From assembly GCF_000373245.1 (NCBI RefSeq), contig NZ_KB890756.1, positions 222,003 through 286,002 on the forward strand: a stretch of 64,000 nt of DNA. Reading direction: 5' to 3'. Of this stretch, positions 1 to 64,000 are shown piece by piece. The stretch comes from Echinicola pacifica DSM 19836. Its GTDB lineage: Bacteria > Bacteroidota > Bacteroidia > Cytophagales > Cyclobacteriaceae. Under the pieces are notes generated by a model, which did no database searches, was not told the origin of the DNA, and worked only from the letters and a program-made list of their open reading frames with translations. Each line of letters begins with the position of its first letter. The first letter of the stretch is position 1. Position numbers and translations under genes: made by a program.

Positions 1-1537
1 CACCCGTAATCGTCCATTCGGAGACTTTGACGCAGCCATAGGTGGCTGGGACATAGACGGGGAGCCCTATACACGCACCGAAGGTACGGAGTTTGACTGG
101 TTCCGCTCAAGGATGGTAGGAGGAAGAACCAACCACTGGGGAAGGATCTCCCTACGATTTGGCCCGAATGATTTTAAACGAAAAAGCATCGATGGCTTAG
201 GAGACAACTGGCCTATCGGATACGAGGATATCAAGCCATATTACGATAAAGTCGATCAACTAATTGGGGTATTTGGCTCCAAGGAAGGGATTCTCAATGA
301 ACCAGACGGTTATTTCCTTCCCCCGCCAAAGCCACGTCTCCACGAATTATTCATCAAGAAAGGCGCGGACAAAATGAATGTACCGGTAATTCCATCAAGA
401 TTATCGATACTCACTAAGCCGATCAATAATGATAGAGGCGCTTGCTTCTTCTGTAACCAGTGTAACAGAGCCTGCCAGGCCTATGCGGATTTTTCTTCCG
501 GCACCTGTCTGGTAAAGCCAGCCATGAAAAAAGGCAAGGTGGACCTGTACACGCATGCAATGGTAAGAAAAGTAACCACTGACGAGAAGGGATTGGCCAC
601 TGGCGTTTCTTATATCTCCAAAGTGGATATGAAAGAATATAAGCTGAAATCCAGAGTGGTAGTCCTTGGGGCTTCTGCCTGTGAATCAGCGAGAATCATG
701 CTCAACTCCAAATCCTCCAATCACCCTGATGGACTGGGAAATGGTAGCGGAATGGTCGGCAGATACCTGCATGACTCCACTGGATCCGACAGAATGGGCT
801 TTATCCCTGACCTCCTGGGTAGGAAGAAGTACAATGAAGATGGCGTAGGTGGAATGCACGTCTATACACCTTGGTGGCTAGACAATAGCAAGTTGAACTT
901 TGCCAGAGGCTATCATATAGAATACTGGGGCGGCATGAGCATGCCTAGCTATGGATTTGGCTTCGGAATGGACACCATCCGTAAGTATATCACCGATGAA
1001 TTTGGTAAGCCTAGCCAAAATGGTGGCTATGGTGCCGGTCTTAAGAAGGACATCAGATCGTATTTTGGTACGATGGTGGGTATGTCTGGCCGTGGTGAAA
1101 GTATCCCCAGATATGAAAACTACTGCGAAATAGACAATAACACCGTCGATAAATACGGTATTCCTGTACTCAAATTCAACTATAACTGGACAGATCAGGA
1201 AATCAATCAAGCCAAGCATATGCAAGACACCTTCGAGGAGGTACTTACCAATTCGGGGGCTGTACTAATGGGTGAGAAAGCAGGACCAGATTCCAAATAT
1301 GGTCTTCATGCTCCTGGCAGAATCATTCACGAAGTGGGTACCACCCGAATGGGAGATAATCCTAATACTAGTGTGTTGAACTCCAACTGTCAGGCTCACG
1401 AATGCAAAAACCTTTTCGTGGTGGATGGTGGACCATTTGTGTCTCAAGCTGACAAAAACCCAACATGGACCATCCTGGCCCTAGCCTGGAGAACCTCTGA
1501 CTTCATCGTCGGAGAAATGAAAAAGAAAAATATCTAA
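1..1537 (+). CDS. GMC family oxidoreductase (5' truncated by window edge)
   Basis: FAD-dependent alcohol or sugar oxidoreductase of the GMC family. The frame is open from base 2, so the gene starts outside the window and the N-terminal FAD Rossmann fold is missing; the ATG at 113 is internal. Visible GMC hallmarks are the segment RMVGGRTNHWGR just downstream of the edge and a C-terminal domain with HEVGTTRMG (catalytic His) and KNPTWTILALAWR (catalytic Asn region). An unusual cluster C-x2-C-x2-C-x3-C lies at 443-475 and could hold a metal or Fe-S centre. The next gene, 11 bases downstream, encodes a gluconate-dehydrogenase-subunit-3-like protein, so the two probably form a periplasmic dehydrogenase complex. 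The substrate cannot be told from the sequence. Confidence 0.9.
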   Translation, partial: TRNRPFGDFDAAIGGWDIDGEPYTRTEGTEFDWFRSRMVGGRTNHWGRISLRFGPNDFKRKSIDGLGDNWPIGYEDIKPYYDKVDQLIGVFGSKEGILNEPDGYFLPPPKPRLHELFIKKGADKMNVPVIPSRLSILTKPINNDRGACFFCNQCNRACQAYADFSSGTCLVKPAMKKGKVDLYTHAMVRKVTTDEKGLATGVSYISKVDMKEYKLKSRVVVLGASACESARIMLNSKSSNHPDGLGNGSGMVGRYLHDSTGSDRMGFIPDLLGRKKYNEDGVGGMHVYTPWWLDNSKLNFARGYHIEYWGGMSMPSYGFGFGMDTIRKYITDEFGKPSQNGGYGAGLKKDIRSYFGTMVGMSGRGESIPRYENYCEIDNNTVDKYGIPVLKFNYNWTDQEINQAKHMQDTFEEVLTNSGAVLMGEKAGPDSKYGLHAPGRIIHEVGTTRMGDNPNTSVLNSNCQAHECKNLFVVDGGPFVSQADKNPTWTILALAWRTSDFIVGEMKKKNI

Positions 1538-1548
1538 CCTACTGAACC

Positions 1549-2259
1549 ATGAATAGAAGAGAAAATCTAAAACTGTTATTTACAGGATCATTGGCCTCAG
1601 GGATATTTATGACCGGCTGCGGTCCGGAGGCGCCAAAAGAAACCCTGCATGCTCCCACCATCGGAGAGGGGACCAAATGGGGCCGTACTCCTGAGGAATT
1701 GGCAGAAAATGCTGCCCTCCAGGAGGACGTTTTTTTCACAGAGGACGAAATGAAAAAGCTCAATTATCTGGTGGACGTCATTATCCCTAAGGATGAAACC
1801 TCAGGAAGTGCCTCCGAAGCTGGCGTGCCTGACTTCATTGAGTTTATCGTGAAAGATATGCCTTACTATAAAACCCCTATGCGTGGTGGCCTGATGTGGC
1901 TGGACACCGAAGCGCAGGATCGCTATGGCAAGGCCTATATGGAAGCCTCCGAAGATGAAAGAATTAAAATAATCGATGATATCGCTTATCCTGATCAAGC
2001 AAAGCCAGAAATGGCAAGGGGCGTGAAATTCTTCAACACCCTAAGGAATCTTACTTCCACAGGTTTCTTCACCTCTCCCGAAGGATTCAAAGACCTAGAC
2101 TATAAAGGAAATACACCAAACGTCTGGAAGGGAATCCCTGATGAAGTGATGGCGGAACATGGATTTAAATTAGAAGAAAAATATCTTCCTATCTATATGG
2201 ACCCAGATACCAGACATACCCTGGCACAATGGGATGAAGAAGGAAATTTAATTGGTTAA
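1549..2259 (+). CDS. Gluconate 2-dehydrogenase subunit 3 family protein
   Basis: A 236-residue small subunit that usually accompanies GMC dehydrogenases and is thought to help their export or assembly. The N-terminus begins MNRRENLKLL, a twin-arginine-like signal, followed by a hydrophobic stretch and FMTGCG, a lipobox, so a Tat-exported lipoprotein is likely. The body holds the family pattern: FFTEDEMKKLNYLVDVIIPKD, then SASEAGVPDFIEF. It follows the GMC gene by 11 bases and is closed by a strong terminator, so the two form one transcription unit. Confidence 0.85.
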   Translation: MNRRENLKLLFTGSLASGIFMTGCGPEAPKETLHAPTIGEGTKWGRTPEELAENAALQEDVFFTEDEMKKLNYLVDVIIPKDETSGSASEAGVPDFIEFIVKDMPYYKTPMRGGLMWLDTEAQDRYGKAYMEASEDERIKIIDDIAYPDQAKPEMARGVKFFNTLRNLTSTGFFTSPEGFKDLDYKGNTPNVWKGIPDEVMAEHGFKLEEKYLPIYMDPDTRHTLAQWDEEGNLIG

Positions 2260-2284
2260 TTGTTTGTTTTGGATGTTTAAAAAG

Positions 2285-2314
2285 CCTTCTACCTCCGTAG
2301 AAGGTTTTTTTTTT
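2285..2314 (+). terminator. Rho-independent terminator of the GMC operon
   Basis: Perfect 8-bp stem CCTTCTAC / GTAGAAGG with a CTCC loop, followed by ten T residues. It lies 25 bases after the subunit-3 stop codon. Confidence 0.9.
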
Positions 2315-2355
2315 GCCTCAATAAAAACCTTCTAAACCAGCCTAGCTAAAGCATA

Positions 2356-3597
2356 TCAATAATAAAACATAAAGCCAAAGCTGATCCGCATGGCATCACG
2401 GGTTTTTGATTGGTCAATAAAGTTGCCATTCACCAAGCCATCTGCCGAAAGTCTCTTCGCCCCATAATCCATCTCTAAGCCAATGGTCATTCGCTCATAA
2501 GGCTCATACATAATATTGAATATCCCATAATAATGCATATGGTAAACATCTCCCTCTAAGTACAGCTCACTGATATCCTCCTCAGGAAATAGGAAATAAC
2601 GGTCGGAATTTTTGGTAAAGAAACGGGTATAGCCAAGGACCATATTAGCATGAAACTTAGGGGTGAAGAAATATTCATAGCTCGTCCACCCGCCAAAAAC
2701 CGGAGTGGCTTTTACCGTGCCATCCTCAGAAGGAAAACCATCATATCCCTGTCCCGTAATGCTGGTCATATAGGCGGTAATTCCCTGGCCTCCTACTAGC
2801 TGGAATTGGAAATTATTTTTACTAATATCATTTCTGTGAATGCCAGAAAGACTAAAGCCATAACCCAAAAAACTCCCATCCTCACTATCCAACCTATACC
2901 TTATAGACCGCCATACAGAAGCCAGACGAATATGCCCCCAGCTTTGCCTGGCCTTAAAGGCGGCGGTGAAGTCAGGGATGTACTGATTGGCTTCTTCCAG
3001 AAAGGGCTGCACCTCCTCAAAGTGATCCAGCTCATTGATGGGAGCCTCCAAGCTAAGCTCATAAACCAAGGCTGGATTTCTGAAGGTATTCTTGTATTTG
3101 ACATGAGGGGTACGCTGCCACACGCCGGAGGGAGGGCCTTCCCATTCCATTATATTGGGCCATAATACCTCATCTCCGAAATTATTCCAATTCTGCCCCA
3201 CCTGCCAGTGGGTAGTTTCTACAAAAGCCCTCCGCAACCGCAGCGCCCCTTCTCCCGCCCAAAAATCCGTCTCCACCAGCGCTTGGATCATCCGTCCATC
3301 AGGCAGCATCAGGTCTGTGGCCCATTTGATCTGAGTCTGGTACATGTCCACCTTCAGACTCTTGGAGTCATCATGACCAAAGACATTGATGCTGCCCACA
3401 TTAAAGGTTTCACTATCCTGAAGTCCCCCAAACAAGTCCAAATATCCATTAAGCTTCATATTCACCCCAAGGCTACTGCTAAATCGCGGCTTACCCGCCA
3501 GACTGTCCGCAGACTGAACACTTAAAAAACGCTCCTGTCCCAACAGCGGGCCAGCCATAAAACACAGCATACTGGCTATCAAAAAGATTCTAAACAT
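2356..3597 (-). CDS. DcaP-like outer-membrane porin
   Basis: A 413-residue outer-membrane beta-barrel protein. It has a signal peptide (MFRIFLIASMLCFMAGPLLGQ) and alternating beta-strand sequence ending in an aromatic C-terminus (SFGFMFYY). The part LRRAFVETTHWQVGQNWNNF resembles the DcaP family of trimeric porins (VGQ motif near residue 135). Family knowledge suggests uptake of small acids or similar solutes, but no substrate can be assigned here. It is transcribed away from the Gfo/Idh/MocA gene with a 367-bp gap between them. A generic porin of the OprO/P type is the alternative. Confidence 0.7.
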   Translation of the reverse strand: MFRIFLIASMLCFMAGPLLGQERFLSVQSADSLAGKPRFSSSLGVNMKLNGYLDLFGGLQDSETFNVGSINVFGHDDSKSLKVDMYQTQIKWATDLMLPDGRMIQALVETDFWAGEGALRLRRAFVETTHWQVGQNWNNFGDEVLWPNIMEWEGPPSGVWQRTPHVKYKNTFRNPALVYELSLEAPINELDHFEEVQPFLEEANQYIPDFTAAFKARQSWGHIRLASVWRSIRYRLDSEDGSFLGYGFSLSGIHRNDISKNNFQFQLVGGQGITAYMTSITGQGYDGFPSEDGTVKATPVFGGWTSYEYFFTPKFHANMVLGYTRFFTKNSDRYFLFPEEDISELYLEGDVYHMHYYGIFNIMYEPYERMTIGLEMDYGAKRLSADGLVNGNFIDQSKTRDAMRISFGFMFYY

Positions 3598-3964
3598 GGC
3601 AATTTTTATTTGGTATAAAATTCATTTCCCAAACCCTCAGATGAATGCCTCAAACAATAAAGTAAAGCCCCTGCGACGAAAGGCCATAAGCATCGCCAGT
3701 TCATAGCGATCCCCACAATCATTATTAGAGGAATAAAAGTCCAAGGATAAAAAATACCTTGACAAAATTGATCTATTCAAATATTATTTATGACAATTTA
3801 ATCATTACAAATTGAATATCAAGTCTATTTATTCTATAAAAGAAAGAGAAAAGCTTCCATTACCAATAATATAAGGCCATTGGTGGATTACCCTAAAGAT
3901 CAGTACAGTTTTCTACCATCATATCCTTATATTAAACCAGCAATAACCTAAAGCTCAAAATAAC
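3598..3964. other. Divergent intergenic region, porin / Gfo-Idh-MocA
   Basis: 367 bp of AT-rich DNA between two divergent genes, so promoters for both are expected. I see a short inverted repeat ATCGC / GCGAT at 3692-3710 and one sigma70-like candidate listed separately. No coding potential is visible. Confidence 0.5.
3759..3787 (+). promoter_or_regulatory. Candidate promoter for the Gfo/Idh/MocA gene
   Basis: TTGACA at 3759-3764 and TATTAT at 3782-3787 with a 17-bp spacer match the classical sigma70 pattern. Bacteroidota normally use a TAnnTTTG box, and this site is about 175 bp from the start codon, so the match may be chance. Confidence 0.25.
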
Positions 3965-5338
3965 ATGTCAAATCAAGTAGAAGATCCTCAAAGGAGGAAA
4001 TTTATCAGCCGTGCAGGGGTCATGGCTGCAGGTTCATTTTTCATTCACCCAATAGCAGAAGCCCTGGCTTTGCATAGCAATAAGGGGCAAAAATTACGCA
4101 TCGCCTTAGTGGGCACAGGAATTCGCGGCACCAGTATGTTTGGAAAAAGTGTATTGGAGGAATATGCTGACCAGGTAGAGTTTGTAGGACTATCCGACAT
4201 CAACCCCGGAAGATTGGCCTATGGCAAGGAGTATATAGGTGCGGACTGCCCCACCTTTGTGGATTTTGATAAGATGATGGCAGAGACCAAGCCTGATGTG
4301 CTGATCGTCACCACGATGGACAGCACCCATGATGAGTTTATCATAAAGGGGCTAGAGGCAGGATCCAATGTGATCACCGAAAAGCCCATGACCACCGATG
4401 AGATAAAGTGCCAAAACATCCTGAATGCAGAGCGGAAGACGGGAAAGAAGGTCATCGTCACCTTCAACTATCGCTACAGCCCGCATCGACAAAAAATATA
4501 TGAGATGCTCCATGGTGGCGAGATCGGCACGGTAACCTCTGTGGACTTTCACTGGTACCTAGACACTGACCATGGCGCCTCTTATTTCCGCAGATGGCAT
4601 GGCTACCGGGATAAGGGAGGCACCCTGCTGGTCCATAAATCCACGCATCATTTTGACTTACTCAACTGGTGGTTGGACTCCGATCCTGAGGAGGTATTCG
4701 CCTATGGGAAACTAGAATTTTACGGCAAAAACGGTCCATTTCGTCATACCAACTGCCGTCCCTGCCCGCATAAGGAGCAATGTGATTTCTACTGGGACAT
4801 CACCAAAAGCGAGCGACTTACCGACCTCTATACCGATAATGAGCAATATGATGGTTACTTAAGAGATGGCTGCGTTTATCGTGAGGACATCGACATCTAT
4901 GATAAGATGGCCGTGCAGATCAGGTATATGAATAATGTACAAGTCAGCTATTCTCTCACCACCTATTCGCCATATGAGGGATACCGGATCGCTTTCAATG
5001 GCACCAAAGGCAGACTGGAAGCGTGGATACAGGAAAGCCAACCTTGGGATACCAAGCCGGCAGACGAAATCAGGCTGACCAAAAACTTTGGTGAATCTGA
5101 GATCATCACCATTCCGCATGGCGGTGGCGGACATGGCGGCGGGGACACCCGTCTGAAGGATAAGCTATTCAAAAGCCCCGATATGGCTGACCCATATCGC
5201 CAGTCAGCGGGAACACGAGATGGAGCCATGTCCATTTTGATTGGCATCGCCGCTAGGAAAAGCATCGAGAGCCAAAAACCTATAAAAGTGGCGGACCTGA
5301 TCGATATCAAATTGCAAGCAAAAAGACCTAAAGTCTAA
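3965..5338 (+). CDS. Tat-exported Gfo/Idh/MocA family oxidoreductase
   Basis: NAD(P)-dependent sugar or inositol oxidoreductase family, 457 residues. The N-terminus carries RRKFISRAGVMAAGSFF, a twin-arginine signal, so the enzyme is probably folded with cofactor and exported. The Rossmann motif VGTGIRG sits at 49-55 and the EKP motif at 139-141. An insertion contains C264, C267, C273 and C303 (CRPCPHKEQC then DGCVYRE), which could bind a metal. The divergent porin gene may serve the same substrate. Related proteins include GH109-like glycosidases, so hydrolase activity is possible; no specific substrate can be given. Confidence 0.85.
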   Translation: MSNQVEDPQRRKFISRAGVMAAGSFFIHPIAEALALHSNKGQKLRIALVGTGIRGTSMFGKSVLEEYADQVEFVGLSDINPGRLAYGKEYIGADCPTFVDFDKMMAETKPDVLIVTTMDSTHDEFIIKGLEAGSNVITEKPMTTDEIKCQNILNAERKTGKKVIVTFNYRYSPHRQKIYEMLHGGEIGTVTSVDFHWYLDTDHGASYFRRWHGYRDKGGTLLVHKSTHHFDLLNWWLDSDPEEVFAYGKLEFYGKNGPFRHTNCRPCPHKEQCDFYWDITKSERLTDLYTDNEQYDGYLRDGCVYREDIDIYDKMAVQIRYMNNVQVSYSLTTYSPYEGYRIAFNGTKGRLEAWIQESQPWDTKPADEIRLTKNFGESEIITIPHGGGGHGGGDTRLKDKLFKSPDMADPYRQSAGTRDGAMSILIGIAARKSIESQKPIKVADLIDIKLQAKRPKV

Positions 5339-5345
5339 CTATCAT

Positions 5346-5386
5346 TTCCGGGTTGAGAGAATTCCTCTTAACCCGGAATATTTTTC
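5346..5386 (+). terminator. Terminator after the Gfo/Idh/MocA gene
   Basis: A 14-bp stem with one G-U pair (TTCCGGGTTGAGAG at 5346-5359 with its partner at 5365-5378), a 5-base loop and a T-rich tail. It starts 7 bases after the stop codon. Confidence 0.85.
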
Positions 5387-5881
5387 TCAAGCTCTCATTT
5401 CCATTTTTTTGACGAGAGCCAGTGGATATAAAAAATGAAAATAACTTTTGCAAAGCCTTGCAAGTATTTCGAAGTTATCTTTCTATTAACAGCTTCACAC
5501 CTTTCGAATGGAATCAAATACCATTTATCCGAAAAAAACATCCGTCCATATCAAAACATCAAAACGTAGGTTACCCTTTTTTTAAATCCTCATGACAAGG
5601 ACTACATAAAGTTAATTTTCTAATCAAAAATAGCACAATTATTATTTTTTTATTTGCACTTCATAATTTTTAGCGGATGGTACAAAAATATTTAATCTCC
5701 TAAAAATCATGAAAAATGGTCCACAAAACGGATAAAAGGCAAAATATATAAAGGGTTCGGCAAATCACCTTTTTGCGCTGAAGGCGCAAGACCATCTAGA
5801 GTCGACAGCCTTATGAATTGCCTAGAAGTCCTTTCGTTGGCCACAAACCATTCAATCTTTTACCAATTTATTTTAATTAAA
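5387..5881 (+). other. Long leader region of the Oar-like receptor gene
   Basis: 495 bp without a gene, very AT-rich up to about 5750. A small hairpin TTGCGC-TGAAG-GCGCAA lies at 5773-5789. The frame is open upstream from 5813, but a start there would place 23 unlikely residues before a clear signal peptide, so I read this as untranslated leader. Confidence 0.5.
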
Positions 5882-8800
5882 ATGAAAAAGATTACGATTT
5901 ATGTAGTCCTGATGCTATTCAGCATCATTGGCGCTCAGGCCCAATCCACCTTGGGTACCATCAGCGGAACAGTCCGTGATGAGCGTGGAGAACTGCTCAC
6001 AGGAGCTGCCATTACGGTCAAAAACGGCCAAACGGGCTTTACCGCCTCCACAATTTCTGGAATCTCCGGGAATTTCAAGTTTACCCAGATCCCATTGGGA
6101 ACTGACTACTCCATCACCAGCACATTTTTAGGTTATGGCACGAAGAAGATCACCGGCTATGCCATTAACCAAGGGGATCACCTTCGGGTGGACATCAGCC
6201 TTAGTCAGGAAGCTACCACATTGGAGGAGGTAAGTGTCTCTGCCAATTCCCTAAAGAACAATATTGACCGCTTTGGTTCCAGCACAGCGGTGGACGCCGA
6301 TGCTATGTCCTCCCTGCCAGTAAACGGCCGGAATTTTACCTCCCTGACCGACTTATCTCCAGTAAGTAATGGGGGTAATCTACTGGGGCAGTTGTATTCC
6401 TCCACCAATTACACCATTGATGGAATGACCAATAAGAGCCCGGTGTCCAGCGGAGCGACCAATAGAGGTCCATTTTCGATCTCCATGGAAGCCATCCGGG
6501 AGTTTGAGGTGGTCACCAATGATTATGATGTCACCAATGGCCGAAGTGGCGGTGGTAATATCAGTGCAGTAACCAAATCGGGCACCAACCAGCTGGAAGG
6601 ATCTGCCTTTTTCTATAACCGTGCGGACTGGCTGTCCAGTCCTTATGATACTCGTGGAAATAAGAGAGAAGATGAATTTGCTATCCAGCAATATGGCCTT
6701 ACCCTAGGTGGCCCAATCATCAAGGATAAGCTGCATTATTTCGTGGCCTATGACGGTCAGCGCGACGCTAGGCCTCTATATATAGCAGATATCAGAACTA
6801 CAGAGGATGAAGCCCGCTATAATCTTTCGCAGGAATCTCTCGATCGCTACCTCAGCATCGCCAGAGGCGAATATGGAGTGGCGGACAGCCCTCAGACAGG
6901 AAGTTTTGACAAGCTACGTTATTCTCATACGGCATTTGTAAGACTAGACTACCAGATCAATGATTCCAATCTATTGACGGTAAGAAACAATTATTCTAGA
7001 GATTTCAATGAGCAAGGTGTAGGCGATAATAGCCCTATCGAGCTCTTCGAAACTTACGGTAACCACCTTTCCGAAGCCAATAGCTTAATGGCCTCTTTGA
7101 GAACTAAAATCAGCAATAAACTCACCAATGAGCTGAAGCTACAGTACCTCTATACGCTTGACGAAGGCAGTCCAAACGACCAGCTTCCTAAGTCAAATAT
7201 CCCTAGAGCCATCGTGGAGCGTGTGGAGTCCGTGGTGAACGATCGCGATGTAAACACCACCATCCAGCTAGGTGGCCAGCGTTACCTTCCAGAGAGATTT
7301 AAGTCCAATGTGTACCAACTGGTGAATAACCTGTACTATAATTCAGGCAATGTGAACTATACCTTCGGGATGGACATGATGGTAAACAATCTGACTTCTC
7401 TGGCTACCAGTGAATTTAATGGTAGATTCTACTTCACTGGACTAGACAATTTTGACAATTTGACACCTTATCGCTATGCAAGAGAGGTGGCCATCACAGA
7501 CCCTACCGTATCACAGAATATCTTCGCTACAGGGATATATGGCCAAGGAGAAACCTATCTAGGTAATGGCATGAATTTAATCTTAGGCTTAAGAGCAGAC
7601 TATACCAAATACCTGAATAAGCCGACCTTTAACCAGACGGTATTTGACGAACTGGGCCTACGCACAGACCATTCAGCGGGTGGATTCCAGGTACAGCCAA
7701 GATTCCAGTTTACCTGGGATATCAATGAGCAGGAACGTGATATCATCCGAGTAGGTGGCGGTATATTTGGCTCAGCCTTGAACAATTATTCGGATATCAA
7801 CAACCTACAATTTGACGGGACAAAGATCTTTGCGATCGACGTAACTGGAGAAAATGTGCCGGTTCCGGATTTTGAGTCCTATAGAGAAGATCCATCCACC
7901 GCTCCGGGTGTGGACCTGCTAAATCAGCCGGGCATCAACACCATGACCACCATCAATATGAATAGTGAGGACCTGAAAATCCCTACTGTTTATAAGGCCA
8001 ATATCATGTATAATAGAATCTTCAATGACCGATTCAGAATGGGAGCAAATTTCATCATGTCTCTGGCAAGAAATAACTATATGTACATCGACCGCAATAT
8101 GGTGGACGATCCTTATTTCCGTCTCGCCAATGAGGCCGACCGTGGCGTATATGTACCTACTGAATCAATCAACCCAAGCAATGGCGCGGCAGACTGGACT
8201 CAGGGTCGTAAAACAGACGAGCTAGGCAGAGTGTTGGAGCTGGTAAGCGAAGGCAAAAACAATACCTTCACCGTGGTAATCGATGGTACGTACCAGTACT
8301 ATAAAGATGGCCAAATCAGCTTCAGCTACACTTGGAATGACACCAAGGACAATACTTCCTATAACGGCAACGTGGCCAATAGTGCAACCCTCTTCCAGAT
8401 GGTGGTCGATGATCCGAGAGACCTCAGCATGATGAATTACTCCAATTCTCAATTCAGAAACAAGGTGGTATTTTATGGTACCCTGCCTTCCTTCAAGGGC
8501 TTCAAGCTAGGCGTACGCTACTCTGGCATCGGCGGCACCCGCTACTCACTCAGGGTAAATGGAAACGTGAATGGAGACTTCGTAAGCTCCAATGACCTGG
8601 CCTATGTATTTGACCCAAATAATGCTGCACTTCCAGAGAATATCATTGCTGATATGAATGATGTATTAGCGAATCCTGATAACCTTGCAAAGGATTATAT
8701 CCAGCAAAACCTAGGGAAGGTTGCTACCCGAAACGGCGGAATCAATGGTTATTATGGAACTTGGGACCTTAGGCTTTCTAAGAAATTCTACCTTAACCCA

Positions 8801-9028
8801 AACAAGAGACAGGGCATAGAGCTAGGTGGTGACATCTTCAATGTGGCCAACCTGCTGAGCAAAAACTGGGGTACTTCTAAGAACCTCTCCAATCAGAACT
8901 TAACCACTATCACTGGTTTTGATCCTGCCAGCTCCCAGTACACCTACAATATCAATTCAAACGTAGGGGTTGCTTATCCGGGTGGTACTCCTTACCAGCT
9001 GCAGATTTCTGCTAAGGTATTCTTCTAA
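5882..9028 (+). CDS. Oar-like TonB-dependent outer-membrane receptor
   Basis: Outer-membrane receptor of 1048 residues taking up a substrate with TonB energy. I chose the ATG at 5882 because it begins a clean signal peptide (MKKITIYVVLMLFSIIGAQAQ); the in-frame ATG at 5813 adds residues that do not look like a leader. A carboxypeptidase-regulatory-like domain covers about residues 25-105. The plug has SLPVNGRNFTSLTDLSP and GGGNISAVTKSGTNQLEG, typical of Oar-type receptors, and the barrel ends in QISAKVFF. No SusD-like partner follows; instead an ENPP-type phosphodiesterase starts 13 bases downstream, suggesting a phosphorylated or nucleotide-like substrate, which is inference. Confidence 0.9.
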   Translation: MKKITIYVVLMLFSIIGAQAQSTLGTISGTVRDERGELLTGAAITVKNGQTGFTASTISGISGNFKFTQIPLGTDYSITSTFLGYGTKKITGYAINQGDHLRVDISLSQEATTLEEVSVSANSLKNNIDRFGSSTAVDADAMSSLPVNGRNFTSLTDLSPVSNGGNLLGQLYSSTNYTIDGMTNKSPVSSGATNRGPFSISMEAIREFEVVTNDYDVTNGRSGGGNISAVTKSGTNQLEGSAFFYNRADWLSSPYDTRGNKREDEFAIQQYGLTLGGPIIKDKLHYFVAYDGQRDARPLYIADIRTTEDEARYNLSQESLDRYLSIARGEYGVADSPQTGSFDKLRYSHTAFVRLDYQINDSNLLTVRNNYSRDFNEQGVGDNSPIELFETYGNHLSEANSLMASLRTKISNKLTNELKLQYLYTLDEGSPNDQLPKSNIPRAIVERVESVVNDRDVNTTIQLGGQRYLPERFKSNVYQLVNNLYYNSGNVNYTFGMDMMVNNLTSLATSEFNGRFYFTGLDNFDNLTPYRYAREVAITDPTVSQNIFATGIYGQGETYLGNGMNLILGLRADYTKYLNKPTFNQTVFDELGLRTDHSAGGFQVQPRFQFTWDINEQERDIIRVGGGIFGSALNNYSDINNLQFDGTKIFAIDVTGENVPVPDFESYREDPSTAPGVDLLNQPGINTMTTINMNSEDLKIPTVYKANIMYNRIFNDRFRMGANFIMSLARNNYMYIDRNMVDDPYFRLANEADRGVYVPTESINPSNGAADWTQGRKTDELGRVLELVSEGKNNTFTVVIDGTYQYYKDGQISFSYTWNDTKDNTSYNGNVANSATLFQMVVDDPRDLSMMNYSNSQFRNKVVFYGTLPSFKGFKLGVRYSGIGGTRYSLRVNGNVNGDFVSSNDLAYVFDPNNAALPENIIADMNDVLANPDNLAKDYIQQNLGKVATRNGGINGYYGTWDLRLSKKFYLNPNKRQGIELGGDIFNVANLLSKNWGTSKNLSNQNLTTITGFDPASSQYTYNINSNVGVAYPGGTPYQLQISAKVFF

Positions 9029-9041
9029 TCGAATCTAACTC

Positions 9042-10403
9042 ATGAATATAATCAACAGTAAAATTATCGCAATCTGCGGGCTACTCCTATGGGGGAGCCT
9101 CACTGCCCAAGCGCAGGAAAGCAAGACTAAGCATGTGGTCCTAATATCCATCGATGGATTCCGACCTGATTTCTATAGAGAAAGTAAGTGGCCAGCGCCA
9201 AACCTGCACCAGATGGCAGCCGCTGGTGCACAGTCAGAAGGTGTGACGGGGGTATTCCCCTCCGTCACCTACCCTTCTCACACCACCATCATCACTGGCA
9301 CCACCCCCGCAGAGCATGGCGTTTATTATAATGCGCCTTTTGAGCCGGAGGGACAGACTGGAAGATGGTATTGGGAATACGAGAAGATCCAAGCGCCTAC
9401 CTTATGGTCCGCCGTCCGCGAGGCCGGAATGAAGTCGGCGAGTTTTATCTGGCCGGTATCTGTGGATGCACCGATCGACTATAATATCCCTGAATTCTGG
9501 ACCTTGGATGGAGGCTATGGCCGCATAGAATCCATGCGCTCTAAAGAAACACCAAAGGGCTTCCTTCAGGAAATGGAAACTGAGGTCCTTGGTAAGATGA
9601 ATAATACCACCTTCAACGGTGACTACCTCAATAGGGAAGATCGCTCGGGAGAGATGGCCGCCTATACCTTAGAAAAGTATAAGCCCAATCTCATCACGCT
9701 TCACCTTATCGCCACCGATCACTTCCAACATGAGGAAGGCCGCGATGGACCCATGGTGAGGAAATCCATAGCCGCAGTGGATCGTGCTATAGGGAAAATC
9801 CAGGAAGCTGCCGAAAGAGCTGGAATCGCTGATCAAACGACCTTTATCATCACTGGTGACCATGGATTTGTGGATATCCACAGCGCCCTGAAGCCTAATG
9901 TATGGCTCGTGGAAGCGGGACTAATGGAAGATGCCAAGGATCGTGGCGATTGGAAAGCCACTTTCCACACCTCTGGGGCCTCCGCATTCCTGCATCTCAA
10001 AGATCCTAAGGATCAGAATACTTTGGATCAGGTGAATAATTTATTGGAAAACCTCCCTGCCAAGTATAAGAACCTCTTCCGAGTAGTGGACCGCGCAGAG
10101 CTAGACGAAATAGGTGCTGATCCTACTGCTGCTCTTGCCCTGGCTCCTATCAAAGGAATATCCTGCTCCTCCAGCTCCAATGGCGCCGCCCTCGGGCCTG
10201 CCAGCGGTGGAACACATGGTTTTTACCCGGATTTTGACGAAATAGAAACAGGCTTCGTCGCTTATGGTGCCAGCATCAAGGCGGGGGTAAACATCCCTGA
10301 AATGCACCTCACCGATGTGGCTGCACTGGTAAATCATCTTCTAGAATTAAATATGGATCTGGATGATAGCACTTTTTACCCAGGTGTACTTATCAGAGAA
10401 TAG
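9042..10403 (+). CDS. ENPP-type phosphodiesterase (alkaline phosphatase superfamily)
   Basis: Exported phosphodiesterase or nucleotide pyrophosphatase of 453 residues. It has a signal peptide ending TAQAQ, metal-binding D38 in SIDGFRPD, the nucleophile T76 in FPSVTYPSH, and later metal ligands in ATDHFQHEEG and TGDHGF. These match the ectonucleotide pyrophosphatase/phosphodiesterase family. It follows the TonB receptor by 13 bases and a terminator closes the unit, so the enzyme probably releases or processes the solute the receptor imports. Substrate class (nucleotide, lipid phosphodiester or phosphoglycan) cannot be resolved. Confidence 0.88.
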   Translation: MNIINSKIIAICGLLLWGSLTAQAQESKTKHVVLISIDGFRPDFYRESKWPAPNLHQMAAAGAQSEGVTGVFPSVTYPSHTTIITGTTPAEHGVYYNAPFEPEGQTGRWYWEYEKIQAPTLWSAVREAGMKSASFIWPVSVDAPIDYNIPEFWTLDGGYGRIESMRSKETPKGFLQEMETEVLGKMNNTTFNGDYLNREDRSGEMAAYTLEKYKPNLITLHLIATDHFQHEEGRDGPMVRKSIAAVDRAIGKIQEAAERAGIADQTTFIITGDHGFVDIHSALKPNVWLVEAGLMEDAKDRGDWKATFHTSGASAFLHLKDPKDQNTLDQVNNLLENLPAKYKNLFRVVDRAELDEIGADPTAALALAPIKGISCSSSSNGAALGPASGGTHGFYPDFDEIETGFVAYGASIKAGVNIPEMHLTDVAALVNHLLELNMDLDDSTFYPGVLIRE

Positions 10404-10430
10404 GTGAAAGAATAATTCCTTCCCATTACC

Positions 10431-10473
10431 AAAGTCAGCTGCAATAGAAATATTGTGGCTGACTTTTTTTTAT
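10431..10473 (+). terminator. Terminator after the ENPP gene
   Basis: Stem AAAGTCAGC / GCTGACTTT, with an inner CAATA / TATTG pairing, followed by a run of T. It lies 27 bases after the stop codon, before the convergent kinase gene. Confidence 0.85.
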
Positions 10474-10625
10474 TGTCAATAGAGAAAAAACGCCTGCACT
10501 TCTACCAAAAGCAGACACTAAGAGCTCGTTTAAAAACAATGCTTTTTTACGGCTTTGCTGAGTAGCACATTTAAAACCCAATAGGGCCAAAAGTGGAGAA
10601 TAACGGAAAGAAGAATATCCCTCTA

Positions 10626-11969
10626 TCAGACCACCTTCTTTTCACTTGCCTCCAGCACCAAAGCTGCACCATAGGCTGAGCCCAGTGGTAAGTCAGAAAA
10701 TATCAGTTCGTGATCCGGCAGATAAAACCGCAACAGGTCCATAAACACCGTATTATGGACAAAACCTCCATCGACGAACACTTTTGATATTTCGGCGCTT
10801 CCCTGAGCCATTTTCAATGACTCCACTTGCAGCAAGCTAAGCCCCCACAGCAGGTGATGATAAGCCTCTTCATAGCTTCCAAAAGCTTCTGGATTCCAAT
10901 TATTCCCGGAGAATAAGCCTTGAACTAGGGGGGTATCAGCAATATGCCTGGGATGGAAGGTGCAGGACTGCTTACCCGATTTTATCTCCTCCAAAATTTT
11001 TGCATCTGGCAGAATGGACTTATAATACTTCTCAGGCTTACCAAAAATCCCGTTGAGCTGGTCAATTTGATAATTGAATTCATAACCCATAAAAAACCTG
11101 GAGGCTTTTACAGGCTTTCCACTGATGCTGAGGAAATTCAGACAATCGCTATTCAGCTCCTCTTTGGTCAGTGCATCCTGAGTGAAGGGATTAAGAGAGA
11201 TGCTCCAGGTCCCGGTAGAGATCAATAAAAACGGATCTCTTTCGCGCACCAGGTAGGAGGCTAAGGCAGAGGAGCTATCATGAATGCCCACGCCTATATC
11301 CACCGCATGACCGCACAATTCCACCGGATACATCTGCCCGGTGGGAACCAGCTCTGGCAATACCCTGCTGATACCCTCATCCTCCACCCAACGATGGTAT
11401 TTACCCTTTTCGAAATCCCATAACCGCGTATGACAGCCTATGGAGGTGGGCTCGCTAACGGCTATACCAGTAAATATATAGCTTAGGTATTGAGGGAAAT
11501 GAAGGGAATAAACCACCCGGTCGAATAGCTCCGGCTGCGTCTTTTTTAGCCAATAGAGTTGAAGGCCCGAATTGAGCATGCCCAGTGAAGGCGAGGCTGT
11601 CTCGAGGCTATTTTGCTCCTCGGGATAGCTCCTGTAAAACTCCTCAAAGATCTCTTCTGGCACCTCTTTCAGGTAATTATATAAGGGAGTCAGTGGCTTT
11701 CCATCCTGTCCAATATGGACAAAAGATGCGCCGTAAGTAGAAAAATTCACCCCTTTGAGATGATATTCCGGGGACTGGCAAATGGCCTCCACCGTCGATA
11801 AAACCCAGCTTGTCAGCACTTCCAAGTCATCACATTCAAAACCGTCTTCATCCTCGGTCAGAGGGATCTTAAAATACTCCTGCTTGATTTCCACACTATT
11901 TTCATCAAACAAGAAGAACTTTTTATTGGTCTTTCCTATGTCAAATATGGCTATTACTGGTACGGGCAT
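10626..11969 (-). CDS. rhaB: FGGY carbohydrate kinase, probable rhamnulokinase
   Basis: ATP-dependent sugar kinase of the FGGY family, 447 residues from the chosen start. The start at 11969 gives MPVPVIAIFDIGKTNKKFFL, the usual N-terminal phosphate-binding segment; the frame is open to 12203 but that would overlap the isomerase gene and add 78 residues unlike the family. Other visible family parts are GTWSISLNPF and FVDGGFVHN. It lies 175 bp downstream of the rhaI-type isomerase in the same direction. Phosphorylation of L-rhamnulose to L-rhamnulose 1-phosphate is inferred from this context; sequence alone supports only FGGY kinase. Confidence 0.8.
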   Translation of the reverse strand: MPVPVIAIFDIGKTNKKFFLFDENSVEIKQEYFKIPLTEDEDGFECDDLEVLTSWVLSTVEAICQSPEYHLKGVNFSTYGASFVHIGQDGKPLTPLYNYLKEVPEEIFEEFYRSYPEEQNSLETASPSLGMLNSGLQLYWLKKTQPELFDRVVYSLHFPQYLSYIFTGIAVSEPTSIGCHTRLWDFEKGKYHRWVEDEGISRVLPELVPTGQMYPVELCGHAVDIGVGIHDSSSALASYLVRERDPFLLISTGTWSISLNPFTQDALTKEELNSDCLNFLSISGKPVKASRFFMGYEFNYQIDQLNGIFGKPEKYYKSILPDAKILEEIKSGKQSCTFHPRHIADTPLVQGLFSGNNWNPEAFGSYEEAYHHLLWGLSLLQVESLKMAQGSAEISKVFVDGGFVHNTVFMDLLRFYLPDHELIFSDLPLGSAYGAALVLEASEKKVV

Positions 11970-11989
11970 ATTGGTTTTATATTTATGAA

Positions 11990-12006
11990 TTCCCCCCTCC
12001 GGGGAA
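11990..12006 (-). other. Small hairpin before the kinase gene
   Basis: TTCCCC / GGGGAA stem with a CCTCC loop, 20 bases upstream of the kinase start on the minus strand. It could affect translation start or protect processed mRNA. Confidence 0.4.
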
Positions 12007-12007
12007 T

Positions 12008-12097
12008 AAAAAAACCGGCAATCCTTCCCATTCTTTTTACGAAGAAAATTTCTCAAACCTATTAAACCCTTTTCAAAAGTAAGGAATGGACTGCCGG
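12008..12097 (-). terminator. Intra-operon hairpin with U tract between rhaI and the kinase
   Basis: Read on the minus strand, CCGGCAGTCC (12097-12088) pairs with GGATTGCCGG (12024-12015), one G-U pair, and is followed by seven U residues (12014-12008). This is a long-loop terminator-like hairpin inside the rhamnose operon, so it may reduce kinase expression relative to the isomerase. Confidence 0.45.
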
Positions 12098-12111
12098 AAT
12101 ATTCTTTCTTT

Positions 12112-12128
12112 GCCCGCTGAAGGCGGGT
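12112..12128. repeat. Short GAAG-loop hairpin
   Basis: GCCCGC-TGAAG-GCGGGT, with the same TGAAG loop as the hairpin at 5773-5789. It lies just after the isomerase stop codon. Confidence 0.4.
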
Positions 12129-12144
12129 AAAGGATGATTTAAAT

Positions 12145-13428
12145 TTATAAGCCGGTGGAAATGCTTTTCGCACCGCGCGCTGCAATAAGTTCTTTGCGCA
12201 CATTCAGCTTTCTATACGCCCCGATCGGATCCAATGCACCGTCAGCTTGTATTCTGGCTTCTGCCAGTAAAGGTCTCACGTCGGTCCTATAGGCATTTTG
12301 CAGAATCTCCTGGGCCAGGGTGGGATCATTATTCTCCCGAGCCTCTTCCAGCGCTTGCCTATCCACCAATAAAGCTTGTGCATAAGCGATTCTGATCGCT
12401 TCCAGCGACTGCAAAAGGTCCTCCATAGGATCCTTGAGATTATGACTTGCATCTATCATCCATGCTGGATAAGGGTTGGAGGAGCTAGGATCTTCCATGC
12501 CATCCACCAGTTCGTTGAAGATCAAGAAAAGCTGATAAGGCTTCAGTGCCCCAACTGTCAGATCATCATCGCCATATTTGGAGTCGTTGAAGTGGAAGCC
12601 GCCCAGCTTACCCACCATCATTAGGGTGGCAACGATCTGCTCAATATTGGTATTGGGAAGATGGTGGCCAAGATCTACCAGGCTATACGCCCGATCTCCT
12701 AGCTTATCCGCCAGCATATGGGAAGTACCCCAATCCTGGATCACAGTCGAATAGAAATTGGGTTCGTAAGGCTTATACTCCACGAAAAGCTTCCAGTCGG
12801 AAGGCAAGCTGGCATAGATCTGCTGCAAGGAGTCCAAGGTCCGTTGAAAGGCCTTCTTAAAATTCAATTGACCTGGAAAGGAAGAACCGTCCGCCAGCCA
12901 TACGGTGAGGGATTTTGAGCCTAGAGCTTCACCGTATTTGATCACCTCTATATTATGATCCACGGCTTGCTTGCGCACCGCCTGGTCCACATGACATAGA
13001 GAACCGAATTTATAAGAAAGCTCTTGGTCTGCTTGATCCTGGAAGGTATTCGAATTGACAGCATCGAACACCAAGTTATAAGAATCTGCCAGCTGCTTGA
13101 TCGCCTCCACATCTCCGGGGATGTCCCAGGGGATATGCAGGGAGATGGCACCGGCAGACTGACTTAGCTGATGGAGAAGGCCCACATCGGCGATTTTGTC
13201 TTCCAAAGTCGCAGGCTCTCCACCGCCAGAAAATCTCCCAAACCGGGTACCGCCTGTGCCCAAAGCCCAGCTAGGTACGGCCACTTGGAAGTCCTTAAGT
13301 TTAGTGACGATCTGATCCGCCTGGAGCCCTTTATTGTTCAGGACTTTTTCAAGATGAGCAAAACTCTCCCGGTGTTCCGGAAGAGCCTGCTCGTTTATGG
13401 ATGCTAACTGTTGTTTTTCTATTCGCAT
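12145..13428 (-). CDS. rhaI: L-rhamnose isomerase, RhaI type
   Basis: TIM-barrel, metal-dependent ketol isomerase converting L-rhamnose to L-rhamnulose; 427 residues, close to the roughly 430 of the Pseudomonas stutzeri type. Visible family parts are AVPSWALGTGGTRFGRF near residue 50, LFVEYKPYEPNFY, SLVDLGHHLPNTNIEQ and GGFHFNDSKYGDDDLTVG, which contain the metal ligands. It starts 2 bases after the aldolase/dehydrogenase stop codon, so the two are certainly co-transcribed. It belongs to the RhaI form used with the fused aldolase-dehydrogenase, not to the enterobacterial RhaA form. Confidence 0.92.
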   Translation of the reverse strand: MRIEKQQLASINEQALPEHRESFAHLEKVLNNKGLQADQIVTKLKDFQVAVPSWALGTGGTRFGRFSGGGEPATLEDKIADVGLLHQLSQSAGAISLHIPWDIPGDVEAIKQLADSYNLVFDAVNSNTFQDQADQELSYKFGSLCHVDQAVRKQAVDHNIEVIKYGEALGSKSLTVWLADGSSFPGQLNFKKAFQRTLDSLQQIYASLPSDWKLFVEYKPYEPNFYSTVIQDWGTSHMLADKLGDRAYSLVDLGHHLPNTNIEQIVATLMMVGKLGGFHFNDSKYGDDDLTVGALKPYQLFLIFNELVDGMEDPSSSNPYPAWMIDASHNLKDPMEDLLQSLEAIRIAYAQALLVDRQALEEARENNDPTLAQEILQNAYRTDVRPLLAEARIQADGALDPIGAYRKLNVRKELIAARGAKSISTGL

Positions 13429-13430
13429 AA

Positions 13431-15539
13431 TTATCGCACAAAAGCGGCAGCAACACCACCGTCCACATTCAGAATATTACCCGTACTCTTGCTCAGGTCT
13501 CCGCCTACGAAGGCAAAAACCCCATTAGCAATATCATCCACACCGATAATTTCATTCAAAATGGTACGTTTGGCATAGAAGGCAGGAAGTTCTTCCACCG
13601 CAATACCATAGGCTTTGGCGCGGCCTTTGGCCCACTCGCCCTCCCAGATTTTACTTCCTTCGATGACCGCATCAGGGTTGACCACATTCACCCGGATCTT
13701 ATCCTTGCCCAGCTCAGCGGCTAATAGGCGGCTCATATGAACCTGTGCAGCCTTGGCCGTACCGTAGCCCACATTATTAGGACCAGATACCAAAGCATTT
13801 TTACTGGCGATATTGATGATATCTCCACCAAGTTTCTGTGCTCTTAGCACTTCCACACCTGCTTTAGAAACTGCAAATTGACCTTTGACAAGAATGTCTT
13901 GCAGCAAATCCCAATCCTGCTCAGAGGTCTGCTCGATCGGCTTAGAAATCGCCAAACCTGCGCAGTTTACGATGATATCCACCCCGCCAAACTTCAGTCC
14001 AGCGGCTTTATAGGCTTTCAGAATCTCATCACCCTTGGTCACATCCATCATCACTCCACCACCTACGTCCTTAGAGTAAGAACCTACCGCCTCATCGAGA
14101 CGCTCCTGGTTGATGTCTGTAATAAAGACACAGGCACCTTCTTTGGCCAGCTTGTCTGCGATGGCCTTGCCGATGCCGCCTGCTCCACCAGTCACCAGTG
14201 CGACCTTTCGGGATAGTGGCTGCTCTTTTGGCATACGCTGAAGTTTTGCTTCTTCCAGCAACCAATACTCAATGTCAAAAGCCTCCTGCAATGGCAGCGC
14301 AACGTATTCGGAAACCGCCTCCGCTCCTCGCATCACATTGATGGCATTGATATAAAATTCACTTGCCACTCGGGCCGTTTGCTTGTTTTTAGCATAGCTA
14401 AACATCCCTACCCCTGGCCAAATGATGATCACCGGGTTGGCATCACGAATTGCAGGACTATTGTCACGCTTATGATCTTCGTAATATTTCGTATAGTAAG
14501 CTCTATAATCCTCAAAATCCTTTTCCAACTTCGTCTTGATCTCCTCGGCATCGCTCAAGTCGATGTCCGCCGGGAAGTCCAATACCAAAGGACGGATCTT
14601 CGTTCTCAGGAAGTGATCAGGGCAGCTGGTACCTAGAGGCGCCAACTTCTCCATATCATGGCTATTGGCAAACTGCAATACGCGCTCATCATCGGTGAAG
14701 TGACCGACCATTCTATTAGACCCAGAAGCCAAGCCTCGGAGTACAGGGGCGATGATCGCAGCCTGGTCCAATCTCGCTTCAGGAGCCAGAGACTCCATAC
14801 GCTGACCGCCAAACACCGGACGCTTCTTGCCATAATTGTCCTCTAAGAACTGAGAAGCTTTGTCGATAACCTCAAGGCTATTGATATAACATTCATAAGC
14901 CGTATCTCCCCAGGTAAATAAACCGTGTCCGCCAAGCATGATGCCACGGATCCCCGGATTATCGGCAAGGGCTTTCTCCAATTGCAAAGCAAGGTCGAAG
15001 CCTGGCTTTTGCCATGGAACCCAAGCTATCTGTCCCTCAAAGAGCTCCTCGGTGATCTTCTCCCCATCCTTTGCCGCTGCTATCGCAATGGCCGCATCCG
15101 GATGAAGGTGATCGATATGACTGAAGGGAAGGAAAGCATGCAAGGGCGTATCGATAGAAGGCGCTTTGGAATCAAGGTCATAGATGCAATGATTAAACAA
15201 TCCCACCATCTCATCCTCAAATTCCAATCCGCGGTACACATTCTTCAGAGCATGTAATTTCTCAAGATAAAGTCCAGCCAGACCACTTTTGGTTAGGGTA
15301 CCGATGTCTCCACCAGAGCCTTTCACCCACATCACTTCCGTTTCCTTCTTCGTCAGCGGGTCGATCTCCGTAGTTTTACAACTTGTATTTCCCCCACCAT
15401 AATTGGTAATTCTAAGGTCCGAGCCCAAGATATTGGATCGGTAAATAAGAAGGGCTACCTCGTCTCCTTCCAGTTCCTGGGCTTTCTGCTCATCCCAGAG
15501 GTAGTTTACATGCTTAAAAGTACGTTGTGCTGTGCTCAT
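13431..15539 (-). CDS. rhaD: Bifunctional rhamnulose-1-phosphate aldolase / lactaldehyde dehydrogenase
   Basis: A 702-residue fusion. Residues 1 to about 430 form a class II aldolase/adducin domain, with FSHIDHLHPDA (His 141, 144, 146) and GGHGLFTWGDT. Residues about 443-702 form a short-chain dehydrogenase with TGGAGGIG at 450-457 and the S579, Y592, K596 triad. The aldolase splits rhamnulose 1-phosphate to DHAP and L-lactaldehyde, and the SDR part oxidises lactaldehyde, giving L-lactate in the known family. It heads the rhaD-rhaI-kinase unit, 126 bp downstream of the GH31 gene. The nearby lutABC could then use the lactate. Confidence 0.93.
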   Translation of the reverse strand: MSTAQRTFKHVNYLWDEQKAQELEGDEVALLIYRSNILGSDLRITNYGGGNTSCKTTEIDPLTKKETEVMWVKGSGGDIGTLTKSGLAGLYLEKLHALKNVYRGLEFEDEMVGLFNHCIYDLDSKAPSIDTPLHAFLPFSHIDHLHPDAAIAIAAAKDGEKITEELFEGQIAWVPWQKPGFDLALQLEKALADNPGIRGIMLGGHGLFTWGDTAYECYINSLEVIDKASQFLEDNYGKKRPVFGGQRMESLAPEARLDQAAIIAPVLRGLASGSNRMVGHFTDDERVLQFANSHDMEKLAPLGTSCPDHFLRTKIRPLVLDFPADIDLSDAEEIKTKLEKDFEDYRAYYTKYYEDHKRDNSPAIRDANPVIIIWPGVGMFSYAKNKQTARVASEFYINAINVMRGAEAVSEYVALPLQEAFDIEYWLLEEAKLQRMPKEQPLSRKVALVTGGAGGIGKAIADKLAKEGACVFITDINQERLDEAVGSYSKDVGGGVMMDVTKGDEILKAYKAAGLKFGGVDIIVNCAGLAISKPIEQTSEQDWDLLQDILVKGQFAVSKAGVEVLRAQKLGGDIINIASKNALVSGPNNVGYGTAKAAQVHMSRLLAAELGKDKIRVNVVNPDAVIEGSKIWEGEWAKGRAKAYGIAVEELPAFYAKRTILNEIIGVDDIANGVFAFVGGDLSKSTGNILNVDGGVAAAFVR

Positions 15540-15665
15540 TATTTTTTGATTTATTTATTTCAATTTAGTTATAATCTAAGGCGAATTTATTTTTTTTTGT
15601 TGACAATACTATCCTGTTCTGTACTGATAAGAACCACTCATATAAGTTATTGATCGTCAGTCATA

Positions 15666-18113
15666 TTATTCTAGGATAAAAGACAGGCTTGACTCAGGTG
15701 CTTTGGTCTGGGAAACATAGACGATTTGCTGCTCCGGATCATGGAAATAACCCGTTTTACCTGCCAAAACTTCCTGCAGCCCGATCGCTGCCAGGCTGTG
15801 ATCATTCACCCGCACCGCACTGAGCTGATCCTGAAGATGTACCTTGATGATATAGGCGCGCTTTCCGGGGTCATAGTCTCCCTGGCTCGCCCCTATGCTT
15901 ATATGTAAAGCTTCAGGATGCTCTTCCAGCTCCACCTTGGTGAGGCTATAGCCGCCCTCCATATACTTTTCGGACAGCCCGTCATCTTCAAATAATTCGT
16001 AGCTGGAATTCTCTCCCGGGAATATATCAAAGGTAATAGTGCCATAAGCTTGCTTATTATCATAAGCCACCTCATCCTGCATGGGGATGATGGCTCCAGC
16101 TTTGACGAAGAGGGGAAGTTTTTCGAGTGGACTCACGATGTTATAGTAATCCTTCCCTTGGTAGGCCGTACCATCCCAGTAATCGTACCAGGTGCCTTCA
16201 GGCAGATAGACGGTTCGTGTTTGGGCTTCTTTTTCCAGAACCGGGGCAACGATCATCTGATCGCCGAAATAATATTGGTCCTCCACCCCATAGGTATTAT
16301 AGTCTTCCTGATGCTCCAAAACAAGGGCCCGCATGATCGGCTTGCCGGTGCTATATTGCTGGAAGGCAGTGGTATAAATATAGGGAATTAACTGATAGCG
16401 AAGCTTATCATATTTGGTGAAGATCATTTCGGCCTCAGCGCCATAATTCCACGGCTCCTTATATCCAGGATGGTCCATACCGAAGACATGGGCGACGGGG
16501 CTAAACATCCCAAACTGCACCCAACGGGCAAAGAGCTCAGGGTCTGCCAAATGCTCAAATCCACCCATATTATGCGACCAATAGCCCACGCCTGAGAGTC
16601 CGATATTAATACCTGCTTTGATCACTGGCCCGTAATATTGCCACTCGCTAGGCCAGTCTCCTGCCCAGATGAAAGGGTATCGCTGGATGCCGGCATAGCC
16701 TTCGCGCGTATGATTCATGCCACGCATGCCGTTATATTCTTTAAATCTCTCATAAGGCGCCTTGGCATAGGCCACGGGGAAGACATTATGTAGCCGCTTT
16801 GCCTCCAGGGAGGTGGGACCTGTTTTATTACTTTCATTGGCCTGTCGGCCAAAAGCACTTCCTTCATCCGTTTTTAAGAACATCGCTCCGGTTTCGGCAA
16901 TGCGCATCACGCCATTTTCCCACCACCAATCTACAGCTTCTTCATCGAAGAAATTTACAAACTCACCAGGGTTATCCTCCTCGGGATATACATGGCCTTT
17001 GGCTCTGGCCTGATCCAGCAGGTCGAGCTCATTTCCATTGTCAAATCTCGGGCGGACATGCAGCCCCACCATATTTACATCCATGGCATATAGGCTGTCA
17101 AACATGCTCTGGGGATCCTTAAAAGTCTCCCTCCACTCAAAGGAAGTCGCTCCACTGCCTCCGTTTTTACCAAACATACGCCAGGTAGAATCCAGGTGAA
17201 GCACGTCAAAGGGAATGCCCTTTTCACGGTACCTTCTCGCCAGCTCCACCACATAGTGGGTAGAGGTCATCTCCTCATGTCCCCAGGTGCCCCCGCTATA
17301 AGTCCCCACATGCAGCCCATGGGCAAAGCGTGGTACTAAAGGTGACCTTCCTGTGAGCCCGGTATAATGGCTCAATAATCTGGAAAAGTCAGGTCCATAC
17401 ATAAAAAAGTAGTCCAGCTCACCGCCATCGGCCTGAAAGCGGATCTCCTCCGCAGCGCTGGACCCGAGGTCCCAATGACTGGCAAAGGTATTATGGAAGA
17501 AAATACCATAACCTCTGGTGCTCATAAAGAATGGCACAGGAGCATAGTTTGCTTCCAGCACATTATAGGCGCCGATGATATGTGGACGGCCAAGGCCTCT
17601 ACCCACATTCAGGCTCAGTTCCTTCCCGCGCTGATCCACAAAATCCATTCGTTCACCAAAGCCAAAGAAATGCTCATCAGCATGAAGGCTTTTGACGGCT
17701 CCCACGGCGGCATCTGATTGGAAAGCGCCCGACCCGCTGTCCCCTCCTTCGCCGGAAAGTAAGGTTCCCGACTGATCGTACACGGATATTTGCTGGTTTT
17801 CGTTGACAATCACCTTGATCCTTCCCGTATCAAAAGTATGTTGGCCATCTTTTTGGCTTTGTTTCACTTGGATCAGGGGAAACTCCTGCTGTGCCAGCAT
17901 ATAGGAGTATCGATCTTCAAAATTTCCGTCCCAGCTATATCGGGCCCTGAAGACTTCCGGGGAGTGGAACTCAAGAACTAAGACCCTTTGGCCGGAGCTT
18001 AGCACATAACTGTTTTTGGATTGGCTCAGGTTATTTGCGGTACTTTGGCCAAAAAGCTGGCCGGAATAGGCCAACAAAATGAAAAAAGCTGCAAAGAATT
18101 GTTTAGTATTCAT
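15666..18113 (-). CDS. Secreted GH31 family glycoside hydrolase
   Basis: Glycosidase of 815 residues with a signal peptide (MNTKQFFAAFFILLAYSGQLFGQ). The N-terminal galactose-mutarotase-like domain has HFFGFGERMD near 150. The catalytic barrel has D416 in MFLKTDEGSA as likely nucleophile and D486 in IWAGDWPSEW as acid/base; beta-sandwich domains follow. GH31 members act on alpha-glucosides, alpha-xylosides and others; KTDEG in place of the common KTDFG or KTDWG makes the exact linkage uncertain. It shares direction with the rhamnose genes and could free rhamnose-linked glycans for them, which is inference. Confidence 0.88.
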   Translation of the reverse strand: MNTKQFFAAFFILLAYSGQLFGQSTANNLSQSKNSYVLSSGQRVLVLEFHSPEVFRARYSWDGNFEDRYSYMLAQQEFPLIQVKQSQKDGQHTFDTGRIKVIVNENQQISVYDQSGTLLSGEGGDSGSGAFQSDAAVGAVKSLHADEHFFGFGERMDFVDQRGKELSLNVGRGLGRPHIIGAYNVLEANYAPVPFFMSTRGYGIFFHNTFASHWDLGSSAAEEIRFQADGGELDYFFMYGPDFSRLLSHYTGLTGRSPLVPRFAHGLHVGTYSGGTWGHEEMTSTHYVVELARRYREKGIPFDVLHLDSTWRMFGKNGGSGATSFEWRETFKDPQSMFDSLYAMDVNMVGLHVRPRFDNGNELDLLDQARAKGHVYPEEDNPGEFVNFFDEEAVDWWWENGVMRIAETGAMFLKTDEGSAFGRQANESNKTGPTSLEAKRLHNVFPVAYAKAPYERFKEYNGMRGMNHTREGYAGIQRYPFIWAGDWPSEWQYYGPVIKAGINIGLSGVGYWSHNMGGFEHLADPELFARWVQFGMFSPVAHVFGMDHPGYKEPWNYGAEAEMIFTKYDKLRYQLIPYIYTTAFQQYSTGKPIMRALVLEHQEDYNTYGVEDQYYFGDQMIVAPVLEKEAQTRTVYLPEGTWYDYWDGTAYQGKDYYNIVSPLEKLPLFVKAGAIIPMQDEVAYDNKQAYGTITFDIFPGENSSYELFEDDGLSEKYMEGGYSLTKVELEEHPEALHISIGASQGDYDPGKRAYIIKVHLQDQLSAVRVNDHSLAAIGLQEVLAGKTGYFHDPEQQIVYVSQTKAPESSLSFILE

Positions 18114-18322
18114 GAAGCTATTAATTGATTATATAGGATTATTTACGGTAACTTTATCATTGCTATCCTCCCAAGGGGAATTCTCAAGGGAAATATAAGC
18201 GAATATGCACCAAATGGTGTACTTTACTTACCTGTACCGATCCATATGGACGCCCTAGCAGTATGGTGCAGGATGAACCAATCAACCCAATGCTCTATCT
18301 TAGAACATTGAAAAAATAAGCT
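18114..18322. promoter_or_regulatory. Divergent promoter region, GH31 / lutABC
   Basis: 209 bp between the GH31 start and lutA, transcribed outward on both sides, so the promoters of both units should lie here. I cannot pick convincing boxes or an operator by eye. Confidence 0.4.
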
Positions 18323-19045
18323 ATGCGAGTAGGACTATTTATACCTTGTTATGTCGATCAGTTTTATCCAAAAGCGGCGCAAGCCACCTTGGAGCTGTTA
18401 GAAAAATATAATGTGAAAGTGGAATATCCACTGGGCCAGACCTGTTGTGGCCAGCCTATGGCCAACTCAGGCTATGAGCGTTTTGGGAAAGCTTCTTCTG
18501 ACCTATTTTTGAAGAATTTTGGGCATTTTGACTATATCGTCGCCCCATCGGGCAGCTGCACCTTGCATGTCAAGGATCATGTGCTGCCGAAGGAAGCCCC
18601 CAGCCCCAAGATCTATGAGCTTTGTGAGTTTCTCACTGATGTGCTCAAGGTGGAGCATGTAGAAGCGAGCTTCCCTTATAAGGTCGGCTTTCATTCCAGC
18701 TGCCATGGGCTGCGTGGATTGAGGATCGCGAAATGCTCCGAACGTATGGATCCAGAATTCAATAAGCCACTTTCCCTGCTAAACAAAGTACAAAACATCC
18801 AGATGGTCGAGCTAGACCGCAAGGACGAGTGCTGCGGCTTTGGAGGGACCTTTGCGATAGCAGAGGAAGCCGTCTCTGTCACCATGGGCAACGACCGCCT
18901 TGCTGATCATCAGCGCCAGGGTGTAGAGGTGCTGACTGGTGCAGATATGTCCTGCCTGATGCACCTGGAAGGTCTGATCAAGCGACAGAAAAGCCCGATC
19001 AAGGTCATGCATATTGCAGAAATACTGAATGGCAATCCCGTTTAA
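18323..19045 (+). CDS. lutA: Lactate utilisation Fe-S protein LutA (LldE)
   Basis: Subunit of the LutABC L-lactate oxidase complex that converts L-lactate to pyruvate in the cytoplasm. The 240-residue protein carries two CCG-type cysteine motifs, TCCGQPM near residue 40 and ECCGFGGTF near 170, plus HSSCHGLRG, all typical of the family. It is the first gene of lutABC; 157 bp separate it from lutB, including a hairpin at 19119-19134. Its place beside the rhamnose operon fits use of lactate from lactaldehyde. Confidence 0.93.
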   Translation: MRVGLFIPCYVDQFYPKAAQATLELLEKYNVKVEYPLGQTCCGQPMANSGYERFGKASSDLFLKNFGHFDYIVAPSGSCTLHVKDHVLPKEAPSPKIYELCEFLTDVLKVEHVEASFPYKVGFHSSCHGLRGLRIAKCSERMDPEFNKPLSLLNKVQNIQMVELDRKDECCGFGGTFAIAEEAVSVTMGNDRLADHQRQGVEVLTGADMSCLMHLEGLIKRQKSPIKVMHIAEILNGNPV

Positions 19046-19118
19046 TTTCTTCCCTAGTGGTCTTCGGCTGTACCCTCTCATGGGCATGGTGAATGCTGAG
19101 GGGGTAGGAGAATTAATT

Positions 19119-19134
19119 TTGCCCGTCAGGGCAA
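19119..19134 (+). other. Hairpin between lutA and lutB
   Basis: TTGCCC-GTCA-GGGCAA stem-loop about 70 bases before the lutB start. It has no T run, so mRNA processing or stability is more likely than termination. Confidence 0.35.
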
Positions 19135-19202
19135 TGAGAAATCAATAAAACAGCCTGTAAGCGGGCAGGCGACGGACTTCTTATTTATAAGATAAGCTAA
19201 AT

Positions 19203-20573
19203 ATGAAAGAACATACCCATGCCCAAGCGGCAGCTGAATTTATAAAAGACGATGCCAGAACCCACTGGCATGATGAAACGCTCTGGCATGTACGCTCAAA
19301 AAGGGACCTCTCTGCGCAGGGAATCCCCGAATGGGAAACGCTAAGAGACCGTGCCTCGGCCACCAAAGATTACGTCCTGAGCCACTTGGGAGAGCTGCTG
19401 GAGCAGTTTGAGTCCAATGCACTCGCCAATGGAGTGGAAGTGCTCTGGGCCAAAGATGCGAAGGAGCATAATGAGCATGTGTATCGTATCCTTCAGGAAA
19501 ATAAGGTCGAAAATATCGTCAAAAGTAAGTCCATCCTGACAGAGGAATGTGGGCTAAATCACTACCTGGAAGATAAGGGCTATGATGTGGTGGACACCGA
19601 TCTGGGAGAGCGCATCATCCAGTTTGCCAAGCAAGCGCCAAGTCATATTGTGCTGCCTGCGATTCACCTAAAAAAGCAGGATATCGGGGAGATTTTCCAT
19701 AAGCATATTGGCACCGATAAGGGCGCTAGTGACCCGGGATACCTTACAGAAGCGGCCCGTCAACATCTCCGCAAGAAGTTCGTGGAAGCGAATGCGGCGA
19801 TCACGGGGGTGAATTTCGGCATTGCGGAAACTGGGGGATTTGTGGTCTGCACCAATGAGGGCAATGCCGATATGGGCACGCACCTGGCCGATATCCATAT
19901 CGCCTGTATGGGCATAGAAAAGCTCATCCCGCGAGCGGCTGATTTGGGGGTATTTCTGAGACTATTGGCAAGAAGCGCCACTGGCCAGAGCATCACCAAT
20001 TATTCCTCGCATTTTCATAAGGCTGCGCCGGGCAAGAAGCTTTATATTATCCTTGTGGATAATGGCCGGACGGAGCAGCTGGCAAGGGAAGATTTCAAAA
20101 ACTCCCTGAAATGCATACGCTGTGGCGCCTGCATGAATACCTGTCCGATATACCGCCGCAGTGGGGGATACAGCTATAATAGCACCGTCCCTGGTCCTAT
20201 CGGCTCCATCCTATCTCCAGGCAAAGACCTCAAGAAATTCAGTACGCTGCCCTTTGCTTCCACGCTCTGTGGCTCCTGCTCTGACGTCTGCCCTGTCAAA
20301 ATCAACATTCACGAACAACTCTATAAATGGCGCCAGGTGATCACTGAAAATGTGGATATGGGTGCCAGCAAACGCCTGTCTATGAGGGTGGCCGGAGCGA
20401 CCTTTGGGAAGCCCGTGCTCTATGACCTGGCGGGAAAAATGGCCCGCACAGCGCTAAAATTCACCCCAGACAGTCTCGTCTATAGCAGCCTCAATGTCTG
20501 GGGTAAGCACAGAGACCTCCCTGAGGTGCCCAAGGAAAGTTTCAAAGAGTGGTATAAGAAAAATCGCAACTAA
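19203..20573 (+). CDS. lutB: Lactate utilisation iron-sulfur protein LutB
   Basis: A 456-residue Fe-S subunit of the L-lactate oxidation complex. It has an N-terminal LUD-type domain (IAETGGFVVCTNEGNADM, near 210-228) and two 4Fe-4S sites: CIRCGACMNTCP near residue 305 and CGSCSDVCP near 360. Length and domain order match LutB/LldF. Its stop codon overlaps the lutC start (TAATG), so translation is coupled. Confidence 0.94.
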   Translation: MKEHTHAQAAAEFIKDDARTHWHDETLWHVRSKRDLSAQGIPEWETLRDRASATKDYVLSHLGELLEQFESNALANGVEVLWAKDAKEHNEHVYRILQENKVENIVKSKSILTEECGLNHYLEDKGYDVVDTDLGERIIQFAKQAPSHIVLPAIHLKKQDIGEIFHKHIGTDKGASDPGYLTEAARQHLRKKFVEANAAITGVNFGIAETGGFVVCTNEGNADMGTHLADIHIACMGIEKLIPRAADLGVFLRLLARSATGQSITNYSSHFHKAAPGKKLYIILVDNGRTEQLAREDFKNSLKCIRCGACMNTCPIYRRSGGYSYNSTVPGPIGSILSPGKDLKKFSTLPFASTLCGSCSDVCPVKINIHEQLYKWRQVITENVDMGASKRLSMRVAGATFGKPVLYDLAGKMARTALKFTPDSLVYSSLNVWGKHRDLPEVPKESFKEWYKKNRN

Positions 20574-21157
20574 TGACTAGCAAAGAAAGCATACTCAATG
20601 CTATAAAAAACCATAAACCGGAGGCTACGGCCCTGCCAGAATTACTGGTATTCCCCAAGGAACCTCAGCTGATAGAACGCTATGAAAAAGGCCTCAATGG
20701 CAATGGTGGAAAGCTGCAGCAGGTGCAGTCTCTCGCCGAGGTCCAACAGTATGTCAACAGCCACTATACCGCCGATCAGCTGGTCGCTTCCCTCGTGGAT
20801 GAGGTAAGTGGAAATGTGGATGTAAGAAAGATCTCCGACCCTCATGACCTCGAGCATGTGGAAGTGGCAGTGGTCCGCGGAGAGCTAGGCGTAGCCGAAA
20901 ATGGCGCCATCTGGATGCCTGAAGCGAATGTAGTACATAGGGTATTGCCCTTCATCGCACAGCATCTCATCATCATCATCGAGGAGGAAACCCTGCTCAC
21001 CAATATGCATGAGGCCTACCAAAAGGTAAATGTTGCAGAAAGTGGCTATGGAGTGTTCATCGCAGGCCCCTCCAAAACCGCCGATATCGAGCAGTCTCTC
21101 GTGATCGGCGCCCATGGCCCCAGGAGCCTCACGGTGTTTCTATTAAGAAAATCCTAA
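20573..21157 (+). CDS. lutC: Lactate utilisation protein LutC
   Basis: Third member of the Lut complex, 194 residues, a single LUD domain with LGVAENGAIWMPE and VFIAGPSKTADIEQSLVIGA, as in LutC/LldG. The start overlaps the lutB stop by one base. A strong terminator follows. Confidence 0.92.
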   Translation: MTSKESILNAIKNHKPEATALPELLVFPKEPQLIERYEKGLNGNGGKLQQVQSLAEVQQYVNSHYTADQLVASLVDEVSGNVDVRKISDPHDLEHVEVAVVRGELGVAENGAIWMPEANVVHRVLPFIAQHLIIIIEEETLLTNMHEAYQKVNVAESGYGVFIAGPSKTADIEQSLVIGAHGPRSLTVFLLRKS

Positions 21158-21173
21158 GGATAAAACGATAAGA

Positions 21174-21206
21174 AGGTTACTGGTCTCGGACCGGTAACCT
21201 ATTTTT
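21174..21206 (+). terminator. Terminator of lutABC
   Basis: Twelve-bp stem AGGTTACTGGTC / GACCGGTAACCT with one G-U pair, a TCG loop and an ATTTTT tail. Confidence 0.9.
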
Positions 21207-21298
21207 AGGGTAGCTTTCGGCTGCCGTGGAAGTATTGTATTTGCTGCTATAGCGCTGGGCCCACGGAGCGGGAATGGAAAGTTCAGAATTAATGAGAC

Positions 21299-21994
21299 TT
21301 ATGCGTCCTCATTAAGATCCAGGATTTTTTGGATATCCTTAATATCTCCAAAGAGCACTAGTATATCTCCAGGCTCTATCATGGTATCTCCATTTACCAC
21401 ACCCAGGACCTTTTGTCTTTCCTGCATATTCCCGAATAGGTTGGGACGGTTGCGCACTTTGATGATGGTGAGGATATTGACCTGATATTTATTCCGAATA
21501 TCCGTTTCTCTGATCGACTTTCCTTCAAACTCCTTCGGAGTGTTTACCTCCACGATATTGTATCCATCAGAGATGTCAAAGCTATCGATCACCCCTTTCA
21601 TCTCTAGTTTTTTGGATAGACGCTCGGCGGTTTCCTCTTCGGGATGGATGATTTCATCCACACCAATGGCCTTGATCACCGTCTCATGAGTATGAGTGAT
21701 GGCACGGCTGATTATTCTTTTTGCGCCTAGCTCCTTAAATACTGCGGTGGACATGATGGAGGCGCCCATATCTTCACCTATTGCGATCAGTACGATATCG
21801 GTATCTTTGATAGGGAGGTTTTTGACGGCCTGCCGGTCGGTGGCATCCAGATTTATGGAGTGTGTCACTTTTTCTTTTACCGCCTCGATCTTGGCCATAT
21901 CGCTATCCACGCCGATGACTTCGTGGCCCTTATCAGTAAGCCTTGCGGCCAGATAGGCCCCAAAATTCCCCATTCCTACGATGATAAATTTCAT
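21299..21994 (-). CDS. Potassium uptake regulatory subunit, TrkA/KtrA type
   Basis: Cytoplasmic RCK subunit of 231 residues that gates a K+ transporter. The N-terminal Rossmann part starts MKFIIVGMGNFGAYLA (nucleotide motif GMGNFG at 7-12, acidic residue in GVDSD), and a C-terminal TrkA_C domain (EFEGKSIRETDIRNKYQV) follows. The single RCK unit and length fit KtrA rather than the double-length enterobacterial TrkA. The membrane partner gene lies 67 bp upstream in the same direction. Confidence 0.93.
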   Translation of the reverse strand: MKFIIVGMGNFGAYLAARLTDKGHEVIGVDSDMAKIEAVKEKVTHSINLDATDRQAVKNLPIKDTDIVLIAIGEDMGASIMSTAVFKELGAKRIISRAITHTHETVIKAIGVDEIIHPEEETAERLSKKLEMKGVIDSFDISDGYNIVEVNTPKEFEGKSIRETDIRNKYQVNILTIIKVRNRPNLFGNMQERQKVLGVVNGDTMIEPGDILVLFGDIKDIQKILDLNEDA

Positions 21995-22061
21995 ATTTCT
22001 TATCTAAGTATGTTCTTAATATTGCCACTAATAATCATTATTCCGAGAGGATCCCAGGCCT

Positions 22062-23840
22062 TTAGGTAATGAATACATTCTCCTCCGGATACCTATAGCT
22101 GAGGTTTTTCACCTCTCTGCTCAGGCCAATCAGCAAGGTCAATATCCCCACCCTTCCCACAAACATGGTAAGGATGAGCACCATCTTGCTGCCGAAGCTC
22201 AAGGAAGAAGTGATCCCAAGGCTCAAGCCCACCGTGGAAAAGGCGGATACGGCCTCAAACACCACACTCAATAGGGGCAAATCTCTATTGAATAAGGTGA
22301 TAAAGAAAACCGAAGTACCGATGACCATAATGGACAGGAAGGTGACTGCGAAGGCCTTGCGCAGGGTGGAGCTGGCGATTTCTCTCCGGAAAAACTCCAC
22401 TCTGTCTTTGCCTCTGGCAATGCTAAAAGCACTCAAAATGGCCACGGCAAAGGTAGTGGTTTTTAGCCCGCCACCAGTCGAGCCTGGAGAGGCACCGATC
22501 CACATCAGCAACAGATATACCAGCACGGTGGGGACGGACAAGGCCGCCATATCCACGGTATTGAAACCTGCCGTACGAGGAGTAACCGCCCCAAAGAAAG
22601 CCGTCACCCACTTGCCATAGCCGGACTTATCTGCCAGGGTATAATCCGACTCTAGGATCCAAAAAGAGACGAAACCCAGCAGCAGCAAGATGCCTGTCGT
22701 GAGCAGAATCAACCGCGTGCCGACATTGACCACACGTGGAAGGTGACGATAGCTCTTTCTATAAAAGACCTTCTGAAACATCCCCTTCGCAAAATGCTTT
22801 AGGTATTTATAGTAGCTCAGCACCACTGGGAAGCCTATTCCTCCTAGGATGATCCCAAAAGCCAAAACCAGATGCATATTATAATTGGTGCGGAAGCCTT
22901 CCTCATATAGGCCGTTGCCGAGAATGCTGAAGCCCGCATTACAGAAAGCCGAAATGCTATGAAAGGCACTGAAGAATAGCATCTCCCCCCAGCCTTGAAA
23001 CATGCTGCGATCAAGACTCATATAGATAAACACAGCTCCTAGCCCCTCCACCATGAAGGTGAAGATGATCACCTTCACCAGGGTATTGAAGATCTGGTCA
23101 AAATTATCTTCATTGATAAAGTCCCGCAGGAAAAGCTGGTTATGAATAGAGAATTTCCCTCTGAAGAAAAACCCGAAGAAACTCGTGAAAGTCATCATGC
23201 CGAGGCCTCCCAACTGAAAGAGCAGCATAATAATCAATTGCCCGAAAAGGGTAAAGTCATTGGCGGTATCCAGGACGATAAGGCCCGTCACGCAAACGGC
23301 GCTGGTAGCGGTAAATAGGGCGTCCACCATATGGATGGGGCCATTAGTCGCATTGGGGAGCATAAGCAGAAAGGTCCCCAGCAGGATCAGTACCAAAAAG
23401 CTAAGCACAAAGATAATGGGAGGATTCAGTTGAAGGGAATTGATGCCCAGGCTGATCTTGGAGAGCTCTATCAGAAATACCGCAGCAATCAGCAGATCCA
23501 CCAAAAACCGATCGGTGGTCAGCTGGGTGAAGGCCTGGAGGCCGGGGACCTTATAGCTGGAGAATACAAATAGAAGCACCATGCAGATCAGCAGGATGGC
23601 CACCAGCTCGGCAATCCTCCTTTTATTGAAGATATTGCCCCATTTCCGCATAAAGTATAGGGCTAAATATCCAGCAAGAATCAGGCTTAGCAGGACTTTT
23701 AAAACAACGGTAGAATCGGCTGGGCTGAAAAGAGGCTTGTCAAAACCCTCTTCATAAATCAAAAAAGCGAAACCCACCATGCTTACTATCAGGATGACCT
23801 TTTCAATGATCCGTTTTATCAGCTTTTTGTTCAAAATCAT
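22062..23840 (-). CDS. Potassium transporter membrane subunit, TrkH/KtrB family
   Basis: K+ (or Na+-coupled K+) uptake channel subunit, 592 residues. The four pore loops are visible: TATSAVCVTGLIV, SAFCNAGFSILGN, TPRTAGFNTVDM and SAFSTVGLSLGIT, each with the selectivity Gly. An extra hydrophobic N-terminal part of about 120 residues precedes the usual core, longer than a typical KtrB of about 450. It forms an operon with the TrkA/KtrA gene downstream. Confidence 0.93.
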   Translation of the reverse strand: MILNKKLIKRIIEKVILIVSMVGFAFLIYEEGFDKPLFSPADSTVVLKVLLSLILAGYLALYFMRKWGNIFNKRRIAELVAILLICMVLLFVFSSYKVPGLQAFTQLTTDRFLVDLLIAAVFLIELSKISLGINSLQLNPPIIFVLSFLVLILLGTFLLMLPNATNGPIHMVDALFTATSAVCVTGLIVLDTANDFTLFGQLIIMLLFQLGGLGMMTFTSFFGFFFRGKFSIHNQLFLRDFINEDNFDQIFNTLVKVIIFTFMVEGLGAVFIYMSLDRSMFQGWGEMLFFSAFHSISAFCNAGFSILGNGLYEEGFRTNYNMHLVLAFGIILGGIGFPVVLSYYKYLKHFAKGMFQKVFYRKSYRHLPRVVNVGTRLILLTTGILLLLGFVSFWILESDYTLADKSGYGKWVTAFFGAVTPRTAGFNTVDMAALSVPTVLVYLLLMWIGASPGSTGGGLKTTTFAVAILSAFSIARGKDRVEFFRREIASSTLRKAFAVTFLSIMVIGTSVFFITLFNRDLPLLSVVFEAVSAFSTVGLSLGITSSLSFGSKMVLILTMFVGRVGILTLLIGLSREVKNLSYRYPEENVFIT

Positions 23841-24145
23841 GGCGTCAAAGTAAAAAGGTAAAGTTACGTGAACTTATCATTTATAAAAGCAGCACTTGGA
23901 CTAAAGTTTATGCCTATCTAAAGCTATTGGCTCTGGCGAGCCAAAATCATGAAAACCACGCCACAAATTAAGTATTGCTTCCAGAGGTCTAAGCAGAAAG
24001 AAGCCAGTCCTAACTAGCTAAAGTAATCGTAAAGCAGGTCTTAGAAGATGCGGAGTCATTGGCAGAATAGCAAAAGTACCTGTAGAAGTGTTGCTGAACA
24101 TAAAATCCATAATTAGGTCCAAGCTCCACTAGTATTCCGACTGGC
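23841..24145. other. Intergenic region with no visible feature
   Basis: 305 bp between the trkH-type start and the channel gene stop, both minus strand. It must hold the K+ uptake promoter, but I see no clear box, repeat or gene. Confidence 0.4.
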
Positions 24146-24949
24146 TTAGAGTCGAGTACCGCAATATTTGCAATGGTAGGCATCTTCATCATGGCCTTTG
24201 GCATTGCAGGTATGGCATCCGCGCTGCTGGTCTAGCTGGCGTTTTTGGCTGGCGTTGATTTCGGAGGTGACGATCCCTGTGGGCACGGCGATGATGGCAT
24301 ATCCCAAAAGCATGATCAGAGAGGCCATAAACTGTCCCAGTGGTGTGGCAGGTGAGATATCGCCATAGCCCACAGTGGTAAGGGTGACAATGGCCCAATA
24401 CATGGCGGTAGGAATACTTGTAAAGCCACTCTCGGGACCTTCAATGAAAAACATGACGGTGCCCATGACCAGCACCACGGTCACCACCGATCCTAAGAAC
24501 ACCTGGATCTTCAAACGGCTATTATAAAGAGCCTCGGTAAGCACCTGTGCTTCCCGCAGGTATCGGCCGAGCTTCAGGACCCGGAGCACCCTCAAAAATC
24601 TCAGTGCCCTCACCACGGCAAGAAAATGACTGTTGACCACAAAGAAGCTAATATAAGTGGGGAGAATGGCCAGCAAATCCACTAAACCATAAAAACTGAG
24701 CACATAGCCCATGGTCCTGCGGCTAAGCCAGACCCTCAAAAAATATTCGATCGTAAACAGAATGGTGAAACTCCACTCCAACACATAAAAAACAGATCCA
24801 TAAGCATTGTGAAGTGAACTTACAGAATCTAAGATGGTGATGGTGACACTACCGAGAATTGCAATGAGTAATGCCACATCAAATCGCTTTGATGCGGCAT
24901 CTTCAGATTCGAATACTATATGTGCCAGTCGTTTTCTGGAAATTATCAT
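24146..24949 (-). CDS. Voltage-gated-type K+ channel with C-terminal zinc ribbon
   Basis: Six-TM ion channel of 267 residues. The voltage-sensor helix is visible as RALRFLRVLRVLKLGRYL with regularly spaced Arg, and the pore carries the K+ filter TVGYGD. The C-terminus ends in a compact cysteine set, C245, C248, C260 and C263 (CHTC...CKYCG), a zinc-ribbon-like tail. It lies between the K+ uptake operon and a YqaE gene, all minus strand, suggesting a cluster for ion and membrane-potential balance. Confidence 0.92.
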   Translation of the reverse strand: MIISRKRLAHIVFESEDAASKRFDVALLIAILGSVTITILDSVSSLHNAYGSVFYVLEWSFTILFTIEYFLRVWLSRRTMGYVLSFYGLVDLLAILPTYISFFVVNSHFLAVVRALRFLRVLRVLKLGRYLREAQVLTEALYNSRLKIQVFLGSVVTVVLVMGTVMFFIEGPESGFTSIPTAMYWAIVTLTTVGYGDISPATPLGQFMASLIMLLGYAIIAVPTGIVTSEINASQKRQLDQQRGCHTCNAKGHDEDAYHCKYCGTRL

Positions 24950-24971
24950 ATAGTAAATCTACACATATTTT

Positions 24972-25151
24972 TTATACTGCATGGGCATTTCCGGACTTGC
25001 TGATAATCCATACGGCATGGATAATCCCTGGAATGAAGCCCAGAAGGGTTAAAAGGATATTGATCCAAAAATGCTTACCAATACCCACGGTAAAAAACAC
25101 TCCCAAAGGAGGCAAAATCACGGCTAAAACTATTCTTAATAAATCGCTCAT
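24972..25151 (-). CDS. YqaE/Pmp3 family small membrane protein
   Basis: A 59-residue protein: it begins MSDLLRIVLAVILPPLGVFF and continues with NILLTLLGFIPGIIHAVWII, two hydrophobic helices with the PPLGV and GxIPGIIHA motifs of the YqaE/Pmp3 family. These proteolipids affect membrane potential and salt or cold tolerance in other organisms. It sits just upstream of the channel gene (22 bp gap), so the two are probably co-transcribed. Confidence 0.92.
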   Translation of the reverse strand: MSDLLRIVLAVILPPLGVFFTVGIGKHFWINILLTLLGFIPGIIHAVWIISKSGNAHAV

Positions 25152-25348
25152 GGTAACAATGTTTAGTGGTTTACTTCAAACGCCTATTTGCCGGGCCATC
25201 AGCAGAAGCGAAAATCAGCTAGTGCTTTTCCTTCTGCAGCGCTCAACAAAAGCGGAGCTTGAAAATGAATTACACAGAGTATAAATCCACAATTGTGCCA
25301 AGATCAATCTTTTTACAATAAAATTTCTAGAATAAATCTTATTACACC

Positions 25349-26500
25349 CTAGTCCAAGGGTAATCCCTCGTTCTTCTGTACATCGTGTTTATCGATGAGG
25401 TGATCATAGGAATCTTTTTTAAGGTGCTCTTTATCGGGCTCGCCGATAAGGAAGCTAAATGGCCTGGTGGAATCGGTCATATCGAAGATAATCTTCATCA
25501 CCGCCACCATAGGGATGGCCAGGATCAAGCCCCCTAAACCAAACAGCATGCCGCCAAGCAATAAGGAGATAATGGCGATCAGTGGGTTTAGGCTTACCTT
25601 GCCTCCCACAATATTTGGGGTGATAAAATTCCCTTCCAGAAACTGAACCACTTGAAACCAGCCGATCACTCCTAGCGCATACCAATAGCTATCCATGGTG
25701 GCAAGGGCAAAAAGCGCAGGCACTATGGAGCCCACAGCCACCCCTATATAAGGTAATAAGATCAGGATGGCGGCCAAGGTCCCAAAGAACCAAGCGTACT
25801 CTATTCCTAGAACCATCAGCCCTGCGGTATTGAGCACGGCCACGATCCCCATTACAGTTACCAAGCCTAAAAGATAGCTTTGGATGACATTATAGATTCT
25901 ATTGATAGTTTCCAGGACCTTGGTCGCTCCAGCACCACGCATGGCCTGAATCAGAAAATCCTTAAAGAAGTCCCGGTAGTATAAGAAGAAGAAGGTGTAA
26001 ATAGGCACCAACACCCCGCTGGCCAGCGTGCCGCCGGCAGAGCTAAATGCAGAGGTCAGGTACTTGCCCATTCCACTTAAGGACTGGTGTGCCTGCTCAC
26101 GGATCTGGGAAGTAATAGTCCCCGGCTCCACGCCAAATCGCCTAGCGATGAACTGCTGAATACTATCGTAAATTTTACCAAAATTATCCGCAATATCCTG
26201 CCCATCTCTACCAATAACGATCACCTGATGAACAATAAAATACAATAATCCAGAGAGGATCAAGGTGGCCAAAATCACCGAAATGATCGAGGCCGCAGCC
26301 CGAGGAAGCTTCATCCGCTCCAGCCAATGGCAAACCGGATATAGCATAATAGAAATCACCACCGCAAACATCAATGGCACCAGCACACTCCTCAGCGTAT
26401 AGGCGAGGACAATGGTCAAGCATAAGACTATTAATTTAGCCGCTAGAATTATACTGCTTGGATAACTCTTTTCCATGGAAGTGTTTTTCATAAAATTCAA
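25349..26500 (-). CDS. AI-2E family transporter
   Basis: Polytopic membrane protein of up to 383 residues in the AI-2E (PerM/TqsA-like) family. The helices PIYTFFFLYYRDFFKDFLI and the C-terminal ILILLPYIGVAVGSIVPAL and GLGGLILAIPMVAVMKI are characteristic. Some members act as Na+/H+ antiporters, others export autoinducer-2 or small solutes. Three nearby in-frame ATGs (26500, 26491, 26476) leave the start open. It is on the minus strand and closes the ion-related cluster. Confidence 0.9.
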   Translation of the reverse strand: MNFMKNTSMEKSYPSSIILAAKLIVLCLTIVLAYTLRSVLVPLMFAVVISIMLYPVCHWLERMKLPRAAASIISVILATLILSGLLYFIVHQVIVIGRDGQDIADNFGKIYDSIQQFIARRFGVEPGTITSQIREQAHQSLSGMGKYLTSAFSSAGGTLASGVLVPIYTFFFLYYRDFFKDFLIQAMRGAGATKVLETINRIYNVIQSYLLGLVTVMGIVAVLNTAGLMVLGIEYAWFFGTLAAILILLPYIGVAVGSIVPALFALATMDSYWYALGVIGWFQVVQFLEGNFITPNIVGGKVSLNPLIAIISLLLGGMLFGLGGLILAIPMVAVMKIIFDMTDSTRPFSFLIGEPDKEHLKKDSYDHLIDKHDVQKNEGLPLD

Positions 26501-26931
26501 ATAAATCTTAAAATATGCCTATACATATAAAAAAGTAAACAATATTAAGGAATATTATACCTTAAAAGAAATAATTATTGTCAGTTTCCACAAAATAGCT
26601 GGAAGATGGTGAAAGTCAGGGAGGCGGACTAATTCTGCCTATTCATTCCTCCAGCCTATAGCCAAAACTTTCCCGGGTGGGCCGACTTACTTCCTGGCAG
26701 GGGCGCCCGTCCCCCTTATCTCCTCTAATGCTACGCTTTTCTCGATCAGCCCAATCTTCAGTTTATGAATCCATATTTTTGAGCCGAAGGCTTAAAAGAA
26801 ATAAAAACACAGTCTTCTCCTGGCAGGTGAAATACACCAGAAAATAGGTAAACATAGCCAAACAAAAAAAGCACGGACCTGGGGTCCGTGCTATTAGTAT
26901 TGAATGCGTCAATCTCTGATTTATATTCCTC
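26501..26931. other. Intergenic region between two minus-strand units
   Basis: 431 bp with no gene. It holds the terminator of the TonB receptor at 26863-26892, a small AGCC-GAA-GGCT hairpin at 26782-26792, and presumably the AI-2E promoter in the AT-rich part near 26510-26580. Confidence 0.5.
26863..26892 (-). terminator. Terminator of the TonB receptor gene
   Basis: Perfect 10-bp stem AGCACGGACC / GGTCCGTGCT with a 3-base loop, followed on the minus strand by seven U residues (26869-26863). Confidence 0.92.
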
Positions 26932-29814
26932 TTAGAAAGTATAAGCTAGCTTTACGCTGATCTTAGTACCTGGAGAGAGGCTGGTAAATATCTGATCATC
27001 GGCTTCATAAGATCTGAATACTTCCTCTTTCTTATCATTCAGCAGGTTGCTGATTTTGAGCCCAGTCTGGAATCGCTCATCTGAGCCAAAGGACTTATTC
27101 ACGTTCAGGTTAAGGCTATTGAAAGGGACGGTATAGGTATCTGTTCTATTTCCGAAACCTACATAAGAGAGGGTGCTACCCTGCACATTATAATAGACGC
27201 CAGCTTCCCAGCCATTTTCGAAATTCTCATATGCGATACCAGTGTTGATAATGAAAGGCGCCTGGCCAGCCATATCCCTGGTGGCAGAGACATCCTCGCC
27301 TTCACGGGCAGAAAGCTCTCTAGACCTCAGTTCTGATTCAGACATCTCAATGGAGGATTTGGTTACCGTCACATTGGCGTTGAAGAAAAAGTTCTTCGCA
27401 GCAGGGCTGATGATATCGAGGGATTTTCTTACTTCTAATTCCAAACCCAGCACTTTGCCGTCACCCACATTTCGTGGCTGGAAAGCTCCTGGGTCGGAGA
27501 GAAACTGCACCATTTCGATAGGATTAGAAAACTGCTTATAGAAGGCACTTGCAGAGACGATCTCACCGCGCTTAGGGAACATTTCCCAGCGTGCATCCAC
27601 GTTATGGATTCGAGTGGCCTGTAGATTTCCATCCCATAGTACTTCTGTACCTCCGTTGGTTCTTTCTTCAAACAATCCACCGATAAAGGTTCTGCCTGTG
27701 ATCGGATCTAGGATCTCAGCAAAAGACAGCTCCTTAAAGGAAGGTCTGGCGATGGTCCTGGAATAGGAGAATCTTAAGTTTTGTACTTCTCCCAGATCAT
27801 AGATCAAGTTCAAGGTCGGGAAGAAATCTGTATCATCCAGCACTTTGGCATTATTGAGGACGATGGTTCTGGTTTGGTTTGAGCCGGTATAAAACTGCTC
27901 ATATTTCTCCATTCTTACCCCGATGATCGCCTTCAGGTTTTCCACAGGCTTGATCTCAGTATTGACATATAAGCCTAGGTTATTGATGCTGGCATTATAG
28001 GCATTAGGATTATTAGGGATAAACAAGGGATCGTATCTCAGTCCATTGATATTATCTGCTGAGAAGAGGTTTTCCTCATCAAACACGGCATTAGGATCGC
28101 CGTCAAATTCCGTATTACCGGTAGGGAACTGGAAGCTTTGGATCAGGAAGTCTCTTTCTTTATAGGCATAGCTGGAACCAAAACCAAATTTGGCCGGCTC
28201 GTTCATGAAGGAATAGTTCTTGGTAATATCGACTTTACCCACGAGGTTGTTTTCGTCGAGGGATCTCCAGATTCTTTCTGGCAGACCTACTTCGGTAGAG
28301 ATATCGTTATTGCCATCTCTGAAGCGCAGGATTCTCACGTCAGGATCTTCGATCACTGAGCGAGTAGGGCTGATTTTCCATCCCAATTCCCAGTCATTGG
28401 TAGGTCCTAGCTTATGCTCACCACTCAACAGTACATTGGTAAGAGAGCGCTCGCTGTATTCGATATTGTACTGATCTGCGCCATATACGGTACCCACGTT
28501 ATTGGATTCGAAGTCGAATTGGCCCACGGTGGATTCTCCATTCTGGAGTCTAAGCACGTTCAATTTGAACTTAGAGAGTCCAGTTTTATAGGCCAGGCCA
28601 GCCAGGCCGCCCAATAGGACGTTATTGGTTCCATAATCACCCACCTGGGTTTCCAATGGGGTCAATTGGTAATCGGAGGCATCACTTGGCTTACCATACA
28701 GGTTATACTGTGCGCCTTCGTAGTAAGAAGTTTCGTTGGTATAGGTCAGCGCAAAGTTATAGCCTAGTTTATTATCATTGCCTACGGCAATTTGATTTCC
28801 GAAGGAAATACCTAAGCTCATATCCATCAGGTTACGGCCTCTGGTTCCGCCCATGGTAGGATTAAATCCTCTCAGGATGGACTGATATTCTTGCCCTTCA
28901 GGGCTATTAGGCTGAGTGACCACCTCGGCATACTGGGGGATATCTGTGCTTCCGCCAGTGGGGATGGCACGGTATCCATTATCATAACCCAAAAAGTCAG
29001 TTTTGCTACCTTGTACACTTAGGTAATTTTTGTTGAAGTGCATGGAAGGGTTATACCCACCACTAAGGCTTACTTTGAATGTTTTTTCCTCAGGAAAATC
29101 TTTGGTTTCGATATCCACGACACCGCCGGTAAAGTCTGCTGGCAGGTTACTGGTGAAGGACTTGGATACGATGATATTGTCCACCACATTGGTAGGGAAG
29201 ATATCCATCTGGATGGAATTTCGGTCTGGATCCAGACCAGGGATGTCCACCCCGTTCAGTACTGTTTTGGTATATCTGTCGCCAAGGCCACGGATATAGA
29301 CATATTTCCCACCTTCTATGGATACGCCGGTCACCCTTTTGATGGCTGAGGCGGCGTCACTATCGCCGATTTTGCGGAAGGTAGAGGCAGAGATACCGTC
29401 GATCATGCTTGCTGCATTTCTCTTGACCGTCATCAGGGCGGCCTCGGTAGTTCTGATGGCCTGAGCGGTCACCACTACAGACTCTAGTTCTTCGGTGGAT
29501 TCGCCCATTTGCAAGTCACTAAGAAGTGTTACCTGATTGGGTTTTACTTCCACACCACTGATTTCAAGCTTATTAAAAGAGATAAATGATGCCACGATGG
29601 TATAAGTTCCTGGAGCCAATTTGATTTCAAAATCTCCGTCCAGGTCCGTTACAGCGCCGGTTTGTGTTTCTTTTACCAAAACAGAAACCCCAATAAGAGG
29701 CTCTCCCAAGCCTTCTTCGATGATATTTCCTCGGATAGTCCCTTGCTGAGCAAGAACTAGAGTTGGAATGGCAGCACATACCAAGATGGTAAGGGCCACG
29801 ATAAGTTTTTTCAT
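26932..29814 (-). CDS. TonB-dependent receptor with carboxypeptidase-regulatory-like domain
   Basis: Outer-membrane receptor of 960 residues. The signal peptide ends LVLAQ; a carboxypeptidase-regulatory-like fold covers about residues 23-105, then a plug with YVYIRGLGDRYTKTVLNGVD, and a barrel ending SVKLAYTF. The plug text is that of a receptor class different from the SusC and Oar types. The lipoprotein gene 94 bp upstream and in the same direction is probably its surface partner. Its solute is not evident. Confidence 0.92.
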   Translation of the reverse strand: MKKLIVALTILVCAAIPTLVLAQQGTIRGNIIEEGLGEPLIGVSVLVKETQTGAVTDLDGDFEIKLAPGTYTIVASFISFNKLEISGVEVKPNQVTLLSDLQMGESTEELESVVVTAQAIRTTEAALMTVKRNAASMIDGISASTFRKIGDSDAASAIKRVTGVSIEGGKYVYIRGLGDRYTKTVLNGVDIPGLDPDRNSIQMDIFPTNVVDNIIVSKSFTSNLPADFTGGVVDIETKDFPEEKTFKVSLSGGYNPSMHFNKNYLSVQGSKTDFLGYDNGYRAIPTGGSTDIPQYAEVVTQPNSPEGQEYQSILRGFNPTMGGTRGRNLMDMSLGISFGNQIAVGNDNKLGYNFALTYTNETSYYEGAQYNLYGKPSDASDYQLTPLETQVGDYGTNNVLLGGLAGLAYKTGLSKFKLNVLRLQNGESTVGQFDFESNNVGTVYGADQYNIEYSERSLTNVLLSGEHKLGPTNDWELGWKISPTRSVIEDPDVRILRFRDGNNDISTEVGLPERIWRSLDENNLVGKVDITKNYSFMNEPAKFGFGSSYAYKERDFLIQSFQFPTGNTEFDGDPNAVFDEENLFSADNINGLRYDPLFIPNNPNAYNASINNLGLYVNTEIKPVENLKAIIGVRMEKYEQFYTGSNQTRTIVLNNAKVLDDTDFFPTLNLIYDLGEVQNLRFSYSRTIARPSFKELSFAEILDPITGRTFIGGLFEERTNGGTEVLWDGNLQATRIHNVDARWEMFPKRGEIVSASAFYKQFSNPIEMVQFLSDPGAFQPRNVGDGKVLGLELEVRKSLDIISPAAKNFFFNANVTVTKSSIEMSESELRSRELSAREGEDVSATRDMAGQAPFIINTGIAYENFENGWEAGVYYNVQGSTLSYVGFGNRTDTYTVPFNSLNLNVNKSFGSDERFQTGLKISNLLNDKKEEVFRSYEADDQIFTSLSPGTKISVKLAYTF

Positions 29815-29867
29815 CTTTATGATATTATTTGTTACAGCTAACGATTAAGAAGATAAAAAAGTGAAGA

Positions 29868-29892
29868 AGAAGGGATCTTGCAGATCCCTTCT
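29868..29892 (-). other. Hairpin between lipoprotein and receptor genes
   Basis: Perfect 10-bp stem AGAAGGGATC / GATCCCTTCT with a TTGCA loop. On the minus strand it follows the lipoprotein stop and precedes the receptor start, with only a weak U-rich tail, so partial termination or mRNA processing is possible. Confidence 0.6.
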
Positions 29893-29908
29893 TTTATGGA
29901 TGATCGTA

Positions 29909-31096
29909 TTATTTCAAGATATCTAGTTCGCCAGACACATAAGCCCAAGACCAACCAGCGAATACAGACTTGTCTGCACCTACGGTGTTTGCACCTTCTG
30001 CGACAGCAGTGGTAAAGGCATCAGAACCACCAAGGAAGAAATCCGATACAGAAGCACCTTCTGGAAGGGTCACCTGGAAGTTAGAGAAGTTAGACATTAC
30101 AGTAGGAAGTTGGTCAAACGTCTGACCAGCAGCTAGGCTAGTGAAGTAGATATTAGACATGTCCACATTAGTATTGTCATCATTGTCCACAAGACCGGCT
30201 GCAGTCTGAGCGATGATAGATCCATTGGTAAGGGTATAATTACCATTGATATAAGCACCTTCAGGGCCGTCTAGTTCGAATAATTTGTCACCAGCACTTA
30301 CCACGATGAAGTTGTCCAAAGTACCTTTCCAAGCTTGATCAGCATCGATAGCGTCATCACCTGCATTCCATACCACTGCATTTTTTACGTTTACAGTTCC
30401 GCCAAACCACTCGATGCCATCATCCTGGTTGCCTACAACTTCCACGTTTTCGATGGTCGTACCAGAACCTACAGCTCCTAAAGTAAGGCCGTTGATTTCG
30501 TTACCGTCACCGATATTAGCACCACCATGACGGATAGATACATATTTTAATACACCAGAGTTATCTTCATCATCAGAACCGCCATACAGGCCATTGGTGT
30601 CGGATGGTGGGATACCTTCGATTTGCATTTCAGTTACATTACCTTTAAGGGAAGCGTTTGCTTTACCTAAGATCAATAGTCCGCCCCATAGGCCGCTTTG
30701 GTTAGCAGAAAGTCCGTCAGGGAAGTAAATTTGACCTGGCTCTACACGGTCAGCTACAGAGGTAAAGATGATAGGCTTCTCGGCAGTACCGTTTGCCATG
30801 ATTTTTCCTCCTCTAGCCACTACCAGGGCGGTAGCGTTTGCGCCAGAACCGGCTTCACCTTTGATGATTGTTCCTTCTTCGATAGTCAAGGTTACTCCGT
30901 CTAATACAAAAACCCTAGTGGTCAATGTATAAACATTACCGCTTTTCAGCGTAAGATCCTCAGTGATATTAGCGTTTAGGATAAATTCATCTTCAGGCTC
31001 AGTAATAGGATCCGGATCGGTGTTGTCATCAGTACAAGAAGTGAACATGATGCATGCTCCGACCAACATTAAGAACAGTAGATTGAGTTTTTTCAT
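29909..31096 (-). CDS. Beta-helix surface lipoprotein, partner of TonB receptor
   Basis: Lipoprotein of 395 residues: MKKLNLLFLMLVGACIMFTSC contains the lipobox, followed by an Asp/Pro-rich linker (DDNTDPDPITEPEDE). The body is rich in short repeated strands (TIENVEVVGNQDDGIEWFG, TVNVKNAVVWNAGDDAID), as in right-handed parallel beta-helix proteins. Such proteins are often encoded next to TonB receptors in Bacteroidota, as here. No catalytic residues of a pectate-lyase type stand out. A binding role on the cell surface is inference. Confidence 0.8.
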   Translation of the reverse strand: MKKLNLLFLMLVGACIMFTSCTDDNTDPDPITEPEDEFILNANITEDLTLKSGNVYTLTTRVFVLDGVTLTIEEGTIIKGEAGSGANATALVVARGGKIMANGTAEKPIIFTSVADRVEPGQIYFPDGLSANQSGLWGGLLILGKANASLKGNVTEMQIEGIPPSDTNGLYGGSDDEDNSGVLKYVSIRHGGANIGDGNEINGLTLGAVGSGTTIENVEVVGNQDDGIEWFGGTVNVKNAVVWNAGDDAIDADQAWKGTLDNFIVVSAGDKLFELDGPEGAYINGNYTLTNGSIIAQTAAGLVDNDDNTNVDMSNIYFTSLAAGQTFDQLPTVMSNFSNFQVTLPEGASVSDFFLGGSDAFTTAVAEGANTVGADKSVFAGWSWAYVSGELDILK

Positions 31097-31240
31097 GATT
31101 ATGAAATTGATTTAGTTTGTTTGCTGCTTTGATTTTGCTCCACAAAACTGACCCAATTTTTCCTGCTCTTAGAATTTTTCCAATTATGTATTTTTTAATA
31201 AAACTGGATGAAGATTAATATTGCTTTAACAAAAAGGACA

Positions 31241-31268
31241 AAAAAAAGCCTTTGATCTCTCAAAGGCT
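31241..31268 (-). terminator. Terminator of the MoxR gene
   Basis: Stem AGCCTTTGA / TCAAAGGCT with a TCTC loop, then an A run at 31241-31247 that is a U run in the minus-strand transcript. It lies 22 bases after the MoxR stop. Confidence 0.9.
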
Positions 31269-31290
31269 CCTCATTTTGCGCAGTTATCGC

Positions 31291-32262
31291 TTATTTCAAT
31301 GTTACCGATTTGTTAATTGGTATCTTATCTAGGATAATTTGAACCAGATCCCGGGTGTTGATATTATCCGCTTCTGCCTCATAATTGAGAATTATACGGT
31401 GATTTAGCACATCTTCTGCGACATTTTTGATATCCTCAGGAAGGACATAATCACGGCCATCCATAAATGCCACCGCTCGGGAGGCCAGATTTAGGTTGAT
31501 ACTTGCCCTTGGCGAAACCCCAAACTGGATATACTTCGCCTCCTCTTGCAGGCCGTACTTTTCAGGAAATCTCGTCGCAAAAACCAGTTCAATAATATAA
31601 TGCTCCAGTGATTCGGAAATCTGCACCTTATTGATCTCTTCTCTTATTGCGAAAATATCCTCCTTGGACAGCTTAGCTTCCACCGAAGAGCTAAAACTCA
31701 TATTCGCCATGCGGCGCATCACCTCCAGCTCATCCGCCTTGCCAGGATATTCGATATGCACTTTCATCATAAATCGATCCACCTGAGCCTCTGGCAGCGG
31801 GTAAGTCCCTTCCTGATCCACGGGGTTCTGGGTGGCCAACACCAAAAATGGCCGATCCAGCGGGTAAGTAGTGTCTCCGATGGTCACCTGCTTCTCCTGC
31901 ATTGCCTCCAAAAGCGCTGACTGCACCTTGGCAGGAGAACGGTTTACCTCATCCGCCAATATCAAATTGGAGAATATCGGGCCCTTCTTCACCTCAAAAT
32001 CACCATTCTGCTGATTATAGATCATGGTTCCGATCAGATCAGCAGGCAATAAATCGGGGGTAAACTGAATCCTATTAAAATCCAGGTGAAGCACCTTGGC
32101 CAGCGTATTTACCGTCAGCGTCTTTGCCAATCCCGGTACACCTTCCAATAAAATATGACCGTTCGTAAATAATCCTATCAATAGACGATTGACCATTCTG
32201 TCCTGACCAACCACGATCTTACGGACCTCCTTGATTACTTCCTGAATTTTTTCCTGATGCAT
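31291..32262 (-). CDS. MoxR family AAA+ ATPase
   Basis: Cytoplasmic chaperone-like ATPase, 323 residues. Walker A GVPGLAKT is at 41-48 and Walker B ILADEVNRS begins at 101; sensor region LATQNPVDQEGTYPLPEAQ follows. MoxR proteins usually mature partner proteins with vWA domains encoded next to them; here no DUF58 or vWA gene follows and a terminator sits directly downstream, so this copy stands alone. The only vWA in the window is the distant tyrosinase fusion, and no link is implied. Confidence 0.93.
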   Translation of the reverse strand: MHQEKIQEVIKEVRKIVVGQDRMVNRLLIGLFTNGHILLEGVPGLAKTLTVNTLAKVLHLDFNRIQFTPDLLPADLIGTMIYNQQNGDFEVKKGPIFSNLILADEVNRSPAKVQSALLEAMQEKQVTIGDTTYPLDRPFLVLATQNPVDQEGTYPLPEAQVDRFMMKVHIEYPGKADELEVMRRMANMSFSSSVEAKLSKEDIFAIREEINKVQISESLEHYIIELVFATRFPEKYGLQEEAKYIQFGVSPRASINLNLASRAVAFMDGRDYVLPEDIKNVAEDVLNHRIILNYEAEADNINTRDLVQIILDKIPINKSVTLK

Positions 32263-32459
32263 TACCTTATTTATGATTTATGATTTGTCCTTTATATTTT
32301 TAATCTTTTCAGCCCTTCGGGCCAATATTCATTTCTCCTGCCATCCTGACGATCTCCTCCAACTCGACTATAGTCGCTGTGATAGGAGGCCTAAATTATG
32401 ATTTTTTGGTCTTTATCACAATTTATGCCCAAAGGAATACGCCATAACGCAGACCAATA

Positions 32460-33104
32460 TTATTTCTTATTAAACCTAGAGGTTCTGCTTTGCCCAGGGC
32501 GGTTGCTGTACTTCCTTGGGAGCTTCTTTATCTCCAATAGTTTATAGAGGTCAAATTGGCTGTACTCTCGCACCTCTCCCACAGCAAATCCCTCTATGGT
32601 GAGGTTCTCCATTCCCCAGCGCACCAGTCGCAAGGTCGGCAATCCCACCGCTGCGGTCATTTTTCGCACCTGTCTGTTTTTGCCTTCGGTGATGCTCAGC
32701 TCCAACCATGCGTCAGGAACTGTTTTACGATAACGAATGGGAGGGTCTCTTTCGGGTAATTCAGGTGGATTATTTTTCAATAAAACCTCCGCTGGACGGG
32801 TATGATGGTTTTTACCATCCACCGTAATGTCCACTCCTGCGGCCAACTTCTCCAAGGCCTCTTCCTGAGGCTCACCTTCCACCTGTGCCAGATAGGTCCT
32901 TGCATGTTCATACTGAGGATCCAGCAGATAATGGTTCAGGGACTTGTCATCGGTGATCAACAGCATACCTTCACTGTCCTTGTCCAGACGACCCACAGGA
33001 TATACCTCTTTGGGGAAATCACTGAGCGATTTTAACGTACTTCTTTCACCACTAAACTGGCTTAGCATCCCAAAGGGCTTATAGATCACAAAATATCGAG
33101 GCAT
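32460..33104 (-). CDS. rluE: rRNA pseudouridine synthase, RluE-like
   Basis: Isomerises a uridine in 23S rRNA. I chose the start at 33104, giving MPRYFVIYKPFGMLSQFSGE, the usual beginning of this group, and 214 residues; the frame is open to 33173 but the added residues do not fit. The catalytic Asp is in GRLDKDSEGMLLITDD. There is no S4 domain, in line with the RluE group rather than RluB or RsuA. A basic C-terminal tail (KKLPRKYSNRPGQSRTSRF) may help RNA binding. Confidence 0.87.
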   Translation of the reverse strand: MPRYFVIYKPFGMLSQFSGERSTLKSLSDFPKEVYPVGRLDKDSEGMLLITDDKSLNHYLLDPQYEHARTYLAQVEGEPQEEALEKLAAGVDITVDGKNHHTRPAEVLLKNNPPELPERDPPIRYRKTVPDAWLELSITEGKNRQVRKMTAAVGLPTLRLVRWGMENLTIEGFAVGEVREYSQFDLYKLLEIKKLPRKYSNRPGQSRTSRFNKK

Positions 33105-33308
33105 AATTACATTTTTTACCAGACAAAGGTGCTTATTATCCCAGTCAAATGCAACCTCTCTCCCCCGCACCAAAGTGGAATAACTTAAGGCCTTAGAAGT
33201 ATAATAATGAACCGCCAGCAGCCACAGTCAGACCTCCTATACTTCAAAAATTGGTGAAGTACCATTCCATACTATAGCGGAGGATGGCCAATTACGAAAG
33301 GGGGAATA

Positions 33309-33344
33309 AAAAAACACCCTGACTCTAATGAAGGTCAGGGTGTT
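33309..33344 (-). terminator. Terminator of the small lipoprotein gene
   Basis: Perfect 11-bp stem AACACCCTGAC / GTCAGGGTGTT with a 10-base loop and an A run on its lower side, which is the U tract for minus-strand transcription. Confidence 0.88.
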
Positions 33345-33389
33345 CGCAACTATCTTAATCTCTGTTTACCAGATTTGGGTACTATTCTA

Positions 33390-33887
33390 TTATATTTTCT
33401 CGACGTGCACTTCGCCATTATGGTCTTTATCTACAATCACCAATAGAACTGGCTTGATAGAGTGGGTTTGCTCCTCCCCATCGATGGCCTCATAAGAGAA
33501 GGTCAGGTGACCATGATCATCCTCCATCAGACTTACTGGCTCTAGCTTGGTGGCCTTATTGGTAGCAGGCATTACCACTGCGATTACATACTCATTTTCA
33601 AAGTCTATCGCCGTTGGCTTTCCGCCCTCTCCCATCACTGTGGCCATCCCGAAGACACTGTTAAATTCCTCAGCAGTTTCGAATTTCACCTGAGAAACCT
33701 CCCCTGCGTCATTCTTGATGAAATACTTCTCGGCTACCTTATAGGTCACCTCTTTTGCTTCAGAATGATGCGCTGCCATCTCTGTGCCTGTTTCTGTTTC
33801 TGTTACTTCTTCTGTTTTCTTGGTATTCTCACAGCTGGTCAATACGACCCCGATTGCCAGTGCTGCAATAATCATTGATTTCATCAT
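33390..33887 (-). CDS. Hypothetical small lipoprotein
   Basis: About 165 residues. The start at 33887 or 33884 gives M(M)KSMIIAALAIGVVLTSC, a lipoprotein signal, so the longer frame to 33920 is unlikely. A Thr/Glu-rich linker (TKKTEEVTETETGTEMAAHH) precedes a globular part with VIAVVMPATNKATKLEPVSL and PVLLVIVDKDHNGEVHVEKI. I recognise no family. It is a single gene with its own terminator. Confidence 0.75.
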   Translation of the reverse strand: MMKSMIIAALAIGVVLTSCENTKKTEEVTETETGTEMAAHHSEAKEVTYKVAEKYFIKNDAGEVSQVKFETAEEFNSVFGMATVMGEGGKPTAIDFENEYVIAVVMPATNKATKLEPVSLMEDDHGHLTFSYEAIDGEEQTHSIKPVLLVIVDKDHNGEVHVEKI

Positions 33888-33920
33888 GTCTGTTTCTTTT
33901 AAAATAATAATTTGAATCAC

Positions 33921-34356
33921 TAAAAAGTACCGCTTTCAAAAGTAGTACATCGGTCTTTACGCTTTTGAAGGAAAACAAGTTTAATCCTTACCCTAATAAT
34001 AATTACAATAAACACTATTTTTATGCAATTTTCATAGTATTTAAAGCAAAAATAATGATATATACTTATTAACTTTAAATAAAATTCATATTAGAACTTA
34101 TAAGTCCTAAAAGGGTAAAAAGGACAGTTGCCTTCCAAAAAACGGCTATCCCAGTCGGTTTAAGCTTATTTTACGAAGCTAAACACAAAAGGTTATTTGC
34201 TAAAACCAAGCCACAACTGGCCATTTCAAAATAATTATTCGAATTCCTTCCTAAAAAATGTTAAAAACTCTTTACACCTCATAAATCACCCCATTCCTCT
34301 TCTATTGTTTCCTTAGCTTTCCCCTCCTTCCAGCAGCGTGAGACGGATAGATAAAC
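33921..34356. other. AT-rich intergenic region without visible gene
   Basis: 436 bp, strongly AT-rich at 33990-34090. It should hold the promoter of the small lipoprotein. No RNA gene or repeat could be recognised. Confidence 0.4.
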
Positions 34357-35118
34357 TCAGCCTCCAATTAATCTTTTATACTGTTTTAGTCGCTGTTTCA
34401 CTTTCCCTTGCAGGCTTTTCTCATACTTGAAATCATAGTAAAGCTTCAGCTCCTTTAGGGTATCCAGGCCATTGGCTTCGGAGTATTTACGGATAAGGTA
34501 AGTCATCATCTCAGGGTTGAGGTTCAGCCGATTTAGGTTTTTCATCGCATCTCTCATACTCACCTTTCGGAGTTTCAGCCGATTATTGTCAATAACCATA
34601 AAATCAAACTGTCCATCTTCCTCCTTATAGAGGATATTATTCAGTGTGAAGTCTTCATGAAAAACCCCGTTTTGATGGAGTCTATGGATAAATACCGCTA
34701 AGGCATCCAGCATCTGCACGGTATGATCCATCTGCTCGAGGTTAAAGTGAGTCAGAGGCTCATAATCAGAAAAAAGGGATATAAAATACCCTCCTTTCAA
34801 CTGCCCGAATCTATAATAATCAATATAAGCAATCGGCTCCGGGGTGTTGATTCCGCGTTGTTGCAGGGCAAATCCATAGGAATAAGCTCGCTTAGACTTG
34901 GTAGGTCGGAGGAAATTATAGATCAGCCGATTGGCCAAATAGATTTTCCTATAGCTCTTGATCACTAGCCTGGCCCCTGACACCTGATCCACCCTCACAT
35001 GATTTCTGAGGTCATAGATCAGCTGACCCTTGTGGTCAAAGGTCTGGGGAATGCTTTTAATATACTCTTCTAAATAATGATACTTCGGGTTAATGACTAA
35101 ATCTACCTTCATAATCAA
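34357..35118 (-). CDS. InaA/WaaP-like lipopolysaccharide kinase family protein
   Basis: Protein-kinase-like fold of 253 residues. Visible parts are the Lys of VIKSY (K54), the catalytic loop FHEDFTLNNIL (H154, D156, N161), and a metal-binding Asp in MVIDNNR (D177) where typical kinases have DFG. This matches the InaA/WaaP group that phosphorylates lipid A core sugars such as Kdo or heptose. It begins 9 bp after the acyl-carrier-like gene, so both are in one operon and probably act on envelope lipid. Confidence 0.82.
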   Translation of the reverse strand: MIMKVDLVINPKYHYLEEYIKSIPQTFDHKGQLIYDLRNHVRVDQVSGARLVIKSYRKIYLANRLIYNFLRPTKSKRAYSYGFALQQRGINTPEPIAYIDYYRFGQLKGGYFISLFSDYEPLTHFNLEQMDHTVQMLDALAVFIHRLHQNGVFHEDFTLNNILYKEEDGQFDFMVIDNNRLKLRKVSMRDAMKNLNRLNLNPEMMTYLIRKYSEANGLDTLKELKLYYDFKYEKSLQGKVKQRLKQYKRLIGG

Positions 35119-35127
35119 TTAAACCAC

Positions 35128-35373
35128 CTAGTTTTGGTGTTGAAGCATATTTTTGATGAGAGCATCGGGATTGGTGATGCTGGAGATCACCTCCTCTTGC
35201 AGCTCCAGGTGCAGGGCATCTTCCACATCATAGATCAGCCCATTGAGATATACCTTGTCAAAGCCTAGGTCTTTGACGAAATCAGCGGACTTTACTTTAG
35301 AAATCGGATGGATACCGTATTTCCCCATTACTTCTATGATGGCTTTTAGCTTGGTAAAATTATTCGTTTTCAT
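35128..35373 (-). CDS. Acyl-carrier-protein-like protein without the phosphopantetheine Ser
   Basis: An 81-residue protein from the chosen ATG at 35373; the open frame upstream to 35505 does not look coding. It aligns by eye with acyl carrier protein: SADFVKDLGFDKVYLNGLIY corresponds to the ACP segment xASFVEDLGADSLDTVELVM. The modified serine after LGxD is replaced by Lys 40. It therefore cannot carry a 4'-phosphopantetheine at the normal site. It directly precedes the InaA-like kinase, so it may be a docking or regulatory partner. Evidence is family resemblance only. Confidence 0.7.
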   Translation of the reverse strand: MKTNNFTKLKAIIEVMGKYGIHPISKVKSADFVKDLGFDKVYLNGLIYDVEDALHLELQEEVISSITNPDALIKNMLQHQN

Positions 35374-35682
35374 ACCTGTGGGTTTAATTTTTTGGAGGAA
35401 TATTTCCACCAAAACGTTGATAATCTTTATTCTGTGACACGCTGATGACAATTTCCCCTTAGCGGGTAAAGAAAAAACCAGTGAGAAAAAGGAAATCATT
35501 CCCAAAAGAAGTAGGTCTTCAATTATTTATTCCTATTCCCCACTGGCGTTTCTTATCGCCAAGCAGCTTTACTTTATTGCTTCGCAATCTTATTTTTATT
35601 CCCAAGAGAGCATTTACATTCCCCACTAAGCAGGGGGCAAATCACTTTGGCTCTGCCTATCATGCCTCATCAGGAATCAGCT
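35374..35682. other. Intergenic region, RND operon end to ACP-like gene
   Basis: 309 bp between two minus-strand units. The end of the efflux operon lies at 35683 and the promoter of the ACP-like/kinase pair should be near 35390-35470. I see no good terminator, only weak GC hairpins around 35610-35640. Confidence 0.35.
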
Positions 35683-38600
35683 TTATACATATTCGGCCAC
35701 CTCGGACTCGGTCTCAGACAGTTCTGTCTCCTCAATTTCAATGAGGACCTTCTTATCTTTGCCAAATCTGGCGAGTATTCTATCGAAAATATAATAGATC
35801 ACAGGCACCACGACCATGGTCAGGAACATGGAGGAGATCAATCCACCGATCAGTGCCCAGGCGAGGCCATTTTTCCATTCCGAGCCGGCACCTGAGGCCA
35901 TTGCGATCGGCAGCATCCCAAATACCATGGCCAGGGTGGTCATGAGGATAGGTCTAAACCTAATTTCTACCGCCTTGATCAGAGCTTTCTTCACTTCCAG
36001 GCCAGCGTCTTTCAGCTGATTGGTAAAGTCCACTAGCATAATGGCGTTCTTTGCGACAAGGCCCATCAGCATGATCAGCCCGAGGATACTGAATATACTC
36101 AGGGAGGAGCTGGATAAGGCTAGGGCCAATAAGGCTCCGATCACCGCCAATGGCAGGGAAAACATCACCACCAATGGATACACATAGTTATCATATAGTG
36201 CTACCATAATCAGGTAAATCAGTAAGATGGAGGCCAAAAGGGCGATCCCCAAACTTCCAAATCCTTCTTCCTGCATTTTCATATCTCCTTCATAAGAGAT
36301 ACTCACTTCATTAGGAATCGACATTGCGGCGATCGCCGCCTGAATCTCTGCCCCTACCGTACCGGTGGTCCTGCCTGACACCTGAGACTTTATGGTCACC
36401 GAGCCTATTCTATCCTGACGGTTTAGCTCACTCGGCCCCTCGGAAGGAATGGCCTGTGCAAACTGCTTCAGAAGGATCGTCTGTCCTCTATTATTGATAA
36501 AGGCAAGGTTCTCTATATCCGATACTGACTTACGATCAAACTCATCCATACGGATGTTGATATCATATTCGTAATCACCATCACGGTATTTGGTGTCGGT
36601 ATTACCATTGAAGGCGACCTGCATGGTGCCGCCGACCATGGCCATGTCTAAGCCTAGATCAGCCATCTTTGCACGATCTACCTCCACTCTGATCTCCGGA
36701 TTACCATCTTCCATGGTGGACTGTACCTTACGAGTCCCCGGGACATTGGCCACCTGGGCCATCACTCTTTCGGAGAAGGCCTTAAGCGTGTCCAGGTCAG
36801 GGCCGGAAAGCACCACCTGGATAGGCGCATCATTAGCAGTACCTGTAATACTGATCGGCACCGCGGTAAATTCCGCCCCGATGATATTCTCCTCCAGAGC
36901 GATTTCCATTTCCTTCGCCAGCTCTGGCGCAGAGATACTTCTCTTCTCCGCATCCACCATCTTCACGGTGATCTCAGCGGCATAGGGCGTGGCCTGACTG
37001 CCAGACATGCTACCAGTGGTCTGCCCAACGGTGGTAAATACACTCGTCACCAAGGGATTCTTTCGAATGAAATTCTCCGTCTCCCGAGTGGTGAAATTGG
37101 TCTCTTCTAAGGTCGATGACTTTGGCAGTTCCAGTCTCATAATAAACTCACCCTTATCCCCTTCACTCACAAACTCACTTCCTATAAAGCCATTACTCAC
37201 GAGCATAAAGGAGGAGATGAACATCAGCAAAGTCACCACCAGGGTTACAATCTTATGATTAAAGGCCCATTTTAATATCCCCGTCAGCCAAGCAATAAAT
37301 GAATCCAGCAGGCCTTCGAAGCCATTGACGATTCTCCCAAAAACACTGGTAGGATCCAGGTGCTCCAGCTTGGAAAAGCGAGAAGTCAAGAGAGGAATCA
37401 GGGTAAAGGCTACCAGTAAACTCATCATGGTGGCCACAGCCACGGTAATACTAAACTGGGTAAGGATCCCGGAAATCAAGCCTCCAGTCATAGACAGAGG
37501 CACGAATACCACCACAATCACGAGGGTGATGGAGGTCACGGTGCCGCCTATCTCACGAATCCCATCATAGGATGCTTGCACGGCCGTCTTGCCCTTCTCC
37601 ATATGTCGATAAATATTCTCTATCACCACAATGGCATCATCCACCAGGATCCCCACCACTAAGGATAGGGCCAGCAAACTCATCAGGTTAAGTGTAAAGC
37701 CCGCCAGATACATCACTGTAAATGTCGCGATGATCGAAGCAGGTACTGCAATCATCACAATGATCGCATTCCGGAAACTGTGCAAAAACAATAACATGAT
37801 GACCGCTACCAGCACCACCGCAATGATCAGGTCGTGAATCACCGCATTGGCGGCTTCCAGGGTAAATTCCGAGCTATCCTGAGAGATCTCAAAGCTCAGG
37901 TCATTGCTCTGATAGGTGGACTCCAAGGTCGCCAAAGCTGCATTTACGCGCTCCGCCACGTCCACCGCATTGGCATCTGATTGTTTTTGGATGCTGATCC
38001 CGATGGCCGTATTGCCATTGAGACGACTGAGGATTTCGGGATCCTTACTCGAATCGATCACCTCAGCCACATCCTTGATTTTGATGGGCGAGCCATCCGC
38101 ATAGCTCACTACCAGCTCCCCGATCTCGGCGACATTGGTGAATTTTCCCGCCAGACGGATTAGGATCTGCTCCTCATCACTTTTGATTTTGCCCGTAGGG
38201 AAATCTAAATTCGCTTGCGCAATAGCCTGATTCACCTGAAGGGGAGATACCCCATAAGTATTCAGTTTATTTAGGTCCAAATTGACCTTAATTTCTCTTT
38301 CGGATCCCCCTAGCAGGTTGACCTGAGCCACCCCATCGATCTGGGCGAGCATCGGCTGGATACGCTGGTCCATCAGGTCATAAAAAGCGGTGGCTGTAAG
38401 ATTGGAATAAGCTCCCATCTGCATGATAGGCATATCGTCCAAACTGAATTTGCCTAGGGAAGGTGGGTCCACATCTTCTGGCAAGTCGCCCATCACGGCA
38501 TCAATCTTCCGCTGAGCATCCTGCAATATGATATCCACATCCACATCATCATCCAACTCAATGGTGATAATGGAAAAACTCTCCAGCGAGGTGGCTTTCA

Positions 38601-38838
38601 TGACGTCTATCCCCTCCAGGGAGGCCAAGGCATCTTCCAGCTTTCTGGACACCGAGTTCTCCACCTCGGCAGGTGCAGCCCCCGGATAGAGGGTCGATAC
38701 CGTCACCACATTAGGGCTAAACTTCGGCAGCAATTCGTATGACATCTGGGTATAAGAAAATATCCCCAGCGTGGTCAGTATCGTAAATAGCACCACCACA
38801 ATGGTGGAGCGTTGTATAGAAACTTTAGTAATTTTCAT
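35683..38838 (-). CDS. RND efflux transporter permease (HAE1 type)
   Basis: Inner-membrane proton-driven efflux pump of 1051 residues, the normal AcrB/MexB size. The start MKITKVSIQRSTIVVVLFTI is typical, the TM4 acidic pair is in VVGILVDDAIVVIENIYRHM, and the C-terminal helix block GLVAKNAIMLVDFTNQ is conserved. It is the third gene of tolC-MFP-RND, 18 bp after the adaptor. Hydrophobic or amphiphilic compounds are the expected substrates. Confidence 0.95.
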   Translation of the reverse strand: MKITKVSIQRSTIVVVLFTILTTLGIFSYTQMSYELLPKFSPNVVTVSTLYPGAAPAEVENSVSRKLEDALASLEGIDVMKATSLESFSIITIELDDDVDVDIILQDAQRKIDAVMGDLPEDVDPPSLGKFSLDDMPIMQMGAYSNLTATAFYDLMDQRIQPMLAQIDGVAQVNLLGGSEREIKVNLDLNKLNTYGVSPLQVNQAIAQANLDFPTGKIKSDEEQILIRLAGKFTNVAEIGELVVSYADGSPIKIKDVAEVIDSSKDPEILSRLNGNTAIGISIQKQSDANAVDVAERVNAALATLESTYQSNDLSFEISQDSSEFTLEAANAVIHDLIIAVVLVAVIMLLFLHSFRNAIIVMIAVPASIIATFTVMYLAGFTLNLMSLLALSLVVGILVDDAIVVIENIYRHMEKGKTAVQASYDGIREIGGTVTSITLVIVVVFVPLSMTGGLISGILTQFSITVAVATMMSLLVAFTLIPLLTSRFSKLEHLDPTSVFGRIVNGFEGLLDSFIAWLTGILKWAFNHKIVTLVVTLLMFISSFMLVSNGFIGSEFVSEGDKGEFIMRLELPKSSTLEETNFTTRETENFIRKNPLVTSVFTTVGQTTGSMSGSQATPYAAEITVKMVDAEKRSISAPELAKEMEIALEENIIGAEFTAVPISITGTANDAPIQVVLSGPDLDTLKAFSERVMAQVANVPGTRKVQSTMEDGNPEIRVEVDRAKMADLGLDMAMVGGTMQVAFNGNTDTKYRDGDYEYDINIRMDEFDRKSVSDIENLAFINNRGQTILLKQFAQAIPSEGPSELNRQDRIGSVTIKSQVSGRTTGTVGAEIQAAIAAMSIPNEVSISYEGDMKMQEEGFGSLGIALLASILLIYLIMVALYDNYVYPLVVMFSLPLAVIGALLALALSSSSLSIFSILGLIMLMGLVAKNAIMLVDFTNQLKDAGLEVKKALIKAVEIRFRPILMTTLAMVFGMLPIAMASGAGSEWKNGLAWALIGGLISSMFLTMVVVPVIYYIFDRILARFGKDKKVLIEIEETELSETESEVAEYV

Positions 38839-38856
38839 AATCGTGGGTTTTGATGA

Positions 38857-39903
38857 TTATAGCTCAGTCACTGCTGTGCCATCCTTCAGATTGATCAGAC
38901 CAGAGGTCACGAGCTTCTCTCCTTCATTCAGCCCATCGAGCAGCACCAGTTTGTTTTCTCCTACCTGAGCCAGCTTCACTTTCTTCAAGACCACTTTTCC
39001 ATTTTCGATCACAAATACCTCAGGGTTTTTCACTCCGTTCACCAGCGCTCTTCTATCGATAAGGATAGCTTCCTCCGCGGGATAATCGAATGAGGCATAA
39101 GCAAACATCCCTGGCTTGATCTGATCGGTATTCTCCTCTAAGGTCAGTTCCACTTCATAGCGCAAAGAAGCATCACCCTTATTGCTGGTAAAGCTTACTT
39201 TGCCGGTAAAGTCTCTTTCTGGCAATACGCCTACCTTCACTTTCACCTCATCGCCTACCGCGATGCGGGCGATCTCAAGTTCGGAGACATTTACCACCAA
39301 CTTCATAGGCTGTACATTCACGATCTCGACCACATCCATGCCCGGGCTCATGAGCGTTCCTATTTCGATGAAGTCATCGTTTATATATCCGGAGATGGGG
39401 GCGGTGATCCTGGTATTTGCCAGTCTTTTTTTGATCATCTTCACATCCGACTGGGACATTTTAGCAGCATTGCTGATCTCTTCCAGCTGCTTCTCAGTGA
39501 TCGCCTCGGTACCAGCCAGATTTTCATAACGGCCCAGGTCCTTCGTTGCTTGAGAAAGCTTCACCTCGGCTATGGTCAATTCAGACTGAAGCAATTCGTC
39601 ATCTAATAAGGCGATAAGGTCTCCCTTACGGACATAATCCCCCTTTTCCTTATAAATCTTCAGCACCTTGCCGCTGGCCTCAGACTTCAGCGTAAGCTCC
39701 TGACTAGGCTCAAAAGTCCCATTGCTGGTAAAGGATATCTTATGCGGTTTCTTCTGAATCACTTCAGACCTTACAGGAATGGCCTCACTGGTTTTCATGG
39801 CTTCCTCAGCTTTTACTTCCATCTCCTGCTTATTCTTATATAAGGTAAAAGCTATTGCTGCTGCAATGGCGATTAGGACTAAGGGTGTGATAATTTTTTT
39901 CAT
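38857..39903 (-). CDS. RND efflux periplasmic adaptor (MFP) subunit
   Basis: Membrane-fusion protein of 348 residues linking pump and outer-membrane channel. An N-terminal membrane anchor (IITPLVLIAIAAAIAFTLY) is followed by the split lipoyl-like domain (LKSEASGKVLKIYKEKGDYV and ITAPISGYINDDFIEIGTLM) around a coiled coil. It lies between the outer-membrane factor and permease genes, with gaps of 46 and 18 bp. Confidence 0.94.
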   Translation of the reverse strand: MKKIITPLVLIAIAAAIAFTLYKNKQEMEVKAEEAMKTSEAIPVRSEVIQKKPHKISFTSNGTFEPSQELTLKSEASGKVLKIYKEKGDYVRKGDLIALLDDELLQSELTIAEVKLSQATKDLGRYENLAGTEAITEKQLEEISNAAKMSQSDVKMIKKRLANTRITAPISGYINDDFIEIGTLMSPGMDVVEIVNVQPMKLVVNVSELEIARIAVGDEVKVKVGVLPERDFTGKVSFTSNKGDASLRYEVELTLEENTDQIKPGMFAYASFDYPAEEAILIDRRALVNGVKNPEVFVIENGKVVLKKVKLAQVGENKLVLLDGLNEGEKLVTSGLINLKDGTAVTEL

Positions 39904-39949
39904 AGCTCCTGATATTTATTTTAGGGATTTCTCCCAAAGTATTTTTATG

Positions 39950-41320
39950 TTAGTTGGTAAGTATTTTTTCGATTTGACCCTGGGACTTGTATAGGTCTGC
40001 CTCGGCGGTCTTCACGGCTATCACCTGTCTGAAATAGCTGGACCGAGCCTGTCTCAGCGAGGTCTCCGAATCCAGCAGATCCGTCAATGGTGATAAGCCC
40101 TCCCGATATAGCTGGCCGGTCTGCTTAAAGACATCCTCCGCCAGGTCCAAATTGGATTCCTGAGCCTGCAAACTTCGGATGCTATTCCGCAGTTTCTTCT
40201 GAGCATTGAGGAATTCAGCATGGGCATTCTGCTCTGCCATATAATGATCATAGCCGATCTTCTCAGACTCTATCCTGGCCTGAGCCACTCTATTTCTCTT
40301 CTGGAACCCATCAAAAATCGGAATGGAAAGTTTCAGCCCTATCAAGGAACCCCGGTACCACTCATGGCCAGTGGAGATAAAGTCAAACTCATTTGAAAAC
40401 GCATTATAGTTTACATCTGCGAAAGCGGACAATGTAGGGTAATAACCCGATTTGATATTCTTGATATTAAGGCCATTCAGCTCCTGCTTCTTGTCCAGCA
40501 CCTGCAGATCATATCGCTGGCTGATATCATCATCCAACTGCAATGCCTGTAAGGGCAAAGACTTGTTTTCGAAATCATAAGGGGCAAGTCCTACCTGCAG
40601 CTGGACTGGAAGGCCCATTACTAACTTGAGGTAATTGGTGCGCTGCTCAATGATGATCTCCATATTGTCCATCTCGGTCTCCAGCGTGGTAAGGTTCACC
40701 TTCACACGGTTATAATCCACTTTTCGGGCAAGGTCATTTTCGTACTGTGACTTGATGATGCTCTCCAGCCTTTTTAGCTGATCGTGGTTGGCCTTTAGGT
40801 TGTCCATCTGCAGCTGCGTGGATAATACCGAATAATAATTCAAAGCCACATCATATATGATATCCTCCTCAGTCATCTGGGTCAGCAGACGATAAAACTC
40901 CTCCGAAGTCCTTGAGGCTTTCAGCCCCACTAAGTAGGATTGGCTAAAAATCAACTGGCTGACCTGCACCCCTGCCTTGAGGCTCTGAGGTACGCCAAAT
41001 GAAATCACATCTATGCCATTAGGATCCGAGTCGGGATTGAGAAATCCCCCCGGAACAGCCTGCGGATAGACATCCAAAAAGTTATTATAATTCCCATAGG
41101 CATCCACCTGCGGCAATCCCGTACCTGTAATCTCCTTACGCTGGTATGCGGCGGCATCCTCATCGAGGCGCGCTTTCTTAATTTCCGTATTGTGCTTTAG
41201 GCCCAGCTCTATGCATCGCTGTAAGGTCAACACTTCTCCGTCGGTAATGGTCTCTTGCGCATGGAGATGACTCACCCCAAGGAACATCGCAAATAACCCG
41301 ATCCAAACTTGTTTCTTCAT
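39950..41320 (-). CDS. TolC family outer-membrane efflux protein
   Basis: Outer-membrane channel of 456 residues. A signal peptide ending LHAQ is followed by the two OEP repeats of long helices, the second ending SPLTDLLDSETSLRQARSSY. As first gene of the efflux operon it is preceded by an inverted repeat (41355-41378) that also occurs before the regulator gene. Confidence 0.93.
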   Translation of the reverse strand: MKKQVWIGLFAMFLGVSHLHAQETITDGEVLTLQRCIELGLKHNTEIKKARLDEDAAAYQRKEITGTGLPQVDAYGNYNNFLDVYPQAVPGGFLNPDSDPNGIDVISFGVPQSLKAGVQVSQLIFSQSYLVGLKASRTSEEFYRLLTQMTEEDIIYDVALNYYSVLSTQLQMDNLKANHDQLKRLESIIKSQYENDLARKVDYNRVKVNLTTLETEMDNMEIIIEQRTNYLKLVMGLPVQLQVGLAPYDFENKSLPLQALQLDDDISQRYDLQVLDKKQELNGLNIKNIKSGYYPTLSAFADVNYNAFSNEFDFISTGHEWYRGSLIGLKLSIPIFDGFQKRNRVAQARIESEKIGYDHYMAEQNAHAEFLNAQKKLRNSIRSLQAQESNLDLAEDVFKQTGQLYREGLSPLTDLLDSETSLRQARSSYFRQVIAVKTAEADLYKSQGQIEKILTN

Positions 41321-41345
41321 TTTATTATTATATAGTTATTTCCTT

Positions 41346-41353
41346 ATAAATTA
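41346..41353 (-). promoter_or_regulatory. Possible -7 box of the efflux operon
   Basis: Minus-strand TAATTTAT differs at one position from the Bacteroidota consensus TAnnTTTG and lies directly downstream of the operator-like repeat, about 26 bp before tolC. Confidence 0.35.
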
Positions 41354-41354
41354 C

Positions 41355-41378
41355 TTAGTTCAGAATTTAAAGAACCAT
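41355..41378. promoter_or_regulatory. Operator-like inverted repeat upstream of tolC
   Basis: TTAGTTC (41355-41361), a 10-bp spacer and GAACCAT (41372-41378). The same half-sites with the same spacer precede the regulator gene at 41912-41935, which suggests one protein, the GbsR/MarR-like product between them, binds both. Confidence 0.6.
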
Positions 41379-41395
41379 TTATACAAAAAAATATA

Positions 41396-41857
41396 TCAGC
41401 TATTTTGCTGATCATATTTTTCGATAAGTTTTGGCATTTCAATTCTCATAAATTCAATGAAGCTCTGAAACTCAAAGATGCAATTGTTAAAATCCCTATT
41501 TTGGCTGGAACGAGCGGCCAAAACGTCCTTCAACAGGACATTGATCCTGAAGATGCCTTCGAGATCTTCCTGCATATCGAGCCTCCAGCTCCTTACTCTA
41601 AGCCTGAAATAGCGCTTTCGCTCTCCAGGTTTTGTGGTATATTCGACCTTGTTTTGGGTTTGAAGCAGGGTAAGCGCATTGCTGACCGCACTTTTGCTCA
41701 CAGAAAGATAGTCCTGAATCTCATCAAAAGTCGCTTCCGCTTTTTCCAGCACCAATAACAACCCCATAATTCTTCCCAAAATCGGCTGATTCCCTTTTCG
41801 CTCGAAAAAGACCCCGATTCGTTCTATAATCTCCTGTTGTTCAGATGTTAACTTCAT
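41396..41857 (-). CDS. GbsR/MarR family transcriptional regulator
   Basis: Winged-helix DNA-binding protein of 153 residues. The HTH is visible as TFDEIQDYLSVSKSAVSNAL and the wing as KVEYTTKPGERKRYFRLR; the N-terminal ERIGVFFERKGNQPILGRIM is characteristic of the GbsR group. It lies 75 bp upstream of tolC in the same direction and most likely represses the efflux operon and itself, given the shared inverted repeats. Confidence 0.9.
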   Translation of the reverse strand: MKLTSEQQEIIERIGVFFERKGNQPILGRIMGLLLVLEKAEATFDEIQDYLSVSKSAVSNALTLLQTQNKVEYTTKPGERKRYFRLRVRSWRLDMQEDLEGIFRINVLLKDVLAARSSQNRDFNNCIFEFQSFIEFMRIEMPKLIEKYDQQNS

Positions 41858-41891
41858 ATTTCCTCCTCTTGTCTGTGAAGACCTAACGATG

Positions 41892-41899
41892 CAAAGATA
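41892..41899 (-). promoter_or_regulatory. -7 promoter box of the regulator gene
   Basis: Minus-strand TATCTTTG fits the Bacteroidota -7 consensus TAnnTTTG exactly, 35 bp upstream of the start codon. The operator-like repeats sit just upstream, where they would cover the -33 region. Confidence 0.65.
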
Positions 41900-41911
41900 C
41901 GAAAGGTTTTG

Positions 41912-41941
41912 TTAGTTCATAAAAAAGAGAACTAAAAGTTC
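41912..41941. promoter_or_regulatory. Operator-like repeats upstream of the GbsR-type regulator
   Basis: Perfect inverted repeat TTAGTTC (41912-41918), 10 bp, GAACTAA (41929-41935), overlapping a second palindrome GAACT-AAA-AGTTC (41929-41941). The first is repeated upstream of tolC. Confidence 0.65.
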
Positions 41942-42544
41942 TCAGTATTTGCAAAATAGTGAAAATAAAATTTCCGTGAACAAAATCACTGCGCTAATTA
42001 TCTCTAAAATTTGACCCTAAAACTGATATACACTTCTACCAAAACCCTATATCTCCTTACCATCCACCTTTTCTTCCAAAAAACGCTCTACAATGGAGAA
42101 CAAATAATAAACCCATCTTCCCAGTGGCTGGTCAAAAGTATGATATTTTGTCTTTAACAATGAATCTGATGGATAGAGTTGATCACCAATATTAACTAAT
42201 ACCCTTCAAAAGCATGCTCCATAGAGAATACTTTTCAGCAAAGCCCCGCAGCCTATCTCCGGAGCATGAAGGTGGCCTATAAAGAGTAGGACTTAAAGAT
42301 ATGCATAGTAGTAAAAAGTAATCGTCGCAAAATCTTTCAGTCAAAAAAAGTACTCCCTATTAACTGATTTTCTCCTCTTATAAATTAATGCTCGCAAGTA
42401 GCTGGTGGATATTTTTATTCCAAAACCTCAGTTAAGTACCAAGAGTGAATCAACAGCCACCATGCGTAATTCTCATTCTAATAGAAAAAGCCGGCAAGGC
42501 TATTCCTTTCCGGCTTTCTGGATAGCAGTTTACGCTATGGGATA
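41942..42544. other. Intergenic region without visible gene
   Basis: About 600 bp, AT-rich, between the regulator promoter and the 58-residue gene. Apart from the terminator at 42487-42517 I see no gene, RNA or clear repeat. Confidence 0.4.
42487..42517 (-). terminator. Terminator of the 58-residue gene
   Basis: Stem AAAGCCGG / CCGGCTTT extended by AAGG / CCTT inside, loop CTATT, preceded by an A run that becomes the U tract on the minus strand. Confidence 0.75.
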
Positions 42545-42721
42545 TCAGCTTCCGCAGCCCACACAATCAAAATGACTATCTGAAGGCTTGGTGCCATTCA
42601 GCTGCATCTCCAAATTATGAATCTGGTCACGGATTTCCATATCATTAAACATATCCCCGGTTAGGGAGCCCTTCAATTCTTCAATTTTGTTACTCAGTGC
42701 TTGTTGTTGTTCTGCTGTCAT
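42545..42721 (-). CDS. Small protein with C-terminal CVGCGS motif
   Basis: A 58-residue protein starting MTAEQQQALSNKIEELKGSL, a likely helix or coiled coil, and ending SDSHFDCVGCGS at its last residue. The start, stop and following terminator make a proper gene although it is below the usual size cutoff. The terminal Cys pair could bind a metal or form a redox disulfide. I do not recognise the function. It is a single gene, minus strand, 260 bp from the divergent amidohydrolase. Confidence 0.75.
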   Translation of the reverse strand: MTAEQQQALSNKIEELKGSLTGDMFNDMEIRDQIHNLEMQLNGTKPSDSHFDCVGCGS

Positions 42722-42981
42722 GGCGTTAAAATTTTCTTGGTTTAAAAAAGCAAAATTGTCAGAGAATAAGTTCGCCCAAATTCTTCAATTTTCAAACTCT
42801 CCCGCTAAGTAATTGAATCTTAGTCAGGAAACTTCTTTGAAATCAAGCAAGGGCTCTTGCAGCATGAATATAAGCATAGAGAGCTTGTCCTTGGTAAAAT
42901 AAAACAGTAAATTAATCATTTACATCACTAGTCCCAAGTAAAGAAAGAGGGCAAGCAAGGGGAATAAGAATCGATAAGGAT

Positions 42982-44121
42982 ATGAAGAAAGCACATTTCA
43001 CCTCCATTCAGCAACTCAGGCATAGGCTACATCGGGAGCCTGAGCTATCGGGAGAAGAAAAATCTACCGCCAGGACCATTGCCGATTTTTTTGGAGGTCT
43101 CAGCCATTTCAAGGTCCTTAAATCCCTCGGCGGGCATGGCTTGGCCTTGATCCATGAGTCTTCCACTGCGGGCCCCACCAGCATGGTACGCTGTGAGCTG
43201 GATGGGCTGCCCATAGCCGAAACGGGTAGCCCGAGTTATAGCAGCCAACACCCTGGCCAGTCCCATAGCTGTGGGCATGATGGACATATGGCGATCGTCG
43301 CTGGCTTAGGCTTACAGCTTCAGGACTCCCCCATCCAAAAAGGCAGGGTGGTCCTACTTTACCAGGCTGCTGAAGAAACGGGAGAAGGAGCTGAAAAAAT
43401 AATTAATGACCCAAAGTACTCAAAGATTAAATCCGACTACGCCTTTGCCTTACACAATCTTCCGGGCTATGAGCGCTCCCAAATCATCCTGAAAAAGGGA
43501 ACATTTGCGGCCGCATCCAAGGGGATCATCATTGGTCTATCTGGAAAAACCAGCCATGCTGCGCATCCGGAGGAAGGGATCAGTCCCAGCATCACCTTGG
43601 CGAAACTTATGGTCGGCATGGAGGCCATTCCCAAATCGCTGGAGGAATTTTCTATGATTACCGTCGTACATGCCTGGATGGGCGAAAGGTCCTTTGGCAC
43701 CAGCCCAGGGGAGGCCAGGCTATTGGCAACGCTGAGGGCTTATGATAATCCCAGCATCCAGCGCCTGAGCCACTATATAGAGAAATTAGTGGAGCTGCTC
43801 GCCAAGGAGGCTGGATTGAGCTATACCATCGACTATACCGAGGAGTTTGAGGCCACCAGCAACGAGCCCGAGGCATGGCAAATAGTCAATGAGGCCGCCA
43901 AAAGCTTGAAGTTAAAAACCTCGCATATCAGGAATCCTTTTAGATGGTCTGAGGACTTTGGGAGGTTTTCTGCCGGGACCAAAACCATGATGTTTGGCCT
44001 TGGCGCAGGCAAAAAACAAGCTCCTCTGCATCATGGAGACTACGACTTCCCAGATGAAATCATGAAAACAGGGGTGGATTTATTTGAAAAAACAATCCGC
44101 AGCCTCCACGGAGGATCCTAA
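42982..44121 (+). CDS. M20 family amidohydrolase / peptidase
   Basis: Metal-dependent deacylase of 379 residues, of the amidohydrolase group that contains N-acyl-amino-acid hydrolases and IAA-amino-acid hydrolases. Metal residues are visible in SHSCGHDGH (C97, H99) and in AAEETGEGAEKI (E131, E132), and later HHGDYDFPD near the C-terminus. There is no signal peptide, so it acts in the cytoplasm. The downstream alanine racemase starts 25 bp after its stop codon, so both may serve amino-acid or peptidoglycan fragment use. Confidence 0.9.
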   Translation: MKKAHFTSIQQLRHRLHREPELSGEEKSTARTIADFFGGLSHFKVLKSLGGHGLALIHESSTAGPTSMVRCELDGLPIAETGSPSYSSQHPGQSHSCGHDGHMAIVAGLGLQLQDSPIQKGRVVLLYQAAEETGEGAEKIINDPKYSKIKSDYAFALHNLPGYERSQIILKKGTFAAASKGIIIGLSGKTSHAAHPEEGISPSITLAKLMVGMEAIPKSLEEFSMITVVHAWMGERSFGTSPGEARLLATLRAYDNPSIQRLSHYIEKLVELLAKEAGLSYTIDYTEEFEATSNEPEAWQIVNEAAKSLKLKTSHIRNPFRWSEDFGRFSAGTKTMMFGLGAGKKQAPLHHGDYDFPDEIMKTGVDLFEKTIRSLHGGS

Positions 44122-44146
44122 TTACCGCTTAGAGAATAAGTACCTT

Positions 44147-45301
44147 ATGACACATACCTCAAGGCTAGAAATTAGCCGCTCAGCTTACCGAAAGAATATC
44201 CGATTTATCAGAAACCAAATAGGCAGCAGCCCTATCATCAGTGCCGTCATCAAGGGCAATGCCTATGGTCATGGCATCGAGAATATCGTCCCCATAGCCG
44301 AGGAAGCGGGCATCCGCCATTTTAGCGCCTTCAGCACCGATGAGGCTAGAAGGGTAAAAAACAGCTCGCGCAAAGGGAGTCAAATTATGATCATGGGAAT
44401 GCTCCACACCGAGGACTTGCCATGGATTATAGAGAATGAAATTAGCTTTTATTGCTTTGAATTTGACCGACTAAAGCAGGCGATCCAGCAGGCTAAGGTG
44501 ATGAATAAGGTGGCCAGGATTCATATCGAGGTGGAGACGGGATTTCACCGCACAGGCTTCGAATGGCAGGAAAAGGAGGCTCTAGCCAAACTCCTCCTTA
44601 ATAATGCCGAGCATATCCAGCTCTCAGGCCTTTGTACGCATTTTGCAGGAGCGGAGAGCATCGCGAATTACCTACGGGTAAAGAAACAAATCGAGCAATA
44701 CCATACATTCAAAAATTGGTTTGTGGAGAATGAGATAAACTTCGCCAGCTATCACACCGCCTGCTCGGCAGCCTCCTTAAGCTTCCCCGAGACCATCATG
44801 GATATGGTCCGCATAGGGATCGTGCAATACGGGTTTTGGCCGAGTCAGGAGACCTATATGAGCAAGTTTCCTGAGCTAGCAGCTGGCAAGAAAAACCCAC
44901 TTAAGCGGCTAATAAGTTGGAAAAGCAGCATTATGAGTATCAAGGAAGTTGCCATGGGGCAGTTTGTTGGCTATGGCACCACCTATATGGCTCCTCGAAA
45001 AATGAAAATAGCCCTCGTTCCCATTGGCTATTGCCATGGCTTCTCCAGAATGCTGAGCAACCTGGGCAGAGTACTGATCAATGGCAAAAGGGTGCCGGTG
45101 GTCGGAAATGTAACCATGAACTCCATATCCATCGATGTCACCGATCTGAAGGGCGTCCAAAAGGGAGATGAAGTGGTAATTATTGGCAAACAGAAATCGA
45201 ATGAAATCACCGTGGCTTCCTTCAGCGAAACTACCCAACAGGTGAACTACGAACTCCTCACCCGCCTCCCCTCAGACATCCCTAGACAAATCGTTTACTA
45301 A
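44147..45301 (+). CDS. Alanine racemase family protein
   Basis: PLP-dependent racemase of 384 residues from the ATG at 44147; the frame is open from 44084, but that start would overlap the amidohydrolase and adds atypical residues. The PLP lysine is K36 in SAVIKGNAYGHGI, where standard enzymes have KADAYGHG. The catalytic Tyr region is FVGYGTTYM with the C-terminal beta domain GRVLINGKRVPVVGNVTMNS. It may be a second racemase devoted to the amidohydrolase operon rather than the cell-wall enzyme; this is inference. Confidence 0.88.
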   Translation: MTHTSRLEISRSAYRKNIRFIRNQIGSSPIISAVIKGNAYGHGIENIVPIAEEAGIRHFSAFSTDEARRVKNSSRKGSQIMIMGMLHTEDLPWIIENEISFYCFEFDRLKQAIQQAKVMNKVARIHIEVETGFHRTGFEWQEKEALAKLLLNNAEHIQLSGLCTHFAGAESIANYLRVKKQIEQYHTFKNWFVENEINFASYHTACSAASLSFPETIMDMVRIGIVQYGFWPSQETYMSKFPELAAGKKNPLKRLISWKSSIMSIKEVAMGQFVGYGTTYMAPRKMKIALVPIGYCHGFSRMLSNLGRVLINGKRVPVVGNVTMNSISIDVTDLKGVQKGDEVVIIGKQKSNEITVASFSETTQQVNYELLTRLPSDIPRQIVY

Positions 45302-45785
45302 TCTTACAAAGCCAAGCCCAGACTCAGGCACTCTTACTCCGCTCCCAGCTTCTCTACCGATATGCTATTTACTAGCCCCAAAAACTGACAACTTTTATCA
45401 GCCCCAATACACTGACTCATAAATAAGACTCAGGCCTTAAGATAATGCTATAGATTTTGCTCTGAAAATCTCTTCGACGAAAATTTAATGGCTCGATATT
45501 TCATGGGATTTTTTTTCAATCAATGGGTCTAATCTGTCAGAGGAGGCTTCACAGGCAAGACTGACAGGCATCACTCAGCAGCTGAGAGAACCGATCGAAT
45601 AATTTCTGTCATTTTTTTTCTGGCAAGCCTCATAATTGTATGGTCTTTGTGGCAGGAATGAACCAAAAAATATAAGTCATTTCACTTATTGCTTAGGTAT
45701 TTTTCTGCAAAGAAAAGCAGCACTGCAATAACGTAAGGACGAGCATTTAAATTCTAATTTTGTTTAACCAAATCAAACAGTACAA
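45302..45785 (+). other. Intergenic leader of the META-domain lipoprotein gene
   Basis: 484 bp with no gene visible. The -7-like box TAATTTTG at 45755-45762 lies 24 bp upstream of the next start codon and fits TAnnTTTG exactly. Confidence 0.45.
45755..45762 (+). promoter_or_regulatory. -7 box of the META-domain gene
   Basis: TAATTTTG, an exact TAnnTTTG match 23 bases before the ATG. No clear -33 TTG is seen at the usual distance. Confidence 0.45.
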
Positions 45786-46190
45786 ATGACATTCAAAAAC
45801 ACGATACCAGCATTGGTAATGATTGTTTTCGGACTATTCTCTTGTGGTGGCCCCACTGATATTGGCAAATATGAGTGGAGTGTAAGAGAAATCAATGGCG
45901 CCCCAGCTACCCAGGAGCAACTCGCAAAATTATCCTTGAAGTTTGAGGCGGAGTCTAAGGTTACTGGCCAGGCTCCCTGCGATGAATTTCGGGGCAAGGC
46001 GGTCTATAATAAAGACAAGGTGAAATTTACCACCTTATATACCGACCAAAATTCCTGTGACCAAGGTGCCCTGCAAAGTGCCTACCTGAGTTCACTCGAA
46101 AATAGCGCTACCTATACGACTACAGCCAATCGCATGGTGTTCTTCGACAAAGACGGAAACATCACCGTGGAGTTTGAGCAGAAAAAATAA
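45786..46190 (+). CDS. META/HslJ-domain lipoprotein
   Basis: A 134-residue lipoprotein with signal MTFKNTIPALVMIVFGLFSCGG (Cys 20 as lipid site). The remaining part fits a META/HslJ domain: YEWSVREINGAPA at the start, then LSLKFEAESKVTGQAPCDEF and a pair of Cys (DEF and NSC segments). HslJ relatives are linked to heat shock and novobiocin resistance, but this copy's role is unknown. Confidence 0.72.
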   Translation: MTFKNTIPALVMIVFGLFSCGGPTDIGKYEWSVREINGAPATQEQLAKLSLKFEAESKVTGQAPCDEFRGKAVYNKDKVKFTTLYTDQNSCDQGALQSAYLSSLENSATYTTTANRMVFFDKDGNITVEFEQKK

Positions 46191-46241
46191 CCCATAACAG
46201 CTGGAATATTAGCTCATACGGGCTCTAATTCCAAATACCTC

Positions 46242-46274
46242 GAAACCACGTAATTCTTAGGATTGCGTGGTTTC
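46242..46274 (+). terminator. Possible terminator after the META gene
   Basis: Perfect 9-bp stem GAAACCACG / CGTGGTTTC. The following sequence is pyrimidine-rich but lacks a long T run, so the call is moderate. Confidence 0.5.
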
Positions 46275-46463
46275 CTTCACGATAGGCTCCCATTTTTAAT
46301 GCAAGCGCCCCTTCTTTTGCTGCCTAAGATCGTATTTCAACTTTTCAGGCAACTATTATTAAAGAAAGCAGCGCTTAAAATGAGGAGAACCTTTTTATAC
46401 TATTATTCGATTCTAAAATTTTATTAGCTGAATAAGGACGGGGCAAAGCCTCCGGAGGCAGCT

Positions 46464-46506
46464 AAAAAAATAAAGCGTGCTAAGGTCAAAACTCAGCACG
46501 CTTTAT
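46464..46506 (-). terminator. Terminator downstream of dusB
   Basis: Perfect 12-bp stem ATAAAGCGTGCT / AGCACGCTTTAT with an A run at 46464-46470, giving U residues on the minus strand. Confidence 0.85.
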
Positions 46507-46555
46507 GGCTCGACAGAAGCCTTTATATTTAGGCTAGGAATTTCCTATTATGACT

Positions 46556-46654
46556 TCAAACAATTTTGTCCTGTAAGGACCAGCACTCCAACAGCATAAA
46601 ATAAATCGGCAAAGCAAGGCTACTTAATAAAATAAGCCCAGCGAGACCGACCAT
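46556..46654 (-). CDS. Possible single-TM peptide downstream of dusB
   Basis: A 32-residue frame starting MVGLAGLILLSSLALPIYFM, mostly one hydrophobic helix. It starts 26 bp after the dusB stop and ends before the operon terminator, and GGAGTA precedes its ATG. Such a short frame could be chance, so this is tentative. Confidence 0.25.
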   Translation of the reverse strand: MVGLAGLILLSSLALPIYFMLLECWSLQDKIV

Positions 46655-46679
46655 TACTCCTTCCCTATATAAGCTAAGT

Positions 46680-47681
46680 TTAGCCTTGTGCAGCAAACTG
46701 GTAATCGGCAAACACCTCTGCCACCTCATCCAGGATCGCAGCCACTTCCTCATAGGTATCGGCAGTCACCATTTGGGTTCTAAAAGGCTTGAAATTTGGC
46801 ATACCACGGAAGTAATTGGTATAATGTCTCCTCATCTCGAGGATACCGAGTTTTTCACCTTTCCACTTGACAGAGAAGTCCAGGTGTTTTTTGGTAATTC
46901 GAATTCGCTCATCCAATCCTGGTGCAGAAAGCTTCTCACCTGTTTCGAAGAAGTGTTTTATTTCATTAAAGATCCATGGATATCCGATGGCGGCGCGGCC
47001 GATCATCATTCCGTCCACCCCAAATCGATTACGATAATCGAGAGCTTTCTCGGGGCTATCGATGTCTCCATTCCCAAATAGGGGGATATGAATCCGCGGA
47101 TTTTCCTTGATTTTGGCGAGGTAGGTCCAGTCGGCTTCCCCTTTATACATTTGTTTTCTGGTCCTGGCATGGACGCTGATGGCTTGGATGCCGACATCCT
47201 GGAGTCTTTCGACGACCTCGACGATCCTGATGGTATTTTGATCCCATCCTAGCCGGGTTTTTACGGTGACGGGGATTTTGACCGCATTGACAATCTCGGC
47301 GGTCATCTCGACCATTTTGTCGATATCCAATAATATACCGGCACCGGCGCCTTTGCAGGCCACCTTATTGACGGGGCAGCCATAATTGATATCGAGGATA
47401 TCTGGGCCCGCAGCCTCCGCGATGGCGGCAGCTTCGCGCATAGATTCTATTTCATTGCCGAATATCTGAATGCCGATGGGGCGTTCATATTCGAAAATAT
47501 CAAGCTTTTGTACACTTTTGGCAGCATCCCGGATCAAACCTTCCGAGCTGATAAATTCTGTGTACATCAAGTCCGCACCATTTTCCTTACATACCGCTCT
47601 GAAGGGCGGATCGCTCACATCTTCCATCGGTGCAAGCAGTAATGGAAATTCCCCTAAGCTTAAGTTTCCTATTTTTACCAC
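46680..47681 (-). CDS. dusB: tRNA-dihydrouridine synthase DusB
   Basis: FMN-dependent reduction of uridine in tRNA; 333 residues. The start LSLGEFPLLLAPMEDVSDPP, the active-site NYGCPVNKVACKGAG and GNGDIDSPEKALDY are typical. It is transcribed divergently from the CPBP protease gene 37 bp away, so the promoters overlap. Confidence 0.95.
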   Translation of the reverse strand: MVKIGNLSLGEFPLLLAPMEDVSDPPFRAVCKENGADLMYTEFISSEGLIRDAAKSVQKLDIFEYERPIGIQIFGNEIESMREAAAIAEAAGPDILDINYGCPVNKVACKGAGAGILLDIDKMVEMTAEIVNAVKIPVTVKTRLGWDQNTIRIVEVVERLQDVGIQAISVHARTRKQMYKGEADWTYLAKIKENPRIHIPLFGNGDIDSPEKALDYRNRFGVDGMMIGRAAIGYPWIFNEIKHFFETGEKLSAPGLDERIRITKKHLDFSVKWKGEKLGILEMRRHYTNYFRGMPNFKPFRTQMVTADTYEEVAAILDEVAEVFADYQFAAQG

Positions 47682-47718
47682 GATTGATTTATAATTTTCC
47701 TGTAAATTTACCCCAATT

Positions 47719-48678
47719 ATGGAGATTTATAAAACCCAAAGCCAAATTGCTGCAAAACAAAACTGGTTATTATCACTAGTTGTATTGATTTTGATCACAT
47801 TTGGCGTACTAGCACTGACACAAGGCATTGCAATAGCAATTATACCTTTACTCTTTGACATCCCTTATGAGGAGATTCTACCGTTATTTTCAGGTGATAT
47901 TACGCATCCCAACGGAAGAATGGCCATGATGTTTCTTCAAGGCCTCGGTGGAGGCCTCGCTTTTCTACTTGCGGGATGGCTATTTTCACATTTGGTAGAA
48001 AAAGCCAGCCTTGGATGGAAACAACAATTGGCCAGGGTTCAGTTCACTAGTATTTTAATTACGATTCCTTTATTGCTAGGTTTTGTCATGTTTGATACCC
48101 TTATTATAGAGTGGAATGCAAACATCCAGTTCCCTGAAGCCTTAAGGACTTTCGAGGAGATGGTAAAATCGATGGAGGAATCGGCGATGAAGCTCACCAT
48201 CTACCTGACTGACTTCCAGTCCTTCGGGGAGTTTATTGCGGGATTATTGGTGATTGGGGTTTTTGCAGGCATTGGCGAGGAGTATTTCTTCCGCGGGGTG
48301 ATGCAGCCAAAGATGAGAGCTTATACGGGCAGCCATCATGCGGGTATCTGGATTACGGCCTTTATATTTTCGGCAATTCACTTTCAGTTTTACGGTTTTG
48401 TTCCACGAATGCTTCTTGGAGCGCTATTTGGCTATTTATATTGGTTTTCTGGCAGCTTAGTGTACCCTATGCTTGCACATATTCTAAATAATTCCCTAAC
48501 GGTATTGATGGTTTATCTAAACAAGTTAGGGCTAGTGGAGTTTGATATCGAAAGCCCGGACCAGGTCAATTGGCTAGTGGTCGCCACAGGATCCTTGCTA
48601 TTCATAATATGTTTAAGATTATTTATTCAACATAACCAAAAACAACAGACCCATGGACAAGTGGCAGAAAGTATTTGA
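47719..48678 (+). CDS. CPBP family intramembrane metalloprotease
   Basis: Polytopic membrane protein of 319 residues with the CPBP (Abi/CAAX-like) motifs: GEEYFFRGVMQ (E187, E188, R192), SAIHFQFYGFVPRMLLGALF, and HILNN. Bacterial relatives act in self-immunity or membrane protein cleavage. Its 3' end overlaps DUF2007 by 26 bp, which in turn overlaps cdsA, so the three are coupled. Confidence 0.9.
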   Translation: MEIYKTQSQIAAKQNWLLSLVVLILITFGVLALTQGIAIAIIPLLFDIPYEEILPLFSGDITHPNGRMAMMFLQGLGGGLAFLLAGWLFSHLVEKASLGWKQQLARVQFTSILITIPLLLGFVMFDTLIIEWNANIQFPEALRTFEEMVKSMEESAMKLTIYLTDFQSFGEFIAGLLVIGVFAGIGEEYFFRGVMQPKMRAYTGSHHAGIWITAFIFSAIHFQFYGFVPRMLLGALFGYLYWFSGSLVYPMLAHILNNSLTVLMVYLNKLGLVEFDIESPDQVNWLVVATGSLLFIICLRLFIQHNQKQQTHGQVAESI

Positions 48679-48859
48679 GACTGACACGGGGATCCGTGCA
48701 GAAATCGTCAAGGGAGTCCTCATCGAGCACGAGATAGGTGCGATCGTGTTGAATAAAAAGGAGTCTGTATATCAAATCAACGGGACCTATCAGGTGATGG
48801 TGGCCCCGGAACATGCCCTTAGGGCCATTAATATTATCAAGAATGAGATATCGTTTTAA
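48653..48859 (+). CDS. DUF2007 family small protein
   Basis: A 68-residue protein starting MDKWQKVFETDTGIRAEIVK and ending with the hydrophobic-helical segment EHALRAINIIKNEI, as in the DUF2007 putative signal-transducing family. No function is known. It overlaps its upstream neighbour by 26 bp and cdsA by 17 bp. Confidence 0.85.
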   Translation: MDKWQKVFETDTGIRAEIVKGVLIEHEIGAIVLNKKESVYQINGTYQVMVAPEHALRAINIIKNEISF

Positions 48860-49682
48860 TATATCCAATTACAGTGAATTAGCCCAACGTATCATCACCG
48901 CCCTCATAGGAGCCGCTATCATCGTGGTGGGTTCCATGTATAGCCCTTGGATATATTTTGGGATTTTTGGGATCATTTTGATCCTGGCGCAGGCGGAGTT
49001 TTATAAGCTCTGCGGCCTGGATGGGATGCTTCCACTGAAGTCATTTGGGACCTTCTTAGGATTTTTGATCTTTCTGATGTCCTTTTTGGTGGAGATGAAT
49101 CATATGAGTGACCGCTATTATTTCTTGATTTTCCCGATGGTTTCCCTTATCTTTTTCATTAAACTCTACCGTAAATCTGACAAAAAACCATTCACTGGTA
49201 TTGCGTACACGTTTCTCGGTATATTTTACGTAGCTGTACCTTTTGCATTATTAAATTTGGCGGCATTCTCTGTGGATGGCACCTTTCATTACGAGTTGAT
49301 TATTGGCTCATTATTTATTCTATGGGCCAGTGATACGGGAGCATATTTTGCGGGAACGAAATTCGGTAAGACGAAGTTATTTGAGCGGGTATCTCCGAAG
49401 AAGTCATGGGAAGGAAGTCTGGGGGGCGCAGTGGCAGCATTTGCGACAGCCTATATGCTAAGCACGAATTTCGGTGTGATTCCCCAGTGGAAGTGGTTAA
49501 GTATTGGAGGGATCATCATAATAGCGGGCACCTATGGAGACTTAATTGAGTCTTTATTCAAGCGAAGCATCGCCATCAAAGACTCCGGCAAGGGCCTTCC
49601 AGGACATGGAGGCTTCATGGATCGTTTTGACGGATTGTTAGTTTCAGCCCCTTTTATTGCTGCGTTTTTGAAAATATTTTAA
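48843..49682 (+). CDS. cdsA: Phosphatidate cytidylyltransferase CdsA
   Basis: Makes CDP-diacylglycerol from phosphatidate and CTP, first step to all phospholipids. The chosen start MRYRFNISNYSELAQRIITA at 48843 gives 279 residues; a start at 48813 is possible. The signature SPKKSWEGSLGG and C-terminal KGLPGHGGFMDRFDG are present with several TM helices. It overlaps the DUF2007 gene. psd, also in phospholipid synthesis, lies 1.8 kb downstream. Confidence 0.93.
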   Translation: MRYRFNISNYSELAQRIITALIGAAIIVVGSMYSPWIYFGIFGIILILAQAEFYKLCGLDGMLPLKSFGTFLGFLIFLMSFLVEMNHMSDRYYFLIFPMVSLIFFIKLYRKSDKKPFTGIAYTFLGIFYVAVPFALLNLAAFSVDGTFHYELIIGSLFILWASDTGAYFAGTKFGKTKLFERVSPKKSWEGSLGGAVAAFATAYMLSTNFGVIPQWKWLSIGGIIIIAGTYGDLIESLFKRSIAIKDSGKGLPGHGGFMDRFDGLLVSAPFIAAFLKIF

Positions 49683-49756
49683 AAAACATAGGTGGATTTT
49701 GAAAATGTGCCTAATATTGCACCAGAATTATCTTCTATATAAACCAAGACCCAATT

Positions 49757-51034
49757 ATGGCTTACATTGAACCGGCTCCTATAAAGGACAAAGAAAATCC
49801 TTTGGAGTCAATGATGGAGAGGTTTAACATTGCAGCAGAAAAACTTGGCCTATCTGATGAGGTCTATAATGTGCTGAAAAACCCCGCAAAACAGGTTATT
49901 GTCTCGCTACCGATCACCATGGACAGTGGCAAGATCCAGGTATTCGAAGGCATACGCGTGATTCATTCCAATATCCTCGGCCCAGCCAAAGGCGGAATCC
50001 GATTTGCACCCGACGTGCATATCGATGAAGTCCGGGCGCTAGCTGCATGGATGACCTGGAAATGCGCCGTGGTGGACATCCCCTACGGCGGGGGAAAAGG
50101 TGGCGTACGCTGTAATCCTCGAGAAATGTCTCCTGGAGAAATCGAACGTCTAATGAGAGCATATACCCTTGCGATGATCGACGTATTCGGTCCAGATAAG
50201 GATATCCCCGCTCCTGATATGGGCACAGGACCAAGAGAAATGGCCTGGCTAATGGATGAGTACTCCAAAGCCAAAGGTACCACTGTCAATGCCGTCGTAA
50301 CAGGAAAACCCCTGGTACTCGGTGGATCTCTCGGCAGAACAGAAGCCACCGGAAGGGGCGTAATGGTCTCTGCGCTGTCAGCCATGGAAAAACTAAAAAT
50401 CAATCCTTTTCAAGCCACTTGCGCCGTTCAGGGTTTTGGGAATGTGGGCTCCTGGGCCGCATTGCTATTAGAAGAAAGAGGTCTGAAGATCATCTCAGTA
50501 TCCGATATCTCCGGTGCCTATCACAATGCCCAGGGCATCAATATCCGTGAAGCGATCAACTATAGAGACAGCAATAAAGGAACCCTTGAGGGATTTCCCG
50601 GAGCCGACAAACTTGCTGACCCAGCAGAATTGCTCGAGCTAGCCGTAGATGTGCTGGTACCTGCCGCCGTGGAAGATGTGATCACCAAGAAAAATGTGGA
50701 TAATATCAAGGCCAAGCTAATCGTGGAGGGTGCCAACGGCCCCACCTCCTTCAATGCCGATAAGATCATCAATGAAAAAGGCATTATGGTGGTCCCTGAT
50801 ATCCTCGCCAATGCGGGCGGTGTTACCGTCTCTTATTTTGAGTGGGTTCAAAACCGCCTGGGTTATAAATGGACTGCCGAAAGGGTAAACAGAAGATCCG
50901 ACAGGATCATGAAAGAGGCCTTTGATCAGGTGTACAAAACCTCCATCAAGCATGAGGTCCCTATGAGAATCGCAGCCTATATCGTGGCCATCGACAAGGT
51001 AGCACAAACCTACCAATTCAGAGGTGGCTTCTAA
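49757..51034 (+). CDS. gdhA: Glu/Leu/Phe/Val dehydrogenase
   Basis: NAD(P)-dependent oxidative deamination of glutamate, 425 residues in the usual range of 415-430. The active-site segment is DIPYGGGKGGVRCNP and the nucleotide fold is AVQGFGNVGSWAA. DILANAGGVTVSYFEWVQN is family-typical. Strictly, specificity for Glu over Leu or Phe is not proven by eye. Confidence 0.9.
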   Translation: MAYIEPAPIKDKENPLESMMERFNIAAEKLGLSDEVYNVLKNPAKQVIVSLPITMDSGKIQVFEGIRVIHSNILGPAKGGIRFAPDVHIDEVRALAAWMTWKCAVVDIPYGGGKGGVRCNPREMSPGEIERLMRAYTLAMIDVFGPDKDIPAPDMGTGPREMAWLMDEYSKAKGTTVNAVVTGKPLVLGGSLGRTEATGRGVMVSALSAMEKLKINPFQATCAVQGFGNVGSWAALLLEERGLKIISVSDISGAYHNAQGINIREAINYRDSNKGTLEGFPGADKLADPAELLELAVDVLVPAAVEDVITKKNVDNIKAKLIVEGANGPTSFNADKIINEKGIMVVPDILANAGGVTVSYFEWVQNRLGYKWTAERVNRRSDRIMKEAFDQVYKTSIKHEVPMRIAAYIVAIDKVAQTYQFRGGF

Positions 51035-51480
51035 TCGTAAAATATAATTCTATCAGGAAAGCCTCGCCCTTGGGAGAGGCTTTTTTTATTGCTTCTTCTC
51101 AAGCCACCTGGAGACTTCCGGTTTCCATAGAAAGCGATGCCAGCCCGAATGGCTTTTCTCCAAATTCCTGTCCAATCTAAAGTGGCAAACCTTCCATGAA
51201 CGCAAGGAAGGGCGAATGCTAGACTGCGAGAATGCACAGAGATAAAGGGCTAAAACCTTATAATCTCTGGCATCATATGGCTGGCTTTTGCCATGTATAG
51301 ACTAAAATTTAGAGAAGAGCACTTTTGATATAATATTGGGTAATTGGTACAGAAGCGCAATTTTTTCTTTAACATACCAATAAATATTGGCAAATTGCAG
51401 GTGGATTTATCGGTATGGCCTGAGAAACCGGTCTAAAAAATGGTAAATCCATTAAATATCATTGAATTAACCCATATCTA
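51035..51480 (+). other. Intergenic region, gdh terminator and psd leader
   Basis: 446 bp. The terminator at 51059-51087 comes first; the rest is non-coding and AT-rich near 51300-51400, where the psd promoter should be. No RNA gene was recognised. Confidence 0.45.
51059..51087 (+). terminator. Terminator of the Glu dehydrogenase gene
   Basis: Stem AAGCCTC / GAGGCTT with inner GCCC / GGGA pairing and seven T residues. Confidence 0.9.
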
Positions 51481-52146
51481 ATGACAATACATAAGGAAGG
51501 ACGTACACTTTTATTTTGGCTGTTGGCGATCTTAGCTGGAATTAATTTTGGCACTCATTATTTATTTCCTGAACAGGAAACGGTGCTAAATCTGATCCTA
51601 CTGAGCAGCATCATTTTCTACCTGCTGATCTTGCAGTTTTTCAGAAACCCCACCATCCTCATGCCGGATAATGAGACCATCATCTATGCTCCTGCAGAAG
51701 GGAAGGTCGTGGTGATCGAGGAAGCCGAGGAAACAGAATTCCTACACGAGAAAAGAAGGCAAATCAGCATCTTCATGTCACCTGTCAACGTCCATATCAA
51801 CCGCTCTCCTATCAGCGGGATTGTGGATTATTTCAAATATCATCCGGGCAAATATATGGTAGCTTGGCATCCAAAGGCCAGTTACGAAAATGAACGTACC
51901 ACGATGGTGGTAAGAAACACTAAGACAGACGTGAAAATATTGGTGCGCCAGATCGCAGGAGCAGTGGCCCGAAGGATACGTTTTTATGTCAAAGAAGGTG
52001 ACCCTATCGTACAAGGTGGGGAGTTTGGATTTATAAAATTCGGTTCCCGAGTGGATGTCTTTGTCCCTCTGGACGCAGAAATCCTCGTGAATATAGACGA
52101 CAAAACTAAAGGGGGGATAACTCCTCTCGCTCGACTAAAGCAGTAA
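51481..52146 (+). CDS. psd: Phosphatidylserine decarboxylase, short type
   Basis: Makes phosphatidylethanolamine from phosphatidylserine. 221 residues, typical for the short Psd form. MSPVNVHINRSPISG (99-113) is conserved; the self-cleavage site is FGSR near 187-190 with cleavage between G188 and S189 giving the pyruvoyl group. Two N-terminal TM helices anchor it. Confidence 0.93.
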   Translation: MTIHKEGRTLLFWLLAILAGINFGTHYLFPEQETVLNLILLSSIIFYLLILQFFRNPTILMPDNETIIYAPAEGKVVVIEEAEETEFLHEKRRQISIFMSPVNVHINRSPISGIVDYFKYHPGKYMVAWHPKASYENERTTMVVRNTKTDVKILVRQIAGAVARRIRFYVKEGDPIVQGGEFGFIKFGSRVDVFVPLDAEILVNIDDKTKGGITPLARLKQ

Positions 52147-52182
52147 TAAGTGCTGCCCCTGAGCAAACAACACTCTTAATCC

Positions 52183-52260
52183 CCGGAGTATAATTTTGTG
52201 AATCAGCTATTCACTCCGGACAAAAAAAAGATTCAGGCATCAAGTCTGAATCTTTTTTTT
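52183..52260. terminator. Bidirectional terminator between psd and a convergent membrane-protein gene
   Basis: Stem from A-rich 52222-52236 (AAAGATTCAG core) with 52246-52260 (CTGAATCTTT core), with A8 and T8 flanks, able to work in both directions. A second hairpin, CCGGAGT / ACTCCGG at 52183-52219, precedes it. Confidence 0.88.
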
Positions 52261-52380
52261 GCTCTAAAGTCCCCGCAGTTTCCCATGAGATGGATCCTCT
52301 CCAGTCCTATAGGTAGTGGCCATCGAGGCAAGAATAATTAGCTGAAGGAGGTGAAAAGCAAGCAAATATAACTGCTGAAA

Positions 52381-53772
52381 TCAAGGTTTTAGCTCATAAA
52401 TCCCGGCTTGCTGCTGCTGATACAGTTCTCCCAATGCCGGCATATGTTTAATCAATTCCTCAAAGACGCCTTCCTGATCATAAATCAATTCAGGTTTTTC
52501 TTTAAGGAAATCAAGGTACACCTGTATCATTTTCTCATGATCAGAAAAATCTCCTAGGACCCTTTTAGAAAGCCTATAGTTCAGGTAAGGACTAGCGAGG
52601 CTAGCGGTTTGATAAGCGCTTATCTCATCCCCAAGGATTACGATCCTCTTGGCACCGGCAGTTATGTTAGGATCCAAGGTATAATTCCATGTTCGATGAG
52701 ATTGAATTTTATAGATGGTCCATGAGTAGCCCACCACTGGCACGGAGAGCAGGAAGGTATAGAACAGTATTTTGAGTTGTTTTTTATTGTTCAGGTAAAT
52801 AAAAATCTGGCTAATAAAGTAAGTAAGCCCGGGCAAGATGACCACCATCTGAAAAGGGGTGCGTCTGTTAGCGATAAAAACCGAGCCTAGAGCAAATAGG
52901 GAAAACAATAACATCAGCTGTTTTTGTTTTTGCTGATTTACGGTAATGCTGGTGGTGACGGTGCCTACAAAATACCCAATAATAGAAAACAGGATGGGTA
53001 GGAAGATTAAGGTCAGGAGGTCCAGATAGCTGACGTGTGGATAGCTCCCAGTAATCCTGGTGGCCAGAATAAATTCGGAAATAAATTCCTCTAGCCCATC
53101 GATCCAGAAGAAATAAATGCAGCAAATGATAAAGGGCTGAAAATACCCCACCAAAGAAAGTATCAGCTGGCTAAAACTAAATCCGCTGACTGTAATCCCC
53201 GCCACTAGGAGGAAGGGAAGAAAGATCACGAGGGGAAAATGAAAGCAGGCGGCTAGTCCACCGAATATGCCCACCAACAAAACTGACTCGGTATTTTCCT
53301 CATTGATAAGGGTCTGGGAAAACAGCTGTCCCAAAGCCAGGATGATGAATGTGGCTCCCATCAGCGCTGGGGAGAGTGTCAGTAAGTCGAAGGAAAAATG
53401 AAATAACACCAGCATCACCAAGGCAGGCAAATAGCTGGTATGATCAAAGGAGCGATAAGCGATAAAAAGGCGATTGATATAGGTAATCTGAAATAAGATC
53501 AGGAGGGCGGCGATCACCTTATAGGCTAGCCAGGACCGCCCAAAGGCAAGGTCCACCATCCAATAGACATAAGCCGACAGGGGGCCTATATCATCCACGA
53601 TGTCCAGATAGAGGTAATGCCCTTGGCTCAACCTCTCTCCCACAAGCATCCAGGACATCTCTGGGCTCAAAAGGGGGATCCCCATCAATACATAAGGAGC
53701 GCTCAGCACCATAAAGAGCAGGGCAATTCCTATGATTCTAAAAGGATCGTTTATTCTAAAAAAACTAAGCAA
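52381..53772 (-). CDS. Polytopic membrane protein, possible GT-C-like glycosyltransferase
   Basis: 463 residues with about 10-12 hydrophobic helices. After the first helix there is EMSWMLVGERLSQGHYLYLDIVDD, where the acidic loop resembles the first extracytoplasmic loop of GT-C transferases (LxxGxxLYxDxxD). The C-terminal 100 residues form a soluble segment with VILGDEISAYQTASLASPYL. I do not recognise a specific family. It is divergent from rbfA, 92 bp away. Confidence 0.6.
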   Translation of the reverse strand: MLSFFRINDPFRIIGIALLFMVLSAPYVLMGIPLLSPEMSWMLVGERLSQGHYLYLDIVDDIGPLSAYVYWMVDLAFGRSWLAYKVIAALLILFQITYINRLFIAYRSFDHTSYLPALVMLVLFHFSFDLLTLSPALMGATFIILALGQLFSQTLINEENTESVLLVGIFGGLAACFHFPLVIFLPFLLVAGITVSGFSFSQLILSLVGYFQPFIICCIYFFWIDGLEEFISEFILATRITGSYPHVSYLDLLTLIFLPILFSIIGYFVGTVTTSITVNQQKQKQLMLLFSLFALGSVFIANRRTPFQMVVILPGLTYFISQIFIYLNNKKQLKILFYTFLLSVPVVGYSWTIYKIQSHRTWNYTLDPNITAGAKRIVILGDEISAYQTASLASPYLNYRLSKRVLGDFSDHEKMIQVYLDFLKEKPELIYDQEGVFEELIKHMPALGELYQQQQAGIYELKP

Positions 53773-53838
53773 TGGTAAATCTTGTTGTAATTTGAGGATT
53801 CTGAATGTACGAAATTAAAGCTTAGTCGATTAAATCAC

Positions 53839-53846
53839 TAAATTTG
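53839..53846 (+). promoter_or_regulatory. -7 box of rbfA
   Basis: TAAATTTG, exact TAnnTTTG match 18 bases before the ATG. No clear -33 TTG at the usual distance. Confidence 0.5.
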
Positions 53847-53864
53847 TACCGATAATTATTTTAT

Positions 53865-54245
53865 ATGGAAAGTAAAAGACAACAACAGTACGCAAAATTA
53901 ATCCAAAAGGAGCTTGGCGAGATCTTTCAGCGGGAATCAAAACCCCTCGTGGGCAATGCAATGGTCACTGTCACCAGAGTGCTCATGAGCCCGGACCTGG
54001 GCGTGGCCAAGATCTCCTTGAGCTTTTTGATGGCAAACAATAAGGAACTTATTGATAAAATCTCCAAGCATAAAAGTGAAGTCCGCAAAAACCTGGGTAA
54101 AAGAATAGGAAAGTCAGTGAGAATTATCCCTGAACTGGTATTCTATCCTGATGACTCTTCTGCCTATGCTCAGCATATGGATAAGGTCATCGGCGATCTG
54201 AATATCCCTGATGGCTCCACAGACGAGGAAGAAGAGGAGGATTAA
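53865..54245 (+). CDS. rbfA: 30S ribosome-binding factor RbfA
   Basis: Late 30S maturation factor, 126 residues. The KH-like fold is visible in TVTRVLMSPDLGVAKISLSF and GKRIGKSVRIIPELVFYPD; the C-terminal tail is acidic (DEEEEED). The ABC permease gene begins 27 bp after it with a GTG. Confidence 0.94.
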   Translation: MESKRQQQYAKLIQKELGEIFQRESKPLVGNAMVTVTRVLMSPDLGVAKISLSFLMANNKELIDKISKHKSEVRKNLGKRIGKSVRIIPELVFYPDDSSAYAQHMDKVIGDLNIPDGSTDEEEEED

Positions 54246-54272
54246 TCCCTAACCAAAAAACACAATCCCTAG

Positions 54273-55496
54273 GTGAATATCTCCTATTTTATAGCTTCCC
54301 GGTACTTCAAAAGCAAGAAAAAGCGAAACTTCATCGCTATCCTTTCGCGGATAGCGATGGTAGGCGTGGCCGTGGGCACCATGGCCCTGGTCATCGTTTT
54401 GTCTGTATTCAACGGACTCGAGGACCTGGTACGTGGAATCTACGCCTCCTTCGATGCCGAGCTTAAGATCGAAACTGTCAAAGGAAAATCCTTTGAGGTA
54501 TCTGGGGAATTTCTGGACAGCCTCAGGGCCATAGAGGGGGTGGAGCAGGTGACCGAGGTCATCGAAGACAATGCCCTGCTGCGCTATGGAGAAGAGCAGA
54601 TGGTCATCACCATGAAGGGGGTTAGCGATAGCTTTTTGGACAAGGAGCGCTTCGCTCAAGGGCATTTCTCCGGCGAACTGGATCTCGGTACGCCCGAAAA
54701 TCCCAGCGCCATATTGGGGAGAGGGGTCGCCTTTATGCTAGGTGTGAATCCAGACAATGAATTCGACAACCTCCGCATGTACTATCCCAAGGCGCCTAGA
54801 GCAGGCAGCCTGGACCCACGTAATATGTATAATTCTGCCCGACTGGATGTATCCGGCTTCTATAGTGTGGATAAGAGTTTTGATGATAACTATGTCCTTG
54901 TCCCGCTGGACTTTGCTCAAAGCCTAATGGACTATGGGGTCAAAAGAACCTCGCTGGAGATCAAATCGACGGCCAATCAGAGCACGGCCGCGGTGCAGTC
55001 CAGGCTTCAGGGACTGCTAGGTGATCGATTTTCTGTCAAAAACACCGATGAACAGCATGCGGGCATGCTTCGGGCTATTCGGGTCGAAAAGCTATTTGTC
55101 TTCATCACCCTTACCTTTATTTTGGCCTTGGCCTCTTTCAATATTTTCTTTAGTCTGAGCATGCTGGCGATCGAAAAAAAGAAGGACATCTCGGTGCTCA
55201 AAGCTATGGGAGCCAGCAATAGCCTGATCAAGTCCATCTATCTAAAACAAGGAATCATCATCGCCGCCACTGGTGCAGTCATAGGCTTGGTGCTGGGATT
55301 TGCAATCTGCTGGGTTCAGGAGAAATACGGCCTTATCAGCCTTGGAGTCTCCTCCTCCGTAGTGGACAGCTACCCCATCAAGATGATCTGGACGGACTTC
55401 TTATGGACCGCCATCAGCTTGGTATTCATCACCTTACTCGCCTCCTACAGGCCTGCGAGCATAGCCTCCCGGGTCAATACCATAGAGCATTTATAA
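54273..55496 (+). CDS. LolC/LolE-type ABC transporter permease
   Basis: Membrane protein of 407 residues with the FtsX/MacB-PCD layout: an N-terminal TM helix (MVGVAVGTMALVIVLSVF), a periplasmic domain, then three helices near 275-400 (ITLTFILALASFNIFFSLSM). LolC/E relatives extract lipoproteins for transport to the outer membrane. The start is GTG at 54273. It is co-directional with rbfA (27 bp). Confidence 0.87.
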   Translation: MNISYFIASRYFKSKKKRNFIAILSRIAMVGVAVGTMALVIVLSVFNGLEDLVRGIYASFDAELKIETVKGKSFEVSGEFLDSLRAIEGVEQVTEVIEDNALLRYGEEQMVITMKGVSDSFLDKERFAQGHFSGELDLGTPENPSAILGRGVAFMLGVNPDNEFDNLRMYYPKAPRAGSLDPRNMYNSARLDVSGFYSVDKSFDDNYVLVPLDFAQSLMDYGVKRTSLEIKSTANQSTAAVQSRLQGLLGDRFSVKNTDEQHAGMLRAIRVEKLFVFITLTFILALASFNIFFSLSMLAIEKKKDISVLKAMGASNSLIKSIYLKQGIIIAATGAVIGLVLGFAICWVQEKYGLISLGVSSSVVDSYPIKMIWTDFLWTAISLVFITLLASYRPASIASRVNTIEHL

Positions 55497-55942
55497 GCCT
55501 TTCCCCGCCATACTATCCGGTAAATTTGACTGCTTGAGGAAGCGAATTAAAGGCAGTGAGATCTGCCCACGGCATTAAGCCAGGCGATGCAGGTATGGCC
55601 TAGGGCTAGGAATCCCTACAGGTGGCTGAGAGACTACCTCTACTGGGTTTTCGGCCTCTATTTTAGGCGGCTGCCTGGCGACAAACCACCCCAAAGTAAG
55701 GCTGGAATCACCGGTATTTGCTAAGGCACTTCTGGACAGCCAACTATAAATGGGGAGCAAGCTTTTCCTAGAAATCCGCCAAAACAATACTTCAATAAAT
55801 TAAAATGCAACTGGTATAAATACCGTTATTTCACGTCTTTTTTCTATTATAAGTTGAAATAATTATTTACTTTGCAAGCTAGTATAAATTAAAATTTCCA
55901 CTTGAACTTGGGATTTTAAGTGGTGAATTTGACCCTTGAACT
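55497..55942 (+). other. Intergenic region before the SNF2 helicase gene
   Basis: 446 bp. The second half is AT-rich (55790-55900) and likely holds the helicase promoter; TACTTTG near 55867 is a weak -7 candidate. A 70-residue minus frame here has no homology I can see. Confidence 0.4.
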
Positions 55943-58882
55943 ATGAAAGTTTCTCCTGACGAATCGTTTGAAATCATTTATTCACTTTTCAGCCATGAAT
56001 ATTTAGGGATATTGTTTGAGTCCTTTGTTATTCAGCATGATGAAAAAGGAAGGCTATCCTATGCCCACCAGAATATAGCCACTCAGAACGCCCGTGAATT
56101 TGCTTCTGGGCTTGACGAGGAGGACTATGAGCTCATCAAGCTGATGGATAGCATGCAGCACGATTCTATCATCAAGAAGTTCAACACCAAAAAACTCAAG
56201 CCTAAGGAGTTTTTGACCAAGGTATTTGAGACGAATAGCGAGACCTCCGCTAATAAGGAAATCCGCCGCCTGATCGAGATAAGGCTGGAAGGCATCCGTG
56301 CCAAAATCCTAAATAAGGTAAAAGGCAAGAGGCTTTTTGAAATGGGGAATGATGGCAACCCCATCTGGAAGGAAATCAATGTGCTTCCCAAGAAAGCCAC
56401 CGTCTTATTTCACTTCCGTAGAAATGAAGAAAACACACATTATTTCCCTACCATCAAGTATGAGGGAGAAAAACTGGATTGGCAATACCAGGGGGGCTAT
56501 CTTCTCTGTGACGAGCCCGCATGGCTAGTCGTCAATAGCTGCTTATATAACTTTGAAAAAGGGGTGGATGGCAAGAAATTAAAGCCATTCCTGAATAAGA
56601 AATTCATCGTGATCCCCAAGAATGTCGAGCAATCCTATTACCAAAAATTCATCACCCAGCTGGTCGCCTCCTTTGATGTCTATGCTAAGGGTTTTGATAT
56701 CCGGGTGCAGCGCAGCCAGCCTGAGCCCCTGCTGAGCCTGAGTGATCTCCCCGGAAATCCCGCTAAGACGGACCTCTTTGGTCAGGAAAATGGATCTGAG
56801 GCGGAGGACAAAATAGTTTTTGACCTTAAATTCCAATATGGTGATTACGCCTTTCGCAGTGAAGAAAGCAGGGCAAATAATGTTGAGCTAGAACAAAAAG
56901 GAGACAACTATATCTTCCATAAGGTCATTCGTGACCTGGAAAGAGAAAAAACCTATGGTGACTATCTCAAAGACCTGGGGCTCCCGGTGAAAGCCTCCCG
57001 CTTTTCGCTAAGCAAAGCCAAGGCCTTTGATTGGTTAAACTGCCATCGTACAGACCTGGAAGAGAAAGGGGTAAAAATTCTGCAAAACCAAAGTGGTAAG
57101 GGCAAGCAATACTTCATTGGGAATGCCTCCATCAAGGTGGATATCAAGGAAAATATTGATTGGTTTGATGTCAAGGCGGTGATTACCTTCGGGGAATACG
57201 AAGTAAGCTTTTCCGAATTGAGGAAACTTATGGTCAAAGGCAAGCCGGAATTCCAACTTCCTAATGGGCAGACTGCGGTAATTCCTGATAGTTGGTTTGT
57301 AAGCTATTCAGAGATCTTCTCTTTTCTGGAAAATGGCGAAGAGAAAGGGAGTCATATGACCTTGAAGAAGCATCATATTGCGCTAGCGCAAGAGCTTCAG
57401 AAGGATAATCTGATCAACTTAACCCTGAGCCGCAAGCTACAGAAGCTCCAAAACTTCTCTGAAATGGAGTCATATGAGCTCCCGGAAACCTTCAAGGGCA
57501 CCCTAAGACCCTACCAAAAGGCGGGATACGATTGGCTGCGATTTCTTAATGAATACCGCTTTGGAGGTTGTCTGGCGGATGATATGGGTTTAGGTAAAAC
57601 CGTACAGACCTTAGCCATGCTATCCTTGGAAAAAGAAAACACAGAAGGGGCTACCTCGCTATTGGTGATGCCCACTTCTCTGATATACAACTGGGAAGTA
57701 GAAGCCAAGAAATTTAACCCTAAACTAAAAATATTAGTTTATACGGGATCCCACAGGGTCAAAAACAGCGCGCTATTTGCCAAATACGACCTGGTATTGA
57801 CCTCTTATGGCATCGTGCGATTGGATATAGACATCCTAAAAGCATTCTTTTTTAACTATATAATTCTCGATGAATCCCAGGCGATCAAAAACCCAGGCAG
57901 TAATATCGCTAAAGCGGTATGCCAGCTGACGAGCAAGCATCGGCTGATCCTCACGGGTACGCCGGTAGAAAATGGCACGATGGACCTTTGGTCCCAGATG
58001 AACTTCATCAATCCCGGCTTATTGGGAACACAAGGGAGCTTCAAAAAGCAGTTTTTGCAGCCCATAGAGAAGAAGAATGACCTGGACAAAGCCGCCAAAT
58101 TGCACGCGATGATCAAGCCTTTCATCCTGCGAAGGCTAAAAACCCAGGTGGCCACTGATCTCCCTGAAAAAGTCATAAATATCAAATATTCCAATATGAC
58201 GGAGGAGCAGGAAAAGGCCTATAATGAAGTGAAGGAATACTACCGCGATAAGATCGTGGAGGAGATGAATACTCCTGGGATGAAGCGGCAGACGTTTACC
58301 CTGCTCAGGGGACTTACCCAGCTTCGCCAAATCGCCAACCATCCACGCCTCACCGACCCGCAATATACGGGAGACTCCGGCAAGATGGAAGATATCACTC
58401 ATATGCTCGACTCCACAGCGCGAGAAGGCCATAAGGTGCTCGTATTTAGCCAATTTGTAAAGCATCTGGCCATCATAAAGGAGCATCTGGATGAAGAAAA
58501 AATCGCTTACACCTATCTGGACGGAACCACCAAGGACCGGCAGGCACAGGTGAATGAATTTCAGGACAATGATAAAGTAAAAATCTTCCTTATATCGCTC
58601 AAGGCCGGTGGCGTAGGGCTAAACCTCACCAAAGCCGAATATGTATTCCTACTCGATCCGTGGTGGAATCCTGCCGTGGAAGCTCAGGCTATCGATAGGG
58701 CACATAGGATCGGTCAGGAGAATAAGGTAATTATCTATAAATTCATCACCCACAATACCGTGGAAGAAAAAATAATGGCCTTGCAGGAGCGAAAAATGGC
58801 CCTCGCAGACGAGCTGATTAGTACCGAGGAAAGCTTCATGAAACGTCTTAACCAAGATGATATCAAAGCCTTGCTGACCTAA
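55943..58882 (+). CDS. SNF2-family DNA helicase / ATPase
   Basis: 979 residues. Residues 1 to about 500 form an N-terminal region without a domain I recognise; the SNF2 core follows: Walker A DDMGLGKT (546-553), DESQ motif II (D643), LILTGTPVENGTMDLWSQMN, and motif VI QAIDRAHRIGQ. Such single-chain helicases are widespread in Bacteroidota and not part of a defence locus here: neighbours are a permease and purU. Confidence 0.93.
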   Translation: MKVSPDESFEIIYSLFSHEYLGILFESFVIQHDEKGRLSYAHQNIATQNAREFASGLDEEDYELIKLMDSMQHDSIIKKFNTKKLKPKEFLTKVFETNSETSANKEIRRLIEIRLEGIRAKILNKVKGKRLFEMGNDGNPIWKEINVLPKKATVLFHFRRNEENTHYFPTIKYEGEKLDWQYQGGYLLCDEPAWLVVNSCLYNFEKGVDGKKLKPFLNKKFIVIPKNVEQSYYQKFITQLVASFDVYAKGFDIRVQRSQPEPLLSLSDLPGNPAKTDLFGQENGSEAEDKIVFDLKFQYGDYAFRSEESRANNVELEQKGDNYIFHKVIRDLEREKTYGDYLKDLGLPVKASRFSLSKAKAFDWLNCHRTDLEEKGVKILQNQSGKGKQYFIGNASIKVDIKENIDWFDVKAVITFGEYEVSFSELRKLMVKGKPEFQLPNGQTAVIPDSWFVSYSEIFSFLENGEEKGSHMTLKKHHIALAQELQKDNLINLTLSRKLQKLQNFSEMESYELPETFKGTLRPYQKAGYDWLRFLNEYRFGGCLADDMGLGKTVQTLAMLSLEKENTEGATSLLVMPTSLIYNWEVEAKKFNPKLKILVYTGSHRVKNSALFAKYDLVLTSYGIVRLDIDILKAFFFNYIILDESQAIKNPGSNIAKAVCQLTSKHRLILTGTPVENGTMDLWSQMNFINPGLLGTQGSFKKQFLQPIEKKNDLDKAAKLHAMIKPFILRRLKTQVATDLPEKVINIKYSNMTEEQEKAYNEVKEYYRDKIVEEMNTPGMKRQTFTLLRGLTQLRQIANHPRLTDPQYTGDSGKMEDITHMLDSTAREGHKVLVFSQFVKHLAIIKEHLDEEKIAYTYLDGTTKDRQAQVNEFQDNDKVKIFLISLKAGGVGLNLTKAEYVFLLDPWWNPAVEAQAIDRAHRIGQENKVIIYKFITHNTVEEKIMALQERKMALADELISTEESFMKRLNQDDIKALLT

Positions 58883-58886
58883 AAAC

Positions 58887-58913
58887 TGTCAGGGAATCAT
58901 ATTATTCCTGACA
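58887..58913 (+). terminator. Hairpin after the helicase gene
   Basis: Imperfect stem TGTCAGG(G)AAT / ATTCCTGACA directly after the stop codon. There is no T run, so termination is only possible. Confidence 0.45.
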
Positions 58914-59270
58914 AATAAGCAAGCGCTATTAGCGAAAAATTGGGGATAAAGTAAGCTGGCATTTTCTACTTACTCTTTCGCTACGGCGAGCATGATGCGA
59001 ATTATAAAAAGAGAAAAGCTGCGATCCGACCGAGGTAAAGCCTCCTAAAAATCCGTGATATGGGCTTTTTACTTAAGAAAACTAGAAGAACCAGGGCCTC
59101 CAGCTGGTCAGCCAGTGGGGCCTTTCTATTGGGCTGATCATCAGTTCCTGCATAAAGAAACATTTTATCCTTATTTTTTAAGGAAATACTGGTATTTTTA
59201 GCCGCTCGAAGAAACAAAGAAATAGCTTTGAGTGGCTAAAACATCCAAACAACCAATTTTTATTAATAAC
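58914..59270 (+). other. Intergenic region before purU
   Basis: About 360 bp with no gene I can support. A 71-residue minus frame has no recognisable content. The purU leader is AT-rich from 59165. Confidence 0.4.
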
Positions 59271-60125
59271 ATGGATTCTGCAATTCTTATCATCCAATGC
59301 AAAGATCAAAAGGGAATAGTCGCTGCGGTCAGTCAGTTTCTATATTTTCACAATGGCAATGTGCTGGAAGTGGACCAATATATTGACAGTGAAACGGGGG
59401 ATTTCTTTATGCGAGCGAAGTGGGAATTGGCTAGTTTTGCAATACAGAAGCAGGACATCCATCGAATATTCGGCGAGACGGTGGGCAGTAAGTTTGAGAT
59501 GAACTTCACCCTTCACTTCAATGAGCCACATCCAAGGATGGCCATATTTGTATCTAAGCTATCGCATTGTTTATTTGATATATTGTCGCGGTATTTTTCG
59601 GGGCAATTCCAAGTAGAAATCCCATTAGTACTATCCAATCACGAAAACCTCCAGCCAGTGGTCGAGGCATTTGGAATTCCCTTCCATTATTTCCCCATTA
59701 CCAAAGACAATAAGCAGGAGCAAGAGCAGCGCCAGCTTGCGCTATTAGAGGAGCATAAGGTTGATTTTGTGGTATTAGCGCGGTATATGCAGATCCTGAG
59801 TCCGACCTTCATCAGTGCTTATCCACATAAAATCATCAATATTCACCATAGTTTCCTGCCGGCATTTGTGGGAGCCAAACCTTATCATGCTGCACATAAA
59901 AGGGGGGTGAAAATCATTGGGGCCACGGGTCACTATGTCACCGAGGAGCTGGACGCAGGGCCGATTATCGAGCAAGATATAGCCCGAGTAAAGCACCATA
60001 ATACGGTGGAGGAGCTGGTGCAAATCGGCCAAGATGTGGAAAAAGTGGTGCTTTCGAAAGCCATCAAATATCACCTGGCCAAAAAAGTAATGGTCATGGG
60101 AAACAAGACCATTATATTCAATTAG
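59271..60125 (+). CDS. purU: Formyltetrahydrofolate deformylase
   Basis: Hydrolyses 10-formyl-THF to formate and THF, supplying formate to PurT or balancing one-carbon pools. From the ATG at 59271 it has 284 residues; a GTG at 59232 would add 13 unlikely ones. N-terminal ACT domain (1-80), then the formyl transferase fold with INIHHSFLPAFVGAKPYHAA (190-209) and D228 in ELDAGPII. Length and motifs match PurU. Confidence 0.95.
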   Translation: MDSAILIIQCKDQKGIVAAVSQFLYFHNGNVLEVDQYIDSETGDFFMRAKWELASFAIQKQDIHRIFGETVGSKFEMNFTLHFNEPHPRMAIFVSKLSHCLFDILSRYFSGQFQVEIPLVLSNHENLQPVVEAFGIPFHYFPITKDNKQEQEQRQLALLEEHKVDFVVLARYMQILSPTFISAYPHKIINIHHSFLPAFVGAKPYHAAHKRGVKIIGATGHYVTEELDAGPIIEQDIARVKHHNTVEELVQIGQDVEKVVLSKAIKYHLAKKVMVMGNKTIIFN

Positions 60126-60134
60126 CCCAAACGC

Positions 60135-60420
60135 TATCTTCGGCCCTTGGACACTTTGATCTCCAGCCCTTCAAGGAACTTGATCCGCAAGGCTCACATG
60201 TACTGGCTTCCCTGATCGGAATTGATTATCTCCGCTTGGCCGTATCAGGGCTAACTTCTTGGCGCACCTGCTTGCACCACTTGGTATTTTGACTGTTTGA
60301 TAGTTCCCATGAAAGGATCTTCCAGCGGCACACCTGCATGACCGCTGCCATATATTCTTCGATGGCCAGCTACACTAAGACCCAATCAATGAATTTGAGT
60401 GGGTAAGGGATACCGTTAGG
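60135..60420 (-). pseudogene. Decayed IS3-family transposase (orfB) remnant
   Basis: On the minus strand broken frames read KILSWELSNSQNTKWC (60274-60354, with YMAAVM before it) and, in another frame, EIINSDQGSQYM (around 60197-60229) then KFLEGLEIKVSKGR. These are parts of the DDE integrase core of IS150-type transposases, where the second Asp lies in NSDQGSQ. Several frameshifts and stops separate the pieces, so it is inactive. The rest of the IS3 element is not recognisable. Confidence 0.8.
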
Positions 60421-60499
60421 AGGTTCTATAATTCTTTTTGCTAAGACCACCGCCCTCAAACTCATCGATCCATAAAATCATTTCTTCTCTCTCCTCCAT
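60421..60499 (-). pseudogene. Possible transposase N-terminal fragment
   Basis: Minus-strand frame starting MEEREEMILWIDEFEGGGLS then KKNY resembles the N-terminal helix of IS66-type TnpA accessory proteins. It is short and ends in a stop, so the call is weak. Confidence 0.25.
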
Positions 60500-60869
60500 T
60501 TGCCTGCTTGTGTACACAAAACTATGGATTAGCTCAGTTTGTAGAAACTTGTATTGGGTGGGATGCTTACGTTAGCCTCTGACCAAACTTGCTGCAAGTG
60601 GTAGAGGATTTAATCTTCCGCATAAAAATCCACATTCTATCTTAAAAAACCTTCTAAAGAAGGCCTGAAGAAAGGAAACGTCTCTTGAATCGACTCAAAT
60701 GAATTCTGGAAAAACTAAGCCCGTGGCTGATTGCCCTTTCTGAAAAACCCCTGCCAAAAAACAATTACATCTTTCCTAATCGGTGCATTTTGATCGGATT
60801 ATCGGCCATACACTTTGGTGAAAATTGATTTCAATCCCCAAAATAAATAGCCACAGGTTAAAAAAATTC

Positions 60870-61030
60870 AGTGGTATACTTTATGCCGGAATGTCAGATA
60901 AAACCTGTTTATGCAAACAGGAAATAATACCAAATCGAAAACCTGTTTACTGGTATACTTTCCCCTGGAACCACTGGTAAACTTTGCTCTGGAATACTGG
61001 TATACTATGGAGTGGAATACTCATTATTGG
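60870..61030 (-). mobile_element. IS21-like element end with 23-bp repeats
   Basis: Four copies of a 23-bp sequence beginning AsTGGTAtACTT and ending (C)CGGAAT or TGGAAT: 60870-60892, 60949-60971, 60973-60995 and 60996-61018; the last three are nearly contiguous. Multiple terminal repeats with this arrangement are characteristic of IS21-family ends, where they bind IstA. The element would extend to lower coordinates, but no istA frame is left. Confidence 0.55.
60904..60921. repeat. Palindrome inside the IS21-like end
   Basis: CCTGTTT-ATG-CAAACAGG type inverted repeat between repeat copies 1 and 2; CCTGTTT recurs at 60942-60948. Confidence 0.5.
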
Positions 61031-61069
61031 CAAGCAAGGTAATCAAATTCGGCTTTTACAATGGGACAA

Positions 61070-61444
61070 TGATGGTGCTATGACTACTGCTGACTTCTCT
61101 TAGATGTTCACGATATCCAGAGATCTCCTCAGGTAAGAGCATATTCCTTCCCTCAATACCCACTGGATCTACCAACTATGCGCTTGTTGGTTTCCCACCT
61201 TGGGATGTCAGTAGGATATGCTACTTCATCCGGCCTGTCAAGCCTCAGTATCCAGATCTTGTACGTTGGTATCGGGGTTTACCGTTTTGCTTCCCTGTCC
61301 TCCGGGAGGGGCTTCACTCCATGCTTTACAGCATACGGGCTTGCGACTTGCTAATGCTTCGGAAAACTACTCCCGCACCTAAGGGACTTTCACCCTTTGG
61401 AATAATTAGGTATCTTAGGTACCAGATGCCCATGCCAGGCACAC
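61070..61444 (-). ncRNA. Group II intron 5' fragment (domain I region)
   Basis: Read on the minus strand from 61444 the sequence begins GTGTGCC, fitting the 5' GUGYG of group II introns, then has GGGTGAAAGTCCC (a domain I hallmark) and, near its other end, AGAAGTCAGCAGTAGTCATA, found just upstream of intron-encoded reverse transcriptases. No RT gene or domain V follows; the IS21-like repeats begin instead, so the intron is truncated. The 5' exon would start at 61445. Confidence 0.72.
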
Positions 61445-61605
61445 ATAATGTGTAAAAAATATGCTTGGCTGATGGAGAAGAGTTAAGGACAGTGCTTTCA
61501 ACGCGCACTATTTTTATTAAGCAAGCGTGTTGGTACTTGCATAGATTGATACTGATTTATTTTAAAACCCCTCACATTTCTTACACCAATGTTAGTCAGA
61601 ATGCT

Positions 61606-62487
61606 ATGACAACATCACTTAAATATATAATCGTATTTATTCTGACACTTTGGACTACCGAACTTTTAGCTAGTCCACAAATGCCAGACTATGTGATTTA
61701 TGGCAAAGATACAATTGCGACTTACCACCTTATTCTTGAACAATATTTACAACGACAAGACTCAGCAAATAGAGAACAACTTTATGGACTTGCATTTAGG
61801 GACGGGGCATCTTTTAATTGTTGGAGAGGTTATCAAGCAATTTATAAAATTGAGAACGACAGTTTATTCCTTGTTGACATTATAAATTGTGGTCAATTGG
61901 GAAATGAAAAAATTGATAAGGCTCAATCCTATGAAAAAATAAAATCCATTTTTGGGAACAAGTTAAAAAACGAAAAAGTTTTTTTTGATTGGTTTGACGG
62001 CTATGTAAATTTTCCTTTGACAAATAAAGTACTGAGGTGGGACGGAGTTTTTTACAAGATATTTGAGCGAGAAAAAGTTATCACTATTTCAAACGGACTT
62101 GTTGGTAGTAAGGAAGATTTTGACAACTATATTGACGACCCAAAAAGAATCGACAGACGAGATGGAAATAAGGTTTCTGACATCTTATTCAAAAAACTTA
62201 AAAAGACAAAATGGAAAAACAATAATGATTTTGACTGTGGTGACAAATATTTAGTGACAATAGACGAAAATGGAAATGTATCAAAAGTTAGAATGCTTCA
62301 TACTGACGAAGAAATTGAAAAATATTATGAGAAAGAAGAGTTTACTTTTTGTATTAGCAAAATGTTCAATTCTTTGAAAGACTTAAAATTTGACATAATT
62401 AAAGACAAGGGAATACCAATATCTGAAGACATTTATATTGAAACGTGGATTGAGGATAACGGAAAAATCAAAAACTGGACCTATTAA
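61606..62487 (+). CDS. AT-rich orphan protein, exported
   Basis: 293 residues from the ATG at 61606, which begins a signal peptide (MTTSLKYIIVFILTLWTTEL, cleavage near LLAS). The frame is open from 61465, but that part overlaps the intron border and looks non-coding. I recognise no domain; the C-terminal part has DKYLVTIDENGNVSKVRML and ETWIEDNGKIKNWTY, resembling TonB-C-like or energy-transducer tails only loosely. Codon use is far more AT-rich than all neighbours, a sign of recent transfer. Confidence 0.7.
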   Translation: MTTSLKYIIVFILTLWTTELLASPQMPDYVIYGKDTIATYHLILEQYLQRQDSANREQLYGLAFRDGASFNCWRGYQAIYKIENDSLFLVDIINCGQLGNEKIDKAQSYEKIKSIFGNKLKNEKVFFDWFDGYVNFPLTNKVLRWDGVFYKIFEREKVITISNGLVGSKEDFDNYIDDPKRIDRRDGNKVSDILFKKLKKTKWKNNNDFDCGDKYLVTIDENGNVSKVRMLHTDEEIEKYYEKEEFTFCISKMFNSLKDLKFDIIKDKGIPISEDIYIETWIEDNGKIKNWTY

Positions 62488-62677
62488 AAGCATTACCGAT
62501 AAAATCGGTCTGGCAAAATAGCAGCTGAAGTGCATCTATGTAACATTTGTGCAAGGTTCAAAGGCGGTAGTTCTATTAAACTTTTGTGCTAAAATCCGCC
62601 AAATCGCCAAGCCAAAAAACGTTATCTGCAAGCATGACTTAAAACTAAATAAATTACTAACCAATAAATTTTTAATT
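62488..62677 (+). other. Spacer between orphan gene and tyrosinase gene
   Basis: 190 bp with a weak hairpin ACCGAT-AAA-ATCGGT (62495-62509) after the orphan stop, then ATCGCCAAGCC and AACGTTATCTGCAAGCATGAC at about 62594-62638, a cassette-like border. The tyrosinase promoter should lie at 62630-62670. Confidence 0.4.
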
Positions 62678-64000
62678 ATGGGTGTACGTAAAAATGCTAA
62701 ATTCCTAACCGCTTTGGAGAGGGAAGATTTTGTCAAAGCTTGTGTCTTAATGAAGGCAGATATCGTCAATCCTGGAGCTCCTGCTTCAGAGCAATACAGT
62801 AAATGGGATGAAAGTGTAGCATTGCACTTGATGATCCAACAAGGCCTGGCAGGAGGCTTGTCTGTAAACTTTGGCCATGGTGGCTCAGGTGCGTATAGTT
62901 TTTACAGTTGGCATCGCTATTATTTATATCAATTCGAACAGCAACTTCAATCCTATGTTCCTGGTGTCATGGTACCTTATTGGGACTGGACCGATCCAAG
63001 TTCTATTATGACTGATACATTCTTAGGGCCCGATGGCGGTACGGGCACTGTCGTCCAAACTGGATATTTCGCAGAAAGCGCCCCAGGCACTGGAAGCAAT
63101 ACAACCGCTTCTCCAGCGTGGTGGCCAGCAGGACTAAGCGGTTGGACATTACATTCAAGCTTCGGCTCTTTCTGGGATGGCGGACTGAAAAGAAGTATAG
63201 GCAGTGTATCTGGCTTACCTTCAGCCTCTGCGGTTAGTGCGGCTTTAGCTCTAACGACTTATTCTGCATTTCAAAACGCAGTTGAGAGCGGTAGTGGTTT
63301 ACCTTCTGGTCATAATCAAATGCACAATGGTATGCATATTTGGATAGGTGGACATATGGGAGACCCGACAGCTTCACCTTTTGATCCATTCTTCTATCTA
63401 CATCATTGCAATATAGACCGATTATGGGCTATGTGGCAGGTGGATGGTCATGACACTGTCTATCCCTCTTCGGGTGGCGACAACCAACACCATCGCACGG
63501 ACCTAATGTATCCTTGGGTAGGAACTACTGCAGGTTATGGCACTTCTTCCTCTATTTCCTCAAGTATTCCAATGCCTGACTATTCTGCTTTGGGTCCTCA
63601 GTCAAATGAAGACACCCTAGACTATAGGAATGCGTTTGGTTATACCTATGATTGTATCTCAGTTATAGGCATAGGACTTGACAGGACAGGCAGTATGAAT
63701 GGTCTGACGCCTGACCCAATGGTTGTAACAAATCCAGATGTCACCAAGTGGGAAGCCGCTAAGCGTGGAGTTTCAGCATTTCTGCAAGATTGTGAGACGG
63801 TTCAGGACAGTGGAACTATATATGTTACAGGAGGAGTTAAGACATTCAGAAGTTCAGGAGGAAATCAGTTTGACAATGTGTTTACAAGTCCAGGTTATGG
63901 ATTGATTAAGCAAGGGACATCCTTCAGCAAAGCCAGTTTCGATTCTTCAATCGCGGCCATGTCGCCTGGTGGAGGTACTCCATTGGCAGATGCTTTACTC
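62678..64000 (+). CDS. Tyrosinase fused to a von Willebrand A domain (3' truncated by window edge)
   Basis: The frame is open for 441 codons to the window end. Residues 1 to about 300 are a type-3 copper tyrosinase: CuA ligands H50, H67 (FGHGG) and H79 (SWHRYYLYQFE); CuB ligands H216 and H220 (NQMHNGMHIWIGG) and H242 in DPFFYLHHCNIDRLW, with the 4- and 22-residue spacing of bacterial enzymes. The part RKNAKFLTALEREDFVKA is the usual N-terminus, with no signal peptide. From about 325 a vWA domain begins: GIGLDRTGSMNG (D335, T337, S339 of a MIDAS site) and GGGTPLADALL (T434). The enzyme would oxidise phenols such as tyrosine; the vWA part may bind a partner. Confidence 0.9.
   Translation, partial: MGVRKNAKFLTALEREDFVKACVLMKADIVNPGAPASEQYSKWDESVALHLMIQQGLAGGLSVNFGHGGSGAYSFYSWHRYYLYQFEQQLQSYVPGVMVPYWDWTDPSSIMTDTFLGPDGGTGTVVQTGYFAESAPGTGSNTTASPAWWPAGLSGWTLHSSFGSFWDGGLKRSIGSVSGLPSASAVSAALALTTYSAFQNAVESGSGLPSGHNQMHNGMHIWIGGHMGDPTASPFDPFFYLHHCNIDRLWAMWQVDGHDTVYPSSGGDNQHHRTDLMYPWVGTTAGYGTSSSISSSIPMPDYSALGPQSNEDTLDYRNAFGYTYDCISVIGIGLDRTGSMNGLTPDPMVVTNPDVTKWEAAKRGVSAFLQDCETVQDSGTIYVTGGVKTFRSSGGNQFDNVFTSPGYGLIKQGTSFSKASFDSSIAAMSPGGGTPLADALL

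Follow-up and report, generated by a model that had tools for sequence, protein, structure and literature searches.

We found that a gene of Echinicola pacifica joins a tyrosinase core, a von Willebrand A (vWA) domain, a beta-sandwich, and an Ig-like tail in this order, with complete copper and MIDAS ligands. The C-terminal module has homologues on other tyrosinases and on an M14 peptidase, and its vWA domain is strongly conserved. We propose that this vWA-beta-sandwich-Ig module is the docking device of a leaderless bacterial tyrosinase (phenol/catechol oxidase), and we put the probability of this reading at about 0.45, slightly below even. A divalent metal in the MIDAS would bind an acidic side chain of a hypothetical partner protein or matrix, and the docking would hold the quinone-forming copper site of the presumed enzyme beside this partner. 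Phenols or tyrosines on or near the partner could then be oxidised, and may be cross-linked or darkened.

The reading frame and its domains

The analysed stretch of 64,000 nucleotides (the window) corresponds to G000:C18:222003-286002, where G000 is the E. pacifica genome, and L002 is a stretch of the same contig that runs past the window edge (Table 1). The frame starts with an ATG at 62678, is open to 64000, and runs onward on its own contig to a stop codon, giving 897 aa in total. This extension bears out an earlier note on the window, which had described one open frame with a complete set of copper ligands followed by a vWA domain. The tyrosinase core (residues 1-324) is followed by the vWA domain (about 327-545), the beta-sandwich, and the Ig-like tail, so that about 350 residues lie C-terminal of the vWA domain. 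Inspection of the 897-aa protein by eye showed no signal peptide, a point against docking. Apart from Tyrosinase, a Pfam search of the complete chain gave no match up to E 1.

Scanning genome contigs with the 577-aa post-core part gave 19 pattern matches, one of which was a relative, located on contig DRGL01000059.1 of a MAG that bears the label Pricia antarctica (L023:4023-6785). The Pricia protein (920 aa) is co-linear with the window protein end to end, with 57% identity over 921 aligned columns, and keeps the same order in one frame. Neither a stop codon nor a frameshift, which the earlier note had considered between the two parts, is present. Since two genomes share the same intact order, an assembly artefact is ruled out. 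For closer relatives, E. pacifica stood alone in 345 phylum, 395 class, and 11 genus genomes. The post-core part had no match in plasmids, the whole protein had none in phages, and viral contigs contained no relative.

Table 1. Coordinates of the fusion gene, its domains and motifs, and two neighbouring features. Positions are those of the window unless another stretch is named.
Feature	Position (strand)	Residues	Remarks
Tyrosinase-vWA gene	62678..64000 (+)	1-441 of 897	Stop past the window at G000:C18:287371-287373 (L002:3372-3374)
Tyrosinase core	62678..63649 (+)	1-324	PF00264; alignment with Priestia and Streptomyces tyrosinases; ends in Y-x-Y motif 322-324, read from the sequence
CuA ligands	62825..62914 (+)	H50, H67, H79	HisA1 H50 (62825-62827), HisA2 H67 (62876-62878), HisA3 H79 (62912-62914)
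CuB region	63284..63406 (+)	E203 to H243	Water-keeper E203; CuB ligands H216, H220, H243; HisB1+1 N217; seventh histidine H242
vWA domain, first part	63656..64000 (+)	327-441 of about 327-545	Remainder past the window edge
MIDAS motif DRTGS	63680-63694 (+)	D335-x-T337-x-S339	Thr in place of the first Ser of DxSxS
MIDAS Thr	63977-63979 (+)	T434	
MIDAS Asp	L002:2082-2084	D468	In LTDG, past the window edge
His/Cys-rich loop in beta-sandwich	L002:2487-2525	603-615	C611, H613, C614, C615 (and C642) kept in Pricia; possible metal site
Hypothetical gene between purU-like gene and fusion	61465-62487		GC 32%, third-position GC 0.294; no Pfam match; no match in the stretches of four congeners
Rhs array downstream	L002:4708-16228 (G000:C18 about 288707-300227) (-)		Two frames with RHS repeats, 14990-16228 and 13444-14973

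The Tyrosinase family (PF00264) covers residues 41-254 with an E value of 1.2e-39 and 137.4 bits against a cut-off of 22.6. The six copper histidines and the water-keeper Glu line up with the Priestia and Streptomyces enzymes. We aligned the active sites in nine rows, namely seven fused cores and the enzymes of Priestia filamentosa and of a Streptomyces clavuligerus plasmid. All nine rows contain the six copper-binding His residues, the water-keeper Glu, and the Asp that follows HisB3. HisB1+1 is Asn in eight of the nine and Gly in Microvirga, and the seventh histidine is kept in seven, being Val in Pricia and Leu in the fusion of locus L030. Roles have been assigned to the water-keeper, HisB1+1, and seventh-histidine positions (PMC11608171, partial text). 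The core is presumed to have monophenolase/diphenolase activity. In NCBIfam, the whole protein reached MelC2 with 118 of 450 bits and BagH_FevF with 89.9 of 630 bits, both below their cut-offs, and nothing else; the cut-out stretch had no match.

The window enzyme has no Cys close to HisA2 (H67), so no thioether bridge is expected. According to the partial text of PMC11608171, the biochemically characterised bacterial tyrosinases with a C-terminal domain all have this bridge, PvdP apart. The core therefore resembles the short Bacillus/Streptomyces kind, represented by MelC2 and BmTYR, with which it shares the active-site residues and the lack of a Cys near HisA2; its identity to the enzyme of Priestia filamentosa is 34%. 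In MelC2 and BmTYR, however, the chain ends after the core, and Streptomyces has a separate caddie protein (PMC9454253, partial text), whereas the window core of this short look carries about 570 further residues. We also considered the zymogen-type tyrosinase of V. spinosum as a model and rejected it: no Cys is near H67, and the post-core domain is a vWA domain, not the beta-rich lid (PMC11608171, partial text).

The earlier note had placed a linker of about 25 residues between the two parts, which was wrong. The tyrosinase fold ends near the Y-x-Y motif, and the vWA domain starts some two residues further on. In zymogen tyrosinases, the lid sits right after this motif (PMC9454253, partial text), and the position counts against docking. 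Because the vWA domain occupies the place of the lid, we rank next after docking a model in which the vWA domain, alone or with the beta-sandwich, replaces the C-terminal shielding domain or caddie and covers the copper site, so that the enzyme would be latent until cleavage or a shift of the MIDAS ligand. A search of the genome for the MelC1 caddie (PF06236) is in line with this model, as it gave no match, though positive controls were equally silent; Pfam found no caddie in the two adjacent frames either. The lidded enzymes that have been characterised nevertheless have the thioether bridge, PvdP apart (PMC11608171, partial text), which the window enzyme is expected to lack. We regard such a lid as unlikely, also in view of the relatives described below.

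The DRTGS motif and the distant Thr reported in the earlier note correspond to D335-S339 and T434, and the third element, D468, lies past the window edge. Thus, all MIDAS residues are present at the sequence level, and the MIDAS could be aligned with the relatives. In Pfam searches, the cut-out stretch scored below the cut-offs (VWA, 14.9 bits of 23.8; VWA_2, 14.4 of 27), and the cut-out Pricia vWA domain was still below them (VWA_2, 20.9 bits; VWA, 17.6 bits). The vWA assignment made in the earlier note therefore falls short with a single sequence and was rescued by profile-profile comparison with eight relatives. The relatives' profile (A4) consists of eight modules without the window or Pricia: five tyrosinase fusions, the M14 protein, and the module proteins L081 and L082. 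In hhalign, the window/Pricia profile matched A4 with Prob 97.85 and an E value of 6.6e-13, spanning the vWA domain, the sandwich, and the start of the Ig part, into which the alignment of the window protein reaches only a short way. A direct hmmsearch with A4 on frames of the fetched loci gave 1.1e-12 for the window (profile positions 85-306) and 7.4e-14 for Pricia (84-381), both past the first MIDAS motif. A search of 78 family genomes with the A4 alignment speaks against the assignment, since it listed no match in E. pacifica; given the 1.1e-12 of the direct search, we take this absence as a presumed miss of the loose first-look step.

Among PDB entries, A4 best matched the mussel protein PTMP1 (5.4e-21) and the CLCA1 vWA domain (3.1e-17), followed by the Ig domain of filamin-C (7.6e-8, columns 370-425) and anthrax toxin receptor 2 (3.7e-6). 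The matches to vWA domains of binding proteins (PTMP1, CLCA1, and anthrax toxin receptor 2) speak for docking. Against it, the window/Pricia vWA profile alone reached PTMP1 only weakly (E 6.4e-4 for the chain, 0.08 for the best stretch) and never CLCA1 up to E 10; three TRAP entries were matched at 0.19-0.33. AlphaFold models from two-sequence inputs had a mean pLDDT of 30.5 for the full protein and 31.5 for the vWA domain alone and were not used.

The vWA domain is conserved at least as well as the enzyme in both pairs that we compared. Between the window and Pricia, 155/219 vWA residues (70.8%) and 209/323 core residues (64.7%) are identical (Fisher p 0.16), and between loci L028 and L029 the numbers are 185/210 (88.1%) and 250/322 (77.6%). 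Stretches picked post hoc in the window/Pricia pair show identities of 39/42 in the first MIDAS loop (330-371), 14/20 in the second (426-445), 14/16 in the third (460-475), and 25/25 in the last helix (521-545). If the C-terminal part were a functionless, degenerate passenger, the sub-cut-off Pfam scores of the single-sequence vWA domain and the weakly conserved Ig-like tail (59/172 identical between the window and Pricia) would be accounted for. We consider such a passive fusion very improbable because of the vWA conservation, and all MIDAS residues are kept. Docking is the simplest account because the MIDAS is complete, the first MIDAS loop and the last helix are well kept, and the vWA domain is conserved no less than the enzyme.

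The beta-sandwich contains a His/Cys-rich loop, and because of it we consider a third possibility, in which the loop and C642 bind copper and pass it to the tyrosinase as a caddie in cis, with the vWA domain as a scaffold only. The Cys and His residues named in Table 1 are kept in Pricia, and the loop is absent from the aligned L028-L030 fusions. It is thus seen in two sequences only, the loop-less fusions share the same active site, and it could as well bind zinc or form disulphides. Copper loading of this kind appears improbable to us.

Other carriers of the module

Tyrosinases were found in 19/196 genomes of the family sample and in 15/340 genomes of the phylum sample. Fusions were counted in locus flanks of up to 1500 bases, one frame (L046) running off its stretch. 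Within this scope, the module profile matched a tyrosinase frame in four of the 19 family genomes with tyrosinase, E. pacifica, G091 (L028), G134 (L029), and G163 (L030), the last three of which were first seen by eye and match by construction since they are rows of the module profile. In the phylum sample, E. pacifica was the only genome with such a match. The VWA score of L029 is above the cut-off (25.9 bits), and the VWA_2 scores of L028 (26.0 of 27 bits) and L030 (17.6 of 27 bits) are below it.

In genome G075 (L006/L032), another long tyrosinase in a 727-aa frame is followed by repeats that resemble FG-GAP repeats, and the vWA-module profile has no match there. The gene at G174:C28:281308-281764 (L019/L054) is broken by a stop codon, with its halves in different frames. 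At L031 (G013:C2), the tyrosinase has a long N-terminal part in a frame of 748 aa, and the frame beside it may resemble LodA-type oxidases.

Plasmid records matching the window's tyrosinase numbered 90. A search with the part of L029 that spans the extra domain to the Ig part found five plasmid records, and three of these matches extended over at least 80% (Caballeronia, Haloarcula, and Microvirga); two of these three are tyrosinases, and the third is an M14 carboxypeptidase. The fusions of the archaeon Haloarcula sp. JP-L23 (QIO24726.1; VWA_2 42.2 bits, VWA 24.7 bits) and Microvirga ossetica (WP_099514959.1; VWA_2 35.0 bits, VWA 30.0 bits) also have Tyrosinase matches above the Pfam cut-off; their public labels are 'VWA domain-containing protein' and 'tyrosinase family protein', respectively. 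Like the window protein, they consist of a tyrosinase core and then the vWA-beta-sandwich-Ig module. Unlike it, they have an extra domain between the core and the vWA domain, and their module is only remotely alike. This extra domain of about 100 residues is also present in L028, L029, and L030. It parts the core from the vWA domain, which argues against the vWA domain as a lid. The genes of Haloarcula and Microvirga are preceded by small frames that look alike, but the E value is 0.036 for one pair, and the Microvirga frame matches its own plasmid only.

The M14 carboxypeptidase of Caballeronia insecticola (L087:4891-7782) has the same vWA-sandwich-Ig module on a zinc peptidase instead of a tyrosinase (PF00246, 178.6 bits; VWA_2, 45.3 bits; VWA, 32.1 bits). 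Its module is 35% identical to that of Haloarcula and 39% to that of L030, and the latter two are 37% identical to each other. On the plasmid, the gene adjoins a divergent frame with weak, below-cut-off metzincin matches (L087:1885-7782). Module proteins without tyrosinase, their N-terminal parts being judged by eye, are L081, L082 (Ig-type), L084 (repeats; the module matches in pieces), and L111, in which a signal peptide and, at the C-terminus, a membrane helix are apparent by eye.

The earlier note had suggested that the vWA part could dock the enzyme or control its activity by metal binding. We favour docking because an unrelated enzyme, the M14 peptidase, carries the same module; the module's job is therefore unlikely to be tied to copper chemistry. 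We give less weight to control by metal binding, since tyrosinase is not the only enzyme with this module; the service to a peptidase also counts against the lid model. An accessory common to unrelated enzymes would fit docking better than control of the copper site. On the other side, the direct-fusion branch consists of two sequences only, the window and Pricia, and the seventh histidine is Val in Pricia.

Genomic setting

The fusion gene was found in one of the 11 genus genomes, E. pacifica only, whereas the upstream purU-like gene (named by eye) was found in all 11. Synteny with four of the 10 congeners (16 kb each) extends over the upstream helicase, the purU-like gene, or both, and then ends; the E. 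pacifica frames after the purU-like gene have no match in these 16-kb stretches. The third-position GC is 0.344 in the fusion gene, compared with 0.555 in the helicase and 0.498 in the purU-like gene. Because of the genus-wide patchiness, the synteny break, and the setting of low third-position GC, we conclude that the fusion gene is accessory, as the earlier note had stated for this neighbourhood, and that it was probably acquired. The mobile cargo that the earlier note considered would be one possibility.

A DUF3223-like frame (20.4 bits, cut-off 21) starts 20 bases after the fusion stop. In the Rhs array downstream (Table 1), several short frames start, as judged by eye, in a 'DPL' stretch of the tip-like kind, and one has Colicin-DNase and WHH matches. 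This Rhs core with its tip-like frames, together with the patchy distribution of the gene, would suit a conflict effector, that is, quinone-producing cargo of a toxin neighbourhood that is delivered to rivals, with the vWA-Ig part serving in delivery or as the receptor part. Against this role, Pfam showed neither Rhs nor PAAR in the protein itself at E values up to 1, we identified no immunity gene, and inspection by eye of 11.8 kb around the Pricia gene showed no toxin array. We judge an effector role to be somewhat less probable still than copper loading.

Within 5 kb of the Pricia fusion (L023:7470-11633) are genes for a TonB-dependent receptor, an HMA-like protein (20.6 bits, below the cut-off of 24.8), and another tyrosinase, which ends in a T9SS sorting tail (Por_Secre_tail, 34.7 bits). 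The neighbourhood is possibly a copper/phenol-oxidase cluster, and the receptor and the HMA-like protein would be in keeping with copper loading by the loop.

Origin of the fusion and relation to known systems

The tyrosinase tree contained 30 rows: the seven fused cores, two named references, the second Pricia tyrosinase, and 20 chosen from the 49 loci L032-L080, which include many double rows and fragments. The fused cores fall in an 18-row set (98/98) together with enzymes of the Bacillus/Streptomyces type. Their clustering exceeds chance (four changes; 4/500 shuffles as low), yet they do not form one clade. The AU test of a single clade of the seven fused cores gave p 0.0326, or 0.0504 without the long-branched L030. 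In the module tree, which has 11 rows, one set (98/98) unites the M14 module with five fused modules; the window and Pricia stand apart on a very long branch (3.78), and a meeting of long branches is flagged. The AU test of the module tree against one tyrosinase clade gave p 0.0181. Both AU tests lie near the threshold, and their trees have few rows and long branches. The tests weakly reject a single origin of the fusion, and the trees give a hint, no more, of an independent fusion of the module to tyrosinase.

Bacterial tyrosinases have been described as bare cores, caddie-bound cores, cores with a beta-rich lid, and oddities such as PvdP (PMC9454253 and PMC11608171, partial texts). The term von Willebrand is absent from the partial texts of these two general accounts of tyrosinase architecture, and one of them, a long review, does not contain 'vWA' either. 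A search of the open-access literature, judged by titles and abstracts and with subscription papers outside its scope, found no published description of a tyrosinase-vWA combination. The statement in the earlier note that the arrangement has no standard description stands to that extent, but the arrangement is not unique, being shared with G091, G134, G163, Microvirga, and Haloarcula.

CLCA1 is similar in having a catalytic domain, a vWA domain with MIDAS, a beta-rich domain, and an Ig/FnIII-type domain (PMC6851300, partial text), an order seen at the sequence level in the window's relatives. The difference is the catalytic domain, which is a zincin in CLCA1 and a copper oxidase in the window protein. 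Membership of the CLCA family was rejected, as the window protein has no CLCA_N match (Pfam up to E 1). CLCA1 has been suggested to bind TMEM16A through its MIDAS (PMC6851300, partial text), a parallel that speaks for docking. Prokaryotic CLCA proteins with a patchy distribution have been described in PMC3650047, in whose partial text the word tyrosinase is absent. Mussel PTMP1 resembles the window protein in its vWA domain, but no tyrosinase was matched in it, and two vWA stretches were matched in its chain.

Taken at sequence level, a broader reading is possible but doubtful: a prokaryotic CLCA-like docking module (vWA-beta-sandwich-Ig) may have been joined to unrelated enzymes and, independently at least twice, to tyrosinase, directly in the window and Pricia and via the extra domain in the Bacteroidota relatives, Microvirga, and Haloarcula. 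If true, the CLCA plan of an enzyme with vWA, beta-rich, and Ig-type domains would have been assembled with different enzymes in prokaryotes. In the mussel byssus, DOPA made by tyrosinase and vWA matrix proteins act together. Recurrent fusion, if true, would point to selection for quinone chemistry at a vWA-bound partner and would make these proteins a microbial counterpart of the mussel byssus. MIDAS-controlled docking, if true, would be a built-in aiming of a copper oxidase at a chosen surface, which may be of interest for cross-linking and adhesives.
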